DNA of 55,558 nucleotides from a virus, in IMG/VR virus record IMGVR_UViG_3300048821_000030, positions 1 through 55,558 of that record; one strand, given 5' to 3'. Below, in pieces: positions 1 through 55,558 of this stretch (position 1 is its first letter; each line of letters begins with the position of its first letter). The position numbers and the translations under genes were made by a program. The notes beneath the pieces are model-generated. The model did no database searches. It was given only the letters and a program-made list of their open reading frames with translations, and was not told where the DNA came from.

Positions 1-211
1 AGGCCGGGAGAGTCATTCCGTAGTCTTGAAAAAGGGATACGGTTGGCACACAGGGAACTCCTGTGCTCGTCACCAAACAGACACGGACTTGAGCCCCAGG
101 AACCGGCTGGCCGTACTGAGAGATCACCACTCCTGAAATAGGAATGGCGACTTGCGACCATCCGAGAGGAGCTAGGGCAGCGCAAATGATTATCGAGGCG
201 AGGCGCTTCAT
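1..211 (-). CDS. Secreted tail-fibre-like protein, N-terminal part (cut by window edge)
   Basis: Read on the minus strand from ATG at 211, this frame stays open for 70 codons to the window edge. The N-terminus (MKRLASIIICAALAPLGWSQ) looks like a cleavable signal peptide or a hydrophobic anchor. It is followed by a segment with QYGQPVPGAQVRVC, which resembles the carboxypeptidase-regulatory (CarboxypepD_reg) type of beta-sandwich often seen in virion proteins. AAGG 6 nt upstream can serve as ribosome site. It follows the HNH gene at 256-642 with a 44-bp gap. The function is inferred only from the fold-like motif; the rest of the protein lies outside the window. Confidence 0.55.
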   Translation of the reverse strand, partial: MKRLASIIICAALAPLGWSQVAIPISGVVISQYGQPVPGAQVRVCLVTSTGVPCVPTVSLFQDYGMTLPA

Positions 212-255
212 GCCTTCATGGTAGGCAAAACCGAGTTCCCTTTACAATGGGAAAA

Positions 256-642
256 TCAAGGCGCATCTATGAGGTACGGCATTTTGCTACTTCCTTTTTT
301 GGAATTGCACCAACCACATACCGCCGCTGAAACTGGCCTGCCTCCAATTTGTATGCGGTCGTCACGCTTGGACCCACCAGACCCCCTCCCGTTCTCGTGG
401 TCAAACTGGACCTCATCCTTCGGCCATCGGCCCTGACGCTGCTTGCATATGAACGTGATCTGCAAGGCGCACCTGCGGCCTTGGCGCTCCCACATCTCCA
501 GTTTGCGGCGCTGGTACTCGTCAGAACCGGCTTTGGTCTTCAGGTCAAGGATCTCCCGACCGTCGGGGAACACCTTCATGGCAGGCTTCGGCGGCTTCTT
601 GGGAGGGTGAAGGTAGTTCTGCATGTAGGTAGGATCGCTCAT
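256..642 (-). CDS. HNH endonuclease family protein
   Basis: This 128-residue protein carries a zinc-binding HNH signature: Cys58 and Cys66, the F-D-H triplet at 80-82, RDDR at 93-96 and the CGWCN motif at 109-113. HNH proteins of this size in phages are free-standing nickases or packaging-associated nucleases. The start ATG (642) overlaps the stop of the upstream gene (ATGA), so it is translationally coupled. The palindrome at 650-666 lies just upstream and its GGAA is the only Shine-Dalgarno-like element before the start. Whether it is a homing enzyme or a phage-growth nuclease cannot be told from sequence; it is not flanked by intron-like structure that I can see. Confidence 0.8.
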   Translation of the reverse strand: MSDPTYMQNYLHPPKKPPKPAMKVFPDGREILDLKTKAGSDEYQRRKLEMWERQGRRCALQITFICKQRQGRWPKDEVQFDHENGRGSGGSKRDDRIQIGGRPVSAAVCGWCNSKKGSSKMPYLIDAP

Positions 643-1403
643 GCTGCGGATTCCAAATTTTGGAGTGAAGCCGCAAGTTCGAGAATGGACTCTTCGTTCA
701 AGATAACCACCTGCGAGAGTATTTCGTCGGAAGACAACTCCGATTCGATCAGTTCCTTGATCTTCTTGCAGCGTTGGACTGCCGTGGTGATTACGGTAAT
801 CAAAGATGGCGTTCCGGTTTTCTCGGCCACGAGCAGTTCAAGCGTTCTGCTCTCATCCCCCTCACAGCCGAATTCCTTGGATATTTCCAATAGGCCGGCG
901 TCGACTACCTTCTTCCTCGACCGTGGCATCTTCACGCTAAATGAGACGATCTTCTCCCGACCGTTCGACGGCTTCTCTTTGCCGTTCATCTCTTCATCGA
1001 TTACAGCTTTGAACGTGTCGGTGGAATCGGTTGCCGCCCGCCGCATCCAGTATTCTGTAAGCCGCTTCGATTCGGGCAAGTCCATTAGGGCTTCGGCGTT
1101 GGTCAATTTTTGGGAGCAAAATAATTTCTCTTCGACGCCGGGGAATGCCTCCGCAATTCTCATTACGTTAAAGAATGTGCTCTGCTTCACCCCAGAGGCT
1201 TCCTGGGCCTCTTTCTTGCTGGCGTAGCCAAGAATTCCCCAAAGCCCCTCTCTCTCCAAAGCCGCCGCGTGATACCCGATCCTCAAAGAGTTCGTCGACA
1301 CCAGCGGTCCTGACTGCTGGATCGCTTTCCAATGGCTTAAAGCCTCTTTCTTTCGGCTTGCCGCCTCTGCTTCTAGTTCGGGCATTGCTAAAATGGTCGC
1401 CAT
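639..1403 (-). CDS. Unknown 254-aa protein with HTH-like segment, next to helicase
   Basis: The start ATG at 1403 is preceded by GGAGAGGAAAATC, a good ribosome site. Residues about 62-82 (SKKEAQEASGVKQSTFFNV) read like a helix-turn-helix of the kind found in ParB-type and DUF3102-like proteins, followed by a basic stretch near 140-165 and an acidic helical C-terminus. It sits directly downstream of the DnaB helicase gene (12-bp gap), so a role in replication or partition-like DNA binding is possible. The last codons (LQNLESAA) are written by the genome-wide palindrome. I do not recognise a specific family. Confidence 0.6.
   Translation of the reverse strand: MATILAMPELEAEAASRKKEALSHWKAIQQSGPLVSTNSLRIGYHAAALEREGLWGILGYASKKEAQEASGVKQSTFFNVMRIAEAFPGVEEKLFCSQKLTNAEALMDLPESKRLTEYWMRRAATDSTDTFKAVIDEEMNGKEKPSNGREKIVSFSVKMPRSRKKVVDAGLLEISKEFGCEGDESRTLELLVAEKTGTPSLITVITTAVQRCKKIKELIESELSSDEILSQVVILNEESILELAASLQNLESAA
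650..666 (-). repeat. 17-bp palindrome copy 1
   Basis: Perfect CCAAATTTTGG core. It encodes the last residues (LQNLES) of the 639-1403 gene and its right half lies 8 nt before the ATG of the HNH gene. Confidence 0.85.
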
Positions 1404-1415
1404 GATTTTCCTCTC

Positions 1416-2792
1416 CTAAATGATTTGCCTCTGCGGGTAAGTGAATCTGAGATGGTCCCTGTCAAAGTAACAGGTGATCTTGCCGCGCTTGCCTTCCCTC
1501 TGCTTGGCAATTTTTATCTCCACATCCAAGAGGTCGCCTCGTTCTCGCTTCTCCGGGTCTTCAATGCTAATCATCAGCATGTTCTGTGCGGCGTGGGAGA
1601 TTACCGACCCTCCGAAGTTTGAGTCTGTAGTCCTGCCCTTTTTCTTCATGAAACCATCGGCCTTGCTGTACTGGCTCAAAACTACCAAATGGATAGTAGG
1701 CTCCTGCTTGGGGATGTCTCTGAGCATGTAGATCGTATTTGCGAATTGCTCTGTTCCGCGCAGCCCAGGCATCCCTTGAAGAAGTTGGACATAATCTATC
1801 ACGAAGAGGCGGATCTTAAACTTCCTCGCCATCATGCGGATTCTGGACCGGAGCTTATCAACCCGCAACGGGCTTGTGTCGTCAATTCGAATCGGAAGCC
1901 GAGCAAGTTCCTCGGATACCTTTTTCATCTCGGGGATGTGCGTGTGAAGATTCATTAGTCGCGGATCGCGGATGTGATCTGCCGTCAGAATATCGCTCAT
2001 GGCCGCATAGTACCGCTGGGCAACTTTCTCTTTGGACATTTCCATCGAGAACCATGCACAAGGGATACCCTCTCTTGCGTTCGCCAAAGTCATCTGCACC
2101 GCTGCGGCCGTTTTGCCTCCCGAATTCTCACCGCTGATAATTGTGAACTCCCCACTGAATGCGCCGTGCGTGAACTCGTCCAAACCGGCCAACCCCCAGG
2201 TCATCTCCAGTGCTGTGCGCTCATTTGAAATGACGCGGCTTTTGTTGATTCTCTCCTCTACTGCCGGGATGCAGGCACCGATCTCTACCGAGTGGCTTGT
2301 CCCTTCCGCTTCCTCATCTCCCAATTGGTCTTGGATTGCTGATCGAACCTGATCTGCGGTTTCTGACTGATCCTGAGCCCTCGCCAGTCCAGCATTGAAT
2401 ATCCCCATCAGCCTCCGCAGGCGTGCCTTATTTTGGACTATTCGAACATGCTCCTCGATGTGGATGTTTCTGTAAATGCCTTCACTGAGGCTGAGGATGT
2501 ATGCAAATCCGCCCACATTGTCGAGCCACTTTCGCTTGCGCAACTCCTCGGCAAGCGTCATGTCGTCTACATGGAGAACCCCTTCGACCATTCCAAAAAG
2601 GATCTCATTGATGCAGGTAAAGATTTTTCGATTAGAATCCAAATAAAAGTCTTCAGATTTTATGTCTAACGTGTCGTCAAAAAAGGCTTCATTGTCTGTA
2701 ATGATTTTGCCGAGAATAACCCTCTCGGCATCTGCATTCGATGGGAGGGGTGATTCAATCCCGTAATCTCTTGGTTCTGCTTTTTGGCTCAC
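1416..2792 (-). CDS. dnaB: DnaB-like replicative helicase
   Basis: This 458-residue protein has the DnaB two-domain layout. The N-terminal helical domain (about 15-130) begins PLPSNADAERVILG. The RecA-like domain has a Walker A at 221-228 (GENSGGKT, a variant of the usual GxPGMGKT), the FSMEMSKE motif at 248-255 and a Walker B near 330 (LFVIDYVQLL), then GGSVISHAAQNML. It would unwind DNA ahead of the phage replisome as a hexamer. The start overlaps the stop of the small upstream gene by 4 bp, which suggests that the upstream protein could be its loader. Length matches typical phage and bacterial DnaB. Confidence 0.93.
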   Translation of the reverse strand: MSQKAEPRDYGIESPLPSNADAERVILGKIITDNEAFFDDTLDIKSEDFYLDSNRKIFTCINEILFGMVEGVLHVDDMTLAEELRKRKWLDNVGGFAYILSLSEGIYRNIHIEEHVRIVQNKARLRRLMGIFNAGLARAQDQSETADQVRSAIQDQLGDEEAEGTSHSVEIGACIPAVEERINKSRVISNERTALEMTWGLAGLDEFTHGAFSGEFTIISGENSGGKTAAAVQMTLANAREGIPCAWFSMEMSKEKVAQRYYAAMSDILTADHIRDPRLMNLHTHIPEMKKVSEELARLPIRIDDTSPLRVDKLRSRIRMMARKFKIRLFVIDYVQLLQGMPGLRGTEQFANTIYMLRDIPKQEPTIHLVVLSQYSKADGFMKKKGRTTDSNFGGSVISHAAQNMLMISIEDPEKRERGDLLDVEIKIAKQREGKRGKITCYFDRDHLRFTYPQRQII

Positions 2793-3070
2793 GATAGATC
2801 GCTCAGTTCTATAATTTCAGCCGGCCAGGGGAACCGCTTTCCCTCTTTCAAATAGTTCTTCAATCCCCGCTCCAGTTCCTTTTCGTCAAGACCATCCAAC
2901 CCCTCAACAAAGATGCCTATCAACTCTTCGTCGACGACGCGGTTCCTGTCGATGGCTGCGTACTTGTAGAGATATTCCCCAATCAAAGCCGTTCGCTGCT
3001 GGCTAGGCGTTAGCGACTGCGGCTGCGACTGCTTCACGATTTCGGTCCCTGATGCTAGCCGCTTCCCCAT
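2789..3070 (-). CDS. Small protein upstream of helicase, possible helicase loader
   Basis: The start at 3070 is chosen because GGAGGAGGAAAGC precedes that ATG; longer in-frame starts would run through the upstream gene. The 93-residue protein has a helical core and ends ERGLKNYLKEGKRFPWPAEIIEL. A C-terminal aromatic-Pro-x-Pro-Ala-Glu stretch of this kind is common in phage replication accessory proteins placed just before a helicase. It overlaps the initiator-like gene (68 bp) and the helicase (4 bp). The loader role is inferred from position and that short motif only. Confidence 0.55.
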   Translation of the reverse strand: MGKRLASGTEIVKQSQPQSLTPSQQRTALIGEYLYKYAAIDRNRVVDEELIGIFVEGLDGLDEKELERGLKNYLKEGKRFPWPAEIIELSDLS

Positions 3071-3629
3071 GCTTTCCTCCTCCATTGACCATCGGCTTTC
3101 CGTACCTGTCCAGCGGAGCCGCCGAATACTCTGCCAGTTTGTCCACCCAAGCATACAACCCTTGAGCATGATTCACTTCGCTCTTGCCACGGTTGTTAAG
3201 AGCCTTCCGCCACATCTCCTGAGTCCAATCCTTGTGTATGCGGAGAAACCTGTTCACAGCCATTCCGTCCATCGCCATCATCGTGAACATGGTTCCCGGA
3301 TTGGCCCACTCGAAGTATTTCTTCAGGTCGTCGATAAAGGCTATACGGCGTTCCGTTGCCGAGTCCAAATTTTGGAGTATCACTCCATCCCCAGACTTCA
3401 CCACCCCGCAGCGCCACTTCGTACTCTTGGGAACCTTTGCAACTAACTCAGGAACCGCTACAGAGACCTCCTTGATCCCGTCCAGCATATTCCCCGTCTT
3501 GCAGCGCACAAGACCAGCCAAAGCCGCTGTGGTGGCTTCCGTGCCGTCTGCAATCTTCACGGCTATGTACGCCAAGACGCCATTAGACGACAGTTGCTCG
3601 ATGATCGATGTGTCGATTGTCAGTTCCAT
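3003..3629 (-). CDS. Replication-initiator-like protein with winged-helix N-terminus
   Basis: The ATG at 3629 is preceded by GGAGAAAGGGAATTC. The 208-residue product begins with a stretch (about 8-55) that reads as a winged helix: VLAYIAVKIADGTEATTAALAGLVRC followed by a basic turn, as in phage replication protein O and replisome organizers. The C-terminal part (130-190) is helical and aromatic-rich. It heads the set initiator-like, small protein, helicase, a standard phage replication order. The genome-wide palindrome is embedded in frame (ILQNLDS). Specific origin binding cannot be shown here. Confidence 0.55.
   Translation of the reverse strand: MELTIDTSIIEQLSSNGVLAYIAVKIADGTEATTAALAGLVRCKTGNMLDGIKEVSVAVPELVAKVPKSTKWRCGVVKSGDGVILQNLDSATERRIAFIDDLKKYFEWANPGTMFTMMAMDGMAVNRFLRIHKDWTQEMWRKALNNRGKSEVNHAQGLYAWVDKLAEYSAAPLDRYGKPMVNGGGKHGEAASIRDRNREAVAAAVANA
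3362..3378 (-). repeat. 17-bp palindrome copy 2 (inside CDS)
   Basis: Perfect core within the initiator-like gene, in the frame that reads LQNLDS. One of five internal copies. Confidence 0.8.
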
Positions 3630-3646
3630 GAATTCCCTTTCTCCGG

Positions 3647-3688
3647 CCCAATCGGAGGGTGGGAGAGTGATTGGGGCCACTCTCCCAC
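3647..3688 (-). promoter_or_regulatory. Alternative hairpins ahead of initiator-like gene
   Basis: An 11-bp perfect stem (3659-3669 with 3678-3688, 8-nt loop) starts 30 bp before the ATG of the initiator-like gene. A second pairing, CCCAATC at 3647-3653 with GATTGGG at 3669-3675, uses part of the same bases, so the two folds exclude each other. There is no U-run, so it is not a plain terminator; an attenuator, ribosome-access switch or protein site fits better. Function is inferred. Confidence 0.45.
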
Positions 3689-3782
3689 TAGGAGGGCGCA
3701 ACTCGCAGGTTCGCTCTGCGGTCACTTCCCAGGCACCAGCCCGAGCACCTACAGACTAGCACAAAACTGCCAACAGCCGCGA

Positions 3783-4106
3783 CTACTCTTCTTCCGACTC
3801 CCCTTCTTCTGAGCCGGCTTTCACCTTGACCTTGATGTTCTCCGACTCGTGAACGATGTCGATGCGGATGTTGTCGCGGTGATAGTGCTCACGCTTCTGC
3901 GCCTTCATCAACTGGAGAAGTTGTCCCTTGAGTTCCACTTCGCTGCGGCTGAGACTGCATCGCTGGTCGCGGACTTCGGCGTACTCCAATGCCTTGTCTT
4001 CGAGCACTGCGATCTTGGTGTCTTCCATCTCTGGAAGTTGCTGTTGCCTCGGGCCTTTCTTCACTTCCGGGGCTTTCTTTGCTGCGGCTTTCTTTTTCGT
4101 TGCCAT
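3783..4106 (-). CDS. Small protein with basic head and acidic tail
   Basis: 107 residues with a Lys/Ala-rich start (ATKKKAAAKKAPEVKK), a predicted helical middle (50-85) and an acidic end (SEEGESEEE). AAAGGAG lies 6 nt before the ATG. It follows the RusA-like gene in the recombination block with an 11-bp gap. The basic head could bind DNA. I do not recognise a family; the bipolar charge resembles small nucleoid-like or annealing-accessory phage proteins, which is not enough to name it. Confidence 0.6.
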   Translation of the reverse strand: MATKKKAAAKKAPEVKKGPRQQQLPEMEDTKIAVLEDKALEYAEVRDQRCSLSRSEVELKGQLLQLMKAQKREHYHRDNIRIDIVHESENIKVKVKAGSEEGESEEE

Positions 4107-4117
4107 TCGTTTCTCCT

Positions 4118-4603
4118 TTAGAACAAGGTTCCGGCCATTTCCGGTTGTGCTGCGCCTACTTGGATTTCAACCCCACACGCCACTGTTACTTCCACTCGTT
4201 CCGGTGCGCCGTAATGCTTCCTTGCTGTGAGAGACACAACCTGGGAGTCGTCCTCGTACAAGACACCCGTGAAAGAATCTCCGCATCCACGGCAGAGCTT
4301 GTCCAAATCCGGCCGTACCACCATCTCAGTTCTCTTCTTCGACACAGACTGCGGCTTTAGGAAATAGAAGTCCAGTTCGATGCTCACCGGAACATGCTTC
4401 GCGGCCATCGGTCGTTGCATGTTTGCAGCCGCTATTGCCCGTATTGCCTCGCGGGTAACTTCACCACGAAAAGTTTTTAGGTCCTTGTTGTCGCTGGTGA
4501 TTATAGCCCTGTCTTGCTGTCCCCACTTACCCTTCACAATGAAGGCGCGACTTGAACCTTGGGGCTCCGGCTTCACGAACGCTGTGAATCTTACTTCGCT
4601 CAT
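4118..4603 (-). CDS. rusA: RusA-family Holliday junction resolvase
   Basis: The 161-residue protein has the RusA signature: RPDLDKL at 97-103 with Asp99 and Asp101, then GVLYEDDSQV with Asp118-Asp119, followed by a conserved basic residue at Lys129. RusA is a dimeric metal-dependent enzyme that cuts four-way DNA junctions; phage copies resolve recombination and replication intermediates before packaging. The start overlaps the RNA-ligase stop by 4 bp. An unusual CRGC pair sits within the catalytic loop. Confidence 0.9.
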   Translation of the reverse strand: MSEVRFTAFVKPEPQGSSRAFIVKGKWGQQDRAIITSDNKDLKTFRGEVTREAIRAIAAANMQRPMAAKHVPVSIELDFYFLKPQSVSKKRTEMVVRPDLDKLCRGCGDSFTGVLYEDDSQVVSLTARKHYGAPERVEVTVACGVEIQVGAAQPEMAGTLF

Positions 4604-5157
4604 CCCTTCGCCATCCTTTTGATTCCGAAGTCGCGCAGTTTGATTTTTGCCATGCGTCCGTCTAGGTGATGAAACACGATACCCTCAATGTCCCTGCCCG
4701 TCATCCAATCCAGCAGTTCTTCAAACGTGCGCGGCGCATCATCGTAGACATCAGTTTGCCCATGCGAGACAAGTTCGTGCGCTTCGTAGTGCTCCGGGTT
4801 GCCCTGTACCTTCGGCCCAACCAATTCATAAGTCCCGTCCGGTGGAGTTCCGAGCTTTAGAGCTTCACGGAACCACTTGTCTTCGGGACCATCTCCGACA
4901 GGAACCCACCCTACAGATTTCTTCGTTTCTTCGTCATGGCCAGCAAGTTCAAAACCGACCGGAACGGAATCTCCTTCCCGCAGTTCCCGCCGCCTGTAGA
5001 GAAGACGATCACGGACCATCGCACAGGCTCCGTCAATCTTCCGAGTCGCCACGCCCTCTCCAGCAGCGACCCACTCACAACCCGCATGAATCTGATTCAG
5101 AACACGCGACCTGTCCCCATTCCAGTCTCGTTCAAACATCGTGGGTATCTTATTCAT
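4600..5157 (-). CDS. RNA ligase, small nucleotidyltransferase-type
   Basis: The 185-residue protein has the covalent nucleotidyltransferase core: motif I K-I-D-G at 40-43 (Lys40 would be adenylylated), EGIVFHH near 157 (motif IV) and AKIKLRDF near 170 (motif V). This spacing fits the small RNA ligase 1 / DUF5565-like family found in phages. It has no C-terminal domain. The ATG sits inside the stop region of the upstream HTH gene (GGAGCGGAATG). It is the second RNA ligase in the window, the other being at 31457-32560. Substrate is unknown. Confidence 0.8.
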   Translation of the reverse strand: MNKIPTMFERDWNGDRSRVLNQIHAGCEWVAAGEGVATRKIDGACAMVRDRLLYRRRELREGDSVPVGFELAGHDEETKKSVGWVPVGDGPEDKWFREALKLGTPPDGTYELVGPKVQGNPEHYEAHELVSHGQTDVYDDAPRTFEELLDWMTGRDIEGIVFHHLDGRMAKIKLRDFGIKRMAKG

Positions 5158-5510
5158 TCCGCTCCAATCTCCACCAGCACCAGCGGGTTGTCCGTAGACT
5201 TCACCCTGACAGTCTTTCCATTCACTTCCAGCACCAACGGCCTGCGGTTTCCAGTGTCGTCAAAATGCCACCCAAACAACTCGTCCACCTTCAAATCAAA
5301 GTACCGTGCGATCTGAAAAGCCAACTCCAGCGAAGGTATAGCCCGGTGCTTCAAAACCGCTTCCGCATGGTTCTTCGATATTTCAAAAATCTCCGCAAAC
5401 TCCCTGATGCTCAAGCCGTGAATCCTGGCTAGTTGGTACAAGAGCGGCATTGCCAGTGTTCCGTACACGGCTCGTTGCCGCTCGATAGTGCGCTGGAGAT
5501 TAGTCGGCAT
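5154..5510 (-). CDS. XRE-type helix-turn-helix regulator
   Basis: 118 residues from ATG 5510. Residues about 25-72 form a Cro/CI-type domain: LLYQLARIHGLSIREFAEIFE (helices 1-2), a recognition helix ISKNHAEAVLKH, then IPSLELAFQIARYFDLKVDELF. A beta-like tail follows. The start overlaps the end of the upstream gene by 11 bp, and there is no strong ribosome site, so translation may depend on coupling. It is one of three candidate regulators in the window that could bind the dispersed palindrome; which one, if any, is not decidable here. Confidence 0.75.
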   Translation of the reverse strand: MPTNLQRTIERQRAVYGTLAMPLLYQLARIHGLSIREFAEIFEISKNHAEAVLKHRAIPSLELAFQIARYFDLKVDELFGWHFDDTGNRRPLVLEVNGKTVRVKSTDNPLVLVEIGAE

Positions 5511-5724
5511 TTTTTCGTTGGTTGAATCTGCGGAACTTAAGTGCGCTTTCCAATGCGTCTCTGAGTTTGTCATCGGGAGCGGTTTCGATATTCTGTTTAA
5601 TCCATTCCGCAATGGTTACTGGAGCAGTGCGATCCTGTTCCACTAGAGTGAATGTTCCCTGTCCACGCGCTTTAGCTTTGGCATGAACCGCTGTGTCGCG
5701 GTCGTTCTCTGAGAGTTGATACAT
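5500..5724 (-). CDS. Unknown 74-aa protein
   Basis: Begins MYQLSENDRDTAVHAKAKARG at 5724 with AAAGGAAAACTGA before the ATG, directly after the TGA of the 52-aa gene (TGAATG). It has a central APVTIAEWIKQNIETAP stretch and a basic C-terminal helix (ALKFRRFNQRKN). Neighbours are ACP, a 52-aa protein and an HTH protein, all in one operon-like run. No family recognised. Confidence 0.6.
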   Translation of the reverse strand: MYQLSENDRDTAVHAKAKARGQGTFTLVEQDRTAPVTIAEWIKQNIETAPDDKLRDALESALKFRRFNQRKNAD

Positions 5725-5883
5725 TCAGTTTTCCTTTCGCAGTTGTAGAAGTTCGGTGCAGATTTCAAGGTCAAGCAATGCTCGATCCTGTACAGTTTGA
5801 GGCGCGTATTCACCGACCACGATGCGACTGGTAGCGTGTTCGAGTTCTTTCTTTCTGTTTTCGATTACTTTGATGTCCAGCAT
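5725..5883 (-). CDS. Unknown 52-aa helical protein
   Basis: A short gene: ATG at 5883, AGGGGG 3 nt upstream, stop TGA immediately followed by the next ATG. The product starts MLDIKVIENRKKELEHATSR and ends in LEICTELLQLRKEN, two charged helices separated by a short loop. Its position between ACP and the 74-aa gene, with no intergenic space, supports it being real. Function unknown. Confidence 0.6.
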   Translation of the reverse strand: MLDIKVIENRKKELEHATSRIVVGEYAPQTVQDRALLDLEICTELLQLRKEN

Positions 5884-5891
5884 GGCCCCCT

Positions 5892-6134
5892 CTACTTCAC
5901 CTTCGCCATAACGTAGTCGAGTACATCCTTCACCGTCCCGGCACCGACGAGCTTCTCGACATCATCATCGGAAAGTACAATGTCCCACTCCTCTTCAACC
6001 TGCATCGTCAACTCGACTATATCCAGTGAGTCGGCCCCCAGGTCGTCCATCAGTTTTGCGCCGGGAGTCACTTCAGTTTCATCCACTCCCAACTGCACGG
6101 CAATGATTTGCTTCACTCTCTCTTCGGTGTTCAA
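5892..6134 (-). CDS. acpP: Acyl carrier protein
   Basis: I choose the TTG at 6134 because GGGAGGGGG lies 5 nt upstream and it gives the normal ACP N-terminus (NTEERVKQIIAVQLGV). The 80-residue, acidic, four-helix product has the LGADSLDIVEL motif with Ser36, the site of 4-phosphopantetheine attachment. Length and motif match bacterial AcpP closely. It has no fatty-acid synthesis gene beside it. Phage ACPs are rare; it could feed acyl groups to a phage enzyme (for example the GNAT-like protein at 27852-28460) or bind a host ACP partner. That link is speculative. The palindrome sits 18 bp upstream of the TTG. Confidence 0.92.
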   Translation of the reverse strand: MNTEERVKQIIAVQLGVDETEVTPGAKLMDDLGADSLDIVELTMQVEEEWDIVLSDDDVEKLVGAGTVKDVLDYVMAKVK

Positions 6135-6151
6135 TCTTCCCCCTCCCAATG

Positions 6152-6168
6152 ATTCCAAATTTTGGAAT
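6152..6168 (-). repeat. 17-bp palindrome copy 3
   Basis: Full 17-bp perfect palindrome (ATTCCAAATTTTGGAAT), 18 bp upstream of the acyl carrier protein TTG start and just before its ribosome site. Confidence 0.9.
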
Positions 6169-6202
6169 GCGCGGGCTGTGGCAGTGTGACCTCACCGGCC
6201 AA

Positions 6203-6370
6203 TTACGGAACTGTGTCCCAACCCGAACATCTCCACCCGGCCCCTTCTCCATCGGCTGCTGCCAAGTCTTTCGACTCCCCTCTCAGGTTCAAGGCGCTCG
6301 TCTTGGTCGGAACCTTACCGGATGGAAACTTAAAATGAGGGGTTATTTGTTCGAAGGATTTTACGCCCAC
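6203..6370 (-). CDS. Possible 55-aa protein before acpP
   Basis: A GTG at 6370 opens a 55-codon frame (starting MGVKSFEQITPHFKFPSGK) that ends in TAA at 6205. GAGGGG lies 12 nt upstream, inside an inverted repeat. It fills a 260-bp gap that otherwise holds no gene. Composition looks protein-like, but there is no motif and the start is weak, so this call is tentative. Confidence 0.3.
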   Translation of the reverse strand: MGVKSFEQITPHFKFPSGKVPTKTSALNLRGESKDLAAADGEGAGWRCSGWDTVP

Positions 6371-6388
6371 GTACTACCAACCCCTCAT
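6335..6388. repeat. 10-bp inverted repeat with 34-nt spacer
   Basis: ATGAGGGGTT at 6335-6344 and AACCCCTCAT at 6379-6388. It lies in the gap between the 249-aa gene and acpP and overlaps the start region of the possible 55-aa gene. No U-run follows, so a protein site or RNA switch is more likely than a terminator. Confidence 0.4.
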
Positions 6389-6427
6389 GCCGCAGTGGGA
6401 TTCTCTCCCCTTTCGTACCTGCGGAAC

Positions 6428-7177
6428 CTAGCTCCTGAAGTGAGTGGATGCCTGCTTGTCCAACCTGCATCCAGGCAACGAGAATCCATCCTTCTCCAGA
6501 GCCGCTTTCTTGTCCAACCAGCCCTGATCGAGAGTGAAGCACTGCATCGGCGCCGTACCTGCGGCCACGGCCTTGAGCAGCGCCTTCACGTCCGTCACCA
6601 CGCACTTGTACGCGGTCTTGCCCACCTGCCCGACCATCCGTACAGGCGCTTCCTGCTGAATCACCACCGGAGCCGCCATGATTGGCTCTTCCAGAACTGC
6701 GTATGCGGCTTCTGAGTCTCCAGCCTCGTCAAGCTCCGCTGCCCTCTCCAGTTGCTCCTTACGGGCCGCTGCTTCGGCTTCCTCGCGGGCGATGCGCTCC
6801 AACTCCTGCTGCTTGCGCTGTACCTCTTGGTTGTACCCAGTGATGAGGCCCCCAAGCCGCCGCTTCTCCGCGTCCACCGGCCCCGCAAACTCCTTTTCGT
6901 GGAGTAGAAGCGGAGCCTTGAAAGCGTCTACCTGCTGCTTCAGCGGCTTGTAAAACAACTCGACTTCCCTCGTCGAAGCCTGAAGCACCCGACCGGCGTT
7001 GTTGGCCGATTCCAACTCTTCAGGCGACGTTACCTGCTTGATCTTGGAGGAATCCAAAACAAGCTGCTGAATATCTTTCTTGAGTGCAAGCCAACGGCGC
7101 TCATACTCGCTACCCGGCCCAAGCAATTCGACCGGAACCTTCAAAACCAACTGCCCTTCCAATACCGCTGTTCCCAT
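6428..7177 (-). CDS. Coiled-coil protein of the recombination block
   Basis: 249 residues, ATG at 7177 after TGGAGGGTTGAA. A long charged coiled coil runs from about 85 to 160 (GYNQEVQRKQQELERIAREE). The C-terminal domain (about 185-245) has KCVVTDVKALLKAVAAG followed by a Pro/Gly-rich end, a layout seen in DUF1351-like and other proteins encoded beside phage single-strand annealing systems. It sits just after the PD-(D/E)XK nuclease gene, so a role as recombination accessory is reasonable but not shown. Confidence 0.6.
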   Translation of the reverse strand: MGTAVLEGQLVLKVPVELLGPGSEYERRWLALKKDIQQLVLDSSKIKQVTSPEELESANNAGRVLQASTREVELFYKPLKQQVDAFKAPLLLHEKEFAGPVDAEKRRLGGLITGYNQEVQRKQQELERIAREEAEAAARKEQLERAAELDEAGDSEAAYAVLEEPIMAAPVVIQQEAPVRMVGQVGKTAYKCVVTDVKALLKAVAAGTAPMQCFTLDQGWLDKKAALEKDGFSLPGCRLDKQASTHFRS

Positions 7178-7215
7178 TTCAACCCTCCATTTCAGTTTTT
7201 CTGCCTACATGAAGT

Positions 7216-7863
7216 CTAACCCAGTTTCGCCAATCCCGCATTCAACTTGAGAATTGCCCCGGAAAGCAGAATTTGAAACTCCCTCTGCGCCGGTATCAGG
7301 TCTATGTAGTGCGGGTGTACGATGCCCTCTTTGTCGAACTGAAGCACTACCCCCATCCAGCCGCCGTTTTTCTTGTCCTGAGCCGCAGTGTAACCACCCA
7401 ACTGCCAGCGCCACGTCGGAGAGAACTTCACTCCACTCTTCAAGTCGATTACGGCTTGACGCTCTTTCCCCTGATGCACGATGGTCCCGCGAAGGTCGAC
7501 CGTCAACCCGTACTCCATGCCGTAGAGGGAATGAATCCGCATCTCCTCTGCGGCTTCATACTTGAACTGCATAGCCTTGAGCTTCTGCTCAATCCCGGTC
7601 ACGGCCGGGATGATCGCCATGTCGAGGCTGTCCCAATCCAGATCCCCTTCGACTAGAAGTTCGATGGCTTTGTGAACCGCGATTCCGTAGTTCCGCTTCC
7701 ACTCAAGAATGTCCGGCGGAACCCCGTCAAAATCATTGCAGCCGAGGATGCTGAATACCTGAGTCGTGGACGGCACAATCGTGCCGCGCTCACTTCTGTA
7801 CAGATGCTTCTTTTCATCGAAAAATCCGCCTGGAATTTCTTTTCCCCAATCCCCATTTGCCAC
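7216..7863 (-). CDS. PD-(D/E)XK nuclease, RecB/Cas4-like phage exonuclease
   Basis: 215 residues. The active-site set is visible: His64 in GIAVHKAIE (the H seen before the core in RecB-type nucleases), Asp123 in GLTVDLRGTI, Asp140-x-Lys142 in AVIDLKSG, and the W-x-x-QLGGY motif at 151-158. Such enzymes resect DNA for single-strand annealing. The annealing-protein-like gene (9338-10759) and the coiled-coil gene are in the same run, which suggests a Red-like pair. The ATG follows AGGGAGGG at a 9-nt distance. Confidence 0.82.
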   Translation of the reverse strand: MANGDWGKEIPGGFFDEKKHLYRSERGTIVPSTTQVFSILGCNDFDGVPPDILEWKRNYGIAVHKAIELLVEGDLDWDSLDMAIIPAVTGIEQKLKAMQFKYEAAEEMRIHSLYGMEYGLTVDLRGTIVHQGKERQAVIDLKSGVKFSPTWRWQLGGYTAAQDKKNGGWMGVVLQFDKEGIVHPHYIDLIPAQREFQILLSGAILKLNAGLAKLG

Positions 7864-7877
7864 GTCACCCTCCCTGC

Positions 7878-8162
7878 TTACAAGTTCCTCTTAATCCACC
7901 GCTTACCCTTCCAAACATTCGTTTGCCGTTCCACAAAGTCCGCAAGCTCCCTCAGACACGCCGGATCAAAGATCGTGTTCTTCTCCGGCCAGAACACGTA
8001 CTTGCGCCAAGCCGGATGGAAGGACGCAAAACCAAGTAGGCATGATCCCTTCACTGATAGAACTGCCCACTTCTCTGTCTTGCGGCCTTCCTCTTGCGGC
8101 TGGAGTACAAAGTCCATGTAGGCCATCAGGAAATCCGTGAAAACGGCTTCACGTTTTTCCAC
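7878..8162 (-). CDS. Unknown 94-aa protein
   Basis: Starts MEKREAVFTDFLMAYMDFVL and is rich in aromatic and basic residues, ending VWKGKRWIKRNL. It overlaps the upstream KTSC-like gene by 37 bp, so it is probably translated by coupling. No transmembrane segment or known motif is clear. Confidence 0.55.
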   Translation of the reverse strand: MEKREAVFTDFLMAYMDFVLQPQEEGRKTEKWAVLSVKGSCLLGFASFHPAWRKYVFWPEKNTIFDPACLRELADFVERQTNVWKGKRWIKRNL

Positions 8163-8383
8163 AAATTTCCGAAAGTTACGCCCACCGACCCGCCGATAGC
8201 GCCGCCTGCGATCTGAGCCGCTTCGTCGGACGTGCAGTCGTCGTACTCGTACAGCGACGGCCCCCGGCTACCTTTGGCAAGGAAGAGGATTCTCCCCTGG
8301 CTGGTTTCTGCGTTGAACAACACTTGGTCGATCTGTGAACTTGCTTGCGACGGTATTACCTCAAAACCGCTTTCGTCTGCCAT
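8126..8383 (-). CDS. KTSC-like domain protein
   Basis: The start at 8383 (MADESGFEVIPS) follows AATGGAGGGAAAGTAAC. The 85-residue product has SSQIDQVLFNAETSQGRILF, then GPSLYEYDDC, and a Gly-rich end leading to FGNLWKNVKPF. That order (S-x-I, beta strand, Y-x-Y-x-x-V/C, S/G-x-G-x-x-F) matches the short KTSC domain found in lysyl-tRNA-synthetase-linked and phage proteins. The role of KTSC proteins in phages is unknown. Confidence 0.55.
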   Translation of the reverse strand: MADESGFEVIPSQASSQIDQVLFNAETSQGRILFLAKGSRGPSLYEYDDCTSDEAAQIAGGAIGGSVGVTFGNLWKNVKPFSRIS

Positions 8384-8384
8384 G

Positions 8385-8765
8385 TTACTTTCCCTCCATT
8401 GGAATTCCGAGTTTAGTGCAAACTTCTTCCACCGTTCCGTCCACAAACCGCTTACCGGCAGCACATATAACGCACGTTGGCTCTTCATTTTGACAACCAA
8501 CCCCGATTACATCGTTAGCGTCGATTACAAGGCTCCCCGTACCTTTTCCTAAGTTGCACTTGAGCGTAACCCATCGCGGCGATCTCATCAGCGGGTTGGC
8601 AATCTTCGCTAGATGCTCGTTGGCTTCGGCAAGCTGAGCCGCTACCTCGGAGAGCAGAGAAAGAGCAAGGGAATTAAATCCAGCCTCGTGTTCGGCCACA
8701 GACGTTGAATTGAGTATCTGCTCTTGCAACTTCTCGTTGAGTGTTCTGATGTCTTTGGCTTTCAT
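8385..8765 (-). CDS. Unknown 126-aa protein
   Basis: The N-terminal half (1-60) is a helical, coiled-coil-like segment (LNEKLQEQILNSTSVAEHEAG). The C-terminal half holds a beta-rich module with NDVIGVGCQNEEPTCVICAAG and ends in EEVCTKLGIPM, reminiscent of short LytTR/FlbD-like strands but not enough to assign. Its stop lies one base from the start of the KTSC-like gene. Confidence 0.55.
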   Translation of the reverse strand: MKAKDIRTLNEKLQEQILNSTSVAEHEAGFNSLALSLLSEVAAQLAEANEHLAKIANPLMRSPRWVTLKCNLGKGTGSLVIDANDVIGVGCQNEEPTCVICAAGKRFVDGTVEEVCTKLGIPMEGK

Positions 8766-8813
8766 CGGTTACGCTCCTGCACTTGCAACGGCTTTTCCAT
8801 CCCCAATACCTCC

Positions 8814-8830
8814 ACTCCAAATTTTGGGGA
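8814..8830 (-). repeat. 17-bp palindrome copy 4
   Basis: Perfect core, placed directly after the stop codon of the 120-aa zinc protein and about 50 nt before the next ATG. It also forms the end of the long inverted repeat that flanks that gene. Confidence 0.85.
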
Positions 8831-8848
8831 ACTATCCCTTTAACTCCC
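8827..8848. repeat. Flanking inverted repeat, lower arm
   Basis: A 22-bp sequence (begins GGGAACTATC) whose exact reverse complement is at 9207-9228. Together with the adjoining palindromes the arms reach about 32 bp. They enclose the zinc-protein gene. Confidence 0.85.
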
Positions 8849-9194
8849 TGAACTGTTTTGGGCTCAACGCAACGATCCGTTGAGCACCGTTGATGGTTGC
8901 GATTACTCTTGCTGGAGACTCGCTGATGTCTATTACTTCCCCTTCTTCGATCCAGCCATGAAAACAAGGGTATTCAAGCGACGGCTCTACGGTAAGCAAA
9001 GCAAATTTATCGCCGGTACGTTTCCATTGTGGGTTTTGCCAAGGTGCGGCATCTTTGCTATCTACCGGATTCGAGAAATAGACAGCAAGACGGTGGGAGG
9101 GTCCACACTTCGGGCAATCAAGAATAAGCCCTTCGCCACTGTTCGGCCTCAGCAGCCCACACCACTTCGGATTTAGATCAAGCAAGTGAGTCAT
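8832..9194 (-). CDS. Small zinc-site protein, DUF6527-like, flanked by inverted repeats
   Basis: 120 residues from ATG 9194, with GTGGAG 8 nt upstream. It has a CPKCGPSHR zinc-knuckle-like motif, then W-x-N-x-x-W and YPCFHGWIEEGEVID, a pattern shared with the DUF6527 protein at 42935-43237 (CPGCGYHHR and CHSFVKDGKIQF). The gene is bracketed by a 22-bp perfect inverted repeat, and the C-terminal codons (ELKG-stop) are written by the lower arm. That makes a discrete cassette of about 0.4 kb. Function of the family is unknown; Cys/His spacing suggests a structural zinc site. Confidence 0.7.
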   Translation of the reverse strand: MTHLLDLNPKWCGLLRPNSGEGLILDCPKCGPSHRLAVYFSNPVDSKDAAPWQNPQWKRTGDKFALLTVEPSLEYPCFHGWIEEGEVIDISESPARVIATINGAQRIVALSPKQFRELKG

Positions 9195-9206
9195 TTTTTG
9201 CTCCAC

Positions 9207-9228
9207 GGGAGTTAAAGGGATAGTTCCC
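9207..9228. repeat. Flanking inverted repeat, upper arm
   Basis: Reverse complement of 8827-8848, perfect over 22 bp, lying just upstream of the zinc-protein start and overlapping its leader. Confidence 0.85.
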
Positions 9229-9240
9229 AAATTTTGGAAT
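9224..9240 (-). repeat. 17-bp palindrome copy 5
   Basis: Perfect CCAAATTTTGG core, 30 nt before the zinc-protein ATG, fused to the upper arm of the inverted repeat. Confidence 0.85.
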
Positions 9241-9337
9241 CCCGCGTTCCCGGTTAGGCGTATACGCGGACCCACGCCATTAAGACGGCCTACACTGAAC
9301 CGTTCCGGTTTCCGACAGCGGCGAGACTGACGGAATC

Positions 9338-10759
9338 TCAATCAGGTAAGTAGTCAGCCCACGATTCCTCTCCAGTGCAGAGCTTTTCCATCCACTCGTA
9401 CTTCCCAACTTCAAGGTCGGAAAGATGCTGCTCTGCGCGGTCTGGATACATGGCCGCGAGTACCTTCTTGATGTTCTCTTCCGTGAAGCCGGTCGTCTTC
9501 TTGTTCTGGCTGGCAATGCTGTAGAGCCGCTGCGCCCGCCTCCTTCCGATTGTCCCCGGCTTCGTCGTCGTCGGCAAATTCGAGGCCGTTGTTACCTGCC
9601 CGTTCTTCTTCAAGTCCTCGATCACCGCTTGGCCCTCGGGTTGCTTCTCGCCAAACATTTCATCGGCCACAGCCGCTGCATCCGGCGCCAGCGTCTTCTC
9701 CTCAACCTTCGTGACCTCTCCCTCTTGAACTGGAGATAGTTCAATCAAAGCCGCACAGGACCAAAAATCACCCTTCTCGTTTTGTGCGCTCTTCAGTTTG
9801 TCAGTCCACTTGCGAACCGCACGGAACTTGATGAAGTTACCCGCTATCATGTCGCCGTCGATGTTCTTCTCATCCACGGCTATGATTAAGGGTTCTCCCT
9901 TGACTGTGATCCAAAGACTGCCGCTCTTGGCTTGCTTGGCGCTTTCGATGATGCCGGAGATTTCCTTCTCGTTAGTCGCGGCAGCGGTCCCACCAGTCGT
10001 TGAACCAGTCGTCGTCGCATTCCCCGAAACCGCCTGGGCCGAAGTCTTTGTGTCCGCCTCCTTCGCGGCCTTCTCGCTGGCACGGGTCGGCTGCTGGACC
10101 GGAGGCTTCGTTTCACGTCCACCACCGCCGCGATCAAAGTCCTCATGGCCGGTCAATTCCTCGGCTGGCGTCGGCTTGTACCCGGCGAGTACGACAAACC
10201 ATGAGAAAACACCCTTGAGAGCCTTCGCCTCCGCGCGTGTCTGCGCCATCGACCTAAGCTGAAAGAGAGGCTTGCTCTTAGTCCCCGCCGCTACCTTTTC
10301 CGCCTCGTAACCGCCCTTACCTTTACGCAGATTGGCGTTCCAAATCTTTTTTCCGTTGGCGTCGAGTTTGTCCTTCCACTCGTAAACCGTAACGTCTCCC
10401 CAATTTTCTTCTTCGTCTAAACACATCGACTCCGCGCGGCCAATCTCGTTCATCGTGTTCATGTCGATCACAACCGCAACGGCTTCGAATCCCCTCGTTG
10501 TGCCGCCGTTCCCATCAGGAAACTCAACATAGTGGGTTTCAATGCTTTTTGCTGTGCAGTTAAAGAAGCGACCCGCCGTACCCCAGTCCTCTCGCTCAAG
10601 GTATTGTTCATTGTTGAACACCACCTTGTTTTCTTTCATATCAAGGACGTTCTTCAACGCAACAGCGGCTTTCTTTGCCTGAGCTAATACCTCTTCCGGC
10701 TCACGCCACTGCGCAAGCGCCGATGATCCTTCGTAGTGCGTGATTGCCGTAGTGCTCAT
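9338..10759 (-). CDS. Putative single-strand annealing-type recombination protein
   Basis: The start at 10759 (MSTTAITHYEG) follows GGAGGGTGAG. The 473-residue product has an N-terminal core ending in LRSMAQTRAEAKALKGVFSW and VVLAGYKPTPAEEL, a signature I associate with phage annealing/recombination proteins (the arrangement R-A-x-A-K-A-L then P-T-P-A-E). A low-complexity Thr/Gly linker (about 215-275) leads to an OB-like module (ISGIIESAKQAKSGSLWITV) and a helical C-terminus near 400-473. With the nuclease at 7216-7863 it would form a recombination pair. The exact superfamily needs a profile search. Confidence 0.6.
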   Translation of the reverse strand: MSTTAITHYEGSSALAQWREPEEVLAQAKKAAVALKNVLDMKENKVVFNNEQYLEREDWGTAGRFFNCTAKSIETHYVEFPDGNGGTTRGFEAVAVVIDMNTMNEIGRAESMCLDEEENWGDVTVYEWKDKLDANGKKIWNANLRKGKGGYEAEKVAAGTKSKPLFQLRSMAQTRAEAKALKGVFSWFVVLAGYKPTPAEELTGHEDFDRGGGGRETKPPVQQPTRASEKAAKEADTKTSAQAVSGNATTTGSTTGGTAAATNEKEISGIIESAKQAKSGSLWITVKGEPLIIAVDEKNIDGDMIAGNFIKFRAVRKWTDKLKSAQNEKGDFWSCAALIELSPVQEGEVTKVEEKTLAPDAAAVADEMFGEKQPEGQAVIEDLKKNGQVTTASNLPTTTKPGTIGRRRAQRLYSIASQNKKTTGFTEENIKKVLAAMYPDRAEQHLSDLEVGKYEWMEKLCTGEESWADYLPD

Positions 10760-10770
10760 CTCACCCTCCA

Positions 10771-11478
10771 TTACTCCGGTGCTCCTGCCATGAATTCCGA
10801 TTTGAACTGGTAGCCATCTCTCTCTGCTTCCCAGTCTGATTGCTTTTGCCCCTTCCACCAGATTTTCTTATCGGGGTTCCAGCGGAAGTTGAAGTCTTTT
10901 GCTTTCTGATTGTCGTTGTACGTTACCAACGCCTGAACGTATATGACAGGCTCTTTAGACCGCGCAATGATGGCGTCGAGGTCGTAGTTGGAAGCAATCT
11001 TCAGCATCGTCAAAACATCAAATAAAGACCTGTGCTTCCACGGAGAAACGAATCCGTGCTCAGCCGCCAAGTGTGTAAGGTTCCGCGTCTTGACGCCCTC
11101 TGGGTACTTAATGTCTTCCATGCTACAAAGCCACGGAACCTGCCACTCTCCTTGGCCCGTCCTTACCCTTGCGGCTTCGATGAAGCCTCGATCAAACTTG
11201 GCATTGTGGGCCATCGTGTAATCGGCCAGCATACGAATCGTCCACAACCGCTCACACGCCTCTTCTTCCAGAATGCCGTACTTGAGAATCATCTCCGGTG
11301 TGATGCCGGTCAACTTCACTATTTCTTCGGGGATTTCAATTTCGTGGTCTACCAGTATTGAAATCATTTGAACTGGAATTTTCGTATCCCAATCCCATAA
11401 CACCGCCGCGATCTCGATGATCCTGTCCGGCTCAGGTTCAAGCCCTGTAGTCTCCGTGTCCAAACCCAATACGAGCAT
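10771..11478 (-). CDS. DEDD 3'-5' exonuclease, DnaQ-like
   Basis: 235 residues. Exo I is GLDTETTGL (5-13) with Asp7 and Glu9, Exo II is AHNAKFDRGF with the Asp near 101, and Exo III is HRSLFD near 151-156, the DEDDh form. It would degrade single strands or proofread; no DNA polymerase is visible in the window. A C-terminal extension (about 185-235) with FRWNPDKKIWWKG is shared with other phage exonucleases. GGGAGGGG lies 4 nt upstream of the ATG, just after palindrome copy 6. Confidence 0.9.
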   Translation of the reverse strand: MLVLGLDTETTGLEPEPDRIIEIAAVLWDWDTKIPVQMISILVDHEIEIPEEIVKLTGITPEMILKYGILEEEACERLWTIRMLADYTMAHNAKFDRGFIEAARVRTGQGEWQVPWLCSMEDIKYPEGVKTRNLTHLAAEHGFVSPWKHRSLFDVLTMLKIASNYDLDAIIARSKEPVIYVQALVTYNDNQKAKDFNFRWNPDKKIWWKGQKQSDWEAERDGYQFKSEFMAGAPE

Positions 11479-11495
11479 TTACCCCTCCCTCGTCC

Positions 11496-11512
11496 ACTCC
11501 AAAATTTGGAGT
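11496..11512 (-). repeat. 17-bp palindrome copy 6
   Basis: Perfect full palindrome (ACTCCAAAATTTGGAGT) between the TAG of the 105-aa gene and the ribosome site of the exonuclease. Confidence 0.9.
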
Positions 11513-11513
11513 C

Positions 11514-11831
11514 CTAACCTTTTGGTTCCTTCAGAGATTCCCACTGACCGAGCGTAGACCGAAGTCTCTGAAGTTCATCCTTAGAACTCTCAACCTTTTT
11601 CTTCGCCCGCCTGACCGCTTCAGCCTTAGCCTCCACAAAGGACGAAAAGAAGTCGTCGCGGCTTTCTCTGCGCTCTCTTGTCCTGTGCGACCGATCAAAC
11701 CTTATTTCATCTTCCAAATAAGTGACGAAGTGATCTGTAACGGCCACAACCCTGACTGGTTCAATCTCCACAGAGTACCGCTTTATTCTCCACCACACCC
11801 CAATAGGTTCGCGCACCACTTTCGACTCCAT
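11514..11831 (-). CDS. Unknown 105-aa protein
   Basis: N-terminal half is beta-rich (VWWRIKRYSVEIEPVRVV), C-terminal half is a charged coiled coil (AKAEAVRRAKKKVESSKDEL). Its ATG overlaps the stop of the HTH gene by one base. Probably a small phage regulatory or DNA-interaction protein, but no family is recognised. Confidence 0.55.
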   Translation of the reverse strand: MESKVVREPIGVWWRIKRYSVEIEPVRVVAVTDHFVTYLEDEIRFDRSHRTRERRESRDDFFSSFVEAKAEAVRRAKKKVESSKDELQRLRSTLGQWESLKEPKG

Positions 11832-12220
11832 CAGCCCTCCCTCAACTTCCTGACCACTTCAATTTCCGCTTCCGTGAGAACCGCTTTGCCGTTCAAGTAA
11901 AAACGACCATGAAGCAATTCCTTCCGCAGTTTCTTCAGTTCCTCAACTTCAAAATCAGTCAATACGGCTTTCTCGTTCAACCGGACAAACTTGTTCGTTC
12001 CGTACAGGTCAACCAAAGCCACAATCCGAGCAAGCGAGGGAATCAATTTTTCTTGCTCCCAACGGGATACCGACGATTGGTTGCAGCCATTCAGCTTTTC
12101 AGCCACATTCAAGAGCGACAGTTTCGACGCGATCCTTGCAGATGTAAGAGCCTTGCCATTCACCGTAAGCAGTTTCGTTTCTTTGTACATAACGAAGATA
12201 GTGTTGCACGTTAATTCCAT
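11831..12220 (-). CDS. Cro/CI-type (XRE) regulator
   Basis: Two starts are possible, ATG 12220 or ATG 12190 (MYKETKLLTVNGKAL); neither has a good Shine-Dalgarno site. The HTH spans about 25-75: ALTSARIASKLSLLNVAEKLN, then NQSSVSRWEQEKLIPSLARI, a textbook Cro/CI domain with SRWE in the recognition turn. A C-terminal duplicated element (LNEKAVLTDFEVEELKKLR and LNGKAVLTEAEIEVVRKLR) gives two related helices. The gene faces a divergent plus-strand gene, and a perfect palindrome copy lies between them, so this is the best candidate to bind the palindrome. That is inference. Confidence 0.75.
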   Translation of the reverse strand: MELTCNTIFVMYKETKLLTVNGKALTSARIASKLSLLNVAEKLNGCNQSSVSRWEQEKLIPSLARIVALVDLYGTNKFVRLNEKAVLTDFEVEELKKLRKELLHGRFYLNGKAVLTEAEIEVVRKLREG

Positions 12221-12253
12221 ACCGTCAAATAGCACCATGCTGCGGCTTTGCCC

Positions 12254-12270
12254 ATTCCAAATTTTGGAAT
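12254..12270. promoter_or_regulatory. 17-bp palindrome copy 7 in divergent promoter region
   Basis: Full perfect palindrome between the minus-strand XRE gene and the plus-strand basic protein gene, 12 bp from the plus-strand -35 box. In this position it would act as an operator. Confidence 0.75.
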
Positions 12271-12281
12271 CGCGTTTCTGG

Positions 12282-12311
12282 TTGCAAGTCGATGTAGGCA
12301 CAATAGATAAT
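12282..12311 (+). promoter_or_regulatory. Promoter of basic-protein gene, leaderless
   Basis: TTGCAA (12282-12287), 18-bp spacer, GATAAT (12306-12311). The ATG at 12319 starts 7 nt after the -10 box, so the mRNA would begin at or next to the start codon. The minus strand here also carries TATTGT followed by GCCTACAT, similar to the motif at 33469-33474. Confidence 0.55.
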
Positions 12312-12318
12312 GATTTTC

Positions 12319-12573
12319 ATGAAGACTCAGAAGCCCAAAACCGTGAAGAAGCAGACCATCAAGAAGGCCGTCAAGAAGACCCCATCGAAGCCAAAGGTGA
12401 AGCTGTCGAAGGCCGACCCCTCGTACTACGCCAAAATCGGCGCGATCAGTGCGGCCAAAAGAAAGATCTCTAAAGAGTTCTTTTCTGCCATGGCGGTCAA
12501 AAGTCATGCGGCTGGTTCCCGCCCAGACAGATACAAAGGGGGACGCAAGCCTAAGCCCACAGAAGAGGCATAG
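12319..12573 (+). CDS. Basic, lysine-rich small DNA-binding-like protein
   Basis: One of the few plus-strand genes. ATG 12319 is preferred over ATG 12310 because of its position after the -10 box. The 84-residue product has a Lys/Thr/Pro-rich head (KTQKPKTVKKQTIKKAVKK) and a second part with DPSYYAKIGAISAAKRKIS and a basic Gly-rich tail (RYKGGRKPKP). It resembles histone-H1-like or stress-type basic proteins. It ends inside the 3' part of the convergent radical SAM gene (23 bp overlap). Confidence 0.65.
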   Translation: MKTQKPKTVKKQTIKKAVKKTPSKPKVKLSKADPSYYAKIGAISAAKRKISKEFFSAMAVKSHAAGSRPDRYKGGRKPKPTEEA

Positions 12574-13609
12574 TCGGGGAGCCTAGCCTCTCCGGTCGAT
12601 ACCCTGCGGCTTTCCACGCCTCCCACGGAACTCCATCCGGCCACTGCTTGCTAGGCTTGTCGTAGGCCCCGATTACCCACCGCTGAAACCCCACCAACTC
12701 CTGAGTCCTCACGAACGGCATCGGGTACGGCCTTGCGCCGAACTCCCGCAGCCGCTTTCTACGATGGTCCCAGGTTGCGAAGGCTTTGTCGTAGGGCCAG
12801 TATCCACACAGGATGTAGACCATGATGTGATCCGGCTTCACACCGTACTTGACGAGTCGTTCTAACCCAGCAATGAGTATGTCTTCATCTGGCAGGTTGT
12901 CCCAGGCTGTATAGATGCGCTTGACCGTCATTCCATCGTCGCGGTAATCAACTGAGGCAATCGCTTCCGCTGCTTCGTCGGTAAGGAATCGCGCATTGAT
13001 ACCCTGATTGAAACTGACCTTGAATCCGCCTTCCCGTATTTCTGCTATCCGCTGCCGCCACTCCGGTTGGCCGAAGAAATCATTATCGAGCAAGTGGAGG
13101 TGTCTCGGATACGGGTCGCCGCGCCACACCTGATAGACATTCTGAATCCCCTTCAATTCCGGTTCTTTGCTTGGGACCGCGCAGAACCCGCATTTCTTGC
13201 GGCATCCACGCTGCGTAAAGCCAAGAGACGCCTGATAGGTTGGGAACCATGAGTAATCTAGGCACTCTGCGGTTTCGCCGATGTCGATGCCTAACTTCTC
13301 TATCGTCGTCGGCTTTGAGGCGATTACCGGAGACAGTGGGACGAGTTCCCCTTTTCTGGCCGGGTCAATGCCTGTTCCGCCAAGATGCGCTTGCGGGTAC
13401 CTGCGCTTGAATCTTTCAGCCAGCGGAATCGTCTTCCGAAAGATAGCAGAACCGTACACTAGATCCGGTTCGCGGCCAAACATGGTCACTTCAAAGGCCG
13501 CTCCGAACCGATATTCAATCTCATCTCCGCGTAAACGATGATGCGTTGCGATCCTCATCAAAGCAAGGTTCGGCAACTTTCCGTCAAGTTGGCAGAGCAT
13601 TACGCGCAT
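12551..13609 (-). CDS. Radical SAM protein with B12-binding-like N-terminus
   Basis: 352 residues from ATG 13609. The cluster motif is GCRKKCGFCAVP near 152-163 (C-x3-C-x2-C), which binds a 4Fe-4S centre and SAM. The N-terminal part (1-140) has PNLALMRIATHHRLRG and LVYGSAIFRKT as in cobalamin-binding-type radical SAM proteins, though the B12 His motif is not obvious. The C-terminal half holds HLHLLDNDFFGQ and a TIM-barrel-like continuation. Phage radical SAM proteins of this type are common but unassigned. It starts divergently from the plus-strand regulator with a shared -10 palindrome. Confidence 0.8.
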   Translation of the reverse strand: MRVMLCQLDGKLPNLALMRIATHHRLRGDEIEYRFGAAFEVTMFGREPDLVYGSAIFRKTIPLAERFKRRYPQAHLGGTGIDPARKGELVPLSPVIASKPTTIEKLGIDIGETAECLDYSWFPTYQASLGFTQRGCRKKCGFCAVPSKEPELKGIQNVYQVWRGDPYPRHLHLLDNDFFGQPEWRQRIAEIREGGFKVSFNQGINARFLTDEAAEAIASVDYRDDGMTVKRIYTAWDNLPDEDILIAGLERLVKYGVKPDHIMVYILCGYWPYDKAFATWDHRRKRLREFGARPYPMPFVRTQELVGFQRWVIGAYDKPSKQWPDGVPWEAWKAAGYRPERLGSPTMPLLWA

Positions 13610-13617
13610 ATTCTCCG

Positions 13618-13627
13618 AGTATATACT
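13618..13627. promoter_or_regulatory. Bidirectional -10 box (AGTATATACT)
   Basis: A 10-bp palindrome reads TATACT on both strands. On plus, ATG 13634 follows after 6 nt; on minus, ATG 13609 follows after 8 nt. Both transcripts would be leaderless or nearly so. No clear -35 boxes. Confidence 0.5.
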
Positions 13628-13633
13628 GCGAAC

Positions 13634-14272
13634 ATGTCCGATATTCCTCAACGCTGGCTCAGTCTCACTGGCATAAGCGCCACTCTCAACTTGACCGGCA
13701 CTCAGATTAAGCTCCTCCACAAACAGCGATACCTCGTGCGGATCGGGAAGCGCCCCCAGGACTACCGATACCTCGACCCCACCCCCGAGTACGCCGAACG
13801 CCTACGGCTTGCGGCGGTCATGCTCTCAAAAAACTCCCAGGTCAACATCGACCTCCCCATGACCTTCCTGCTCACAGCTAGGGAGGTTGCGGAGATTATG
13901 GGCTGGAGTTTGCGCTATGCCAGAGACTTCCTCGAAGACACTAAAGCACCTTGCTGGAAGGCGAAAAACAGGGCTAAACTATTTTCCGTATCAACCGTGA
14001 GAGACCTTCTGTTCAAAAGACAGGGCAGGCACCTACACAAACAAAAGGCTCCGTTCCTGTTGCCCGAATTAGTAGCCTTTGCCAAGCGGTTTATCGACTC
14101 CGAGGCCGCTATCGTCCCAACCGACGAGCAATTCAAAGCCGATGCGGAACTCCAAAAAAAGATGGAATTAGTCATGCGACAGAGCAGCCCCGGCAGGGAG
14201 GTCATGCTGGCTGATCTTTTGGAGAAACTGGAGTTGGCGAAACAGGTAGTCCAAACTTTGGAATCTAAATGA
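13634..14272 (+). CDS. Two-HTH regulator or excisionase-like protein
   Basis: 212 residues on the plus strand. The first HTH-like region (about 8-60: LTGISATLNLTGTQIKLLHKQ) is followed by a wing with YRYLDPTPEY; the second (about 82-125) reads LLTAREVAEIMGWSLRYARDF, similar to MerR/excisionase-type HTH domains. The C-terminus is a coiled-coil helix (LADLLEKLELAKQVVQ). TATACT lies 6 nt before the ATG with no Shine-Dalgarno site. The final codons (VVQTLESK) contain a palindrome copy. It may set the direction switch in this region; no targets can be shown. Confidence 0.7.
   Translation: MSDIPQRWLSLTGISATLNLTGTQIKLLHKQRYLVRIGKRPQDYRYLDPTPEYAERLRLAAVMLSKNSQVNIDLPMTFLLTAREVAEIMGWSLRYARDFLEDTKAPCWKAKNRAKLFSVSTVRDLLFKRQGRHLHKQKAPFLLPELVAFAKRFIDSEAAIVPTDEQFKADAELQKKMELVMRQSSPGREVMLADLLEKLELAKQVVQTLESK
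14248..14264 (+). repeat. 17-bp palindrome copy 8 (C at centre)
   Basis: CCAAACTTTGG core in the last codons of the plus-strand regulator. Confidence 0.65.
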
Positions 14273-14371
14273 TGCAGACAGGATTGGGTACCTGCCGACC
14301 GTTGGCCCGTTTATGAAGCGCCTCTAAATGCTTCCCGGTACGCCTAATTGTTCCGCGCGAACTCACGCCGC

Positions 14372-14388
14372 ATCATGTAGGCAGTATA
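14372..14388 (-). promoter_or_regulatory. TATACT promoter-like motif beside palindrome
   Basis: On minus: GTGTATACTGCCTACATG. TATACT (14388-14383) is followed after 6 nt by ATG, but the frame has only 10 codons. Palindrome copy 9 lies 6 bp upstream of the -10 box. It would read antisense to the plus-strand regulator gene. Confidence 0.4.
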
Positions 14389-14394
14389 CACCTA

Positions 14395-14411
14395 ATTCCA
14401 AATTTTGGAAT
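14395..14411 (-). repeat. 17-bp palindrome copy 9
   Basis: Full perfect palindrome that touches the TGA stop of the 64-aa gene and precedes the TATACT motif. Confidence 0.9.
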
Positions 14412-14605
14412 CAGCGTGAGGCTTTGCGGGTCTTCGCCTTGCGCTTCCCGGCCTTCTTCACTGCGGCGTTGGCCCCACGAATCGCTCGCGCATCGTCCCC
14501 GGTTCGCTCAAGGATGGAATTTGCGACCTTACTCCACTGGCGCTTGCGCTTCGGAGACTTGGCGCGGTGTGTTTTGTTGTGCGCGTCTTTCGCTGTCCAT
14601 GGCAT
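14411..14605 (-). CDS. Small basic conserved phage protein
   Basis: 64 residues beginning MPWTAKDAHNKTHRAKSPKR, with ARAIRGANAAVKKAGKRK at the end. The pattern MPW, HNK, A-R-Q-W-x-x-VAN, A-I-R-x-A-N-A is that of a short, very common phage/plasmid family of unknown role. GGAGATAAACCGCA precedes the ATG. Downstream of it the block ends with a palindrome and converges on the plus-strand regulator. Confidence 0.7.
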   Translation of the reverse strand: MPWTAKDAHNKTHRAKSPKRKRQWSKVANSILERTGDDARAIRGANAAVKKAGKRKAKTRKASR

Positions 14606-14611
14606 TGCGGT

Positions 14612-15064
14612 TTATCTCCGTGATGCTTTTTCCCACTCGATCATGCCTTCGAGCCAAAGTTTGCGGCTTTCGGAATGCAACTTGGCAGCATTAGTGCAGA
14701 TTGCGCGTCCCTCTGCGCTTAGTTTGCCAGACTTGGAAAATAATTCACGAATGCTGCGGCTAATTTTAACCAACCCAGCCTCTATCTGAGTAACCCCAGA
14801 GACTACCTTGTTGCCTTCTGCGATGAATTTTCCGCCATCCTCTTGACGCTCTTCGGCTCGATAAGATTCTTCAAAGAGCCTATCCGCTTCGGCGCGGAGA
14901 CCATCAGACGTGTCACTAATCCTGTCCGACTCCTCTGATAACTTATCGGCTTCGTCGAAGAGTTTATCGGCTTCGTCGAAGAGTTTATCGGCTTCGTCGA
15001 AGAGACTGTTCCCTTCAACAAAAATCCCGATGCTGTCTTCAAATTTCTTCTGGGCAGCGTCCAT
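14612..15064 (-). CDS. Coiled-coil protein with heptad repeats
   Basis: 150 residues, almost entirely helical. Three tandem copies of LFDEADK (residues about 21-41) come from a 21-bp DNA repeat, and the heptad register continues with LSEESDRISDTSDGLRAEADRL. AAGGAG lies 7 nt before the ATG and a TATACT -10 box 20 nt upstream. It could be a trimeric or tetrameric spacer or scaffold-like protein. No family recognised. Confidence 0.6.
   Translation of the reverse strand: MDAAQKKFEDSIGIFVEGNSLFDEADKLFDEADKLFDEADKLSEESDRISDTSDGLRAEADRLFEESYRAEERQEDGGKFIAEGNKVVSGVTQIEAGLVKISRSIRELFSKSGKLSAEGRAICTNAAKLHSESRKLWLEGMIEWEKASRR
14940..15002. repeat. Three 21-bp tandem repeats
   Basis: Unit begins agtttatcggcttcgtcg; copies at 14940, 14961 and 14982, the last two identical. 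Each adds one 7-residue heptad (LFDEADK) to the coiled-coil protein, so copy number can change its length without a frameshift. Confidence 0.9.
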
Positions 15065-15083
15065 TTACTTTCTCCTTGTTAGC

Positions 15084-15089
15084 AGTATA
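15084..15089 (-). promoter_or_regulatory. TATACT -10 box before coiled-coil gene
   Basis: TATACTGCTAACAAGGAG on minus, inside the end of the polyvalent gene; member of the TATNCTGC motif family. Confidence 0.45.
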
Positions 15090-15096
15090 GCGCCAA

Positions 15097-18000
15097 TCAT
15101 CTCGGTGGCGGTTTGATTCCCATTACACTCTCAAACGGCGGGAACTGCCTTAAAGCCGGGACTTGACCTTCAAGGTACTTCCCTACAGATTGCTTGATCT
15201 TCTCAGGTTTCTTCAACGGCATTCTTCGGCCGGACTCGATCTGGCCGATGCGGGCAAGCTCCTCAGCCGTCTTGAACAAATCATCGTAAAAGCTGCCCGC
15301 GATATGTTCAACCAAGTCTGGAACCATGTACTCGAATCCCTTTCCTGCTTTCTTCAGTTCTCCAGCCGCAAGGTCAAGGAACGGATTCGTTACAGATCTC
15401 ACCATATCCCATCCGTAAGCCAGCGTGTAGCCGTCGACGATGAACTTCAAAAGCTCTGCGGCTTCGGGATGCTCGAACGTCTGCTTCAGATTCTCGATGT
15501 ACGTGTCCCAGGAGTCCTTTTCATGCTTGTGGCCGGTGAGCCCTTCAAAGCCCTTGTGGATGACGTGCTTCGCTCCAGCGCCGGTTGCCGCTAGCATCTG
15601 GCCGAGGATGGGTGAGGCTACCAATGCGTAAGCCAGCGGCTTGTAATTGTGGTGAACCACAACCTCTTCGTAAAGTTGCTCTCTCAAGAGTGATGTTGCC
15701 TTCAGGGTGAAAGACTCAAGAGCATAGGTTAACCGCACGGCCCTGAATAGTCCAATTGCCGGCTTTGACGCTCCCTTGGCGATTTCGTGCCTTGCCAACT
15801 GTGGCATCTGAAGTGGGTCGTCCGAGAATGTAGTGAGGTTGGCAAACGCAGTTTGAGCCCGCCCAATATCCCCTGGTGAGAATCGTCCGCTCGCAACTGC
15901 ATCGTCAATCGATCCATTTCCAATCAGGAACGTATCGCTCAAGAGCCTGCGCGTGTTCTCTGCGTCCCTGCCTCCCCTCTTCAGTTCCTTGATAGCGTAC
16001 TGATCGAGATACACTCTTGCGGATTCGCCTGAGAGTGCTCTGACCATCTTGTATGACGCTTCAAACATTTCTTTACGAAGAATCTGTCTTACCGGAGCGG
16101 CTTGTCTTTCACCGAAGACAATATCCGCTGCGCTCAACTGCCGCGTCAAAACTCCAACGTATCCGGCGTTTTCCATTACTTCTCTTGGATGAATTGCCAG
16201 ATGCGCGAAAGCCTTTGCCAGCGGCAACACTTTACCATGCATTCCAATTGGAACCAACCCTAAGTGGAACGGGATCTTGAAAGCAGAATACGTCATTTTC
16301 GATGCGGCTTCATATGCGATGGCCGCGTTGTAAATCTTAGCCGTTATGTCATTCCAATTCTGCGGCTCAAGCGTACTGCGGAACATCGATTGCAAAGTCT
16401 CGATGCCGTTGATGTCGTTGATCTTCCTGATTTCAGTGTTGAGCTTCTGATTCTCAGGCCCAAAGTTCCTCGCCTGCGCTGTCGCCTCCGCTACTTGATC
16501 GAAGTATCCGACAAGAGTTGGATAGTCCCTCTTGATGTACGGGAAGTTTACTTCTCTTGCCCGGTGAATGTTGCTCAGGACCGGCGCCTTCGGAGTGTGC
16601 CGATTCAGATATTCGTATACCTGTTGATAGGTATACGGCTTTAACTCGGGGATGTTGGCGATGATCCGCTTTCTGATCTCCTCGTTCTTCTCCTTCATCA
16701 TTTCGCGGAGGTCTAACTTCTTTCCGGTTTTCGGATCAGTAACTTCCTGATCCCAGTTGATGCGATGCGGATAGTACTTCGGATCTTCACCGAAGTCCTT
16801 GCCATAACGGGCAACAATCTTCCCGGTGTGGTCTCTCACTCCGACTCCGGACTTAGACAAGTCTTCATGGGCCATCCGCATCATGTCTGAGAGATCTGCG
16901 GCTATGGCGTTGATTCGAGGATCGGCGCTCGTCTCCTTCTCCTGCCCTTCCAACACACGGGTTATCGTCCAAACGGCTTTCTTGTCGTCGGTCTTAATGC
17001 CGTTACGCTTGAACGTGTCCTCCATTAGATTCCAATACTGACTTCTGGCTACGTCGTAGTCGGCCCTGTAGTTGCGGTTCATCAACTTCAGGTTCTTTCC
17101 GACTTCCGGCTTTCCTGCTCTGCGGGCGATGTTCTCCATGCCCAATTCTTGACTCAGAATGAGCCCGTAGTAGGGGAAAGGTCTTCCGCTTCTCAGTTGA
17201 GAATCCATTGACTGACGTGCTGTGTTTGTTTTGTCCCGGTCCAGGGGTAAATCTGTTTCGGTTGTGGCCGTTGCCGCCGACAACCCGACTGCGGTTTTGA
17301 CTTCTGTAGATTCCAAATTTTGGAGTTCTGCCGGGACTGCCCTCCCAGACGCCACGGCGTTTCCAAGCCTGTCAATTTCATTCTTTGCCCTTGCATCCTC
17401 CGGCGAGTCTGGAGGCCGCAACTCAAACTTCGACTGGTAGAGACTGCTCCAGTCCCCTCCGGCGACAGCCTCCCCATACTTCATACCCTTGTGTTTCGCT
17501 TCTTCCGCCGATGGAAAACTGATCGCAGACCAATCCTGAATGCCTACATTCCTCTGCTTTGAACGTACTTGGAACTGGGTAGCATTGACCTTCATTTCGT
17601 TGCCTTCGGCATAGGCTAACTGGTCTTGACGCTCCCTCACTTTCTCTTCGTCGGTGTACGTCGACATCACGTTTGCAAGTGAGTCTTTCTCTCCCAACAC
17701 TGCGGCCCGGAGCGCCTTCATGCGGGGTCCAACCTTCGTCTGCATGAGGCGAATGTCCGGCTCTGAGTCGGTTGCCAAAAAGACTGCGTGGACATCGGAC
17801 TTGACGCCAAACCGCCACGGCCGGCCCATCGCCTGCTCTAACAGGACACCTGAGTACGGCGGTCCAAGGTAGATTGCGACTATCGGCTTGTCCCCTCCTT
17901 TGACATTAAGCTCTGGATAGTCGGCATCGTGCATGTCAACCCCGATACCGCCTCCCGCATAACTCGCATACAGCATTGGAACTTCTCCCTTGAGAAAGTC

Positions 18001-21000
18001 CGTGCGGGCTTTTTCTCTTGCAGCATCGGTGTTACCACGTCCGCTGTAGTCGCCCACTTGGGCACCGAACTCCGCATAAAGTTCGTTATAAATGCTGGGG
18101 TAAGCCGGAATGATTCTTGAGAGTTGCCCTCCCATTGCGTCGTCGAGTTGCTGGTAGGTGCTCGCTTCTTCACCTTCTGACCTCTCTCTGCGGAATAAAT
18201 CATCTGCGGTGTGCTCTGAAAAGAACAGGACTCTCCATCCCTGATCTCTTGCTTGCTTTGCTAGTTCAATTGCTTGTGGCAGTCTTTCGCGCTCAAGGAA
18301 ATTCTTCGTGTAGACCGCTTCAAACGCTGCGGCTTTCCGCGCCAATCCCTGCTTGCCCATCCTTGTGAATTGATCCCGAGCCCTGTCGAAACCTTCCCTG
18401 ATGCGGTCGAGGCCGCGCTTCATAGAATCCGTGACTGGCACTACCCCGAAATGAGCATTGTATCCGTCATACGAGATGGCCTGAGAAACAAACTGGCCTC
18501 TCTCAATCAACTGCTCTCTCAACTTTGCCTGCTTGCCGGGGTCGAGCCGCGCAACGATCTTGTCTCCCACCTTCTCGTGTGCGAAGTTCTCCTGAATCCA
18601 CTTGTCAAACTGTCCTTTCGGCCAGAGATTCAATTTGTCGAGATAGCCATATTCTTGTGGCGAATGGAATGGAGTTGCGCTCATGTAGACCGCTTTACCT
18701 GAGTTCGCAACTACGTCCCTGAGCATTTGCCCCTGCTGAGTTGTATCGTCGTACCACCTACGGGCTTCTCCGGCTTCGTCCGCCACTACAAGATCCCACT
18801 TCGAGTTTTTGTAGATGTCGTTGTCGAGTAGCCCCTTGTAGCTCGCTCCGTACACTCCCGGCTGACCCTCTGGAACATCTAGTTCCACATCGAAGCCGAA
18901 GGTGCTTGCCGCAACCCTCTTGCTCTTCCTAATCAACCCCTTGTTCTTTGAAACGATAAGCACACTGGCATCTGGTTTATTGCGGAGGAATTCTTTGATG
19001 ACAGCGTTGCCGAGGTAGGTCTTGCCAGTGCCAGGAGGCGTCACAACCGCTACACCATCCCCTTGATCTAACCCGCTCATCACGGTCTGCACAATCTGCT
19101 TCTGGCCTGGGTAGATCAACTGCGCTGCAACCTTTGGATCAAGCGAGTACGTCGGCGCCGGAGTCGACTCAGGCAAGCCCGCCTTCTTCAGCCCCTCAAC
19201 CCACGCCTTCTGATCGAACTTCTCGCCCGCAGTCGTTCCTACCGGCTCACCACGAACCCCCGCCAACGGCTCCAGGTTGACCGGCTTGACGTTCTCAAGG
19301 TTTACAGGCGCTCTTGGTACGCTGCCTCTTGCAGTTGCCCCTCCACGCTTGGCTCCTGCATATCCAGACACCCCCAGCTTGGGAGGTTGAGGAATTCCTC
19401 CAACTCGCGGAGGCTCTGAAAGTTTAGTAGGACCATCATTCGCTGCTCTTCCTCTGTCGGCTGTCTTGGCATTCTTTGCCTCCTGAATCACTTGCTTTGG
19501 AAGTTCCGGCTCCGTCTTCGGTGCCAGCGGCTCTACACCGTGATCGGCACGAATACGGTTCCGCATGTTGTCGATTTGCATTTGAAGCAGACGGCGCTCG
19601 AAGGTCTTGTAAGATGGGGTTTCCTTCAGACGCTTCTCAAGGTCTTCGAGTTGGAGGCCGGGGTGACGCTCCGGTAGTCCTTGAAACAGACTCCCCTTCG
19701 GCACTTTGCTAGTCGTGTTGATCTTTACGCCCCAGGTGCCATCCTTGCCCTCAATGATCTGCCCACCCTTGATCTTGTCGCTTCCTATGGCCGCTGACGC
19801 ATCTCCTTCGGATGAGAATGTAATGATCACACTCGGCTTCTTCGGGTCAACGCGGTCCCCAACCTCATCAACCACCTTGCCGTCGATTGAATCCCTCAGT
19901 CCCGTTCCTCCAAGCTCTCTCGCCAACTTGACCACGGGATGCGGCTGGTCTTCCGGTCTGACAATCTTTTTCTCTTGCGCTCTGGCCTTTTTAAGTTTTT
20001 CTCGCCAATCGTCCGCGACATTGAAGCCGGTAATTCCGAAATTGTCTGCCATCCACTGCCTGAAGTCGTCGCTGAGTTTGAACGGAGATAAAGGATCACT
20101 TTGCAGTTTACGGTAGACGGAGATAAACATTTCTTTGATGTCTTTGAGGACTTTCCGCAGTTCAAATCCCGGCTGAAAGTCCACCGCATTTTCGTCACGC
20201 AAGAATTTTTCGCTTCCATAAGCCAGTTTTTCCATCCTTTCGTTTTGACCTGTGTAGTCCCAGTCTCTTCCGTATTCCCTCTTGTAAGCAGCCTTGTTGA
20301 CCTTGATCGTGTCGATCTGCTTCCACTCTTCCTCGTCAATAAGGGGGGAGATTGCGTGAATGAACTCGTGAATAGCTGTCGTTTTGTCTGCGGCTTCGTT
20401 TAGCCGCATGATCCCTTCCGCAAAAACATATTCACCGCGATGGCGAGAATCATTGCCCTTTTCGATACCCTTGAAGCCAATCTCTTTCAGTACCCACGCT
20501 AAGGCATTTTTATGCTCCACTCCCTCCGGTTTGCGGCGTTCCCATCTCGCTTCCGCCAAAGCCTTAGAAGTGTCGTAGATAGTTTCAGCGTTCTCTTTGG
20601 TCGCCTCAAAGAAGTGCAGCATCTTCCTATAAGTTCCAGGGCTGATATGACCGTTCGCCGCTATCTCTGCGGCGATATCGCGCTTGAATATATCCTCTGG
20701 AGATGCAGTCTGAGGCGGCGGTCCCAAGGATTTCAGAATCGACTTCCGGATTGGCTGGACGCTCTCTTTATCGAAGAGGTACATCTCTGCGGAGTCTTTG
20801 TCTGCTGGGGATGGCTTTGCTTTGTTTTGCTCAAACTGGCGCAGATTAAACTCGTCGCCGCGTGCTCTGGCTTCCTCGATGGCGTTCTCCATCAGCCATT
20901 GGTCAACACGCTTAACGGTATTCTGGGCTTTCCGGTTGGAATCAGTATCGAGTTTGGGGAACGGTGTCGTCTTGCGCCCTGTGGCGGTAGAGACTACCTC

Positions 21001-24000
21001 TCCAGCACCCAGCATGTCTCCAATTTTCCCGGCACGGATTTCTTCCGGCTTCTTCTCTTCTACCCTCTCTTCATCGGGCACGTCACGGCCCTGCAAAGCC
21101 GCATCGTACTCGGCCTGAGAGAGCATCCAACCAGCATCGGTCTTCGCCTTGTCTGTCCCCTTGTTCCTGCGGAAAGCCGTATCCCTCAATTCCTTCGAGA
21201 AAACCCTGTTGAACTTGTCTACCGGCTTCTCCAAAGACTTCTCAGCAGAATCAAACATTCCCCCTTGAGTGTCTTCATCGGAAATCCAATTCTTCAGCCT
21301 GTCTCCGAACGCACGGGGATTAGCGGCCTGTGAGCTATGCAGCGCCCTCCACAGCGACTCAACTACTCTTCCAGGCTCCGGTGGAACCTCTTGCTCCATT
21401 CCCGTCAAATCAATTTGGCTTGGAGAATATACCGCATCCCACCTGTCACGGCTTACGGCTCTATCCGGGTCCACGTTGACGGTCAACTTAGCGGCTTGCA
21501 ATGCCTCCCTGATCGGTTCGGTGATGTCCAATTCGGGGAATACGTTCAGTCGCGTCACATAACCGATAGCATTTTCTAACGCTCTGCCAGCCGTCTCATT
21601 CTCGATCCCTGTAAGCAAGTCGGGGTCTTGAAGAGCATGACCAACTACAGCCTTACGGAATAGTCTTTCCCCCTGCTCCGTGAGAACATCGTTCCCCATC
21701 TTGTCTTTCATGAACCACAACGATTGCTGTGAAGTGGGGATGTCGAATCTCGCTGCGGCAATCTCCGCAAACTGAAGCGGATTATCTCTCATCGCCGCGT
21801 TCAATCCGCCTTCTGACTCTTCTACCAGTCGGCCAATTTTGTTTACCGCATCCTGATCCAAACTCCGACCGTACACCAATCCCTTCTGTGCATCGCTGAT
21901 GTTGTCGGCTTCCGATTCATTGAAGAGAAGTCCGTATTTTGTCGCCTCTTCTATCGTCTGAATTGGATCGTCCATCATTCTGACAACGATGTAGAACTGC
22001 CCGTCATCTGGATATTTACCAATGCCGTTCTCCTTGGCGAGTGCGGCCATCTTCGACTTTAATTCTTCAACGGCTGCTGCCCTCTCTACCGGATCTGCTA
22101 TCTCGTTGAGCACCTGAAGGTGCTTCAAGAGTCTCTGGAGACGACCGTTGCCGCTTACCGTGCGGCCCCCAGGTTCAACCAGCGGCGGTCCCGACATGGC
22201 ATCAATCGTTCTGTTGGCAAATTTCTCGAAGTTGTACCCTGAAGTCCTTCCATCCTCAGACACCGCATAACGCTGCGCGTCGAGGCGTCTCTGAAGGATG
22301 GTTCTTTCGTTTGGCTCTCTCGGCTGCAACTGCTTTGGGAAAAGATTATCGTCGGTACGAACAAGGTTATCCCCCTCCCAGTGATGAGAGAGGATTACGG
22401 CGCCAGCCGGGACAAGTTCGTAGTGAGCTTTTACCTGCCGTTGGTTCTGGTCGATGATTGTGTCTTTTCCACGGAGATGAATGGAGATCGGGGAACGACC
22501 GGGGAAGTCTCCCTTTGGCCCCGCCTTTGCCCTTGCTTCCGCGGACTGAGCTACGGCTTCCTTGGCTACCTTCTTTGCATCCTCTGCGGCTGTCGCTAAC
22601 TGTTCGGCTTTGGCCACTGCTCTTTCAGGAGTTTCGTCACGAGAAATCTCTGGGTTAGATGCCTCTTCTACGGCCTTGACTGCCTCTTTATGAGCCGCGG
22701 CTTTCCGGCTATCTGCCGCTGCCGCCTGAGTCTCCGCCTGTACTTGTGTCTTCGGCTCCGGGTCTTTTACCTTGCCTTCCATGCGGTCACGAACGCCGTC
22801 CACAAGGAACTTCCGATGGACAAGATACGGCTTTTCGAATGCGACCTTCTCTTTCTCCTCTGCGGTCCAGTCCCGGTCGTGAGTGATCTCCCCTTTTTCC
22901 AAAATTTGGAGTACACGAGGGCTCGGATTCAGCCGGTCAAATGGTATCGGGTTCGCCTGCCCAGACCGCAGATAGACCTTGCCGTTCTTCTCCTCGACAA
23001 TCCACGGCCTGTCGGGACGGAATGGATCTGAAATTCTGTCGCCAACTTCGAGCGAAGCCGCTTTGCCTTGCGGGGTTCCCGGTTGACTCTCTGAAAGTCC
23101 TATCCGCATCACTTCATCCGGCGTGGTCCCAAACTGCTTTGCCAGTTGGTTGATGATGTTGTTCGGATCGTTCGATGCCTTGTATGTGGCTCTCCTCTGC
23201 TCTCTTGCTTTGCTGGTTTCCTCTGGAACCGGAGGCCGCGCAAGAAACTCCTTGCGGCGCTCTGCCTTCTCGCCTTCGTCGGCACGTTCCTGGGTGATCG
23301 TCGATTCTTCAAGACCGGCGTTCTGTTGTGCAACCCGCATCTCCCGGTCAAACTCTTCCTGCCTGACTCCGATCTGCCTCTTGATGTCGCGGTTTCTGGA
23401 GAAATCCGCCCTGCGCTCCAATCTGGTCTTCGTTCCGTATCCAACCTTGCCCGAAGCCGCAAGCTGCATGGCTTGATTCGAGTACGTTCCCCGCTTCATC
23501 AACGGGACCGTCTCGCCATCCGATGAGTGCAGTATTCCCTTCGCGTCGAGTGTCCACTTCACACCCTTCTTCGATGTGATGTAGTCTCCCGGCTGGTAGA
23601 CGTGATGAAGATTCGATTCGATCTGCACCCTTGCGAGTTCTGGCAGGCTTTCGAGTGTCGCTTGGACTTCTTCTTCGCTGGCGCCGGATTCCCGCAGAGT
23701 TGCTTCAACTTCCGATGCGTAATCATTTGCGGACTTCTCGCTGAATGGTCCGTTGAGACGGCCTTCCCGAGCCGCCATGAATACATCTGGAAGAGTAGTC
23801 TTCTCCGCGATGCCAGCACGTTTCTGCGCTTCGCCTGTGTTAATCTCTCCGTCGATCAACTGCTGGCGAATCTCTCCCAAAGTCGCCGCTTCCTTGACTT
23901 CTTCGGCTGTCGCCTCCGGTTGCGCTGCCAAACCATCAGCCGCAAGTTTCAGAGAAGATAGTCTTGCAACCGTGTCGGACGTTTGAGGATCGGCATTGAA

Positions 24001-25680
24001 GTACAGAGATTCTGGCGTTTCAGTGAAGTTGCCGTTGCGGTCCAGCCATTCAACTCCGCGTGGAGTCTGACGATAAACCGAGTGTCTTTCCCCGTCAGTT
24101 CCAACACCAAATCTATTCGTCTCTCCCCAAAATTGAGCAGGGTAAGTGACGTGCCCTGAGCCGTCTACTTCAGATTCGACAGGACGCCAAGTTTCCGCTT
24201 CGGTGGGAACTTGACCGACCGCCTGACGACTGGCGAAAGTCTCCTCTCGCCCCTTAGAGATTTCCTCTGCGGTTTGCTGGATGGCTTCGCGTGACGCCGC
24301 TGCCTCTTTGCGCTCCTGCGCACGGGCTTCTTGTATTGCGGTGTCCCTTGCGCCTAAGAATTGGGCGCTTTCCTCTGTCTGCTTTTTGAGTTCTTCGGTA
24401 CGCTGGTCGACCTTGGCCTTGATCGTACCAATGACTTTCTGTACCTGCTCTTTTCTTGCGGTTTCCGCTCTCTGTTCGTGCAGAGCATTAACCGCTCTCT
24501 GAGCCGCCTCTGGATGCCAAGCCTGCTCCCACGCGAGCCCAGCATAGTGAGCCGCCTGCATCTGCCGTTTTTGCCGGATGCCGTCTGCGACTTCGGCATT
24601 CTTGGCGTCAACCGTAGCCATCATCGCTATGTACTCTGGCGAACTGGAAACGGTCTGATCGATAACTAGCCCCTGGGTTTCTGGAGATAGTTTGTCAAAC
24701 TTCTTCCCCATAGTAGCGAGGGACATCTTATTCAGATCCGATTGCACTCTCTCTGTCGCGTCGACGTGGCTGATACCAGCCTTTGCCATCAACAGACTTC
24801 CCAGTCCATTTACTGCCTGCTGCGTAGCTGTGTCCCAATCTCCACTGATGTAGCCCTTCACGGCATCGCGGATATTTATGTATGACCCTTCAACCATCTG
24901 GGAGATGAACTGAGCCTGAATCAACTTGCCCATCACTCGTGCGGCCGGAACTAGCCTCGGCAATCCAATGCGGGCCGCAGTCTGAGCAAGAGCACTCTCA
25001 CCAAAAGTCCCAACCATCAATCCGATCTGGACCGGAGAAGTCAACTCTTCGCCAAATTGAACTGTCCCCTTTGCTCCTCCCTTAGCAATAGACTTGATCT
25101 TATCTCCGGTAGGCGTTCCGTACATTAAGTTGGCGGCGTCTACAGTTGCAGGAACGTACTCATCAATAAACTTTTCCTGCTTTTCCTTGAGATTCTTCCA
25201 CTCCTCATCGGTTCTACCAAGCGGGTTCTGCGCCTTTTCCCAAATTGCGCTTGCCCCACGGCGAATATCATCAAACGAATTCGCCAGCGTCTTTCCGGTC
25301 TGCGTATTTCTGAACCAGATACCAGCCTTTTCAATTGGAGTTGGAGTCCACGGTTTCAACTCTGCCGGCGGTTGGGCAGGAGGTTTCTGTGCTGGCGTCT
25401 GATTGTAAAAACGTGCAGCATCTTCAGCACTAAATGGCTGGTTGACACGCGACATATCCGCAACCGGAGCGGCCTGCGCTGTTTGTTGGGTGGAGGTCTT
25501 CAGTCGGTCGATGTTGCGCTTGATTACATCGTCGCCAAGATTGGCGTACTGAGGGAAAGCAGACCGGAACTTATTCGGGTCCGACAAATTATTGTAGATT
25601 TTCTCATCGGTCCAATCCTTCAAGCCAGGATATTTCTGCTTGAGTTCTGGAACCGGGTTCCAAACTTGCTGTTCGGCCAT
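15097..25680 (-). CDS. Giant polyvalent protein: ParB-like, metallopeptidase and SF2 helicase domains
   Basis: A single 3,527-residue frame, one fifth of the window. The visible order is: N-terminal domain (1-65) with PELKQKYPGLKDWTDEKIY; coiled coil near 380-470; a DdrB/ParB-like domain near 1060-1180 (MSGPPLVEPGGRTVSGNGR); a zinc metallopeptidase motif HEFIH at 1771-1775; a Ser/Pro-rich linker; a superfamily 2 helicase with Walker A TPPGTGKT near 2213, DEAG near 2300, SATPF near 2332 and QAMGRPWRFG near 2610, of the Strawberry-notch-like type; then an alpha-helical region to the end with hydrophobic stretches near 3030-3080 and 3300-3350. Polyvalent proteins of this kind are packaged in virions, enter with the DNA and are thought to act against host defences. 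Adjacent core-protein genes fit that. Palindrome copies 10 and 11 lie within it. Confidence 0.85.
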   Translation of the reverse strand: MAEQQVWNPVPELKQKYPGLKDWTDEKIYNNLSDPNKFRSAFPQYANLGDDVIKRNIDRLKTSTQQTAQAAPVADMSRVNQPFSAEDAARFYNQTPAQKPPAQPPAELKPWTPTPIEKAGIWFRNTQTGKTLANSFDDIRRGASAIWEKAQNPLGRTDEEWKNLKEKQEKFIDEYVPATVDAANLMYGTPTGDKIKSIAKGGAKGTVQFGEELTSPVQIGLMVGTFGESALAQTAARIGLPRLVPAARVMGKLIQAQFISQMVEGSYINIRDAVKGYISGDWDTATQQAVNGLGSLLMAKAGISHVDATERVQSDLNKMSLATMGKKFDKLSPETQGLVIDQTVSSSPEYIAMMATVDAKNAEVADGIRQKRQMQAAHYAGLAWEQAWHPEAAQRAVNALHEQRAETARKEQVQKVIGTIKAKVDQRTEELKKQTEESAQFLGARDTAIQEARAQERKEAAASREAIQQTAEEISKGREETFASRQAVGQVPTEAETWRPVESEVDGSGHVTYPAQFWGETNRFGVGTDGERHSVYRQTPRGVEWLDRNGNFTETPESLYFNADPQTSDTVARLSSLKLAADGLAAQPEATAEEVKEAATLGEIRQQLIDGEINTGEAQKRAGIAEKTTLPDVFMAAREGRLNGPFSEKSANDYASEVEATLRESGASEEEVQATLESLPELARVQIESNLHHVYQPGDYITSKKGVKWTLDAKGILHSSDGETVPLMKRGTYSNQAMQLAASGKVGYGTKTRLERRADFSRNRDIKRQIGVRQEEFDREMRVAQQNAGLEESTITQERADEGEKAERRKEFLARPPVPEETSKAREQRRATYKASNDPNNIINQLAKQFGTTPDEVMRIGLSESQPGTPQGKAASLEVGDRISDPFRPDRPWIVEEKNGKVYLRSGQANPIPFDRLNPSPRVLQILEKGEITHDRDWTAEEKEKVAFEKPYLVHRKFLVDGVRDRMEGKVKDPEPKTQVQAETQAAAADSRKAAAHKEAVKAVEEASNPEISRDETPERAVAKAEQLATAAEDAKKVAKEAVAQSAEARAKAGPKGDFPGRSPISIHLRGKDTIIDQNQRQVKAHYELVPAGAVILSHHWEGDNLVRTDDNLFPKQLQPREPNERTILQRRLDAQRYAVSEDGRTSGYNFEKFANRTIDAMSGPPLVEPGGRTVSGNGRLQRLLKHLQVLNEIADPVERAAAVEELKSKMAALAKENGIGKYPDDGQFYIVVRMMDDPIQTIEEATKYGLLFNESEADNISDAQKGLVYGRSLDQDAVNKIGRLVEESEGGLNAAMRDNPLQFAEIAAARFDIPTSQQSLWFMKDKMGNDVLTEQGERLFRKAVVGHALQDPDLLTGIENETAGRALENAIGYVTRLNVFPELDITEPIREALQAAKLTVNVDPDRAVSRDRWDAVYSPSQIDLTGMEQEVPPEPGRVVESLWRALHSSQAANPRAFGDRLKNWISDEDTQGGMFDSAEKSLEKPVDKFNRVFSKELRDTAFRRNKGTDKAKTDAGWMLSQAEYDAALQGRDVPDEERVEEKKPEEIRAGKIGDMLGAGEVVSTATGRKTTPFPKLDTDSNRKAQNTVKRVDQWLMENAIEEARARGDEFNLRQFEQNKAKPSPADKDSAEMYLFDKESVQPIRKSILKSLGPPPQTASPEDIFKRDIAAEIAANGHISPGTYRKMLHFFEATKENAETIYDTSKALAEARWERRKPEGVEHKNALAWVLKEIGFKGIEKGNDSRHRGEYVFAEGIMRLNEAADKTTAIHEFIHAISPLIDEEEWKQIDTIKVNKAAYKREYGRDWDYTGQNERMEKLAYGSEKFLRDENAVDFQPGFELRKVLKDIKEMFISVYRKLQSDPLSPFKLSDDFRQWMADNFGITGFNVADDWREKLKKARAQEKKIVRPEDQPHPVVKLARELGGTGLRDSIDGKVVDEVGDRVDPKKPSVIITFSSEGDASAAIGSDKIKGGQIIEGKDGTWGVKINTTSKVPKGSLFQGLPERHPGLQLEDLEKRLKETPSYKTFERRLLQMQIDNMRNRIRADHGVEPLAPKTEPELPKQVIQEAKNAKTADRGRAANDGPTKLSEPPRVGGIPQPPKLGVSGYAGAKRGGATARGSVPRAPVNLENVKPVNLEPLAGVRGEPVGTTAGEKFDQKAWVEGLKKAGLPESTPAPTYSLDPKVAAQLIYPGQKQIVQTVMSGLDQGDGVAVVTPPGTGKTYLGNAVIKEFLRNKPDASVLIVSKNKGLIRKSKRVAASTFGFDVELDVPEGQPGVYGASYKGLLDNDIYKNSKWDLVVADEAGEARRWYDDTTQQGQMLRDVVANSGKAVYMSATPFHSPQEYGYLDKLNLWPKGQFDKWIQENFAHEKVGDKIVARLDPGKQAKLREQLIERGQFVSQAISYDGYNAHFGVVPVTDSMKRGLDRIREGFDRARDQFTRMGKQGLARKAAAFEAVYTKNFLERERLPQAIELAKQARDQGWRVLFFSEHTADDLFRRERSEGEEASTYQQLDDAMGGQLSRIIPAYPSIYNELYAEFGAQVGDYSGRGNTDAAREKARTDFLKGEVPMLYASYAGGGIGVDMHDADYPELNVKGGDKPIVAIYLGPPYSGVLLEQAMGRPWRFGVKSDVHAVFLATDSEPDIRLMQTKVGPRMKALRAAVLGEKDSLANVMSTYTDEEKVRERQDQLAYAEGNEMKVNATQFQVRSKQRNVGIQDWSAISFPSAEEAKHKGMKYGEAVAGGDWSSLYQSKFELRPPDSPEDARAKNEIDRLGNAVASGRAVPAELQNLESTEVKTAVGLSAATATTETDLPLDRDKTNTARQSMDSQLRSGRPFPYYGLILSQELGMENIARRAGKPEVGKNLKLMNRNYRADYDVARSQYWNLMEDTFKRNGIKTDDKKAVWTITRVLEGQEKETSADPRINAIAADLSDMMRMAHEDLSKSGVGVRDHTGKIVARYGKDFGEDPKYYPHRINWDQEVTDPKTGKKLDLREMMKEKNEEIRKRIIANIPELKPYTYQQVYEYLNRHTPKAPVLSNIHRAREVNFPYIKRDYPTLVGYFDQVAEATAQARNFGPENQKLNTEIRKINDINGIETLQSMFRSTLEPQNWNDITAKIYNAAIAYEAASKMTYSAFKIPFHLGLVPIGMHGKVLPLAKAFAHLAIHPREVMENAGYVGVLTRQLSAADIVFGERQAAPVRQILRKEMFEASYKMVRALSGESARVYLDQYAIKELKRGGRDAENTRRLLSDTFLIGNGSIDDAVASGRFSPGDIGRAQTAFANLTTFSDDPLQMPQLARHEIAKGASKPAIGLFRAVRLTYALESFTLKATSLLREQLYEEVVVHHNYKPLAYALVASPILGQMLAATGAGAKHVIHKGFEGLTGHKHEKDSWDTYIENLKQTFEHPEAAELLKFIVDGYTLAYGWDMVRSVTNPFLDLAAGELKKAGKGFEYMVPDLVEHIAGSFYDDLFKTAEELARIGQIESGRRMPLKKPEKIKQSVGKYLEGQVPALRQFPPFESVMGIKPPPR
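17310..17326 (-). repeat. 17-bp palindrome copy 10 (inside CDS)
   Basis: Perfect core, reads LQNLES in the polyvalent protein, in the linker after the helicase domain. Confidence 0.8.
22896..22912 (-). repeat. 17-bp palindrome copy 11 (inside CDS)
   Basis: Perfect core, reads VLQILEK in the polyvalent protein, before the ParB-like domain. Confidence 0.75.
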
Positions 25681-25683
25681 CGC

Positions 25684-27252
25684 TCATTGCCATCCTGGAG
25701 GCAAGTTTCCGCCTGCCTGTGCTCCTGGTGTTCCCCCAATTGACTTTACGGCAGCGTCGTACTCCGCTGCAACGCGACCTTTTGCCTTTTCTCGATCAAT
25801 CACAGCTTGCGCGTAGTCCCGATCCTTGACCGCTTGAGCGGTTGCGAGAATCGACTGGTCGCCAGATTGAGCGGCCTTCGCCTGAGCCGCAGCAAATGCC
25901 TTATCCGCAGCCTCGATGGTCTTCGTGTAGGCCGTCTCTGCCTTCTGGTAGCCTTCCTGCTGAGCCTTTACCGCTTGACGTGTCACAGAGGCTGTCAGAG
26001 CCGTCTGCTTGCCTCCCGGTGGAGGGGTGATTCCGGTCTTTGCGGCCTGCGATGCAGTCTTGCCAGCCTGCGGTGGACGGCTTATTCCCTGCGTTCCCTG
26101 CCCGCTAGGAGACGCCGTTGCCTTTGGAGGCTTACTTATCCCTCCCGGCTTCGCTGTGCGCGTTGTGGTGGTGCTTCTGTCTCCCTGCGGGTTGCTTGTA
26201 GACGTGCTCGTGGTCGCCGTTGACACAATTCCGGCCGCTTTCGCATATTGCTTTGCGGATGCCAGTTGCTCGGCAGTAGCTTTGTCTCTGGTCACCCCGA
26301 TGCTTTGGAGGTATTTGTCTTCCAATTCAGCATCGGAACCTGCCTTCGGACCTGTGTTGTCAACCGGCTGTGCGTCTGGGTAAAACTGGTTCGCCTCTTC
26401 TGGATACAGGTACGCTTTCTTCCCGCTGGGAAGTTGGTACAGTTTCGCCGCTCCCGTATACTTCATTGGAGCAAGGGCCGCTCTTGCGTTCTGCCATGTC
26501 TCGTAGTTCTTCTTCGCATCGGGAGGCAGAGACGCTATCTCATCCGGCGACAGATGGGAAAACGTAGAAAACCCTGCTTGAACGGTCTTCTCGTTCTGTA
26601 ACTTCCGAGATTGTTCCTCGTTCGCAAGCCGACCGGATTCCAAACTTTGGACTTGTTGTTGGCCCTGTGGTGACAACCCCGGTGGTTTGGGTTGCATGGT
26701 TACTAGGGCGATTTTCGGAATAACATGGGGGTTTGCCGCAAAGAAGTCCCCGATGTTATTGAACCCGGCGCTTACAGGGTTCTTCTTTTTCTTGTCGTCC
26801 GGTGACTTTACAGGGTCCGTATCCCCTGCGGCTTTCTTTCCCTTTTGAGTCTTCTCGGGAATGACAAACTGAGCCTTAGCCTGCTTACCCGCTTGAAAGG
26901 CGGTTGTGTACGCCTGATAAGCTGCCTGAGCCGCTGGATCGTCTTGCTTGCCGCCTGCCTTTGTGAGAGCGTCCTGATACTGACCGTAGGCCGCTTCGCT
27001 TGCGGCATCCGCTGCGTTGATCGTCGCCTGGGCTTGCGCGTTCTTCCGCTGCTCCTTCATCTGATGCCCTGCCATGAACCCCTTGAGCAGAGAATCCCCG
27101 ATAGCAAGCGCACCTGTTCCCTTCCGCCCGAACTCGCCCTGCAACGGCGCTGCCGGTCGGCTCTGTTGCTCTATCGCCTGGGGCGGCAATTGGATTAACG
27201 GAACAGTTGAGGTATACGGAGTAATCGAGAGAGGGTCATTCTGCACGCTCAT
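25684..27252 (-). CDS. Ala/Gln-rich probable internal virion protein
   Basis: 522 residues, very rich in Ala, Gln, Lys, Thr and Pro. A helical N-terminal part (60-130) is followed by a basic linker (KKAAGDTDPVKSPDDKKKKN), a central part with HLSPDEIASLPPDAKKNYETW, a repetitive Thr/Ser/Pro region (330-410) and a final coiled coil (QQEGYQKAETAYTKTIEAAD). Its start overlaps the stop of the 27252-27746 gene and it ends four bases before the polyvalent gene, so the three are one translational unit. Composition and position suggest an ejected core protein, as in podoviruses. Confidence 0.55.
   Translation of the reverse strand: MSVQNDPLSITPYTSTVPLIQLPPQAIEQQSRPAAPLQGEFGRKGTGALAIGDSLLKGFMAGHQMKEQRKNAQAQATINAADAASEAAYGQYQDALTKAGGKQDDPAAQAAYQAYTTAFQAGKQAKAQFVIPEKTQKGKKAAGDTDPVKSPDDKKKKNPVSAGFNNIGDFFAANPHVIPKIALVTMQPKPPGLSPQGQQQVQSLESGRLANEEQSRKLQNEKTVQAGFSTFSHLSPDEIASLPPDAKKNYETWQNARAALAPMKYTGAAKLYQLPSGKKAYLYPEEANQFYPDAQPVDNTGPKAGSDAELEDKYLQSIGVTRDKATAEQLASAKQYAKAAGIVSTATTSTSTSNPQGDRSTTTTRTAKPGGISKPPKATASPSGQGTQGISRPPQAGKTASQAAKTGITPPPGGKQTALTASVTRQAVKAQQEGYQKAETAYTKTIEAADKAFAAAQAKAAQSGDQSILATAQAVKDRDYAQAVIDREKAKGRVAAEYDAAVKSIGGTPGAQAGGNLPPGWQ
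26637..26653 (-). repeat. 17-bp palindrome copy 12 (inside CDS, C at centre)
   Basis: CCAAACTTTGG core reading VQSLES in the Ala/Gln-rich virion protein. Confidence 0.6.
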
Positions 27253-27746
27253 TAGAGTGCCCCCGCCACTGAAGCACCGGCTCCGGCCAAAGACGCCCCA
27301 AAACCAAGCATAGTTGATTTTTGCTCGTTGTTTAGTTGCTGGAGGTTGCCGTATTGATTGGCGGCGGCATTAAGCCCCTGAAGGCCCGAAGAGGTAGCTT
27401 GGTTACCTTGGCTCACGTTCTGACCTCCCAAACCAGCAAGCGAACCAAATGCGTTCGTATAAGAGCCCGTTGTCAGATTTGAAATCTGTGCTCCCTTAGA
27501 CAAATCCGCTTCGGATAGCGCAAGGTCTCTCGCTCCACCCCTCGGAGCGTTCTGCATGATGTTTTTGAGTTGCTCGTTCGACTGTCCGGTAATCTGCTGG
27601 ATGGCCGGCGCGTTTGCCCTTGCCAGCGCGTTAGGATCGCCGCTTGCCAGCTTGCCGTAGTAAGACGTTGCTTGCTGGAGTCCGGGCAGGGCGAGGTTAA
27701 AGAGAGTAGAACCCTCTTGGGCGCTTTGGGCTCCCGTAGCCGTCAA
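27252..27746 (-). CDS. Ala/Gly/Gln-rich virion protein, start uncertain
   Basis: At least 164 residues from TTG 27746. The frame stays open and protein-like for a further 26 codons upstream (…SKPSGAESSPALEAAQTGL) to a TGA near 27830, but that stretch has no ATG or GTG. The product is helical, with QQATSYYGKLASGDPNALARA and AGLGGQNVSQGNQATSSGL, and ends in a hydrophobic Gly/Ala-rich tail (LGFGASLAGAGASVAGAL) that could insert into a membrane. This is the type of small core/ejection protein found upstream of large internal proteins. The true start may be a rare codon. Confidence 0.6.
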   Translation of the reverse strand: MTATGAQSAQEGSTLFNLALPGLQQATSYYGKLASGDPNALARANAPAIQQITGQSNEQLKNIMQNAPRGGARDLALSEADLSKGAQISNLTTGSYTNAFGSLAGLGGQNVSQGNQATSSGLQGLNAAANQYGNLQQLNNEQKSTMLGFGASLAGAGASVAGAL

Positions 27747-27818
27747 TTGTTGGGCAAGCCCCGTCTGAGCCGCTTCTAAGGCCGGACTCGACTCGGCACC
27801 AGATGGTTTGGAAATCGG

Positions 27819-27841
27819 AGTATACCTCTCTCAAAGAGAGG
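27819..27841 (-). promoter_or_regulatory. Inverted repeat filling a promoter spacer
   Basis: A 7-bp stem, CCTCTCT-CAA-AGAGAGG (27825-27841, 17 bp), abuts TATACT (27824-27819, minus). The repeat exactly fills a 17-bp -35/-10 spacer, although the -35 (CGTTAC) is poor. It could be an operator or the hairpin that ends the GNAT-like gene. Confidence 0.4.
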
Positions 27842-27851
27842 GTAACGCCAA

Positions 27852-28460
27852 CTATACCGGCTCTGCCACACATTTCTTTGATTCAAGCCACTTAGAGAAT
27901 TGCGGGAGGAAATCTTTTGCCTCGATCATGACCGCCCGAGCGGGAACCAACTTCCCCTGGTAGAAGTGAAAATTGGGAACTGTGGCCGTGGTTTGGAAGC
28001 CGAGTTTGAGGGCATATCTGATCGCGGCTTGGTTTGATTCGATCATCACTCCATGAAGAACGGTGATCTTCAAACCCTTCATCCAGTAGTAAATTCCGAG
28101 CATTCCAAGGTCTCTCAGGTAGCGGGTGTGCCGGAAGAAGCAAAAACCGCACATCGCCGCTCTTGCGCCGTCAATTCCTTTTGCCGCTTCAACCCAAGCG
28201 TACCCAACTGGAATCACGTTCTCTGTTTTCTCTCCCACGTTTTCAACTTCGCAGAGAATCTGCAAAACCTTTTTGGACTCATCGAACATTCGGATGAAGT
28301 GGTCATGGTCGGGATTGTCGCCACACAGAACTTTTTCAAGCAACCCTGCTTCTTTTGTCTTGTAGTAGAGCGTTGAGAGCATCCCATCCCTATACACAAC
28401 AGTACCAGGAGTGAAAGGAACCACTGCGGCTTTGTCGGTCATGAACTCCCAATTATTCAT
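27852..28460 (-). CDS. GNAT-like acyltransferase-fold protein
   Basis: Start at 28460 (MNNWEFMTD) follows AAGGGTGAGC. The 202-residue product has a GNAT-like C-terminal half: RYLRDLGMLGIYYWMKG, HGVMIESNQAAIRYALKLGF (the N-x-A-A-I-R-y-x-x-K-L-G-F motif), then beta strands. The N-terminal half includes VVYRDGMLSTLYYKTKEAGL. Several podoviruses carry GNAT-like proteins in the internal/virion region; the acyl donor is unknown. An ACP is encoded at 5892-6134, so an ACP-linked donor is conceivable but only a guess. Palindrome copy 13 sits just before its ribosome site. Confidence 0.7.
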   Translation of the reverse strand: MNNWEFMTDKAAVVPFTPGTVVYRDGMLSTLYYKTKEAGLLEKVLCGDNPDHDHFIRMFDESKKVLQILCEVENVGEKTENVIPVGYAWVEAAKGIDGARAAMCGFCFFRHTRYLRDLGMLGIYYWMKGLKITVLHGVMIESNQAAIRYALKLGFQTTATVPNFHFYQGKLVPARAVMIEAKDFLPQFSKWLESKKCVAEPV

Positions 28461-28473
28461 CTGCTCACCCTTC

Positions 28474-28490
28474 ACTCCAAATTTTGAAAT
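28474..28490 (-). repeat. 17-bp palindrome copy 13 (one mismatch)
   Basis: CCAAATTTTGA core, 13 nt upstream of the GNAT-like start and next to its ribosome site. Confidence 0.65.
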
Positions 28491-28529
28491 TACAGTTCCT
28501 TCCACAACAGTTCTCGTCGAGTGCCAATG

Positions 28530-28811
28530 CTATGCTGCCCTCGGTCTACATTTATCTTGGTGTTTTTCAACGTAATCGGAACGTACCAAACAGCCGCAAA
28601 GAGTACACAGAAAATAAATCGTTCTCTGATCTTCTCTCGCCGGATTCACGGCTAGGAATTGATCCTGGCTGATCTTTTCCTCGCTCCCGGCGATGTCTGC
28701 GCTTGACCGCAAAAAATCCGCAAACATGGAACCGATACTGCGTTTATTAAGTCGCAGTGATTCCCATAGGGGAATGTCCCTAGGTTTCACGTAAATGGTT
28801 TTGTTCCCCAC
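28530..28811 (-). CDS. Zinc-finger-like small protein
   Basis: 93 residues from GTG 28811. The palindrome supplies the ribosome site (GGAG, 6 nt before GTG). The N-terminal part (KTIYVKPRDIPLWESLRL) reads like a ribbon-helix-helix DNA-binding segment, and the C-terminus has C-x2-C-x11-H-x3-C (CTLCGCLVRSDYVEKHQDKC), a C2H2/C2HC-type finger. A regulatory or DNA-binding role is plausible; no specific family recognised. Confidence 0.6.
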   Translation of the reverse strand: MGNKTIYVKPRDIPLWESLRLNKRSIGSMFADFLRSSADIAGSEEKISQDQFLAVNPAREDQRTIYFLCTLCGCLVRSDYVEKHQDKCRPRAA

Positions 28812-28816
28812 GGCTC

Positions 28817-28833
28817 ACTCCAAATTTTGGAAT
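28817..28833 (-). repeat. 17-bp palindrome copy 14
   Basis: Perfect core between the stop of the chitobiase-like gene and GTG 28811; its GGAG is the only Shine-Dalgarno element for that start. Confidence 0.9.
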
Positions 28834-28835
28834 CC

Positions 28836-29375
28836 CTACAACTCCCCGATAGTGTAGACAACCGTTGCCACTGCGCTGTTCGCATAGTTCGTCGCCACTG
28901 CGATTGCCTTGATTGTCGTCGTGACTGAAACTGTAATGGCCGCACTATACAGAGTCGAACCCGTCGTCGGTGTCGTCCCATCCGTGGTGTAGTAGATTGC
29001 GGCTCCGGGCGTTGCACAGACAATCTCGGCTACCACGCTTCCATAAGTCCCCGAAGGTGGAGAGAACACAGGCGCACCTGTGGTATTCACGGAAGTCCCA
29101 CTAATCGTCTGTCCCACCAGCGTCCCCAAAGCCGCTGTCAAAGTAGTATTCGCCCCATTGAAGGCTGTGTGCTGATTCACAATCCAAGCCGTTACCTGGG
29201 AGATTTCGCTACTGAACTGGTTCGCATACTGATTCGTATCCAAGCCGTAGCTCTGTGAAGGTCCATTCCAGGTGCTCGTCCCATTCGTCGTCACCGAATG
29301 CACTGTGATGCTGACATAGCCGGTATTTGAATCTACCGCTACTTTGTCGACTACAATTGATGTCGTGTCCGCCAT
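28836..29375 (-). CDS. Virion protein with chitobiase-type C-terminal domain
   Basis: 179 residues. The C-terminal 80 (about 98-176) match the CHB_HEX_C_1 type beta sandwich: SPPSGTYGSVVAEIVCATPG, AAIYYTTDGTTPTTGSTLY and TIKAIAVATNYANSAVATV. The N-terminus is a short beta-helical part with SYGLDTNQYANQFSSEISQV. Such domains bind carbohydrate or decorate tails and capsids. It follows the tail-tip-like gene with a 9-bp gap. Confidence 0.75.
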   Translation of the reverse strand: MADTTSIVVDKVAVDSNTGYVSITVHSVTTNGTSTWNGPSQSYGLDTNQYANQFSSEISQVTAWIVNQHTAFNGANTTLTAALGTLVGQTISGTSVNTTGAPVFSPPSGTYGSVVAEIVCATPGAAIYYTTDGTTPTTGSTLYSAAITVSVTTTIKAIAVATNYANSAVATVVYTIGEL

Positions 29376-29384
29376 GTCTACCTC

Positions 29385-30317
29385 CTAGAAAAAACTTCCG
29401 GCCGTGGGAGATCCGATTATAGGCGACCCACCGCCGCCGCTCTGAGCAACCACCCCGCCAGAAGATGTGAGCGACACAACCGCTACGATCTGGGAACCAT
29501 CAGCACACACGCGCAAGCGATTGTAAGCTGTGTCCCCAGATAACGGACCAACCAAAGCAACAAACTGGCTCCTCTTCTTGGCCATGTAGTAATAGGTGTT
29601 GCCCAACTCCACGTTTCCGCCAGAGCCGCTTACGGTCCCCAAGAAATCCTGATACGTGAACTCGTTTGGAGGCGTGTATGTTGTCACTTCCCACGGCCCA
29701 TTAAACCCTGCTGGACTTACTCCTATGATCGTCACAACCTGTCCCCGGCTTACGCTTATCGGATTCACGGTCTGGACCGTCACCAAATTCGATACACAAC
29801 CAATCGTGCTGATAGCGTAAACCGTAGGAAGACTGAGCGTGTCTGTCCTCGATAGAAGCAATATGGTGCTCCCATCTGCAAAAGTAAAAGGACTTGCTGG
29901 AATGATTACCTTCACCCCTCCAGATACGTTGCTCAACAGTGGGTAGATATTGTTGGCATTGGGGGGAGTGCTCATCAAATCATTTAAGAAACTGCTCTGG
30001 GCTTCGCGCTGACTGCCTGAATTTATGATTCGGTATCCAAGCATCGGCTGTGAACCGCTTGGAGAAATTTGCGGTTTCAAGGCCGCTGCGGAGTATGCTG
30101 CCTCTGCCGCTTCGCTCGTCAACACGTCGCTACCTGCGGTCGGTGGCGCCACATTCGTAATTTTGTTCCCAGAAAGATTAAGATGATTGCTTAACTCGAC
30201 TTCCCCTGAATGACCCCCGAGAATGTTCACGGCATCCTGCAAGTTGCTCATCTGAATTTGTTCAGGAAGAGACAACGAGGAGAACGTGATCTTTCCGAGT
30301 TTGGGAGGCTTCGGCAT
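29385..30317 (-). CDS. Tail tip or fibre-like structural protein
   Basis: 310 residues. The N-terminus (LSLPEQIQMSNLQDAVNILG, then NLNLSGNKITNVAPPTAGSD) has the short repeat-and-turn form found in phage tail appendages that end in trimeric fibres (the L-N-x-x-x-N-K-I-T-N-V-A motif is typical). The rest is beta-rich, with Gly/Ser-rich strands at the end. It lies between the Ig-like gene and the chitobiase-like gene, consistent with an adsorption module. Confidence 0.65.
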   Translation of the reverse strand: MPKPPKLGKITFSSLSLPEQIQMSNLQDAVNILGGHSGEVELSNHLNLSGNKITNVAPPTAGSDVLTSEAAEAAYSAAALKPQISPSGSQPMLGYRIINSGSQREAQSSFLNDLMSTPPNANNIYPLLSNVSGGVKVIIPASPFTFADGSTILLLSRTDTLSLPTVYAISTIGCVSNLVTVQTVNPISVSRGQVVTIIGVSPAGFNGPWEVTTYTPPNEFTYQDFLGTVSGSGGNVELGNTYYYMAKKRSQFVALVGPLSGDTAYNRLRVCADGSQIVAVVSLTSSGGVVAQSGGGGSPIIGSPTAGSFF

Positions 30318-30360
30318 GGATTGATGATACCTTATGTTCGCAGTTTATGGTAAACAACAA

Positions 30361-30386
30361 AGCCCCAACCCAAAAAGGCTGAGGCT
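30361..30386 (-). terminator. Rho-independent terminator after the Ig-like gene
   Basis: On minus, AGCCTCAGCC pairs with GGTTGGGGCT (10 bp, two G-U pairs) around a 6-nt loop, then TTTGTTGTTT. It lies 30 bp after the Ig-like gene stop and before the tail-tip gene. Confidence 0.75.
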
Positions 30387-30415
30387 CTGTCTACCTACCG
30401 GGGATGCCCGATCCA

Positions 30416-30940
30416 TTAGGGCGTCGGCGTCGTAAACTGGACCGCGACCGATTGCGTGAGTTGCGACGGAGGCGGCGCCACGGCGTTTGTCGTGATCGTG
30501 AACGACTGCGACCACTGCGAAACCACGCCATCAGTATCGGTGACGGCGCAGGATGCCGTGCCGGTGACAGCGCCCGCTGAGGCCGCTACGCCAGTAACAG
30601 TTGCCGTGACACCATCGGAATTCAGGACCACCGTTGCCGATGGATCACTGAAGCTATAGGCGACGTTTGACAGCGTGCCGCCCGAAGGGGTGACGCCATC
30701 GGCCAGAAGCGGCTGAATGGACGCCTGCGAGGTTTGACCTACGTTGAGTACCAGAGCGTTGTTCATGGAGTCTCCTGTGAAGCGAACCGCTATTGAGTTG
30801 GTTGCGAGTTTGGGTTTTAGTTCATGGCGAATCTCTCTGAGAAGCCGCTTAATACGATCTTTGCATCTCAGCGTTTCCCATTGAAAGTCCAGAGCTTCAC
30901 GTAGTTGTTCTAGTGGATCGTAGCGCGGATTAGTAGCCAA
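30416..30940 (-). CDS. Ig-like decoration protein with two possible starts
   Basis: The long form (174 aa) starts at TTG 30940 with GGAGGG 5 nt upstream; an inner ATG at 30766 with AGGAGACTCC upstream gives a 116-residue form in the same frame. The inner part is a bacterial Ig-like (BIG2-type) beta sandwich: PLLADGVTPSGGTLSNVAYS, ATVVLNSDGVTATVTGVAAS, SCAVTDTDGVV. The extra 58 residues of the long form are a basic coiled helix (LREALDFQWETLRCKDRIKR). Both starts have good ribosome sites, so two isoforms may be made, as for some capsid decorations. Confidence 0.65.
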   Translation of the reverse strand: MATNPRYDPLEQLREALDFQWETLRCKDRIKRLLREIRHELKPKLATNSIAVRFTGDSMNNALVLNVGQTSQASIQPLLADGVTPSGGTLSNVAYSFSDPSATVVLNSDGVTATVTGVAASAGAVTGTASCAVTDTDGVVSQWSQSFTITTNAVAPPPSQLTQSVAVQFTTPTP

Positions 30941-30966
30941 GTGATCCCTCCACCAATCTCATGCAC

Positions 30967-30989
30967 ATTGTACCACCAAATTTTGAATC
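30967..30989 (-). promoter_or_regulatory. TACAAT -10 box with palindrome copy 15 upstream
   Basis: Degenerate palindrome (30973-30989, CCAAATTTTGA core) directly upstream of TACAAT (minus, 30972-30967), about 26 bp before TTG 30940. A promoter-operator arrangement for the Ig-like gene is likely. Confidence 0.45.
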
Positions 30990-31140
30990 TGTGTCGTGCG
31001 GTTTTGGACAGCGGTTTCACCCGCTGATTTTCCAGCCAGCCGCAAAGGTAGGAGTTTTGGTCAACAAGAGGAGACTACTAGGCGGGAGTGTGCTTCGAGG
31101 AGATTTGAGAGGGACTGGCTAATTGCGTACATCGTAACAC

Positions 31141-31174
31141 AAAATAAAACCGCCGACTGCATCATCATCGGCGG
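31141..31174 (-). terminator. Rho-independent terminator downstream of tRNA
   Basis: CCGCCGA pairs with TCGGCGG (31150-31156 and 31168-31174), 11-nt loop, then TTTTATTTTG on minus. It closes the tRNA transcription unit. Confidence 0.85.
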
Positions 31175-31221
31175 GCACTTCAATTGCGGGCCTCGAATTC
31201 AGATATGAGCCGTCGCACGTC

Positions 31222-31320
31222 TTAACCTTTTCCCTGACGGATGCTCGCCAGTCCCCACGGGAGGCTCCTTCCAACGTGCTTGAGGAGCGGAATCCTGATC
31301 GGCTTTCTCTTCGAGTACAA
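31222..31320 (-). CDS. Possible 32-aa basic peptide
   Basis: TTG 31320 opens a 32-codon frame (basic, MYSKRKPIRIPLLKHVGR). AGAGGG lies 2 nt upstream. It falls between the tRNA and its terminator. Without a family match this could be chance. Confidence 0.2.
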   Translation of the reverse strand: MYSKRKPIRIPLLKHVGRSLPWGLASIRQGKG

Positions 31321-31340
31321 CGCCCTCTCTGGTGGAATCT

Positions 31341-31417
31341 TGGTTGCGAAGGTGGGATTTGAACCCACGACCTATGCGTTATGAGCGCATCGAGCTACCG
31401 GGCTGCTCTACCTCGCA
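31341..31417 (-). tRNA. tRNA-Met (CAT anticodon), CCA encoded
   Basis: On minus, the cloverleaf is complete: acceptor TGCGAGG/CTTCGCA (one G-U pair), D arm GAGC/GCTC, anticodon stem ATGCG/CGCAT with loop CTCATAA, T arm GTGGG/CCCAC with TTCAAAT, discriminator A and encoded CCA. Anticodon CAT means elongator Met, or Ile if lysidine-modified. It lies beside the RNA ligase and kinase-phosphatase genes, which suits a tRNA-repair context. Confidence 0.93.
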
Positions 31418-31422
31418 AAATC

Positions 31423-31451
31423 ATTATGCAACAGGTCCGTCATGTTGGCAA
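31423..31451 (-). promoter_or_regulatory. tRNA promoter
   Basis: TTGCCA (31451-31446), 17-bp spacer, CATAAT (31428-31423) on minus; transcription would begin about at the mature 5' end. Confidence 0.65.
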
Positions 31452-31456
31452 GTACC

Positions 31457-32560
31457 TCATAGGTCAATGTCCACCTTGAACGTGTCGGTAGCTTTAGGTC
31501 GGCACATCTTCCAGATGATCGGCGCGTAGTTCTTTCCGTCCAGCATGGCAAACAGCACCGGAGTCAGCGGCGGCTTTGCAACGGCATAGAGAGCGAACTG
31601 CTTGCGCTGCTCGGCGGTCGTGATTATCTTCTCTCCTTCGTACTCAAGCATCGCAACCAAAGCCGCATCCTCGATCACCTTATATGCACTCAGGAGAACT
31701 CTCTCCACATTGTTGATCCATGCCACGAAATCGGCTGGAACGTCCGTTGTTACCGTAGTCAAGTCGAGGCCGTCTCTCAGCATCTCCCAAATCGTTACCG
31801 GATTGGTTCCGGTCAAAAGCCGATGCAAACGGCAATACGTATCCATCTTCACCTTGACGCGCAACGGCCATGTACCGAGGCGATGCCACGCCACAACATA
31901 GCCCTCTTCGTTCTCGACATCCTCCACAACGCATTCATCCAGCGGCTTGTCGAACTCATCCACGACCCGTAGATTGTTCTCACCTGTCCAATGCCGCAAA
32001 AACTTCATCGGCATCTCTTCGCCAGTCTCGATATGGACACTTGCGAGGACTACAAGACCAGACCAGTCGTACTTCACAACAATCTGATTTTCAGGAAAAA
32101 CAATCTCCACAAGAGGCGTGAATCCGGGAGGCCAAATAAATGCGGGGCGACTATTGAGCCAGTTGGTTGCCCACACCGCTTGATCGCTCGTAAATGATCC
32201 GCGTGTCGCAACGGCCCACTTGCCATCGTAGCGATAGAGAATCCCAAGGCTCCCATCGAACTTCCGCGTAATGCTCGGCACGGTTGCGGGGAAGTTTTCT
32301 GGCATTGTTTCTGGATGCCGGGAGTCTGAGTAATTCCAAAATTTGGAAAATGGCCGCGCAACAATTTCGCTGGTCTGCGAATCGAAGATTAGCCCTCGGC
32401 ACTTGTCGGTGACTTCATTCCACAACTCAGGGCTGAATTGGGCCTTCTGTGTGTAGTTGAGAATGCGGAGCGGCAATGAGGGATGAACCTGTTCTTTCAC
32501 CATCCCATCGGCAATCTGTTGCATCAACTTTTCGCGGTCAACGTAATCGAACAACTGCAT
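31457..32560 (-). CDS. Rnl1-like RNA ligase
   Basis: 367 residues with nucleotidyltransferase motifs in order: CRGLIFD near 54-60, motif I ITRKFDGSLGILY near 97-109 (Lys of K-F-D-G is the adenylylated residue), ATRGSF near 117, LVEIVFPENQIVVKY near 149-163, EGYVVAWH near 217-224, RVKVKMDTY near 233-241 (motif V). This is the T4 Rnl1 type of ligase, which joins 3'-OH and 5'-phosphate ends of cleaved tRNA. Its start overlaps the stop of the kinase-phosphatase gene (TGATG), and a tRNA gene follows. Together these make a likely repair set. Palindrome copy 16 is inside. Confidence 0.88.
   Translation of the reverse strand: MQLFDYVDREKLMQQIADGMVKEQVHPSLPLRILNYTQKAQFSPELWNEVTDKCRGLIFDSQTSEIVARPFSKFWNYSDSRHPETMPENFPATVPSITRKFDGSLGILYRYDGKWAVATRGSFTSDQAVWATNWLNSRPAFIWPPGFTPLVEIVFPENQIVVKYDWSGLVVLASVHIETGEEMPMKFLRHWTGENNLRVVDEFDKPLDECVVEDVENEEGYVVAWHRLGTWPLRVKVKMDTYCRLHRLLTGTNPVTIWEMLRDGLDLTTVTTDVPADFVAWINNVERVLLSAYKVIEDAALVAMLEYEGEKIITTAEQRKQFALYAVAKPPLTPVLFAMLDGKNYAPIIWKMCRPKATDTFKVDIDL
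32333..32349 (-). repeat. 17-bp palindrome copy 16 (inside CDS)
   Basis: Perfect core within the RNA ligase, reading SKFWNYS; this frame differs from the LQNLE frame used elsewhere. Confidence 0.75.
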
Positions 32561-33429
32561 CAGAACTCCTCCAAATCACGGCCCCGAACCCACTCGACGT
32601 TCAGCCCTTCAGATTCCCACATGCGACAAACAGAAGGACGATCATCAAGAACCAGAGCAATCTTCTCTTTCGGCATGTATTTCAGAAAGTCGGCTTTCAC
32701 CTGAGTATCAGGCCGCTTGTCTCCACCGGACCTCATGAAGATATGGTCAATGCGGAGCGGAAAACCTTCCCATGTGGCACGTAAGAACCACAGAGAAGTC
32801 TTCAACCAGTAAGTATCGGGACGCCCAGACACGACACAGATAGTGTGACCCTTGCTCAGTTCGTGCGCTTTGCGGAATACAGCCTCAACCGGGGCATCTT
32901 TGTCGCACTCCTCGAAATAGGAAGTCCAATCTTTCTTCTCTCCCGTAACGAGATGCTGCCGATGGTCACCGTTAGCCAAAGTTCCGTCAATGTCTACCAG
33001 AGCAATCGGCCTTTCGCCCCACTCAATCATACCGTTCTGAAGAGCGAGCCTTTCGATTACAGGTCGTCCGACGCCCGGATTGCGCTTGCCGTCGCGGTCA
33101 ATGCAGACGCCTATATCTACATCCATATCGTGCGGGACAAACGCCTGTCCGTGATCCTTCGCAAAATCAGACCACATCTGACGGTGCTTTACCCCAAGGT
33201 TTGTGTCGTCAATTATGGGGTTCATGCCGTGCTTGAATAGCACTTCAGCAATGGCCTTCTCGCAGTCAATCGTGACCTGTTCGCGCTTGCCGGTCCACAC
33301 CGATTCAAACAACATGGCTCGCAAATCATCCCGGTTGATGCGACCATCGTTACCGCTTGCCTTCACTGCCATACGGGCAAACGTAGACTTCCCGCTTGCG
33401 GGAAGCCCTTTGAGCATTGTCAGTTTCAA
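32560..33429 (-). CDS. Polynucleotide kinase-phosphatase, T4 Pnkp type
   Basis: I start it at TTG 33429, which has GGAGGGG 6 nt upstream and gives the normal short N-terminus before the P-loop. The kinase domain has GLPASGKST near 8-16, DDLR near 36 and DDTN near 72-75. The phosphatase domain has the HAD motif VDIDGTL near 149-155, then SGRPDT near 199, KADFL near 239 and LDDRP near 254. The enzyme heals broken RNA ends (5' phosphorylation, 3' phosphate removal) before ligation. The pair with the ligase repeats the phage T4 arrangement used against host anticodon nucleases. Confidence 0.9.
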   Translation of the reverse strand: MKLTMLKGLPASGKSTFARMAVKASGNDGRINRDDLRAMLFESVWTGKREQVTIDCEKAIAEVLFKHGMNPIIDDTNLGVKHRQMWSDFAKDHGQAFVPHDMDVDIGVCIDRDGKRNPGVGRPVIERLALQNGMIEWGERPIALVDIDGTLANGDHRQHLVTGEKKDWTSYFEECDKDAPVEAVFRKAHELSKGHTICVVSGRPDTYWLKTSLWFLRATWEGFPLRIDHIFMRSGGDKRPDTQVKADFLKYMPKEKIALVLDDRPSVCRMWESEGLNVEWVRGRDLEEF

Positions 33430-33462
33430 GTCTTTCCCCTCCACACCGAGAATATCACCGAT

Positions 33463-33474
33463 GTAGGCAGAATA
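33463..33474 (-). promoter_or_regulatory. TATTCT promoter-like motif before kinase gene
   Basis: CTATTCTGCCTACAT on minus; -10 TATTCT at 33474-33469. Same family as 39182-39193 and 41661-41672. It would give a leader of about 30 nt before TTG 33429. Confidence 0.4.
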
Positions 33475-33539
33475 GGGAATGAGCACTTCGGAACAGCCTC
33501 AAATGATTATCCGGCATCCTATTGGAGTGAGGTACTCCT

Positions 33540-33710
33540 ATGCTCAATATCATCTTGGTGATTCTGATGTTCCTCTGCGGCTTTGGCGGATATGCTATCC
33601 CAGCAACGCAGCCAGCCGGTTTCCGGTATGGTGTCGGACTTCTCGGCGCTGTGTTGTTTATCCTGTTCTGCCTCATCAACCTGGGGATAATTCATCCCGG
33701 TACGCTTTAG
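33540..33710 (+). CDS. Small two-helix membrane protein, DUF3309-like
   Basis: A plus-strand gene within a minus-strand region: ATG 33540 follows GGAGTGAGG. The 56-residue product has two hydrophobic segments, LNIILVILMFLCGFGGYAI and YGVGLLGAVLFILFCLINLG, joined by a short polar turn with PATQPAGFRY. This resembles DUF3309-like proteins of bacteria. In a phage, a two-helix small protein could be a holin, but there is no endolysin beside it. Its stop overlaps the convergent virion gene by 4 bp. Confidence 0.65.
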   Translation: MLNIILVILMFLCGFGGYAIPATQPAGFRYGVGLLGAVLFILFCLINLGIIHPGTL

Positions 33711-36700
33711 TTTTCCACGATCAAGACTTTCTCATAGCCGCGACCTTGGCAGAGAAATTTGGTCCAAAGACAAGTATCTTGCCACCACATGAAGTCGCCT
33801 GTTGAGGTTGCCACGAGCCTTATGGTGCGGAATTGAATCCCAGGTAGACGCTGCCTGAGCGGGTTCCTGATGCCACCAGCCGTGGGCATAGTGAAGGTGA
33901 ATGCTGCGGTTGGATTGCTGTCGTAATACACGCTTACAGTGATCGGGGCCGTGGCACTGTATTGGGCAAAAAAGTCTCGGCATATCTTGGAATCTGCCCC
34001 GCCGCAGTTCATATCGTAAGAATCTAGTGTTTTGCGCGTCCTCGGCAGCACAAGGGCTTCCACGGCTGCCTGGAACAGGTAACTCCATGCGCTTACGTTC
34101 CCCGCAATCAAGAGCGAAATCTTGTACGCTTGCTGCCCGAGTCCGGCATTCACTGGCAGGTTGATCTTGCCTCTCTGTGTGTTGTTGATCGTCCCGAGCG
34201 GAACCGTGATCTCCCCATCGTTGAAGAGCACCGATACGTTGAGGGTTTGCCCTCCGGTGTTGCAGTCGATCTGCACCGCATTGTACTGCTTCTGGTTGGC
34301 AGGACTGCCTTGGAAACTGTACGCGGTCTGCAAATTGATTGCGATTGGGTTTGCGACGAGTACCCCCCCAGACGCTCCCTGATCGGTGGGCAGGTTTTGC
34401 CTGTCGATGTGGACGAGTCCGTTTGAGTCACCATAGAGCAACTGATTGGTGTCGGCTTCCAAGTAGATGCTCTGCGCGTCCGCATCGTCATTCCGCCAGC
34501 GATTCGCGTATTGCGTATGCATGATCAGTCTGTGGCGGTTTCCGTCCGTGCCGATGTACGAAAAGAAGAGCATCGAATTCCAGTAAGCTGCGACCGTCTG
34601 ATTCAATAGACTCAGGTTCGCTTCTACGATAGGGGAAGAGCCAACGGACTGTAGGAGAAACTCAATCGCCAAACTCAAATACTCTGAGTCTCCCCCCGCA
34701 AAGTCCCTGATACCGTCCACGGCCATGTAGTAGATGGCCTTCTCCGTGACGATATAACCGAACGGAGCGATGCACCCAAACTTACACTTTGTCGGATAAG
34801 GCGGCTGAGTTGCCGGAGAGTCTGGAGGAATCATCCACCATCCGCTCTTGACGCAGCTCACGAACACGTTCCCGGCATACGGCACCACCGCCGTAATGTA
34901 GTCATCCGGCGTCGAGACAATGACGTTGTTCGCCTCTCCCACGTACTGCGGCGCGTTTCCCGTTGAGAAGTAGAGCGTCGACGGGTTGTTTGGATCTCCC
35001 CAATACCAAGCCTTGTTGAAGGCAATCACCATCCCGTAAACCGGCTGGCCTACCTTGATGCTCGCCTGGACTTGCTCTCCGATTGCATGAGTGTTCTGCA
35101 CAAAAGCTGTAAAACCCACAATCTCTCTATTGCCGAAGCCGCCAAAAATCACAGACAGAACCGTTACGGTTTCGAAGTTGTTAGAAATGGCCGTTGGGCT
35201 CCCCAGTGTTACCTGCTGGCGAACGACTATTGGGATTGGAATAACGAAAACAGAAAGCGGCGTCCCCAGAGTCACAGTCGCAACTTGATTGGTGGTGTTG
35301 ATTGCCATTCCAACCGTATTGTTTACCGGGACAGGAAGCAGACTCGGCACCGGAACGTCATTCGTAAACGAGACAAAATCCGCTCCGGCAAGCTGGTAGT
35401 CCGGCGTGGTGTCGGTGTACTGTACTATCCCGCCGGCCGATATGGTGACCGGGATTTCATCCAGTCTCCTGAAGTTGTCTCCGAGCGTTCCCCCTCGTCT
35501 GTAGATTCTCAAATAGCCGATCTGACCGTCCTGTAATTGCCCTGCGGGTCCGTAGGTAGTCACGTTCATGTTTAACAACACCGGCTGGCGCCGTGGGTAG
35601 ACCCAGTTCGTCTGGTTTGGAGGATTCTGGTTCGTCATGATCGGTGACGGGTTTGATTCCGTTCCGTCGACCGGATTCAAGAACGTCCAAACGTAGTCGT
35701 AACCCACCCCACCAAGCGTGTCCGGGCCTGCCCCTCCGACGAGAAGCAGAGAAGCCATTTCAATGAGAACCGGAGCGGCGTTGTCGTTGGTGACAATTGT
35801 GATCTGATAGCCGGTGATGTTTGACCAGTTATCAGTGAGAGAGTTGAAGTCCGCATTTCCAGACCCTGCGAAGTCCGACAATTGAAGTAGAAACGCCGTC
35901 CATCCGCCTCCTGTATTCAATTGAGCGATTCCACCTGACCCTGGGTTATAAAGCCCTAGAGAATCGTCAAGCAGTGCGTCTGTAGCGGCTGTCGTAGCGT
36001 CCGTGGAGTTTGATGAAGCTGTCGTCAGAAGATTCTGTAACGGGCCTTGAGCGATGACTTTGTAGAACGTTGATCCATCTCCCAGGGTAAAAGACAACTG
36101 GATCGATTGAACTTGGGTTGGATCGCTCACGTAGAGTTGAAAACTGATGTAATCGGCCTGTTGAAGAGTCGTCGGCCAAGCCGACACAGGAGTTCCAGTA
36201 AAAGCAAGAGCAACCGTACCCGTTGTGGAAGCCGCTACGGTTCCAGACCACCCATATTGCTCTACCAGTGCCCCCGTCAAATGGGTCTTCGTGAAATTAG
36301 CAATGAACCCCGTTGTGGTTAATCCGACAACAAGTACAGTTTCCTGACTCGCTCCGGTATCAACTATCAGAGAAGCGTACAACGTTACCGGAGCTATACT
36401 TCCATTGGAAAATGGAACCGCTTGAAGCCCAGGAACCGTGATTGCCGCTGTGGTGTTTCCCGTGATCCCAACATTGTAGTTTCCAGTAAAAGCACCCATT
36501 CCAGAAGTTGTATAAGAGGATGATATTGATGGGTCGAGAACGATGGAATCTGGCTCTTGTACGGATGCTTGCACGGGGAACTGCGGGGGAAAAATACCGT
36601 TTTGTTGCGGCGCTGAAAAGGTTCCGTTGTCCTTGAACATGCCAAGGCTGTCGCTGATGAAGGCATAATTGCTTGAAGTCCAGTCGGTGTTGGTGTAAGA

Positions 36701-37063
36701 CGCGAACGAGCACGGCTTCCCACTCAGAGACGATGAAATCTTTGTGTATGCGCCCGGTGCGGTCCCGCTCCGTCTCCAGAGGTTCCCCGCCGAATCAACA
36801 GCGTACCTATACGCCGCCCCAAAAAGCCCCCCGAGCTTAAAAAGGCTGACAATCTTCCCCGATAATGGGTAGACAGGACTTCCCACGGTCCCGCCGCTAT
36901 TGTTTACAAGGCTACCTAATCTTTGTGCCCATGCTCCTTCGGCCAACTCTTCGCAATTATCGGCGTTAAGCATAGAGTTGGGCGGGAGCAAATCATCGAC
37001 CGCTCTCGCTGCTATGCCAACAGAATTGAAAATCAGAGGAAATTCCCGGTACTGGCTGTCCAT
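33707..37063 (-). CDS. Large virion/tail protein (stabilisation-like)
   Basis: 1,118 residues, beta-rich with few long helices. The start region MDSQYREFPLIFNSVGIAAR is followed by DDLLPPNSMLNADNCEELAEGAWAQR-like text and GGLFGAAYRYAVDSAGNLWR; later there is ISPDDYITAVVPYAGNVFVS-type sequence and FGYIVTEKAIYYMAVDGIRD. This pattern (WD/propeller-like repeats with D-G-I-R-D) is shared with podoviral packaged-DNA stabilisation and tail-needle-hub proteins. There is no Shine-Dalgarno site; TACTCT lies exactly 6 nt before the ATG, so the mRNA may be leaderless. It ends convergently with the small membrane gene. Confidence 0.65.
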   Translation of the reverse strand: MDSQYREFPLIFNSVGIAARAVDDLLPPNSMLNADNCEELAEGAWAQRLGSLVNNSGGTVGSPVYPLSGKIVSLFKLGGLFGAAYRYAVDSAGNLWRRSGTAPGAYTKISSSLSGKPCSFASYTNTDWTSSNYAFISDSLGMFKDNGTFSAPQQNGIFPPQFPVQASVQEPDSIVLDPSISSSYTTSGMGAFTGNYNVGITGNTTAAITVPGLQAVPFSNGSIAPVTLYASLIVDTGASQETVLVVGLTTTGFIANFTKTHLTGALVEQYGWSGTVAASTTGTVALAFTGTPVSAWPTTLQQADYISFQLYVSDPTQVQSIQLSFTLGDGSTFYKVIAQGPLQNLLTTASSNSTDATTAATDALLDDSLGLYNPGSGGIAQLNTGGGWTAFLLQLSDFAGSGNADFNSLTDNWSNITGYQITIVTNDNAAPVLIEMASLLLVGGAGPDTLGGVGYDYVWTFLNPVDGTESNPSPIMTNQNPPNQTNWVYPRRQPVLLNMNVTTYGPAGQLQDGQIGYLRIYRRGGTLGDNFRRLDEIPVTISAGGIVQYTDTTPDYQLAGADFVSFTNDVPVPSLLPVPVNNTVGMAINTTNQVATVTLGTPLSVFVIPIPIVVRQQVTLGSPTAISNNFETVTVLSVIFGGFGNREIVGFTAFVQNTHAIGEQVQASIKVGQPVYGMVIAFNKAWYWGDPNNPSTLYFSTGNAPQYVGEANNVIVSTPDDYITAVVPYAGNVFVSCVKSGWWMIPPDSPATQPPYPTKCKFGCIAPFGYIVTEKAIYYMAVDGIRDFAGGDSEYLSLAIEFLLQSVGSSPIVEANLSLLNQTVAAYWNSMLFFSYIGTDGNRHRLIMHTQYANRWRNDDADAQSIYLEADTNQLLYGDSNGLVHIDRQNLPTDQGASGGVLVANPIAINLQTAYSFQGSPANQKQYNAVQIDCNTGGQTLNVSVLFNDGEITVPLGTINNTQRGKINLPVNAGLGQQAYKISLLIAGNVSAWSYLFQAAVEALVLPRTRKTLDSYDMNCGGADSKICRDFFAQYSATAPITVSVYYDSNPTAAFTFTMPTAGGIRNPLRQRLPGIQFRTIRLVATSTGDFMWWQDTCLWTKFLCQGRGYEKVLIVEN

Positions 37064-37095
37064 ATCGAAAGAGTACCGCTAAGAGGTTTGGTTTT

Positions 37096-37155
37096 CTAGG
37101 GGAATATATAGGCACTCTTCCAAACAGACTTAACCACCAACTCGTCGTCGCTCAC
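37096..37155 (-). CDS. Possible 19-aa peptide
   Basis: GTG 37155 has AGGAGGC just upstream and overlaps the previous stop (GTGA). Product MSDDELVVKSVWKSAYIFP. Strong coupling signals support it despite the size, but it may only be a by-product of the ribosome site. Confidence 0.35.
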   Translation of the reverse strand: MSDDELVVKSVWKSAYIFP

Positions 37156-37331
37156 GCCTCCTGCCTAACCAGCGGCCTTCTGCTGGCCTCCTGCATCCGT
37201 CTGACAATCTCGTTCAAGCACTGCTCCTCACGCCGCTTCGCGTAGCCGTTCTGCGGGTCTTGAGTGAAAGACTCCATTGCGTCTGTCCACTCTTCGTAAA
37301 GACGATTATTGCTCAAGCTCTGAAGGTTCAC
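37152..37331 (-). CDS. Unknown 59-aa helical protein
   Basis: GTG 37331 follows AAAGGTAGTCA. The product starts MNLQSLSNNRLYEEWTDAMES and ends in a basic helix with EEQCLNEIVRRMQEASRRP. It lies between the truncated glycosyltransferase and the large virion gene. Palindrome copy 17 sits 9 bp upstream. No family recognised. Confidence 0.55.
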   Translation of the reverse strand: MNLQSLSNNRLYEEWTDAMESFTQDPQNGYAKRREEQCLNEIVRRMQEASRRPLVRQEA

Positions 37332-37339
37332 TGACTACC

Positions 37340-37356
37340 TTTCCAAATTTTGGAAT
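37340..37356 (-). repeat. 17-bp palindrome copy 17
   Basis: Perfect core that adjoins the TAA of the glycosyltransferase fragment and precedes GTG 37331. Confidence 0.85.
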
Positions 37357-37802
37357 TACTTGCGGTCGATTCCGAACAACTCGGGAGCGAACATCGCATC
37401 GTAAGATGGACCGCCGTGGTCCGTAAGGCCCCACTTGGCCTCAATAATTTCTCCATCTCTAGGGCCTCTCCTGATTCTCTCAAGTTCCTCTTCCGGCCCC
37501 AAGCGGATTATCGAGGATAGCCACGAAGCATTCAGAATAAAGAGAATGATTCCGGGTTGCTTTCCGGCGAAGTCGAGCCACGTTCGCGGCAGTTCTGGGA
37601 TTTTCCAATTGTCCGGGTTGGAAAGAACATACTGCTGCCAGGGAAAGACGCGGCTTGTGTTTCCGCCATATCCCAGTGTTCCTAAACGGAACACGTCTGA
37701 TAGGTCTTGGTGAATGCGGATGCAAAGCTCACGCCCTATACGACCCAAACCTGTAGGGGAAGTAACTGCATCGGAAATGACGAGAAACGGTATCTGTGAC
37801 AT
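37356..37802 (-). pseudogene. Truncated glycosyltransferase (N-terminal part only)
   Basis: 148 residues that read like the N-terminal Rossmann half of a GT-B glycosyltransferase: FLVISDAVTSPTGLGRIGRE, DVFRLGTLGYGGNTSRVFPW, and WLDFAGKQPGIILFILNASW. Full proteins of this kind are near 400 residues with the nucleotide-sugar site in the missing half. The frame ends right at a palindrome copy, with no C-terminal part downstream. It may be a remnant, or a reassigned small protein. GGAG in the upstream palindrome is its ribosome site. Confidence 0.6.
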
Positions 37803-37806
37803 TCTT

Positions 37807-37823
37807 ACTCCAAAATTTGGAAT
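37807..37823 (-). repeat. 17-bp palindrome copy 18
   Basis: Perfect core between the stop of the coiled-coil gene and ATG 37802; GGAG-TAAGA-ATG makes it the ribosome site. Confidence 0.9.
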
Positions 37824-37824
37824 C

Positions 37825-38307
37825 CTACAACTGTTTCAGGCTGATCTTGCCGCCGTTCTTGTTGATGAGTCCAGCCTTCCACAACTGACTTACAACTCCA
37901 GCCACGCTCCCCTGAGCGCACTTTGCATGAAGCCGCAACTGTGTTTGAGATAGTTCTCCGTGGAGCATAAGAGCGTCGATGAATCGAGCAGGAATACCCG
38001 GCATTTTCCTCTTCCAATCTTCCCACACTGCGGCTTTGCGAGGATCAAGTCCCGAGGCAGATGCCATCTCTCCCTGCACACCTGTAGCCTCAATCTCTCC
38101 AAAGATCATTTGCAAGCCACTGTAGACAGGCGTGAGAGCTTCACGTAAACGAGAAACCCCACGCTCCATCGTTGCGGTTTTCTGCCGCTCCTTGCGTAGA
38201 TCGTCCTGCGCGTCCTCAAGTTGATTCCGTAGATCATCAATCTCTTGCTGAAGTTGATGGACTCTCTTAAGCGGGTCCGGTAGCGAACTAAGAATGGACA
38301 GACTCAC
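37825..38307 (-). CDS. Coiled-coil / winged-helix protein
   Basis: Start GTG 38307 has AGGAGG 5 nt upstream. A coiled coil covers about 15-65 (LQQEIDDLRNQLEDAQDDLR). Residues about 110-158 form a winged-helix-like domain (HGELSQTQLRLHAKCAQGSV, AGVVSQLWKAGLINKNGGK). The protein would dimerise and bind DNA. It overlaps the J-domain gene end by 20 bp, suggesting joint expression. Confidence 0.6.
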   Translation of the reverse strand: MSLSILSSLPDPLKRVHQLQQEIDDLRNQLEDAQDDLRKERQKTATMERGVSRLREALTPVYSGLQMIFGEIEATGVQGEMASASGLDPRKAAVWEDWKRKMPGIPARFIDALMLHGELSQTQLRLHAKCAQGSVAGVVSQLWKAGLINKNGGKISLKQL

Positions 38308-38902
38308 TGGAACCTCCTGTAAGTTTTGCTCTGAATGCGCCAAGGGTTTGCGTGAGGATTGCAGGTGCCCCAACTCGTTCAAGGCCGCGAATATAAGAGA
38401 ATGCCAGCCGCAGAGCGCAAAGATTCAACCGCGCCTCCGTGTACTGGTCAATCGCCATCACATACTCGTGTCGATGATCGTGCGTTCCAAGAATCCATGC
38501 CTTCGCCTGTTGACGCCACTCGGACAGCTTCTTAAACAATGCAGGATCGCCGCCACCTGGGGAGTCGGGGTGGGCCTTCCTTGCGCGGTCGCGGAATGCC
38601 TCGTCAATCTCAGCCAGCGTCGGCGCAGGGCTTTCGAGTCCCAACCCCTGCTGCCAAGAGAAGTCCTCCTTCTTCATTGACCACCATACCGACACGCCAG
38701 GGTCGAGACGATCACCCTCAGAGCGGCAGACGAGGATTGACGTTGCTTCCATCTTGTCAAGTTCGCTGGCAAGCATATCTCGGTATTGACCCCACGACTT
38801 CTTCCATGAGTGTTGCGGTTTGCGCTCCTTGATGCGCGTTCGTTCGCATCCATCCGGCCACTTCAACTTACATTCCTCAATCAGATCGACTTTCTTAGGC
38901 AT
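38288..38902 (-). CDS. J-domain (DnaJ-like) protein
   Basis: 204 residues. The segment at about 93-137 has the J-domain form: TLAEIDEAFRDRARKAHPDS with the HPD tripeptide, then PALFKKLSEWRQQAKAWI. J-domains stimulate host DnaK. The N-terminal 90 residues hold a basic motif (ERTRIKERKPQHSWKKSWG) and SILVCRSEGDRLD. Phage J-domain proteins could recruit the host chaperone to a phage complex (replication or capsid). The partner is unknown; the next gene encodes a coiled-coil DNA-binding-like protein. Confidence 0.65.
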   Translation of the reverse strand: MPKKVDLIEECKLKWPDGCERTRIKERKPQHSWKKSWGQYRDMLASELDKMEATSILVCRSEGDRLDPGVSVWWSMKKEDFSWQQGLGLESPAPTLAEIDEAFRDRARKAHPDSPGGGDPALFKKLSEWRQQAKAWILGTHDHRHEYVMAIDQYTEARLNLCALRLAFSYIRGLERVGAPAILTQTLGAFRAKLTGGSSESVHS

Positions 38903-39065
38903 CCTCTTCCCCCTCTACAAACCGCTCCCCGCAGTCCTCGCAAACGTACTGTCCCTCACCAACAATGGTCAGATCGTCGCTGCCACATTCAGGGCACACG
39001 GGAATATCTTCTGGCCCCTCGTCAAGATCATCGTCGAACTCGTCATACTCAAACGCGCCTCTCAC
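38895..39065 (-). CDS. Acidic zinc-ribbon protein
   Basis: 56 residues from GTG 39065, whose GTGA overlaps the previous stop. An acidic head (YDEFDDDLDEGPED) is followed by a zinc ribbon with two CxxC pairs (CPECGSDD and CEDCGERF). Small ribbons of this type are common phage accessory proteins. Its stop shares bases with the J-domain start. Confidence 0.6.
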   Translation of the reverse strand: MRGAFEYDEFDDDLDEGPEDIPVCPECGSDDLTIVGEGQYVCEDCGERFVEGEEDA

Positions 39066-39181
39066 TTGACCACCGGAACTCTCTTGCAACGCACACAGGC
39101 CAGATGAAGCCGGTACGGATTGTGCCGGTCCCTCACTGGCCTTGGCTTGCAGCCGAATAGTTTGCAAATCAATCGCTTCAT
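39062..39181 (-). CDS. Small Cys-rich protein, DUF1660-like
   Basis: 39 residues (starts MKRLICKLFGCKPRPVRD, ends CVRCKRVPVVK). The K-R-L-x-C-K-L-F-G-C-K start plus a late CxxC matches the short DUF1660 family of phage proteins. There is no Shine-Dalgarno site; the -10-like TATTCT ends exactly 6 nt before the ATG, so a leaderless message is likely. It overlaps the following zinc-ribbon gene. Confidence 0.6.
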   Translation of the reverse strand: MKRLICKLFGCKPRPVRDRHNPYRLHLACVRCKRVPVVK

Positions 39182-39193
39182 GTAGGCAGAATA
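39182..39193 (-). promoter_or_regulatory. TATTCT-GCCTAC-ATG leaderless promoter
   Basis: GGTGTATTCTGCCTACATG on minus; -10 at 39193-39188, start codon at 39181. Confidence 0.5.
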
Positions 39194-39197
39194 CACC

Positions 39198-39956
39198 TTA
39201 AACCGTTTCTGTGGGGAACTCGTGAATCAGCAAGTGAGCGGGGATCAAAGCAGCACCTTCCGCTGACGTTCTTGCGCCCATCTGCTTCATCCAAAACTTA
39301 CTGCCGTTGGCTTTGCACTCTCTCTGCACATCCTCGGCCCACTTCTGTTCCATCGGTCTGCGTCCGGCTCCGCTCTCTGCTCCGCATATCACCCAATCCG
39401 GCACAATCGCCCACTGACCCATCCCGTTTATTTGCAGCGGCCCAAGAGCTGGTTCATAGCTGATGAATGTTGTCAGGTCGCGTCCGAGAGCAGCCCGGTA
39501 CAGATACGGCCAGCGAAGATCATAGTTTTTCTGATCCTCTGTCGACGTTCCGAGCCACACGTTGCCGTGCTTGAATTCTTGCGGCAGGTACTTAGCATAC
39601 CGTTGTGGTCGCTTTGTGAGGAGTTGCCAGATGAGGTTCGGCGTGTTGTCGATCAACCCCCAAAGTCGCTCACGCTGACCGGCCGGTGCCTCGTCATCCA
39701 TCACATCTGCCATCGAAGCGCAGAACACCCTCCACGGATTCCCTGACTTCTTGGCAAGCCGATCCCATTTCAACGGCTCTTTCCAGTAAGCGTCACTCAT
39801 CACCTTACGAGGAACTCCCTTACCCCAATGCGGATCTCCAAACCGTTTGTCGAGTGTCTCCGCGTAGCAGTTGTCACACCCTGGAGAAATTTTTGTACAT
39901 CCATGCCACGAATTAAAAGTTGAGTGGCACCAAGAAATACCTGTTTCCTGTCCCAT
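39198..39956 (-). CDS. DUF5131 / phage Gp37Gp68-like protein
   Basis: 252 residues. The start GISWCHSTFNSWHGCTKISPGC-type segment with CDNCYAE, then WRVFCASMADVMDD, LTKRPQRYAKYL and a late ICGAESGAGRRPM define the DUF5131 family (Gp37/Gp68 of mycobacteriophages). Its three cysteines and barrel-like strands resemble radical SAM enzymes, although the chemistry is unknown. GGAGGG lies 4 nt before the ATG. It is separated from the zinc-ribbon block by a promoter motif. Confidence 0.9.
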   Translation of the reverse strand: MGQETGISWCHSTFNSWHGCTKISPGCDNCYAETLDKRFGDPHWGKGVPRKVMSDAYWKEPLKWDRLAKKSGNPWRVFCASMADVMDDEAPAGQRERLWGLIDNTPNLIWQLLTKRPQRYAKYLPQEFKHGNVWLGTSTEDQKNYDLRWPYLYRAALGRDLTTFISYEPALGPLQINGMGQWAIVPDWVICGAESGAGRRPMEQKWAEDVQRECKANGSKFWMKQMGARTSAEGAALIPAHLLIHEFPTETV

Positions 39957-39980
39957 AAACCCTCCATATTAGGAACTGTA

Positions 39981-40250
39981 TCATGTTGGCAGATTCGTGT
40001 TGTCAGGCCAGATTACCCTCCCGCAAGGCATCGTAAACTCCCTCGGGTCGGAAACCGACTTCTCAACCGTAACCAGAGCCCAGGCCGGACAGGTCTCACA
40101 CTCGATCTTGTACGAGCCTCGGTCTGGAGCCTCTGGCAGCTTCACCGTACACTCGGTTCCTGAGCACGTACTCTTCGGTCGTTCGCGGCCTAGCCAACTC
40201 TTCCGGTCTGGGGAGGTAGCGCCGATGAAGTAGAGTTTGTGGTCATTCAT
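39981..40250 (-). CDS. Cysteine-containing small protein
   Basis: 89 residues from ATG 40250 (MNDHKLYFIGATSPDRKSWL). Five cysteines include CSGTEC and CETCPAW, suggesting a metal site. It overlaps the YkgJ-like gene by 4 bp. No family recognised. Confidence 0.55.
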   Translation of the reverse strand: MNDHKLYFIGATSPDRKSWLGRERPKSTCSGTECTVKLPEAPDRGSYKIECETCPAWALVTVEKSVSDPREFTMPCGRVIWPDNTNLPT

Positions 40251-40633
40251 TGGGACCGTTCTCCCGCGTATACAAACTCGTGCGATAGAGCCACAATGTC
40301 GTCCTCTTCTCCATCTAAGGAAACTCTCATGCGAGCTACGTCTCGCGTAATGATGTTTACCAACTGCGGATGATGTGGGCACTCCGCGCCTTCGGTCCTG
40401 CCGAAAATCTCGCACAAGGCTGGCCGCACCGGATACACCGCGCATGTCCAATTCCGCGTGTCCACAAAAGCGCAAGTCAACTTCCCTCTCTTTTGCGCCT
40501 TTAGCACCGCGTACTCTTCAGCCGGTACGCTCGCCAGATGTTTTTCAATTGCCGCGAGACGATGCGCCGACAAAGGGACTATGCCGCAACAGTCGGCATG
40601 GCAAGTCGAGCATGGCAATTTATCACTCATCAT
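40247..40633 (-). CDS. YkgJ-type cysteine cluster protein
   Basis: 128 residues. CSTCHADCCGIVPLS at the start, CAFVDTRNWTCAVYPVRPAL in the middle and CEIFGR plus a late CPHH are the hallmark of YkgJ (Fe-S or zinc cluster) proteins of unknown catalytic role. GGAG-AACCA-ATG from palindrome copy 19 forms its ribosome site. Confidence 0.8.
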   Translation of the reverse strand: MMSDKLPCSTCHADCCGIVPLSAHRLAAIEKHLASVPAEEYAVLKAQKRGKLTCAFVDTRNWTCAVYPVRPALCEIFGRTEGAECPHHPQLVNIITRDVARMRVSLDGEEDDIVALSHEFVYAGERSQ

Positions 40634-40833
40634 TGGTTCTCCAAATTTTGGAGTCGGCTTGCCGCGTCCTTCCAAGCCTCTTCATCGGTCCAGTGGATGC
40701 CGCTTAGGAACACGTAGCCAACCAATGCAGGCGGGTCCGACTGCTCCCGTGGACGGCGTATCTCGACACGCGACCTGCGCCAATATAAATACGCTGTCGG
40801 GTATTTACTAAAGACCTTTTCCTGATATGTCAT
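40630..40833 (-). CDS. Unknown 67-aa protein
   Basis: Begins MTYQEKVFSKYPTAYLYWRR after GAGGAACC. Basic and aromatic N-terminus, then GIHWTDEEAWKDAASRLQNL, with the last residues (LQNLENQ) written by the palindrome. Its TGA overlaps the start of the YkgJ gene (ATGATGA). No family recognised. Confidence 0.55.
   Translation of the reverse strand: MTYQEKVFSKYPTAYLYWRRSRVEIRRPREQSDPPALVGYVFLSGIHWTDEEAWKDAASRLQNLENQ
40638..40654 (-). repeat. 17-bp palindrome copy 19
   Basis: Perfect core at the junction of the 67-aa and YkgJ genes: encodes LQNLE of one and gives the Shine-Dalgarno of the other. Confidence 0.9.
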
Positions 40834-41015
40834 GGTTCCTCGCGTATTCCACTACTCTTGCTTTTACGGTCGCTGCGCTAGGCTTACAAGGCTCGCTACT
40901 GCGTAGCGGCCTTGTGGGGAATGTTTCTGCTTCTGTCATTTGCCTCTGCCTCTGTAATGTGCATCTGCTTTCTGCCTCTGCTTTCTGCTATGTGTGATGT
41001 TACGGTAACGTAACG
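40834..41015 (-). other. 182-bp gap with strong hairpin and amber-interrupted tail
   Basis: A near-perfect hairpin at 40886-40915 (ACAAGGC, CGCTAC / GTAGCG, GCCTTGT; one bulge). Past the TAG of the following gene the same frame stays open for 39 codons (40896-41015), rich in Glu/Ala and Arg (TEAEANDRSR). This looks like a former C-terminus cut by a stop codon. Confidence 0.5.
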
Positions 41016-41459
41016 CTACGTAACGCCGTTACGATATTGCTTCCTTCGCTCTCGAAGTTTTCTTTGTCGGTCAGCGGCAGTATGGTCTTTGTCCCTATAT
41101 TTCATGAAGTTAAGGATTAAAAAGCCGCCGTCAGTACGAATCATTCGCCTGCCATCGAACTCCGTTGATCGGCTTTCAATCTCAGGTTCCCCCAACCTTC
41201 GAAGAGCATCTAAGCCAGCATCTTTGTCGACGCCGGCCCGGTTAATGATTCCAAGGCTTGCGGCTGGTACGAAGCCGTACCAACCTGGGGGAGCCTCGAA
41301 GTCGGTGAATTCCAACTGACCAACCTCAATTTGTCGAGTGGGATCTTTGAACTCTCTTGGTTCTGCCATTAGAAGAGCTGTGATGAAGATTTCTCTGAGG
41401 TCGCGTTCAATCCAGAGCGTAGAATCGAGGATTTTGGTGTCGAGTTTTACGAATGCCAT
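41016..41459 (-). CDS. Replisome-organizer-like protein
   Basis: 147 residues from ATG 41459 (MAFVKLDTKILDSTLWIER). The text FGIINRAGVDKDAGLDALRR-like and RMIRTDGGFLILNFMKYRD, then the basic DHTAADRQRKLRERRKQ, is the N-terminal domain of phage replisome organizer / DnaT-like proteins. Related proteins usually carry a Glu/Ala-rich tail and a helicase-contact domain. Here the TAG at 41018 ends it early, with the tail-like frame still open beyond. No clear ribosome site; TTACTT lies 7 nt before the ATG. Confidence 0.6.
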   Translation of the reverse strand: MAFVKLDTKILDSTLWIERDLREIFITALLMAEPREFKDPTRQIEVGQLEFTDFEAPPGWYGFVPAASLGIINRAGVDKDAGLDALRRLGEPEIESRSTEFDGRRMIRTDGGFLILNFMKYRDKDHTAADRQRKLRERRKQYRNGVT

Positions 41460-41501
41460 TCGCACAAAGTAACACCTGTCACTCCGTTACGCAAGACATT
41501 T

Positions 41502-41530
41502 TTGCAGCATTTGTGGAAGTCTGGTATGAT
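41502..41530 (+). promoter_or_regulatory. Strong plus-strand promoter
   Basis: TTGCAG (41502-41507), 17-bp spacer, TGG-TATGAT (extended -10, 41525-41530). It reads into a short transcript that ends at the terminator at 41602-41630. Confidence 0.65.
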
Positions 41531-41536
41531 TCTTTT

Positions 41537-41630
41537 GTGATAGGGGCGTACCGCGCCCACACCTTTTGGTTGCCTCCATTTGCTGTTTCACTTACCTCCA
41601 GCCCCGGCCTCAAAGCCGGGGTTCCTTTTT
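41537..41630 (+). ncRNA. Candidate small RNA, about 90 nt
   Basis: Bounded by the promoter at 41502-41530 and a perfect terminator. It can form GGGCG-TACCG-CGCCC near its 5' end plus the terminator hairpin and contains CCTCC, complementary to Shine-Dalgarno sites. It lies antisense to the leader of the replisome-organizer-like gene. Expression is not proven. Confidence 0.45.
41602..41630 (+). terminator. Rho-independent terminator (plus strand)
   Basis: CCCCGGC pairs with GCCGGGG (7 bp, loop CTCAAA), then TTCCTTTTT. Confidence 0.9.
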
Positions 41631-41660
41631 GCCTGTTTCCCACTTTTACACAATCCGGTG

Positions 41661-41672
41661 TATCCTGCCTAC
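41661..41672 (+). promoter_or_regulatory. TATCCT-GCCTAC-ATG leaderless promoter
   Basis: GGTGTATCCTGCCTACATG; -10 at 41661-41666, start codon at 41673. Three genes share this 19-base motif almost exactly. Confidence 0.5.
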
Positions 41673-41882
41673 ATGGACACGATTTCCACATGCGATCTGT
41701 GCAAATACTGGCAGTGGCGGCTGAGAGATGTAAGCCGATCTAAAGAAAAAGCTATCGAAGCCAACACTCAGCGCCAGTTGAACGGATGCTCAACCGAATC
41801 AATCGGCGGCTTCCATGATGATTTCCTCTCAGTGAGACACGCTCTTGTGCGGCATAGACTCTCCGCGCATGGTACGGCATAA
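41673..41882 (+). CDS. Unknown 69-aa plus-strand protein
   Basis: Starts MDTISTCDLCKYWQWRLRD immediately after the TATCCT motif, without a ribosome site. It has one CxxC pair and a basic, histidine-rich C-terminus (RHALVRHRLSAHG). Its TAA shares bases with the next ATG (TAATG). The pair forms a small plus-strand operon that meets minus-strand virion genes. No family recognised. Confidence 0.5.
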   Translation: MDTISTCDLCKYWQWRLRDVSRSKEKAIEANTQRQLNGCSTESIGGFHDDFLSVRHALVRHRLSAHGTA

Positions 41883-42007
41883 TGATTGTCGAAGTCTGGA
41901 GCCTCAAGAGAGGTATCATCGACCCACCAGAGCCGCTGGAACCTGAGCACAGCGCATGGGTTGAAGACCTCTGGTGGAGGCAAAACAACCCCGAAGAGTC
42001 TGAGTGA
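41882..42007 (+). CDS. Unknown 41-aa plus-strand protein
   Basis: MIVEVWSLKRGIIDPPEPLE start, Trp-rich C-terminus (WVEDLWWRQNNPEE). Translationally coupled to the 69-aa gene. Possible small phage regulator or inhibitor; unknown. Confidence 0.45.
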   Translation: MIVEVWSLKRGIIDPPEPLEPEHSAWVEDLWWRQNNPEESE

Positions 42008-42041
42008 ATAAGCTATTGGGGAACGCTGCGGAGAGAACTTC

Positions 42042-42935
42042 CTATTGCATCTGGGGATCGTTAATTATGTCACTCAGCATCTTGCAGACCTTTACCCCGA
42101 ACTGGTAGCGGCTTGCAAAGTATTTCGCTAAACCTGGGTTCCTGGCTTCACCGTCCTTGGAGAACGCGAAACTGAGGGTTCTGTAGAGGATGTACTGAGT
42201 TAGGCAGTCCGGCACGATGAAGCCGTCTCCCCACCCCATAGTCTGCGCCTGCCGCTGCGCGTAGACACACTCCAAGCTAAGATTGTTCCCCATCCTCGGC
42301 CAGATGCCGACGTTCTGGATGCCGATTTTATCCCTAAACCAAACCCTCGGCTGGCTCAACGCCTGCTGGCTCCATCCGTAGAACATCGAATCGAGATTGC
42401 TTTGTGAAGTCTCCCTCAGCGGATACGACTCGTAAGCCACCCTCACCGGAAACAGCGAATCGGCCGACAGAGCCGTATTCTGAGTCGTTGGGGCCACAAC
42501 CAAATCCGCGATGTTGTACGCCAGCGGAACGTCCGTGTAGAAATCCGAAGTGGCGCTGCTGATGTATGCGATCATCTCCGACTGAGTAAAGAGCGGATCT
42601 GTCGGATACCGCACCGGGAACGTGCTTCCGTTTATCCATTCTCCTGCCGCGTGAGCATTCGCAAAGTTCGCAGTGAAGCTCACACCCACGTTGACAGCCG
42701 TAACCGTAACAACTTCGAGGTTCCCCCCAGTCACTCCGCACACCAACTGAGCGCCGACGTAGAAGCAGACCGTGGGAACCCACACTGCCGGATTGCTGAT
42801 GGGAATCGTTTGAGAACCGGCTGTGATCGCGGCAGGAAATTGCTCGTTGACGACAGGCTGGATCAGCGCGTAGCTCGCGTCCTGGAGCCTATCGATCACG
42901 CGAAGATAACCTGCTCCAACTGTCGGGGATGACAT
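42042..42935 (-). CDS. Virion protein, connector/tail-like
   Basis: 297 residues, start ATG 42935 overlapping the previous stop (TGATG). Beta-rich with an N-terminal helix (LRVIDRLQDASYALIQPVVN). It has the Ala/Gly-rich strands of head-tail connector or tail-tube proteins (VVTVTAVNVGVSFTANFANA) and a helical end with SRYQFGVKVCKMLSDIIND. It lies in the virion block; the family is not identified. Confidence 0.55.
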   Translation of the reverse strand: MSSPTVGAGYLRVIDRLQDASYALIQPVVNEQFPAAITAGSQTIPISNPAVWVPTVCFYVGAQLVCGVTGGNLEVVTVTAVNVGVSFTANFANAHAAGEWINGSTFPVRYPTDPLFTQSEMIAYISSATSDFYTDVPLAYNIADLVVAPTTQNTALSADSLFPVRVAYESYPLRETSQSNLDSMFYGWSQQALSQPRVWFRDKIGIQNVGIWPRMGNNLSLECVYAQRQAQTMGWGDGFIVPDCLTQYILYRTLSFAFSKDGEARNPGLAKYFASRYQFGVKVCKMLSDIINDPQMQ

Positions 42936-43237
42936 CAGTCCTCCCAGTCCGACAAATCAACGGTTTGATTTACGAGAGCGTGCGTGCAGTCTCCGAGAAA
43001 TTGAATCTTGCCGTCTTTTACGAAAGAGTGACACCGAACATCTTTCCCGTCGCTATCAGTTGCTGAAAAGTTAATGCTCGGCATAACTGTTGGGAGATCT
43101 TCATTGCCGTTCCAGTCCCATACGGGCTCAGGGAGAAGCGCCTGACCGTTGATTTTCACGCGAATGCGGTGGTGGTATCCACACCCAGGGCAACTGAATC
43201 CAGCATAGCCCTTATCTGACACGCTCAACTTCGCCAT
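42935..43237 (-). CDS. DUF6527 small zinc-site protein
   Basis: 100 residues with CPGCGYHHRIRV, then W-D-W-N-G-N-x-x-L-P-T-V-M-P-S-I and CHSFVKDGKIQF. This is the DUF6527 pattern found in many phages (often labelled ammonia-monooxygenase-like, without basis). A second, more divergent member is at 8832-9194. Function is unknown. Confidence 0.85.
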   Translation of the reverse strand: MAKLSVSDKGYAGFSCPGCGYHHRIRVKINGQALLPEPVWDWNGNEDLPTVMPSINFSATDSDGKDVRCHSFVKDGKIQFLGDCTHALVNQTVDLSDWED

Positions 43238-43252
43238 GGAATCATTTTCAAC

Positions 43253-43603
43253 CTAGCGGCTTGTGGAGTCTACTGGAATCGGCCAGAGACCGCGTTCTGT
43301 GAGAATTTCCACGTACTCGGCATAGTTCTTCGGATGGAGACAGGCTTCCATATAGAAGGCGCTGCGCACCAACCTGTAAGCCGCCAAGTATCCGATGTAG
43401 TCCTTCTCGTCTAAAAGCCGGTTGAAGGGGCGAATGGCATCGTAGAACTCTCGCTCACGCTTTTCCTCTGCCCTGCCAGTCTCTTCCAGATTTGCCAAAG
43501 CATTCTGCAACATCTCAAGAGTTATAACGCAGCAACCAGCCCCCGAATAATAAGGCAGTGATGTTGAAGACCGCGTGATGCCGCCGTAGGTTTCGTTGCT
43601 CAT
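43253..43603 (-). CDS. Unknown 116-aa protein
   Basis: Starts MSNETYGGITRSSTSLPYYS. Helical central part (NALANLEETGRAEEKREREF) and DEKDYIGYLAAY, ending with YVEILTERGLWPIP. No known motif. It follows the homing-endonuclease element; no strong ribosome site is seen. Confidence 0.5.
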   Translation of the reverse strand: MSNETYGGITRSSTSLPYYSGAGCCVITLEMLQNALANLEETGRAEEKREREFYDAIRPFNRLLDEKDYIGYLAAYRLVRSAFYMEACLHPKNYAEYVEILTERGLWPIPVDSTSR

Positions 43604-43618
43604 GCCTACATCATATCG

Positions 43619-43667
43619 CTATTCTATTGTTTTGGGGTTCACCTGGCTGCGGCCGCCGTAGGCCGAA
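43619..43667 (-). pseudogene. Displaced tail of the 44424-45155 gene
   Basis: Encodes SSAYGGRSQVNPKTIE then TAG. The gene upstream of the endonuclease ends SSAYGARSAVNSKTVE then TAG. Twelve of the 16 residues are identical, yet no identical residue uses the same codon in both. It looks like the original 3' end, displaced by insertion of the endonuclease with its own version. Confidence 0.75.
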
Positions 43668-44363
43668 CTATGCGACCCGAGCAAATGCTCCGTGAAACTC
43701 ACTAGCAGCCTTGCAGTAAGCAGCATAGGCCAATTCAGGGGTCGGGAATAGTCCAAGATACACTTTCTTTCCGTTGACGCTAATTTGTGCAGTCCACTTC
43801 CCCGTAGCTTTATGCCACGAGACGCCTTTATAACCACTTTTGTTTGTAACCGGCTTCTTTGTATTCTGCATATTTTGGGCGGAAGATGCAGGTCGGACAT
43901 TATCCCTTCGGTTGTCGAGAGTATTGCGATTCTTGTGATCTGGCTTAATAATTCCAGCAACTTCTCTGTGCATGTAAATATGGGCTTTATGGTTGCCGTC
44001 CGCGTGACGAACCGCATAGTAGCAATTTCCCTTTTTGTCCTGTTTCGCAAACCATTTTGACCTCATCAGCCAGATGTAATCAACCTCATCAACTATGGTC
44101 CAGAGTCCGCGAGTGAGAGGGATGAGGCGGCAATACACTCCGTCTATCTTGAAGGGAAGGGCATCTACAATTATCGGCCTGATTTTGCTTTGATGACCTA
44201 GCACGTAGCGGCACGGATAGCCCTGTTTGACGCCGAATTTACGGCTTGTCATTGTGCAGATTTTCGTCTGCTCGCCACACTCGCAATGGCAGTTGCCGTA
44301 ACCAACTTTGCAATTAGTTCCGCAAAATATGCATGTTGGTACAATTGCTTCGAGGGGTGTCAT
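43668..44363 (-). CDS. HNH/AP2-domain homing endonuclease
   Basis: 231 residues from ATG 44363 (GGAG 6 nt upstream). N-terminus has a zinc ribbon (CIFCGTNC and CHCECG). The HNH core reads HREVAGIIKPDHKNRNTLDN and RRDNVRPASSAQNMQNTKK; the end has the AP2 DNA-binding domain (GYKGVSWHKATGKWTAQISV, AAYCKAASEFHG). Such proteins cut DNA lacking them and spread by repair. It is flanked by two versions of one gene tail, described in the findings. Confidence 0.88.
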   Translation of the reverse strand: MTPLEAIVPTCIFCGTNCKVGYGNCHCECGEQTKICTMTSRKFGVKQGYPCRYVLGHQSKIRPIIVDALPFKIDGVYCRLIPLTRGLWTIVDEVDYIWLMRSKWFAKQDKKGNCYYAVRHADGNHKAHIYMHREVAGIIKPDHKNRNTLDNRRDNVRPASSAQNMQNTKKPVTNKSGYKGVSWHKATGKWTAQISVNGKKVYLGLFPTPELAYAAYCKAASEFHGAFARVA

Positions 44364-44423
44364 AGTCGCTCCAATCCAGCGATGAGGCTTGCCGGGAGGT
44401 CGCACTCCCTGACACCCTTTATT

Positions 44424-45155
44424 CTACTCCACGGTCTTAGAATTTACTGCCGATCTTGCCCCATACGCAGACGAGAAAACCAGCGAGTCTAAGCGGTTTT
44501 GGAAGAGGCTGAGGGCCTTAACTTCGGCGAGATATTCCTCGAAAACCACAGACGCCTCTTCTGCTTCTTGACCGCCTTCTTTAGCTCTGAGTTGTGCCGC
44601 CGCGTACTTGGACAGCAAATCGGAGAACTCACTTTGCAATGGAATGGTCTCATTGCCTGTTAGCGGCCTTGGGGTGTTGATCGGGCAAGCGATGAAGTCA
44701 ATGACCACGTTAGCCTCCGCGACCAATTGCGGATAGATGAAGAACCCCGAAACACCCAACGGCCCCCAACCGATGATCTGTGTCCCCGGTGTCATCTGGC
44801 CCCAGCCGGGGTTCATCTGATCCAAGCCACTCAGAGAGGTCTTCCTAATGGGATATGGCGCTTTCATCCTCAACGGCGCCACAATGCCCACAGGGACCGT
44901 AGGGCTCGCGTAGAGGCCCCCTCCTGACGCCTGAAGGCTGAACCACGTCGTATTCGCTGCCAAGGTCACCTGGACGCTCACAAGCTGCACTACGCCGGTT
45001 ATGAGAGACGCTTCGAAGATCCCGTCAACCATCGCCGGATAGACCTCGCCGGTCAGCGACCAGAAAATTGGTCCAGATGGAGTAGCCGAAGGCAGGGCCT
45101 CCTCAACTCTGGACAGCACATCCGGCAACAAATCCGAGAGTACCAGTAGCGCCAC
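44424..45155 (-). CDS. Virion protein, host gene of the endonuclease insertion
   Basis: 243 residues from GTG 45155 (AAAGG upstream). Starts MALLVLSDLLPDVLSRVEEA; the middle is beta-rich (VQVTLAANTTWFSLQASGGG), the end helical with KYAAAQLRAKEGGQEAEEAS. A structural role (head-tail connector or tail completion) is inferred from its place among virion genes. The terminator of the upstream gene lies only 18 bp before the start. The last 16 codons appear again downstream of the endonuclease. Confidence 0.65.
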   Translation of the reverse strand: MALLVLSDLLPDVLSRVEEALPSATPSGPIFWSLTGEVYPAMVDGIFEASLITGVVQLVSVQVTLAANTTWFSLQASGGGLYASPTVPVGIVAPLRMKAPYPIRKTSLSGLDQMNPGWGQMTPGTQIIGWGPLGVSGFFIYPQLVAEANVVIDFIACPINTPRPLTGNETIPLQSEFSDLLSKYAAAQLRAKEGGQEAEEASVVFEEYLAEVKALSLFQNRLDSLVFSSAYGARSAVNSKTVE

Positions 45156-45172
45156 GGTTCCCTTTCAAAAGC

Positions 45173-45197
45173 AAAGCCGCCCAATGAGAGCGGCCTT
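45173..45197 (-). terminator. Rho-independent terminator (minus) after the 45221-45748 gene
   Basis: AAGGCCGC pairs with GCGGCTTT on minus (8 bp, one G-U), 9-nt loop, then GCTTTTG. Palindrome copy 20 lies between the stop codon and the hairpin. Confidence 0.7.
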
Positions 45198-45204
45198 GAC
45201 TTGG

Positions 45205-45221
45205 ATTCCAAAATTTGGAAT
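45205..45221 (-). repeat. 17-bp palindrome copy 20
   Basis: Full perfect palindrome touching the TGA of the 45221-45748 gene and followed by the terminator. Confidence 0.9.
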
Positions 45222-45748
45222 CAGATGATGATTGCCGCCGCACCCATCTTGTCATTTAGCGTCCCGGCAACCCACATATCACTTGTCCTGATGGCGTTCC
45301 ATTGTTCGACACCGAAATTGTCAGACCCACTAACTAAAATCTCTTGAAAAGCACTGCCTCCACCTACATTCGTAACAGTGCTGTCAGAGCCTTCCCAGAT
45401 GCTCCCTGAATTATTCGTGATGTTGTTCATCCTGAGAACAGCGCAAGCAATACTCAGAACGATCTGCGTCCCACTCGGCCAGTTCGATACCGGAGCATCG
45501 CCTTCAGATATGCAAGAGAGAACGTTGGTGCTGGTATTGACTGCATTGACCATCAAGCAGTTCGTCGGACTCGATCCACCAAAACCGAGAACGATGCGGT
45601 CGCCTATTTGGTACTGGGAGGCTTTCGCAACCGGCACGAAGTAGAATCCGTTCGGCTGCTTCAAGTTCTTGAAAGCCGCAGTCAGCTTGTCTCCGAAGAG
45701 AGGCTGTGCGGCTCCGGTGATAGTTTGTAGTCCCCAACTTCTGATCAT
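45221..45748 (-). CDS. Small virion protein, decoration-like
   Basis: 175 residues, beta-rich: GDRIVLGFGGSSPTNCLMVN, SGTQIVLSIACAVLRMNNIT, and a final hydrophobic stretch MGAAAIII. Starts MIRSWGLQTITGAAQPLFGD, overlapping the previous gene by 4 bp. Resembles small minor capsid or decoration proteins by composition only. Confidence 0.55.
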   Translation of the reverse strand: MIRSWGLQTITGAAQPLFGDKLTAAFKNLKQPNGFYFVPVAKASQYQIGDRIVLGFGGSSPTNCLMVNAVNTSTNVLSCISEGDAPVSNWPSGTQIVLSIACAVLRMNNITNNSGSIWEGSDSTVTNVGGGSAFQEILVSGSDNFGVEQWNAIRTSDMWVAGTLNDKMGAAAIII

Positions 45749-45942
45749 GGCCGGTCCTTTTCATCCCACATTGCGTTCCCTGCCTTCGGAGAGAAGAACG
45801 AGCACTCTCCTCCACGTGGGTCTGGAATCAAATCGAACTCCGTTGACCTGGGGATGGCAGTTGATGGACTGATCTCCGATTCCGGCTGCACAAACCGCCT
45901 CTGCACCGTTGCCTGCATGTCTGTCGATTGATTCTTCTTCAT
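45745..45942 (-). CDS. Unknown 65-aa protein
   Basis: ATG 45942 follows GGGGAGGTACGCAG. MKKNQSTDMQATVQRRFVQP start; polar, Pro/Ser-rich, likely flexible. Coupled to genes on both sides by overlaps. No family recognised. Confidence 0.55.
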   Translation of the reverse strand: MKKNQSTDMQATVQRRFVQPESEISPSTAIPRSTEFDLIPDPRGGECSFFSPKAGNAMWDEKDRP

Positions 45943-46313
45943 CTGCGTACCTCCCCTACCGTTACACCGTGAGGCAAAACCTGTCCTGGCGGCGTTTGCC
46001 AATTCTCTCGCGGCATCCTCGGCTGGTCCCAGTTCGACCTGTTCTCATTCAAGACTACACTCGAACATCCGTGATCTTTCTCAAGCCGCTGAAGATGCTG
46101 CATACTCTCGACGTGAACCGGCTTCCCTGTGATCGTTGTCGTCACGAAATCAAATGCGCTCTTGGCTACGTTCGGCAATACTTGGCCACGGCCGTAGAAG
46201 CAGTCCGTACAGAGGAAGGCTTGTCTTTCAGCGGAATACACGAACCCGCCGCCGCTATATACGGTATGCTTCAAGCATCCTTCGTTAGCACAGTAGTTCT
46301 TCTTGTATGCCAA
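45939..46313 (-). CDS. Cysteine-site small protein
   Basis: TTG 46313 follows GAGGAAC at a normal distance and lies after a good promoter; an ATG at 46334 overlaps the -10 box of that promoter. The 124-residue product has NYCANEGCLKHTVYSGGGFV and FLCTDCFYGRG, a four-cysteine zinc site. Then a basic Pro-rich C-terminus. A small phage zinc protein; no family recognised. Confidence 0.6.
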   Translation of the reverse strand: MAYKKNYCANEGCLKHTVYSGGGFVYSAERQAFLCTDCFYGRGQVLPNVAKSAFDFVTTTITGKPVHVESMQHLQRLEKDHGCSSVVLNENRSNWDQPRMPRENWQTPPGQVLPHGVTVGEVRR

Positions 46314-46332
46314 ATTCAGTTCCTCGAAAATC

Positions 46333-46362
46333 ATTATGCGCTGTAGGACCAAGCGGCTTCAA
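46333..46362 (-). promoter_or_regulatory. Promoter before the cysteine-site gene
   Basis: TTGAAG (46362-46357), 18-bp spacer, CATAAT (46338-46333). The -10 region GCATAATGATTTT is the same 13 bases as in the tRNA promoter. Confidence 0.55.
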
Positions 46363-46372
46363 TTGAAAACCG

Positions 46373-47356
46373 TTAGCGGTGCATCTGACCCCAAAGCGAG
46401 TTGTCGCCGCCTACATTCACTTCGTCGTTGTAATCCCACTGCACAGCTTGCTGTTCCAGACCCTCGTCGGCGTTCTCCATCTCAAGAAGGTCTTTCTCGA
46501 ATTGCTTCTCCTTGTTGGCCGCAACCGTAATCGCCGTCATTGGGTCGTAGTAAGTGTTCTGCTTGGGTCGATACTGAAGAGCATCCGCAATCGCCCCGGT
46601 CACCACAAGGTCTGACCTGATCCACGCCTGCGGTGAGTCGCTATCGAGAATCATGTTCGGCGGTTGTGTGTAAGCCTCAAATGGGAAGGTCTGAGCCGCA
46701 TACGGAGAAGGCCACACTTCGACCTGAAACTGTCCGTCTGGGGTCGGAGGCCGCGTAGCCATCGTTGTAGCCCAACCCATAGACGCTCGCCATTGGTCAC
46801 GAGCTTCAAGTACCTGGACAGGGACACCAATCTCTAAGGGCCAACCGAACAAGGCGTTTGACGCCCATTTCAGCCTCTTAACATTTGCCCCGAAACTTAT
46901 GTAAACCTCTAAAATGTAATACGCGCCACTGAAGCTCGGTCCTGGGTATGGAGTGTCTAGCGTCAACTGCTGCAACCCTGGATTGACGAAGACGATGGTT
47001 TGGTAAGGCTGTGTGAACGTCTGCCGGAACTGAAGCCCAACAAGAGCAGGAGTCCATGCGGTCCCGATCCCCTGAACGATGTTGCTGTTGTAGGTGACCG
47101 TGCAGGTTCCCGTGGTCTGGATGTTGGGGACATTCGCTACGCCGCGTACCTTGGTCGCATACCACGATCTGCGGTCGATGATCTGCCGCATCCGGTTATT
47201 CACCATGCGGCCAGCTACTTCGGAGTCTACGTTCGAATTCCAGTTCGTGACTTCACGAAGCATGGTGCCAAAATTTGACTGCACCGAAAACGCTTGGCTG
47301 TACGGGCTACTTCCGACTTGGAAGGGAAATAACGGCGATGTCAGGACTACAGGCAT
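46373..47356 (-). CDS. Virion connector-like protein
   Basis: 327 residues. Helical head with MLREVTNWNSNVDSEVAGRM and NRMRQIIDRRSWYATKVRG, then beta strands (TVTYNSNIVQGIGTAWTPAL) and an acidic helical end (EKQFEKDLLEMENADEGLEQ). Similar proteins occur as head-tail adaptors of podoviruses. It may be the adaptor between portal and tail; that is inferred. Confidence 0.6.
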   Translation of the reverse strand: MPVVLTSPLFPFQVGSSPYSQAFSVQSNFGTMLREVTNWNSNVDSEVAGRMVNNRMRQIIDRRSWYATKVRGVANVPNIQTTGTCTVTYNSNIVQGIGTAWTPALVGLQFRQTFTQPYQTIVFVNPGLQQLTLDTPYPGPSFSGAYYILEVYISFGANVKRLKWASNALFGWPLEIGVPVQVLEARDQWRASMGWATTMATRPPTPDGQFQVEVWPSPYAAQTFPFEAYTQPPNMILDSDSPQAWIRSDLVVTGAIADALQYRPKQNTYYDPMTAITVAANKEKQFEKDLLEMENADEGLEQQAVQWDYNDEVNVGGDNSLWGQMHR

Positions 47357-47364
47357 CTAGGCTC

Positions 47365-47592
47365 CTAGCGCCCGCTGGAGCGAGCCTTCTTCTTGCGCCA
47401 TGTTTGATCTGCGACCTTGCCGCGAGGAAGGGTCTTACCGGGCGCTCCACTGTCATACCGCTTATTGTTGGCCCTTACCGTCTCGTTGTAGTTTGTATTG
47501 CGAGGACCGTCTTTCTCAATCTGATGGAGTTCTGTACCAAACGGCTTCAAGGCTCTCATCTTCGGACTCGCGCTGATTGTTTGGGTCGCCAT
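47365..47592 (-). CDS. Basic 75-aa protein
   Basis: MATQTISASPKMRALKPFGT start and a strongly basic end (RGKVADQTWRKKKARSSGR). First of six tiny basic genes in this stretch. Likely binds nucleic acid or negatively charged virion parts. Confidence 0.6.
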   Translation of the reverse strand: MATQTISASPKMRALKPFGTELHQIEKDGPRNTNYNETVRANNKRYDSGAPGKTLPRGKVADQTWRKKKARSSGR

Positions 47593-47594
47593 GA

Positions 47595-47702
47595 CTACGA
47601 CCGTCCCTTCTTCATCCCACGCATCATCTTTCCGGTTGGCTTCTTCTCGCCCCGCATGATCTTCGAACCGCGTGAACCCTTATTCTCGCTGCAACGCTTC
47701 AT
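47595..47702 (-). CDS. Basic 35-aa peptide
   Basis: ATG 47702 after GAGGAGCTAACC; product rich in Lys/Arg/Met (GSKIMRGEKKPTGKMMRGMK). Stop TAG is separated by two bases from the next ATG. Strong ribosome site supports a real gene. Confidence 0.55.
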   Translation of the reverse strand: MKRCSENKGSRGSKIMRGEKKPTGKMMRGMKKGRS

Positions 47703-47704
47703 GG

Positions 47705-47788
47705 TTAGCTCCTCGCTTTCATTCTCTTCTTCGAACGGACCTTCCCGCCCTTCCGCAAACTGGCAAGGTTGGTGATCGGGCTAAGCAC
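47705..47788 (-). CDS. Basic 27-aa peptide, weak start
   Basis: GTG 47788; product ends SLRKGGKVRSKKRMKARS, like the end of the 74-aa gene at 48039 (FKKGGRVKARKSRVKPRK), so the two are likely related. The start is poor; an ATG at 47798 opens another frame of only 5 codons, so a frameshift is possible. Confidence 0.4.
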   Translation of the reverse strand: MLSPITNLASLRKGGKVRSKKRMKARS

Positions 47789-47806
47789 TCTTAGCCATGT
47801 CGGGAC

Positions 47807-47887
47807 TCAACCACCACTCTTTTTTCCCTGCTTGCCTTGTGGTGATTTCATCCTATCGTTGTCGCTCCAATTGCCGCTGTCTGCCAT
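47807..47887 (-). CDS. 26-aa peptide
   Basis: MADSGNWSDNDRMKSPQGKQ then KGKKSGG-like end; GAGGTAGTC before the ATG. Part of the tiny-gene run. Confidence 0.4.
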   Translation of the reverse strand: MADSGNWSDNDRMKSPQGKQGKKSGG

Positions 47888-47889
47888 GA

Positions 47890-48039
47890 CTACCTCGATT
47901 CCTTGCCGCGCTTCTTGTTTGTCAAAGTCATTCCCGACCGCTTCATCAACCGCTCTACAGGCTTACGCTTGTTCGCCGGTATAACCCTTTCATTCTCATG
48001 GGCGACAATCAACACCGGCTTGTTCTTTCTCGTCGCCAT
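47890..48039 (-). CDS. Basic 49-aa protein
   Basis: MATRKNKPVLIVAHENERVI start; GAGGAAGTA precedes the ATG, which overlaps the previous stop (TAATG). Basic end (TNKKRGKESR). Confidence 0.55.
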   Translation of the reverse strand: MATRKNKPVLIVAHENERVIPANKRKPVERLMKRSGMTLTNKKRGKESR

Positions 48040-48263
48040 TACTTCCTCGGCTTTACTCTTGACTTCCGTGCCTTGACACGCCCACCCTTTTTGAAACTTA
48101 CGGGCGTGATCCTGTCACTGGCAGACCTATCCATGAGGCTACTTCCTTCTGAACTCAGAGTCCGTCCAGCCGCCTTCAAACCTTCTTTCCACTTTCGATC
48201 TTGTTTTGAAGCAGGGCTTGTACTTGCATTGCCTGGATTTACTCCATCGCCGCCATCAGGCAT
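48039..48263 (-). CDS. Basic 74-aa protein
   Basis: MPDGGDGVNPGNASTSPASK start, then a helical basic part and FKKGGRVKARKSRVKPRK end. GGAG lies 6 nt before the ATG. First transcribed of the tiny basic set. Confidence 0.55.
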   Translation of the reverse strand: MPDGGDGVNPGNASTSPASKQDRKWKEGLKAAGRTLSSEGSSLMDRSASDRITPVSFKKGGRVKARKSRVKPRK

Positions 48264-48274
48264 ATCGTGCTCCT

Positions 48275-48312
48275 CTCAAAACGAAAGGGGCAGGGCCTAA
48301 ACCCCGCCCCTT
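48275..48312 (-). terminator. Rho-independent terminator after the capsid block
   Basis: AAGGGGC..GGG pairs with CCC..GCCCCTT (48285-48295 and 48303-48312, one bulge), followed on minus by TTTCGTTTTG. It separates the small virion gene from the tiny basic genes. Confidence 0.8.
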
Positions 48313-48335
48313 CGGTTAATCGCCCATAGAGGGCC

Positions 48336-48692
48336 TTACAGACCGGCAACTAGCAGATCAAACGAGTAACTGGCAAGGTTGGTCCCAGGACCGATTTCTC
48401 CCAATGGAGCGTTGGCGCCAGAATCCTGAAAAATCTGCAACTTCTGAGTCGCGGTATTCCACTGGGGGAAGTAAGCCGAACTTGGCTCAGGTCCGACAGT
48501 TCCTCCAACCGGAACGACAAACAACACCTTGGTCAAACCAACGTCGCCTCCGGTAAGAGGATTCCCACCGATTCCCTCGATGAGATACCCGCCCGAAGCA
48601 TAGTCGGAGATCCCAGGTTGCAGGGTGACAAGCTCCCCCCTCAGATTTCCAAGAGAGAGATCGCCGTCCGGGTTCTTCGTGATTGTTGCCAT
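48336..48692 (-). CDS. Small virion protein
   Basis: 118 residues, beta-rich (LVTLQPGISDYASGGYLIEG, KVLFVVPVGGTVGPEPSSAY). Directly follows the 218-aa gene. Head-decoration or fibre role by position only. Confidence 0.55.
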   Translation of the reverse strand: MATITKNPDGDLSLGNLRGELVTLQPGISDYASGGYLIEGIGGNPLTGGDVGLTKVLFVVPVGGTVGPEPSSAYFPQWNTATQKLQIFQDSGANAPLGEIGPGTNLASYSFDLLVAGL

Positions 48693-48704
48693 GAACGGCC
48701 TCCC

Positions 48705-49361
48705 TTAGATGATGTCGCAGCCAACGAGCACGTCGACCAAGCCGGCTGTGAGAGCCGACAAAACCGATGCCTGTCTGCCGAACGGTTGATAGGTTGCCGA
48801 GCTTCCGGCCGCGATTGAGTTCATGCTGAGAGTTCCTGCAACCGGAACTAGCCATGAGCCAATTCCAGCGGCAGACGAACCAGAGCAATACGCCTGCGAC
48901 AAGAAGCCGGCGACTTGGATCATGATGTAGGAACCGACAAGTTGCGCCGCCGTCAAAGACGTGAGCGAAGTCGTGTTCAACATCATGAATCCGGCCGGGA
49001 AATTCAACCCGAGGGTCGTCCCTCCCAATGCCTCAGTCGTGATTCCGGTGACTGTCGTGTAGGTTTCGTCCGTCCAGTAGACCGGAGCCGGAGCCGCAGC
49101 GGTCGTCAGGTTCCCCGTGGTGATTGCCGAAGTCGACAAATACTGGACGAGCATGAAGATTGCCGGAGAACCGCTTGGATTCGCCTGCAAACTCGTAGCG
49201 CCAGTGGTTGTACTGGTTACGCCGAAATACCTCTGACCGAGCACTTGGTTCTCGCCCAATCCCTTCCACGGAGCAAATGCGGTCGTGGGGTTGTAGAGAT
49301 AGGTACGAGTTAAGCCTGTGTCGATCTGAAGAAGTTGATTGCTTACACCGAAAATTGCCAT
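48705..49361 (-). CDS. Virion protein, head-associated
   Basis: 218 residues, Thr/Ser/Ala-rich beta protein (TTTGATSLQANPSGSPAIF, YIMIQVAGFLSQAYCSGSSA). Starts 15 bp after the major capsid stop, so it may be the capsid decoration protein. Not assigned to a family. Confidence 0.6.
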   Translation of the reverse strand: MAIFGVSNQLLQIDTGLTRTYLYNPTTAFAPWKGLGENQVLGQRYFGVTSTTTGATSLQANPSGSPAIFMLVQYLSTSAITTGNLTTAAAPAPVYWTDETYTTVTGITTEALGGTTLGLNFPAGFMMLNTTSLTSLTAAQLVGSYIMIQVAGFLSQAYCSGSSAAGIGSWLVPVAGTLSMNSIAAGSSATYQPFGRQASVLSALTAGLVDVLVGCDII

Positions 49362-49376
49362 GTCATTCTCCTTTTC

Positions 49377-50357
49377 TCACAGGCCGCTAAAGTTCAGATT
49401 AAACATGAGCCTTGGCGCATCGAACACCAAGTCGCCGTCATAGAAATACTGGCCGGCCACGTCGTCAGTGTTCTGCGCTTCCTTCCACCCCGAGAACCCG
49501 AAAGCGTACTTCGGAATCGTCGACACGTAGAAGAAGATGTAGTTGGTGTTGAAGCCGTACATCTGGTAGGCACCGCCCAGCGTACTCAGGTACTGGTCGA
49601 CAACCACCTGGCCTCCATTCCAGAAGAACGAGCGGAATCCAACGTGAACGTCGGAGGTCTCGTCATTGAACCGCTGTTGCGGCTGGAGCTTGTTCCACAT
49701 AGCATCCCACACCGGCTGTGTGGTCGTAATCATGTCGACCTTCTCCTGGCCGAACCATGACGCACCGTAAGCCGTCTGCACAGCGCCCAGCGAGAATGCC
49801 GATGGAGCCAAGTAGTAAGCGTTGATGCCAGTGTTAGCCGCCGATGCGATGTCGGTTCTGGTGACACCGCCATACGTCGGATAGTTGGCCGGGATATTGA
49901 TGGCCGCTGCCGCGCCGTCCAGATCGGTCGTAGAGTTCAACGAAGTCGAACCGTCTAGGCCGCCGTCTCCGTACAGGTTAATCGCAAGCAACTGCGCCAT
50001 CGTACCGGAAGCGTTAATCATCTTCGAGCCGATGAAACTCAAAGCGCCTTCGGGACCACGGTTCAAAACCTGATCGGACCCATACAATGTGACGTTTACA
50101 TAATATTGCTTCACATTGAAATAGAGCGCCGTGTCGGTCTGCACTGCGGATATGTCGAAGGCTTGGCCGCGCTGGTAGGAGCCGCCCTTGAGGGGCGCGT
50201 ACATGATGTTGTGGCGGATCGTTAGACCGCCCTCGAACTGGAAGCGTCTTTTGTTCTTGAGCCGAGTCAGGACCGGCGAGTTCTTGAACACGGAGTCCAC
50301 GATTCTCGGTACGATCTTGTCAACGGTTTTGCTCGTGAGGTCATTATAAGTGAGCAC
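49377..50357 (-). CDS. Major capsid protein (HK97-fold probable)
   Basis: 326 residues from GTG 50357 (MLTYNDLTSKTVDKIVPRIV). The N-arm-like helix, GGLTIRHNIMYAPLKGGSYQ, a spine-helix region and the C-terminal DLVFDAPRLMFNLNFSGL agree with phage major capsid proteins of this size. It follows the scaffold-like gene and precedes the head-associated gene, the normal order. Polypeptide fold is inferred; no protease is seen. Confidence 0.8.
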   Translation of the reverse strand: MLTYNDLTSKTVDKIVPRIVDSVFKNSPVLTRLKNKRRFQFEGGLTIRHNIMYAPLKGGSYQRGQAFDISAVQTDTALYFNVKQYYVNVTLYGSDQVLNRGPEGALSFIGSKMINASGTMAQLLAINLYGDGGLDGSTSLNSTTDLDGAAAAINIPANYPTYGGVTRTDIASAANTGINAYYLAPSAFSLGAVQTAYGASWFGQEKVDMITTTQPVWDAMWNKLQPQQRFNDETSDVHVGFRSFFWNGGQVVVDQYLSTLGGAYQMYGFNTNYIFFYVSTIPKYAFGFSGWKEAQNTDDVAGQYFYDGDLVFDAPRLMFNLNFSGL

Positions 50358-50539
50358 GTTAAAGCCTCGATTCCGCCCATTCGGGCCTGAGATGCTGACA
50401 ACTCGGCTTTCGCCGCTTCATCGTTCAACAGGCTCTGCTAACGCTTCCTGTTGACTCATCCCTGCCAATCCCGAGTGGGTTCTGCACGAGGCTTCCCGCT
50501 TACAGATTGCAGTTGCGGTTTTGAAAGAACCGCAAAACT
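50358..50539 (-). other. 182-bp gap before the capsid gene
   Basis: It holds an 8-bp perfect hairpin (50513-50520 with 50528-50535, 7-nt loop) just after the scaffold stop, without a U-run. It also holds a short frame MSQQEALAEPVER that, after a one-base shift, continues as NDEAAKAELSASQARMGGIE; this may be a small gene broken by a frameshift. Confidence 0.4.
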
Positions 50540-51466
50540 CTAAACCTTGCCGGCCTGGATCAATTCCTTTGCTCCCTCGACAACTCCTGCTTGTACGAGA
50601 TCGCGTACATCAACCGGACCCTTGTCGCTGCCTGCGCTGTCATCCAACGCCTTTTGCAAAAGTCCCTTGGCATCACCGCCAAACTGTTGCGGAATGAAAC
50701 GCTCCCCGCCGCCCGCCGGCATTCCACGATCCGCAAGCCGCTTGTTGACTTCAGCTTCGATGTCGGCCTCACGCTGCTTCTTGGCCTTCACTGGCTCCAT
50801 CAGTTTGTCTTCGAGAGCGTAAGGGTCAAACTTGTTCTCCTTACTCATCATCTCGAAAAACTCTTTCTGCTTGTCCGGCGTCCACTTCTCCCCGGATTCC
50901 TTCTCGTATCGTAGCGCCACAACTCCATTGGCTGCGGCAAATCCAGCTACAAACGGGATGGTCTCCGAGTTGAACTTCGCTTCACGGGCCGTGAATCCAT
51001 CCTCTACGGCCTTCTTCGTCTCGGCTGCGTAGAGTGCGGTTGCTTCTTCCCGCGTCAAACCGCCAGCTTGCTTGGCGATCTCCTGAACTTTCTTCGTAAC
51101 CAGTTCGTCCAACTGCTTCGGGTCCATGTCTCCTCCAAGAGCTTTTGCCGCTTCAATCTGCCGTTCGAGTTCTGCCTTCTGGTCAGTCCAAAGGACTTTC
51201 CCTTCAGAATCGAGAACGCCTGCCTCTTCCAGAGCATGAAGTCTGTCGTAGGCTTCCTGCGACCAAGGCTCCATCTTTGCCTTGTACGCCACGGCTTCCT
51301 CGTACACAGTCTCTTTCGACTTCAACTCGTTCTGCTTGCGGCTGTAGTCGTCTTGGCGAAGCCACCCGCCTTTTAGTTCGGGTTCCTTTGCAAAAAGGTT
51401 GTCAATGAGCGTCTTCTCTTGGGCACTGAGCGCAGAGTAAATCCCTTCAAAGGTCTTGACTGCCAT
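50540..51466 (-). CDS. Scaffolding-like protein
   Basis: 308 residues, highly charged and mostly helical: RKQNELKSKETVYEEAVAYK, DQKAELERQIEAAKALGGDM, then acidic and Gly/Pro-rich (ERFIPQQFGGDAKGLLQKAL). The position between portal-side and capsid genes and the lack of beta structure support a scaffold that shapes the procapsid. Confidence 0.7.
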   Translation of the reverse strand: MAVKTFEGIYSALSAQEKTLIDNLFAKEPELKGGWLRQDDYSRKQNELKSKETVYEEAVAYKAKMEPWSQEAYDRLHALEEAGVLDSEGKVLWTDQKAELERQIEAAKALGGDMDPKQLDELVTKKVQEIAKQAGGLTREEATALYAAETKKAVEDGFTAREAKFNSETIPFVAGFAAANGVVALRYEKESGEKWTPDKQKEFFEMMSKENKFDPYALEDKLMEPVKAKKQREADIEAEVNKRLADRGMPAGGGERFIPQQFGGDAKGLLQKALDDSAGSDKGPVDVRDLVQAGVVEGAKELIQAGKV

Positions 51467-51532
51467 CTCCCTTGTCCTTCCTCGCTTCCCTCATCGGGCT
51501 CCGTCGAGGCTACGGGCTGCGGGTGTTAATGA

Positions 51533-51886
51533 TTATCCGGGCATCTGCCCCGGCATCGGAGGTAACTGAGGTTGCGGTGGGGGTGCGCCTGCTCCAGCCG
51601 CCGGAGGAGGACCTGCCATTCCCCCTGGCTGAGATTGAGGCCCCTTTTGCTGCGCCATTGCCGCTCCGGTCTTCAAGATGGCGATGGCTCTTGTTGCATA
51701 GGTGCGGAACGTGTCGTCGTTCACACCCATTGCAATTTTCTCGATTGTCGAAACAGCCAAATCGATTTGGTTCTTGCCCACTTGCTCTTGAGCTTGCCCA
51801 ATTGCTGAACCGAACCCGCTGCCGCCTGGAGGCCCCATTTGGGCCTGGGCTTGTGGTGACATCGGCGGTCTGTCGATTGGAGGCAT
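51533..51886 (-). CDS. Pro/Gln/Gly-rich protein next to the portal block
   Basis: 117 residues with low-complexity ends (PPIDRPPMSPQAQAQMGPP; PPPQPQLPPMPGQMPG) and a short helical middle (QVGKNQIDLAVSTIEKIAMG). Such proteins occur near portal genes in many podovirus-like phages with no known role. Confidence 0.6.
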   Translation of the reverse strand: MPPIDRPPMSPQAQAQMGPPGGSGFGSAIGQAQEQVGKNQIDLAVSTIEKIAMGVNDDTFRTYATRAIAILKTGAAMAQQKGPQSQPGGMAGPPPAAGAGAPPPQPQLPPMPGQMPG

Positions 51887-52086
51887 CAGAATTCCGAGTT
51901 CCCAACCTGCGTTTTGCCGGTCTTCACGTTGACACTCGTGCCACGCGGTTCAACCGTGGTCATATCGCCTTCGTCAATGAAGGTTCCAACGGCTGCGAAC
52001 TCGCCCTTCTTCATCTTCGGCGCCGAAGTCGCATCATAGTGACCGCCTACTGCAATGGGTGCGGCCATGCCCTTTCCATCTTTCAT
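51886..52086 (-). CDS. Unknown 66-aa protein
   Basis: MKDGKGMAAPIAVGGHYDAT start, beta-like strands (MTTVEPRGTSVNVKTGKTQV). Overlaps the Pro-rich gene by one base. No family recognised. Confidence 0.5.
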   Translation of the reverse strand: MKDGKGMAAPIAVGGHYDATSAPKMKKGEFAAVGTFIDEGDMTTVEPRGTSVNVKTGKTQVGNSEF

Positions 52087-52119
52087 GTGATTCCTCGTCG
52101 GATGGTTTGCTTGAGTTAA

Positions 52120-52166
52120 GGGGAGAGCTTTTGGCCCTCCCCCACTTGCTGCCGGTCAAAACCGGC
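52120..52166 (-). terminator. Double hairpin, terminator-like
   Basis: Two stems: 52151-52156/52161-52166 (6 bp, loop CAAA) and 52120-52128/52134-52142 (9 bp with one G-U, loop TTTTG). No long U-run follows, so read-through or attenuation is likely. Confidence 0.5.
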
Positions 52167-52175
52167 TAGCTCCGA

Positions 52176-52229
52176 TTAGCGCCGTACGTGCTTGACACGG
52201 GCCTTCTTGCCACGCTTGGTCTCGAACAT
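52176..52229 (-). CDS. Possible 17-aa basic peptide
   Basis: MFETKRGKKARVKHVRR after AAAGGAGCATCCC; its stop lies 10 bp before the double hairpin. The placement resembles a leader peptide with attenuator. Real or not is uncertain. Confidence 0.35.
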   Translation of the reverse strand: MFETKRGKKARVKHVRR

Positions 52230-52424
52230 GGGATGCTCCTTTCCGGGTAGTTCGCCCTGGGTTTTATTTCGCCGGTGTTCTGGTTGCGGCCTCTCACCGC
52301 TGTACTGCTGGCGATCCCCGGAATGGATACCGGAGGTCTAATGCAGCAAGTAGTTAACTTGCCTCATTGAGCAAATGATTAAACAATTGTCCGAATGATT
52401 TCAAGCGAAATCGTAAAGAGAAAA

Positions 52425-54287
52425 TTATTTATGGTGTGCCGCTCCCGGCTTTATGCCAGCAGCAGCCGCCGCAAGCGCCATCTGCTTTGCCTCTTCCGCA
52501 AGCTCTTCATCGTTCTCTTTCTGGTCTATATTCCAATCTGGAACAGCGATGGCAAAAAACTTCTTGCGGCTCAAATCTCGATTCTTTCTCAGTCCGGCCG
52601 CAATCGAAATACGGTCCTGGCGCTGGAATCCGAACAACGATCCCTGCTCGCATTCAAAGCCGAACTTACGGACGTGCGATTCAGAGTTCACACCTTCAGG
52701 TATCAAACTTCCCGGCCTATCGTCGATGTCCTCTTTCGTTAGTCCATCCATACCGAGAGTTTCAACGCGCCTTGCAGCGTCATAGAACTGTAGTGCTGTT
52801 CCGGTCCACAATTCTCCAACTTCATTCACGCCCGTCTCAACGTTTGCGGCTTTGAACCTGATTGGTGTTGTCTTCGAGAACTGAATCTTTTCGAGTGTGT
52901 CTCCACCTGGAACCTGCTTCTTCCCGAGAGCTTGATTAACAGCATCGGTCCCTGAGTTCTCCTTGATCGTCCTTCTGAGCATCTCAAGCACTGGCAGTGG
53001 GTAGTTTCCAATATTTGGAGGAGCCTGCCACGTCGGACCTGTAATGGCATTCGAGTTGAAAGAGATTTTCAGGTTTGGCTTGTTGGCGTCTATAGCCTTC
53101 AATGCGTCTGGGTGAATAGCCGATTTTGGAGCCATCAAAGCCGGTGCTAGTGCTCTCTTCACAGCCAACAACAATCCCGACATAATCTGGTTCATGATGT
53201 CGTTTGTGTCCATCCACGGCTTCAATACACTCAAAGCGTACTGCTGCCACGGGACCGAGTGAAGACCCATCAAAACGAATGGCCTCTTGCGGTGGTAGTA
53301 GGGGTTGGGCTCATCGTATAGGGTCACTTTGTTCGAACGAATCACAAGCCTCCCACGAGGATAGAGCTTCTCTTCTGGTTTAACCCAGTATCCCCACGGT
53401 GCGCTGTTTGGGCTCTTTCCATCCCCAGGCCCCATCCATAATGTGTTGCGGCTTTCATTGATCGAATCGTCGTTCATCCAGAACTCGACTACTTCTGCCT
53501 CTGGATACTTGCTTCTCGCGCTCGACGCCTCAGACCCTCCCATAATACGTTTCCAGCCGGAATTCAACTGCTCAAACAATTGCGGCATGACCGTTGGAGG
53601 AACCTGTGGCTCAACACCGTAGGTGCTGTAATCTTCCTGCGGACGAACGTGCTTGCCCATATTCGGATAGGCTCTCTTGATCCAGTCGAGCGTCTCCCGG
53701 CGCCGGTAGATCACCATCTCGTCTTCTTGAAGATCATGAGGTCTTGTAGGCCCAAGCCGCATCAGGGCCTTGGGGTTCAAATGCTTCATGGAGATGTCGG
53801 CGTCACACGCATCCCCGCTCGTCCCTCTGGCAAACCGATTCCAGTAGAGGAGGACCGGCGAAGTCGTGAACATTCCGAACATTGTCCAGAACGCAAGCGT
53901 TTGATTGAATTTGTCCCTGCGAGCCCAACCCTTGACCATCGCATTCAGAATCTTTGCGGTCTTCGAATAATCACCAGCAAACCCAACTTCCGAGATATGG
54001 AAGATCGGCCTTACATCGGTGAGCAGTCCTATCGTCTCCCAAAAATTCGAGAGAACCTCGTTCGACACCGGCTTTGGCCTGTAATTGGGGAGTTTCTCGC
54101 GCCATTGGATTCCGGCCAGATAATCGATAGCCTCATCCATTGCCTTCAGTTCTGGAGTGGTCTTTTGGCGCGCAATTCCCTCGCTGAAACAGCCGTCAAG
54201 GAAATCGGCCATCTTGGAATAATATTCCAACAGATAGCGGTCTTCTACTTCAGGAGTCTTAGGAATGGGAGCTTGAAAGTCTGCCAT
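52425..54287 (-). CDS. Portal protein
   Basis: 620 residues. The order of motifs, an N-terminal helix region with MDEAIDYLAGIQWREKLPNY, RPKPVSNEVLSNFWETIGLL, a middle with PFVLMGLHSVPWQQYALSVL and MDTNDIMNQIMSGLLLAVKR, and GTDAVNQALGKKQVPGGDTL fits podoviral portal proteins. The C-terminus is Ala-rich and helical. The protein would form the dodecameric ring through which DNA is packed. Position first in the virion block supports this. Confidence 0.75.
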   Translation of the reverse strand: MADFQAPIPKTPEVEDRYLLEYYSKMADFLDGCFSEGIARQKTTPELKAMDEAIDYLAGIQWREKLPNYRPKPVSNEVLSNFWETIGLLTDVRPIFHISEVGFAGDYSKTAKILNAMVKGWARRDKFNQTLAFWTMFGMFTTSPVLLYWNRFARGTSGDACDADISMKHLNPKALMRLGPTRPHDLQEDEMVIYRRRETLDWIKRAYPNMGKHVRPQEDYSTYGVEPQVPPTVMPQLFEQLNSGWKRIMGGSEASSARSKYPEAEVVEFWMNDDSINESRNTLWMGPGDGKSPNSAPWGYWVKPEEKLYPRGRLVIRSNKVTLYDEPNPYYHRKRPFVLMGLHSVPWQQYALSVLKPWMDTNDIMNQIMSGLLLAVKRALAPALMAPKSAIHPDALKAIDANKPNLKISFNSNAITGPTWQAPPNIGNYPLPVLEMLRRTIKENSGTDAVNQALGKKQVPGGDTLEKIQFSKTTPIRFKAANVETGVNEVGELWTGTALQFYDAARRVETLGMDGLTKEDIDDRPGSLIPEGVNSESHVRKFGFECEQGSLFGFQRQDRISIAAGLRKNRDLSRKKFFAIAVPDWNIDQKENDEELAEEAKQMALAAAAAGIKPGAAHHK

Positions 54288-54331
54288 GTCGTTTTAATCG
54301 TATCTCTCAACAGTTCAGTTTGCTACGAAAA

Positions 54332-54937
54332 TCAGAGCCAGTTGTTCTCAACCACATGCTTGATTACGCGCTCTGCCCACAACTTTGCGGTCTCCCCCTG
54401 GTCGCGGGCCTTCTCGACTACGGCACCGTAAAGACTTCCCAAGTTGATTAGTACGGCCCCCGGATTGCGCCCCTCGTAAATCGCAACGTCCTTCTTCGCT
54501 TCATCTGCAATCAACTTGGCGGTTTCAAGTTCCATCGAGAGGTTGTAGACCAACCCAAACAACTCAGATGCGCTTTCAGGCCGCTTTCCCAATAGTTCCT
54601 TCATCCGTTGGAGATCCGCTTCGGGAACGATCACTACCTCCCCCTCAGCCAGCATTTGAATCAATCCAGAGACCGTTGCGTTTCCCCTGTCTCCAAACTT
54701 AGCTTCAAACTTTGTCTTCGCGGTCGGCGGTACAACCACTTCCATCTTGACGTGGTTCGGCTGGACCATCACTGGCGGCTTAGACTCTTCGTACTTCACT
54801 TGCGGGTTCAATCCAAGGAACGCTGCGGTGTCGTTCCATGAATGGCTACTGTTGGCCGAGCACACTAGCTTGCGATGTTCGGCGTTGACCTGTGCTCCGC
54901 ATTGCGGGCAGGCATAACGGGTTTTTACGATTGGCAC
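54332..54937 (-). CDS. Zinc-ribbon protein near packaging genes
   Basis: 201 residues from GTG 54937 (GGAGGG 6 nt upstream). N-terminus is a C4-type ribbon (YACPQCGAQVNAEHRKLVCS). The rest is helical (GLIQMLAEGEVVIVPEADLQ; SLYGAVVEKARDQGETAKLW). It may be a small terminase-like or regulator protein; not assigned. Palindrome copy 21 lies just upstream. Confidence 0.55.
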   Translation of the reverse strand: MPIVKTRYACPQCGAQVNAEHRKLVCSANSSHSWNDTAAFLGLNPQVKYEESKPPVMVQPNHVKMEVVVPPTAKTKFEAKFGDRGNATVSGLIQMLAEGEVVIVPEADLQRMKELLGKRPESASELFGLVYNLSMELETAKLIADEAKKDVAIYEGRNPGAVLINLGSLYGAVVEKARDQGETAKLWAERVIKHVVENNWL

Positions 54938-54952
54938 TTTCTTTCCCTCCTC

Positions 54953-54969
54953 ATTCCAAATTTTAGAAT
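54953..54969 (-). repeat. 17-bp palindrome copy 21 (one mismatch)
   Basis: CCAAATTTTAG core. It overlaps the TAA of the 54969-55403 gene and precedes the GTG start at 54937. Confidence 0.65.
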
Positions 54970-55403
54970 TAGTGTTTCGTCGTTTTGTGATAAGGGCAGC
55001 GGCAATGAAATCCCAATCGACAACTGCAATCTGGTTCGGCGTAGAGATCGAGGATTCTCTCCTGTTCCGCAACCTTGCCTTTCACTTTGTCAGACCAATC
55101 TTTATCCACACATCTTTCAAGATCGGATACCGTGATGTTCCGGTAGTAGTAGTTTCCATCCCGCATACGGATTCCACCCTTGACGCAGATGCACCACTGA
55201 GCGGAGCAGCCTAAATCGTTAGGGTTCTCCCTAAAGCCAGTAAATTCCTTCCAAGTCACTTCGCCGGGGCCATTGCCTTGGAAGTAGTTCTTCCAATCGG
55301 TTTGCTTGCAGGTTCTCCAAAATCCACGTAGCCGGTAGAGCATTAAACCGAACCAGCCAACCTCAACTTCTTCGCCGTCATGATAAATCACAGATGCTTC
55401 CAT
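54969..55403 (-). CDS. Cysteine-rich 144-aa protein
   Basis: Start at 55403 after AGGAGGAAAT. Starts MEASVIYHDGEEVEVGWFGL; several cysteines including CSAQWCICVKGG and CSCRLGFHCRCPYH, so a metal site or disulphide-rich fold. No family recognised. Confidence 0.6.
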   Translation of the reverse strand: MEASVIYHDGEEVEVGWFGLMLYRLRGFWRTCKQTDWKNYFQGNGPGEVTWKEFTGFRENPNDLGCSAQWCICVKGGIRMRDGNYYYRNITVSDLERCVDKDWSDKVKGKVAEQERILDLYAEPDCSCRLGFHCRCPYHKTTKH

Positions 55404-55412
55404 ATTTCCTCC

Positions 55413-55558
55413 TCACTGGTATTTCCAAGCCTCCGCATCGCTCATCACTTCTTCGCTGGCGTGACGCGAATCGTAATCCGCTGCGGTTTGTGAGTCGATA
55501 AACTCGGCCGGAACTCCTTCGTCAAACATCTGCTGCTGTGTGCCAGGGCGATCATGAA
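55413..55558 (-). CDS. C-terminal end of a gene cut by the window edge
   Basis: The minus-strand frame is open from the window edge for 47 codons to TGA 55415 and ends EEVMSDAEAWKYQ, with DEGVPAEFIDSQ before. Given the packaging neighbours it may be the end of the large terminase gene, but nothing in the visible part proves it. Confidence 0.45.
   Translation of the reverse strand, partial: HDRPGTQQQMFDEGVPAEFIDSQTAADYDSRHASEEVMSDAEAWKYQ

What the first reader, a model, noticed from the sequence alone, without database searches (positions are those of the whole stretch)
43619..45155. Homing endonuclease carrying a codon-recoded copy of its host gene's tail
The virion gene at 44424-45155 ends SSAYGARSAVNSKTVE-stop. 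Past the HNH/AP2 endonuclease gene a second tail reads SSAYGGRSQVNPKTIE-stop (43619-43667). Twelve of 16 residues match, yet at every one of those 12 the codons differ (for example GCC/GCG, TAC/TAT, GTG/GTA, AAC/AAT, AAA/AAG, GAA/GAG). Random divergence would rarely change every codon but keep the peptide. One reading: the endonuclease inserts at the 3' end of the gene and brings a restored end whose recoding makes the new site resistant to its own cleavage. That would be a gene-drive-like recoded rescue; I know of exon co-conversion for intron-borne enzymes, but not of this form for a free-standing HNH gene.
Basis: partly seen in the sequence, partly recalled or inferred. Interest (0 to 1): 0.88.

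Follow-up and report, generated by a model that had tools for sequence, protein, structure and literature searches.

The report
Homing gene carrying replacement gene tail
A selfish DNA-cutting gene sits at the end of a phage gene, seems to have brought a differently spelled replacement for that gene's end, and left the original end stranded behind it; the same arrangement turns up at three other unrelated genes.

Summary
Observation confirmed. The virion gene (44424-45155, -) ends SSAYGARSAVNSKTVE; an HNH/AP2 homing-endonuclease gene follows (43668-44363), then a stranded second tail SSAYGGRSQVNPKTIE (43619-43669). Twelve of 16 residues match; 0 of 12 codons do.

The main prediction holds. Endonuclease-free relatives carry a single tail; the nearest, L004, shares 35 of 48 bases with the distal tail and 26 of 48 with the proximal one. 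The architecture recurs at three other genes with the same endonuclease family (PHROG 99): a rhizobial phage-related gene, a portal gene, and the spanin gene of cultured Salmonella phages. There E. coli phage Bas78, without endonuclease, gives a clean empty site: 783 bp (new gene end plus endonuclease) replace 151 bp, and homology resumes in the stranded tail. The swapped block also keeps the nested o-spanin frame.

"Recoded" is better read as "taken from a diverged allele". Pooled over four sites, 15 of 58 shared-residue codons match (25.9 expected, P about 0.001), but one site keeps a 16-bp identical stretch: selection for cleavage resistance is plausible, not shown. The same design is known in fungal mitochondria with other nuclease families; I found no phage account. 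A conserved, probably structured leader encloses the endonuclease start.

The parts
44424..45155 (-). Host gene: phage structural protein (243 aa, weak PHROG 399 match), completed by the replacement tail
   Evidence: orthologs L003-L006, L034-L037
44424..44595 (-). Exchanged 3' part of the host gene: no mismatch between window and L003 from 45900 to 44596, then 118 of 169 coding bases identical
44424..44474 (-). Proximal (replacement) tail SSAYGARSAVNSKTVE plus stop
44355..44419 (-). 65-nt leader identical in window and L003, predicted four-way-junction RNA; holds the endonuclease Shine-Dalgarno-like GGAG and start codon; same predicted architecture in L054
43668..44363 (-). HNH/AP2 homing endonuclease gene (231 aa), PHROG 99; window and L003 copies share 530 of 693 bases and differ by 88 synonymous and 37 replacement codons
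43619..43669 (-). Stranded native tail SSAYGGRSQVNPKTIE plus stop; its first two bases lie in the endonuclease stop codon
43253..43603 (-). 116-aa ORF of unknown function, cargo that differs between alleles (L003 has a 450-aa ORF here)
42935..43237 (-). DUF6527 protein gene, within the exchanged island
42433..44595 (.). Island that is diverged between two otherwise nearly identical phages (window and L003)

Best explanation
This is a tail-replacing homing element. A free-standing HNH/AP2 endonuclease gene travels with a diverged but functional copy of the 3' end of the gene it targets. In an endonuclease-free phage the enzyme cuts near the end of that gene (inferred). Repair from the carrier genome copies in [replacement gene end + stop + leader + endonuclease], so the host protein stays whole while the recipient's own end is left downstream as a remnant (the direction is shown by comparison; the repair step and the silence of the remnant are inferred). 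Because the replacement end shares almost no long identical stretch with the remnant (7 bp here), the new allele should both escape cleavage and be unlikely to lose the element by recombination between the two tails (inferred). The leader probably folds over the endonuclease start codon and limits its translation (inferred from fold and conservation).
For: Order tail-HEG-tail in both alleles at this site. Distal tails match HEG-free L004 (35 and 38 of 48 nt; same codon 8 of 13 and 7 of 14), proximal ones less (26 and 21 of 48; 2 of 10 and 0 of 8). No endonuclease hit in 7 of 7 HEG-free site-1 loci, with 7 of 7 positive controls ringing. Three independent repeats of the architecture: L087 (remnant vs nearest HEG-free L097 58 of 72 nt, proximal 44 of 72; 31 relatives without a second tail behind the gene); L144 portal gene; spanin gene of cultured Salmonella phages, exact empty site in Bas78. 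The swap keeps both overlapping spanin frames (88-aa frame in all 7 phages). Local island in otherwise nearly identical phages. Endonuclease under purifying selection (88 synonymous vs 37 replacement codon differences). The endonucleases at all four sites match PHROG 99.
Against: No cleavage, homing or expression data. At site 1 the nearest HEG-free relatives are only about 70% identical, so the empty site is inferred there. At the portal site the remnant is only modestly closer to HEG-free relatives than the proximal tail (60-61 vs 52-54 of 84 nt against L183 and L169) and 16 bp are identical in both tails. At L087 6 of 19 codons are unchanged. Only 5 of 106 surveyed endonuclease loci (103 testable; 4 sites) show the pattern, so it is a minority architecture.
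Confidence: 0.82

Rival explanations
1. Same element, but the codon differences are merely the divergence of a captured foreign allele; there was no selection for recoding, and immunity comes from the insertion itself interrupting the target.
For: The 206-nt spanin end of SB28 has no blastn match to the Bas78 or Skate end, but a 50-54-nt match at 76-78% to the ends of HEG-free gmqsjt-1 and Sf11, which carry the same residues AGLTCQKQYESL. L003 alone gives P = 0.21, L087 0.32, spanin 0.33. 16-bp identity kept at the portal site.
Against: Pooled 15 of 58 identical codons vs 25.9 expected, P about 0.001; at site 1 the drop is confined to the tail: the 44 codons just upstream keep 17 of 33 identical with L004, the tail 2 of 10.
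Confidence: 0.5
2. Ordinary modular recombination or illegitimate duplication at a gene boundary; the endonuclease is a passenger.
For: The region is a recombination hot spot also without the endonuclease: L005 and L006 are mosaic in the same gene. Cargo downstream varies.
Against: Four unrelated genes show the same order with the same endonuclease family; at the spanin site the exchange starts inside the gene and ends at the endonuclease/remnant junction.
Confidence: 0.08
3. Self-splicing intron (or bypass) that joins the upstream gene to the distal tail.
For: The distal tail is the native one and follows the insert directly.
Against: No Rfam intron match in 43200-45400 at E up to 5; the proximal tail already completes the protein with a stop at all four sites.
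Confidence: 0.03
4. Assembly chimera of two strains in a metagenome.
For: The site-1 contigs come from IMG/VR metagenomes; L006 has a frameshift at a mosaic joint.
Against: Same arrangement in separate contigs (window/L001, and L002/L003, which differ at 24% of endonuclease bases) and in sequenced isolate phages seszw, LPSTLL, SB28.
Confidence: 0.03

Closest known systems
Fungal mitochondrial mobile ORFs (mORFs) with inserted C-terminus: Allomyces atp6; Glomus sp. atp6, atp9, cox2, nad3 (PMC3630166, passages read)
   Same: Endonuclease ORF between an inserted foreign C-terminus in frame with the gene and a downstream native C-terminus that resembles element-free relatives; inserted end diverged in codons (atp6 inserted vs native 63.5% nt, 91% aa)
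   Different: LAGLIDADG or GIY-YIG enzymes, organelle genomes; here HNH/AP2 enzymes in phages and prophages, a conserved leader at one site and a dual-frame rescue at another
T4 free-standing homing endonucleases (seg, mob) (PMC2988022, passages read)
   Same: Free-standing, HNH type for mob, co-conversion of flanks; RNA structures over the ribosome binding site for I-TevI, segB and Aeh1 mobE
   Different: The passages read describe no replacement gene tail or remnant; 'duplicat' and 'remnant' do not occur in that text
GIY-YIG gene at the end of the i-spanin gene in T5-like Shivani and phiR201 (PMC6139136, passages read)
   Same: Endonuclease gene at a spanin gene end with a changed extreme C-terminus
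   Different: Different enzyme family; separated rather than nested o-spanin; the passages read do not call it a replacement tail
Synthetic home-and-rescue and cleave-and-rescue gene drives (PMC7968924, PMC7951863; search listing only; the recoded rescue is recalled)
   Same: Recoded copy of target coding sequence travels with the nuclease
   Different: Engineered, CRISPR-based, in insects
Phage Aeh1 mobE splitting nrdA (recalled; mobE within an RNR gene appears in the reference list of PMC2988022)
   Same: HNH homing gene inside a phage gene
   Different: Recalled as splitting the gene in two, without rescue

Membership tests
Fungal mORF C-terminus-replacing element | Nuclease ORF between two versions of the host gene's 3' end, the upstream one in frame | tested here: met
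Fungal mORF C-terminus-replacing element | Downstream copy is the native one by comparison with element-free relatives | tested here: met
   weaker at the portal site
Fungal mORF C-terminus-replacing element | LAGLIDADG or GIY-YIG nuclease in an organelle genome | tested here: not met
   HNH/AP2, PHROG 99, phage
Fungal mORF C-terminus-replacing element | Hybrid gene transcribed, native end silent | not testable with these tools
   no expression data
Free-standing phage HNH/AP2 homing endonuclease | HNH and AP2 domains, not in an intron or intein | tested here: met
   AP2 above the Pfam cut-off, HNH_3 below it, PHROG 99 at 1e-40; no intron match
Free-standing phage HNH/AP2 homing endonuclease | Present/absent polymorphism at the site | tested here: met
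Free-standing phage HNH/AP2 homing endonuclease | Site-specific cleavage and biased inheritance | not testable with these tools
   needs enzyme and mixed infection
Group I intron | Intron core recognised by covariance models | tested here: not met
   only a Leu_leader match below its gathering score, at 45169-45237
T4-type hairpin-controlled homing gene | RNA structure covers ribosome binding site or start | tested here: inconclusive
   folds of window and L054 agree, z only -1.6 and -2.1; few sequences

The most novel reading that the evidence does not exclude
Phages host a general class of natural 'home-and-rescue' drives: HNH/AP2 endonuclease genes that capture the end of a diverged allele of their target, keep it because it is both cleavage-proof and unable to recombine with the native end, and so can invade essential genes without an intron or intein, even rescuing two overlapping genes at once.
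Probability: 0.45. Interest if true: 0.8.

Novelty: new variant of a known kind. Interest (0 to 1): 0.66.

Why it matters
Free-standing homing genes are usually thought to need a harmless site, or an intron or intein, to live in essential genes. A travelling replacement gene end is another solution. It would explain sudden changes of phage protein C-termini next to HNH genes, gives nature's counterpart of synthetic rescue drives, and can be tested in cultured phages (SB28, LPSTLL, seszw carry it; E. coli phage Bas78 and Salmonella phage Skate have the empty site).

Tried and rejected
Rejected: group I intron. Leader as a widespread motif: the degenerate pattern gave 17 stretches, 3 known and 14 judged chance by reading them. 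AlphaFold model of the virion protein: mean pLDDT 48.5, tail below 50, no fold search run; profile search of solved structures gave only E 0.095. Virion gene in reference phages: no match; in GTDB genomes: none confirmed by the search for related loci. Megablast of 10 kb against phages: none.

Survey of endonuclease loci with the tail-duplication test: 12, 41, 18, 4, 19, 12: 106 loci, of which L053, L083 and L088 had no testable upstream gene end; L009 was left out as the same contig as L002. Many loci are redundant (for example L071-L074; L127 and L145 are one place), so 106 overstates independence. Positive: L010, L011, L087, L144, L187. The shuffle P is lenient (best of several frames and upstream ends, only the best pair shuffled). 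Besides the positives, L045, L052, L064, L077, L136, L142, L143, L152, L154, L160, L163, L166 and L191 reached P 0.005 or less and were set aside as gapped, stop-crossing, out of frame or low-scoring (L052 scored 71); L152, L163 and L166 on score alone, their alignments were not printed. L187 (score 43) was kept because HEG-free relatives carry its remnant.

Literature: nine answered searches of an open-access library; in their listings and the passages read I saw no phage account of a replacement tail, which does not exclude one in subscription journals.

Full report
What is there. On the minus strand the structural gene 44424-45155 ends with a 16-residue tail; 60 bases after its stop the endonuclease starts (ATG at 44363), and its stop TAG (43668-43670) overlaps the first codon of a second tail (43619-43669). 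12 of 16 residues agree and no codon does. The endonuclease has an AP2 domain (E 9e-11), a weak HNH_3 match and matches PHROG 99 at 1e-40; it is 231 aa with a cysteine-rich N-terminus (seen in the sequence).

Site 1, relatives. Six IMG/VR loci encode the structural gene; flanking-gene searches added four more distant ones and a near-identical contig, L039, that ends before the gene. L001 matches the window over 8.6 kb at 99.99%; L002/L003 is a second carrier allele. Seven loci lack the endonuclease (L004, L005, L006, L034, L036 and the distant L035, L037): no hit with four endonuclease queries at E 1e-3, while 7 of 7 carrier controls ring. Each has a single tail. Remnants against L004: 35 of 48 nt with 8 of 13 codons identical (window) and 38 of 48 with 7 of 14 (L003). 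Proximal tails against L004: 26 of 48 with 2 of 10, and 21 of 48 with 0 of 8. Against the more distant L005 and L006 the contrast is small or reversed (for example window remnant 26 and 21, window proximal 27 and 26 of 48), so the direction at this site rests mainly on L004 and on protein features: the tails of L004, L005, L006, L034, L036 and both remnants have Pro after the conserved Asn, both proximal tails have Ser. L006 carries a frameshift near its end and may be chimeric.

Local exchange. Window and L003 have no mismatch from 45900 to 44596, are 98-100% identical per 100 bases over the 5 kb upstream except 89-99% in 49155-48656, and are identical again from 42433 to the end of the compared stretch near 41000. 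Between lies a diverged island with different cargo (116-aa ORF against a 450-aa ORF, and DUF6527 genes that differ). In it the exchanged gene end shares 118 of 169 bases and the endonuclease 530 of 693; the two endonucleases differ by 88 synonymous and 37 replacement codons of 231, which indicates purifying selection. L005 and L006 are likewise mosaic from within the same gene, so the gene end is a recombination hot spot even without the endonuclease.

Codon test. With the phage's codon usage, 0 of 12 has P 0.0046 for the window; L003 (2 of 10) has P 0.21. L087: 6 of 19, P 0.32; L144: 7 of 19, P 0.03; SB28: 2 of 8, P 0.33; pooled over window, L087, L144 and SB28: 15 of 58 against 25.9 expected, P 0.0012 (L003 was not pooled because it is the same site; codon usage at the other three sites comes from small samples of the genes themselves). 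The model treats codons as independent draws, as at saturation; the gene cores keep 45-50% identical codons between the window and L004 or L005. So the proximal tails are at least as diverged as saturation allows, somewhat more at site 1.

Site 2, L087. In an IMG/VR contig (637000192_000005, taken to be a prophage) the tail NSGGGKTRLHNRSIVGFSIVNPHG is followed by the endonuclease and, at its stop, NSGRGKTRVHPRSIVGFQIVDPHG. The host gene was found in 50 of 296 genomes of a Bradyrhizobium strain's family. The nearest, L097, shares 58 of 72 nt with the remnant and 44 of 72 with the proximal tail; identical codons 15 of 21 and 6 of 17, while the preceding 75 codons show 34 of 57. Two more distant relatives (L100, L104) are no nearer the remnant (43 and 39 of 72) than the proximal tail (46 and 40).

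Site 3, L144.. Relatives L167, L169, L170, L171 and L183 have AEIAAD as in the remnant (L172 AEIAED, L173 KEIAAD); these seven have one tail each, and none of the 19 portal loci has an endonuclease hit. The 36 codons before the tail match L183 at 97 of 108 nt, the remnant at 60 of 84, the proximal tail at 54 of 84. The contrast is modest, and 16 bp are identical between the two tails.

Site 4, spanin gene. Salmonella phages seszw, LPSTLL and SB28 carry the endonuclease after the i-spanin gene; Shigella phage Sf11, Salmonella phages Skate and gmqsjt-1 and E. coli phage Bas78 do not. SB28 and Bas78 are 90% identical up to base 1774 of both loci. SB28 1775-2557 (783 nt) then stands for Bas78 1775-1925 (151 nt), and 91% identity resumes at SB28 2558 for 249 nt, beginning 20 bases before the endonuclease stop and running through the old spanin stop. 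So the last codons of this endonuclease are read from native spanin DNA. The remnant reads REAGL-CEAQYNSLRNKKAP in SB28 and LPSTLL as in Skate and Bas78 (seszw differs in the last residues). The new end AGLTCQKQYESLIK resembles the ends of HEG-free gmqsjt-1 and Sf11 in protein; against gmqsjt-1 9 of 13 shared codons differ (read), and blastn finds a 50-54-nt match at 76-78% to these two but none to Bas78 or Skate. This points to capture of another allele's end. The nested frame annotated as o-spanin in Skate keeps its start and 88-aa length in all seven phages although its second half is replaced in the carriers. The SB28 endonuclease has DNA relatives in 48 phage records, all Salmonella phages, many of them clones of seszw.

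How often. 5 of 106 surveyed loci (103 testable; 4 sites; redundancy and exclusions are in Tried and rejected) show the pattern.

Leader. 65 nt (44355-44419) are identical in window and L003 while the endonuclease next to it is 76% and the gene end 70% identical. A third full-length relative, L054, 53% identical in protein, sits after a different gene, has no detected tail copy, and shares the leader: GGCAAGCCT and ATCGC are kept, and the second hairpin has a different sequence but still pairs (GGGAG/CUCCC against GGUGUU/AGCACC). Both fold alone into the same kind of four-way junction with the start codon's UG in the closing stem. Energies are only mildly better than shuffles (z -1.6 and -2.1). 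Among 143 loci then held, the core pattern GGCAAGCCTNATCGC occurs in 16, all of them copies of these three alleles. A role in holding back translation is an inference by analogy with T4 hairpins (PMC2988022, passages).

Mechanism. Shown: order, direction (which tail is native; strongest at sites 2 and 4), exact replacement at site 4, recurrence, selection on the site-1 enzyme. Inferred: cutting in the native gene end, repair from the carrier, immunity of the new end, and protection from loss because proximal and distal tails share at most 7, 8, 16 and 6 bp. Whether codon changes were selected or came with the captured allele is open.

Known or new. The design equals fungal mitochondrial mobile ORFs (PMC3630166, passages) in logic but not in enzyme family or genome type. 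In the passages read, Xanthomonas phage HNN-AP2 genes are described as having no conserved flanks and as probably spreading independently of sequence (PMC2248197), which contrasts with the site logic here. A GIY-YIG gene at a T5-like spanin end with a changed C-terminus is noted in PMC6139136 (passages). In nine answered searches I saw no phage description of a replacement tail.

Noticed in passing
window 44355-44419; L054:2952-3011: Leader conserved upstream of this endonuclease subfamily even in another gene context; Rfam search of the window region gave nothing above threshold.
   Followed up: partly
window 42433-44595 vs L003: Sharp mosaic island with exchangeable cargo (116-aa ORF or 450-aa ORF, DUF6527) in two otherwise nearly identical phages.
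   Followed up: partly
L005/L006 from about 5330 of each locus: Two HEG-free contigs nearly identical upstream become mosaic inside the same gene; L006 has a frameshift near the gene end, possibly an assembly chimera.
   Followed up: partly
L187, L199, L200, at the spanin stop: The spanin stop TGA in seszw, LPSTLL and SB28 is part of TGATATAAT, an extended -10 promoter-like motif before the endonuclease; the site-1 stop overlaps TAGAAT. Seen by eye only.
   Followed up: no
window 49155-48656: A second, smaller patch of 89-99% identity between window and L003 within nearly identical DNA.
   Followed up: no
window 31341-31417: tRNA-Met gene (CAT anticodon) in the phage genome.
   Followed up: no
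MW824406.1, L195 about 1468-2049: Vibrio phage PS25B.1: an endonuclease-like open frame after the terminase gene has no annotated gene.
   Followed up: no
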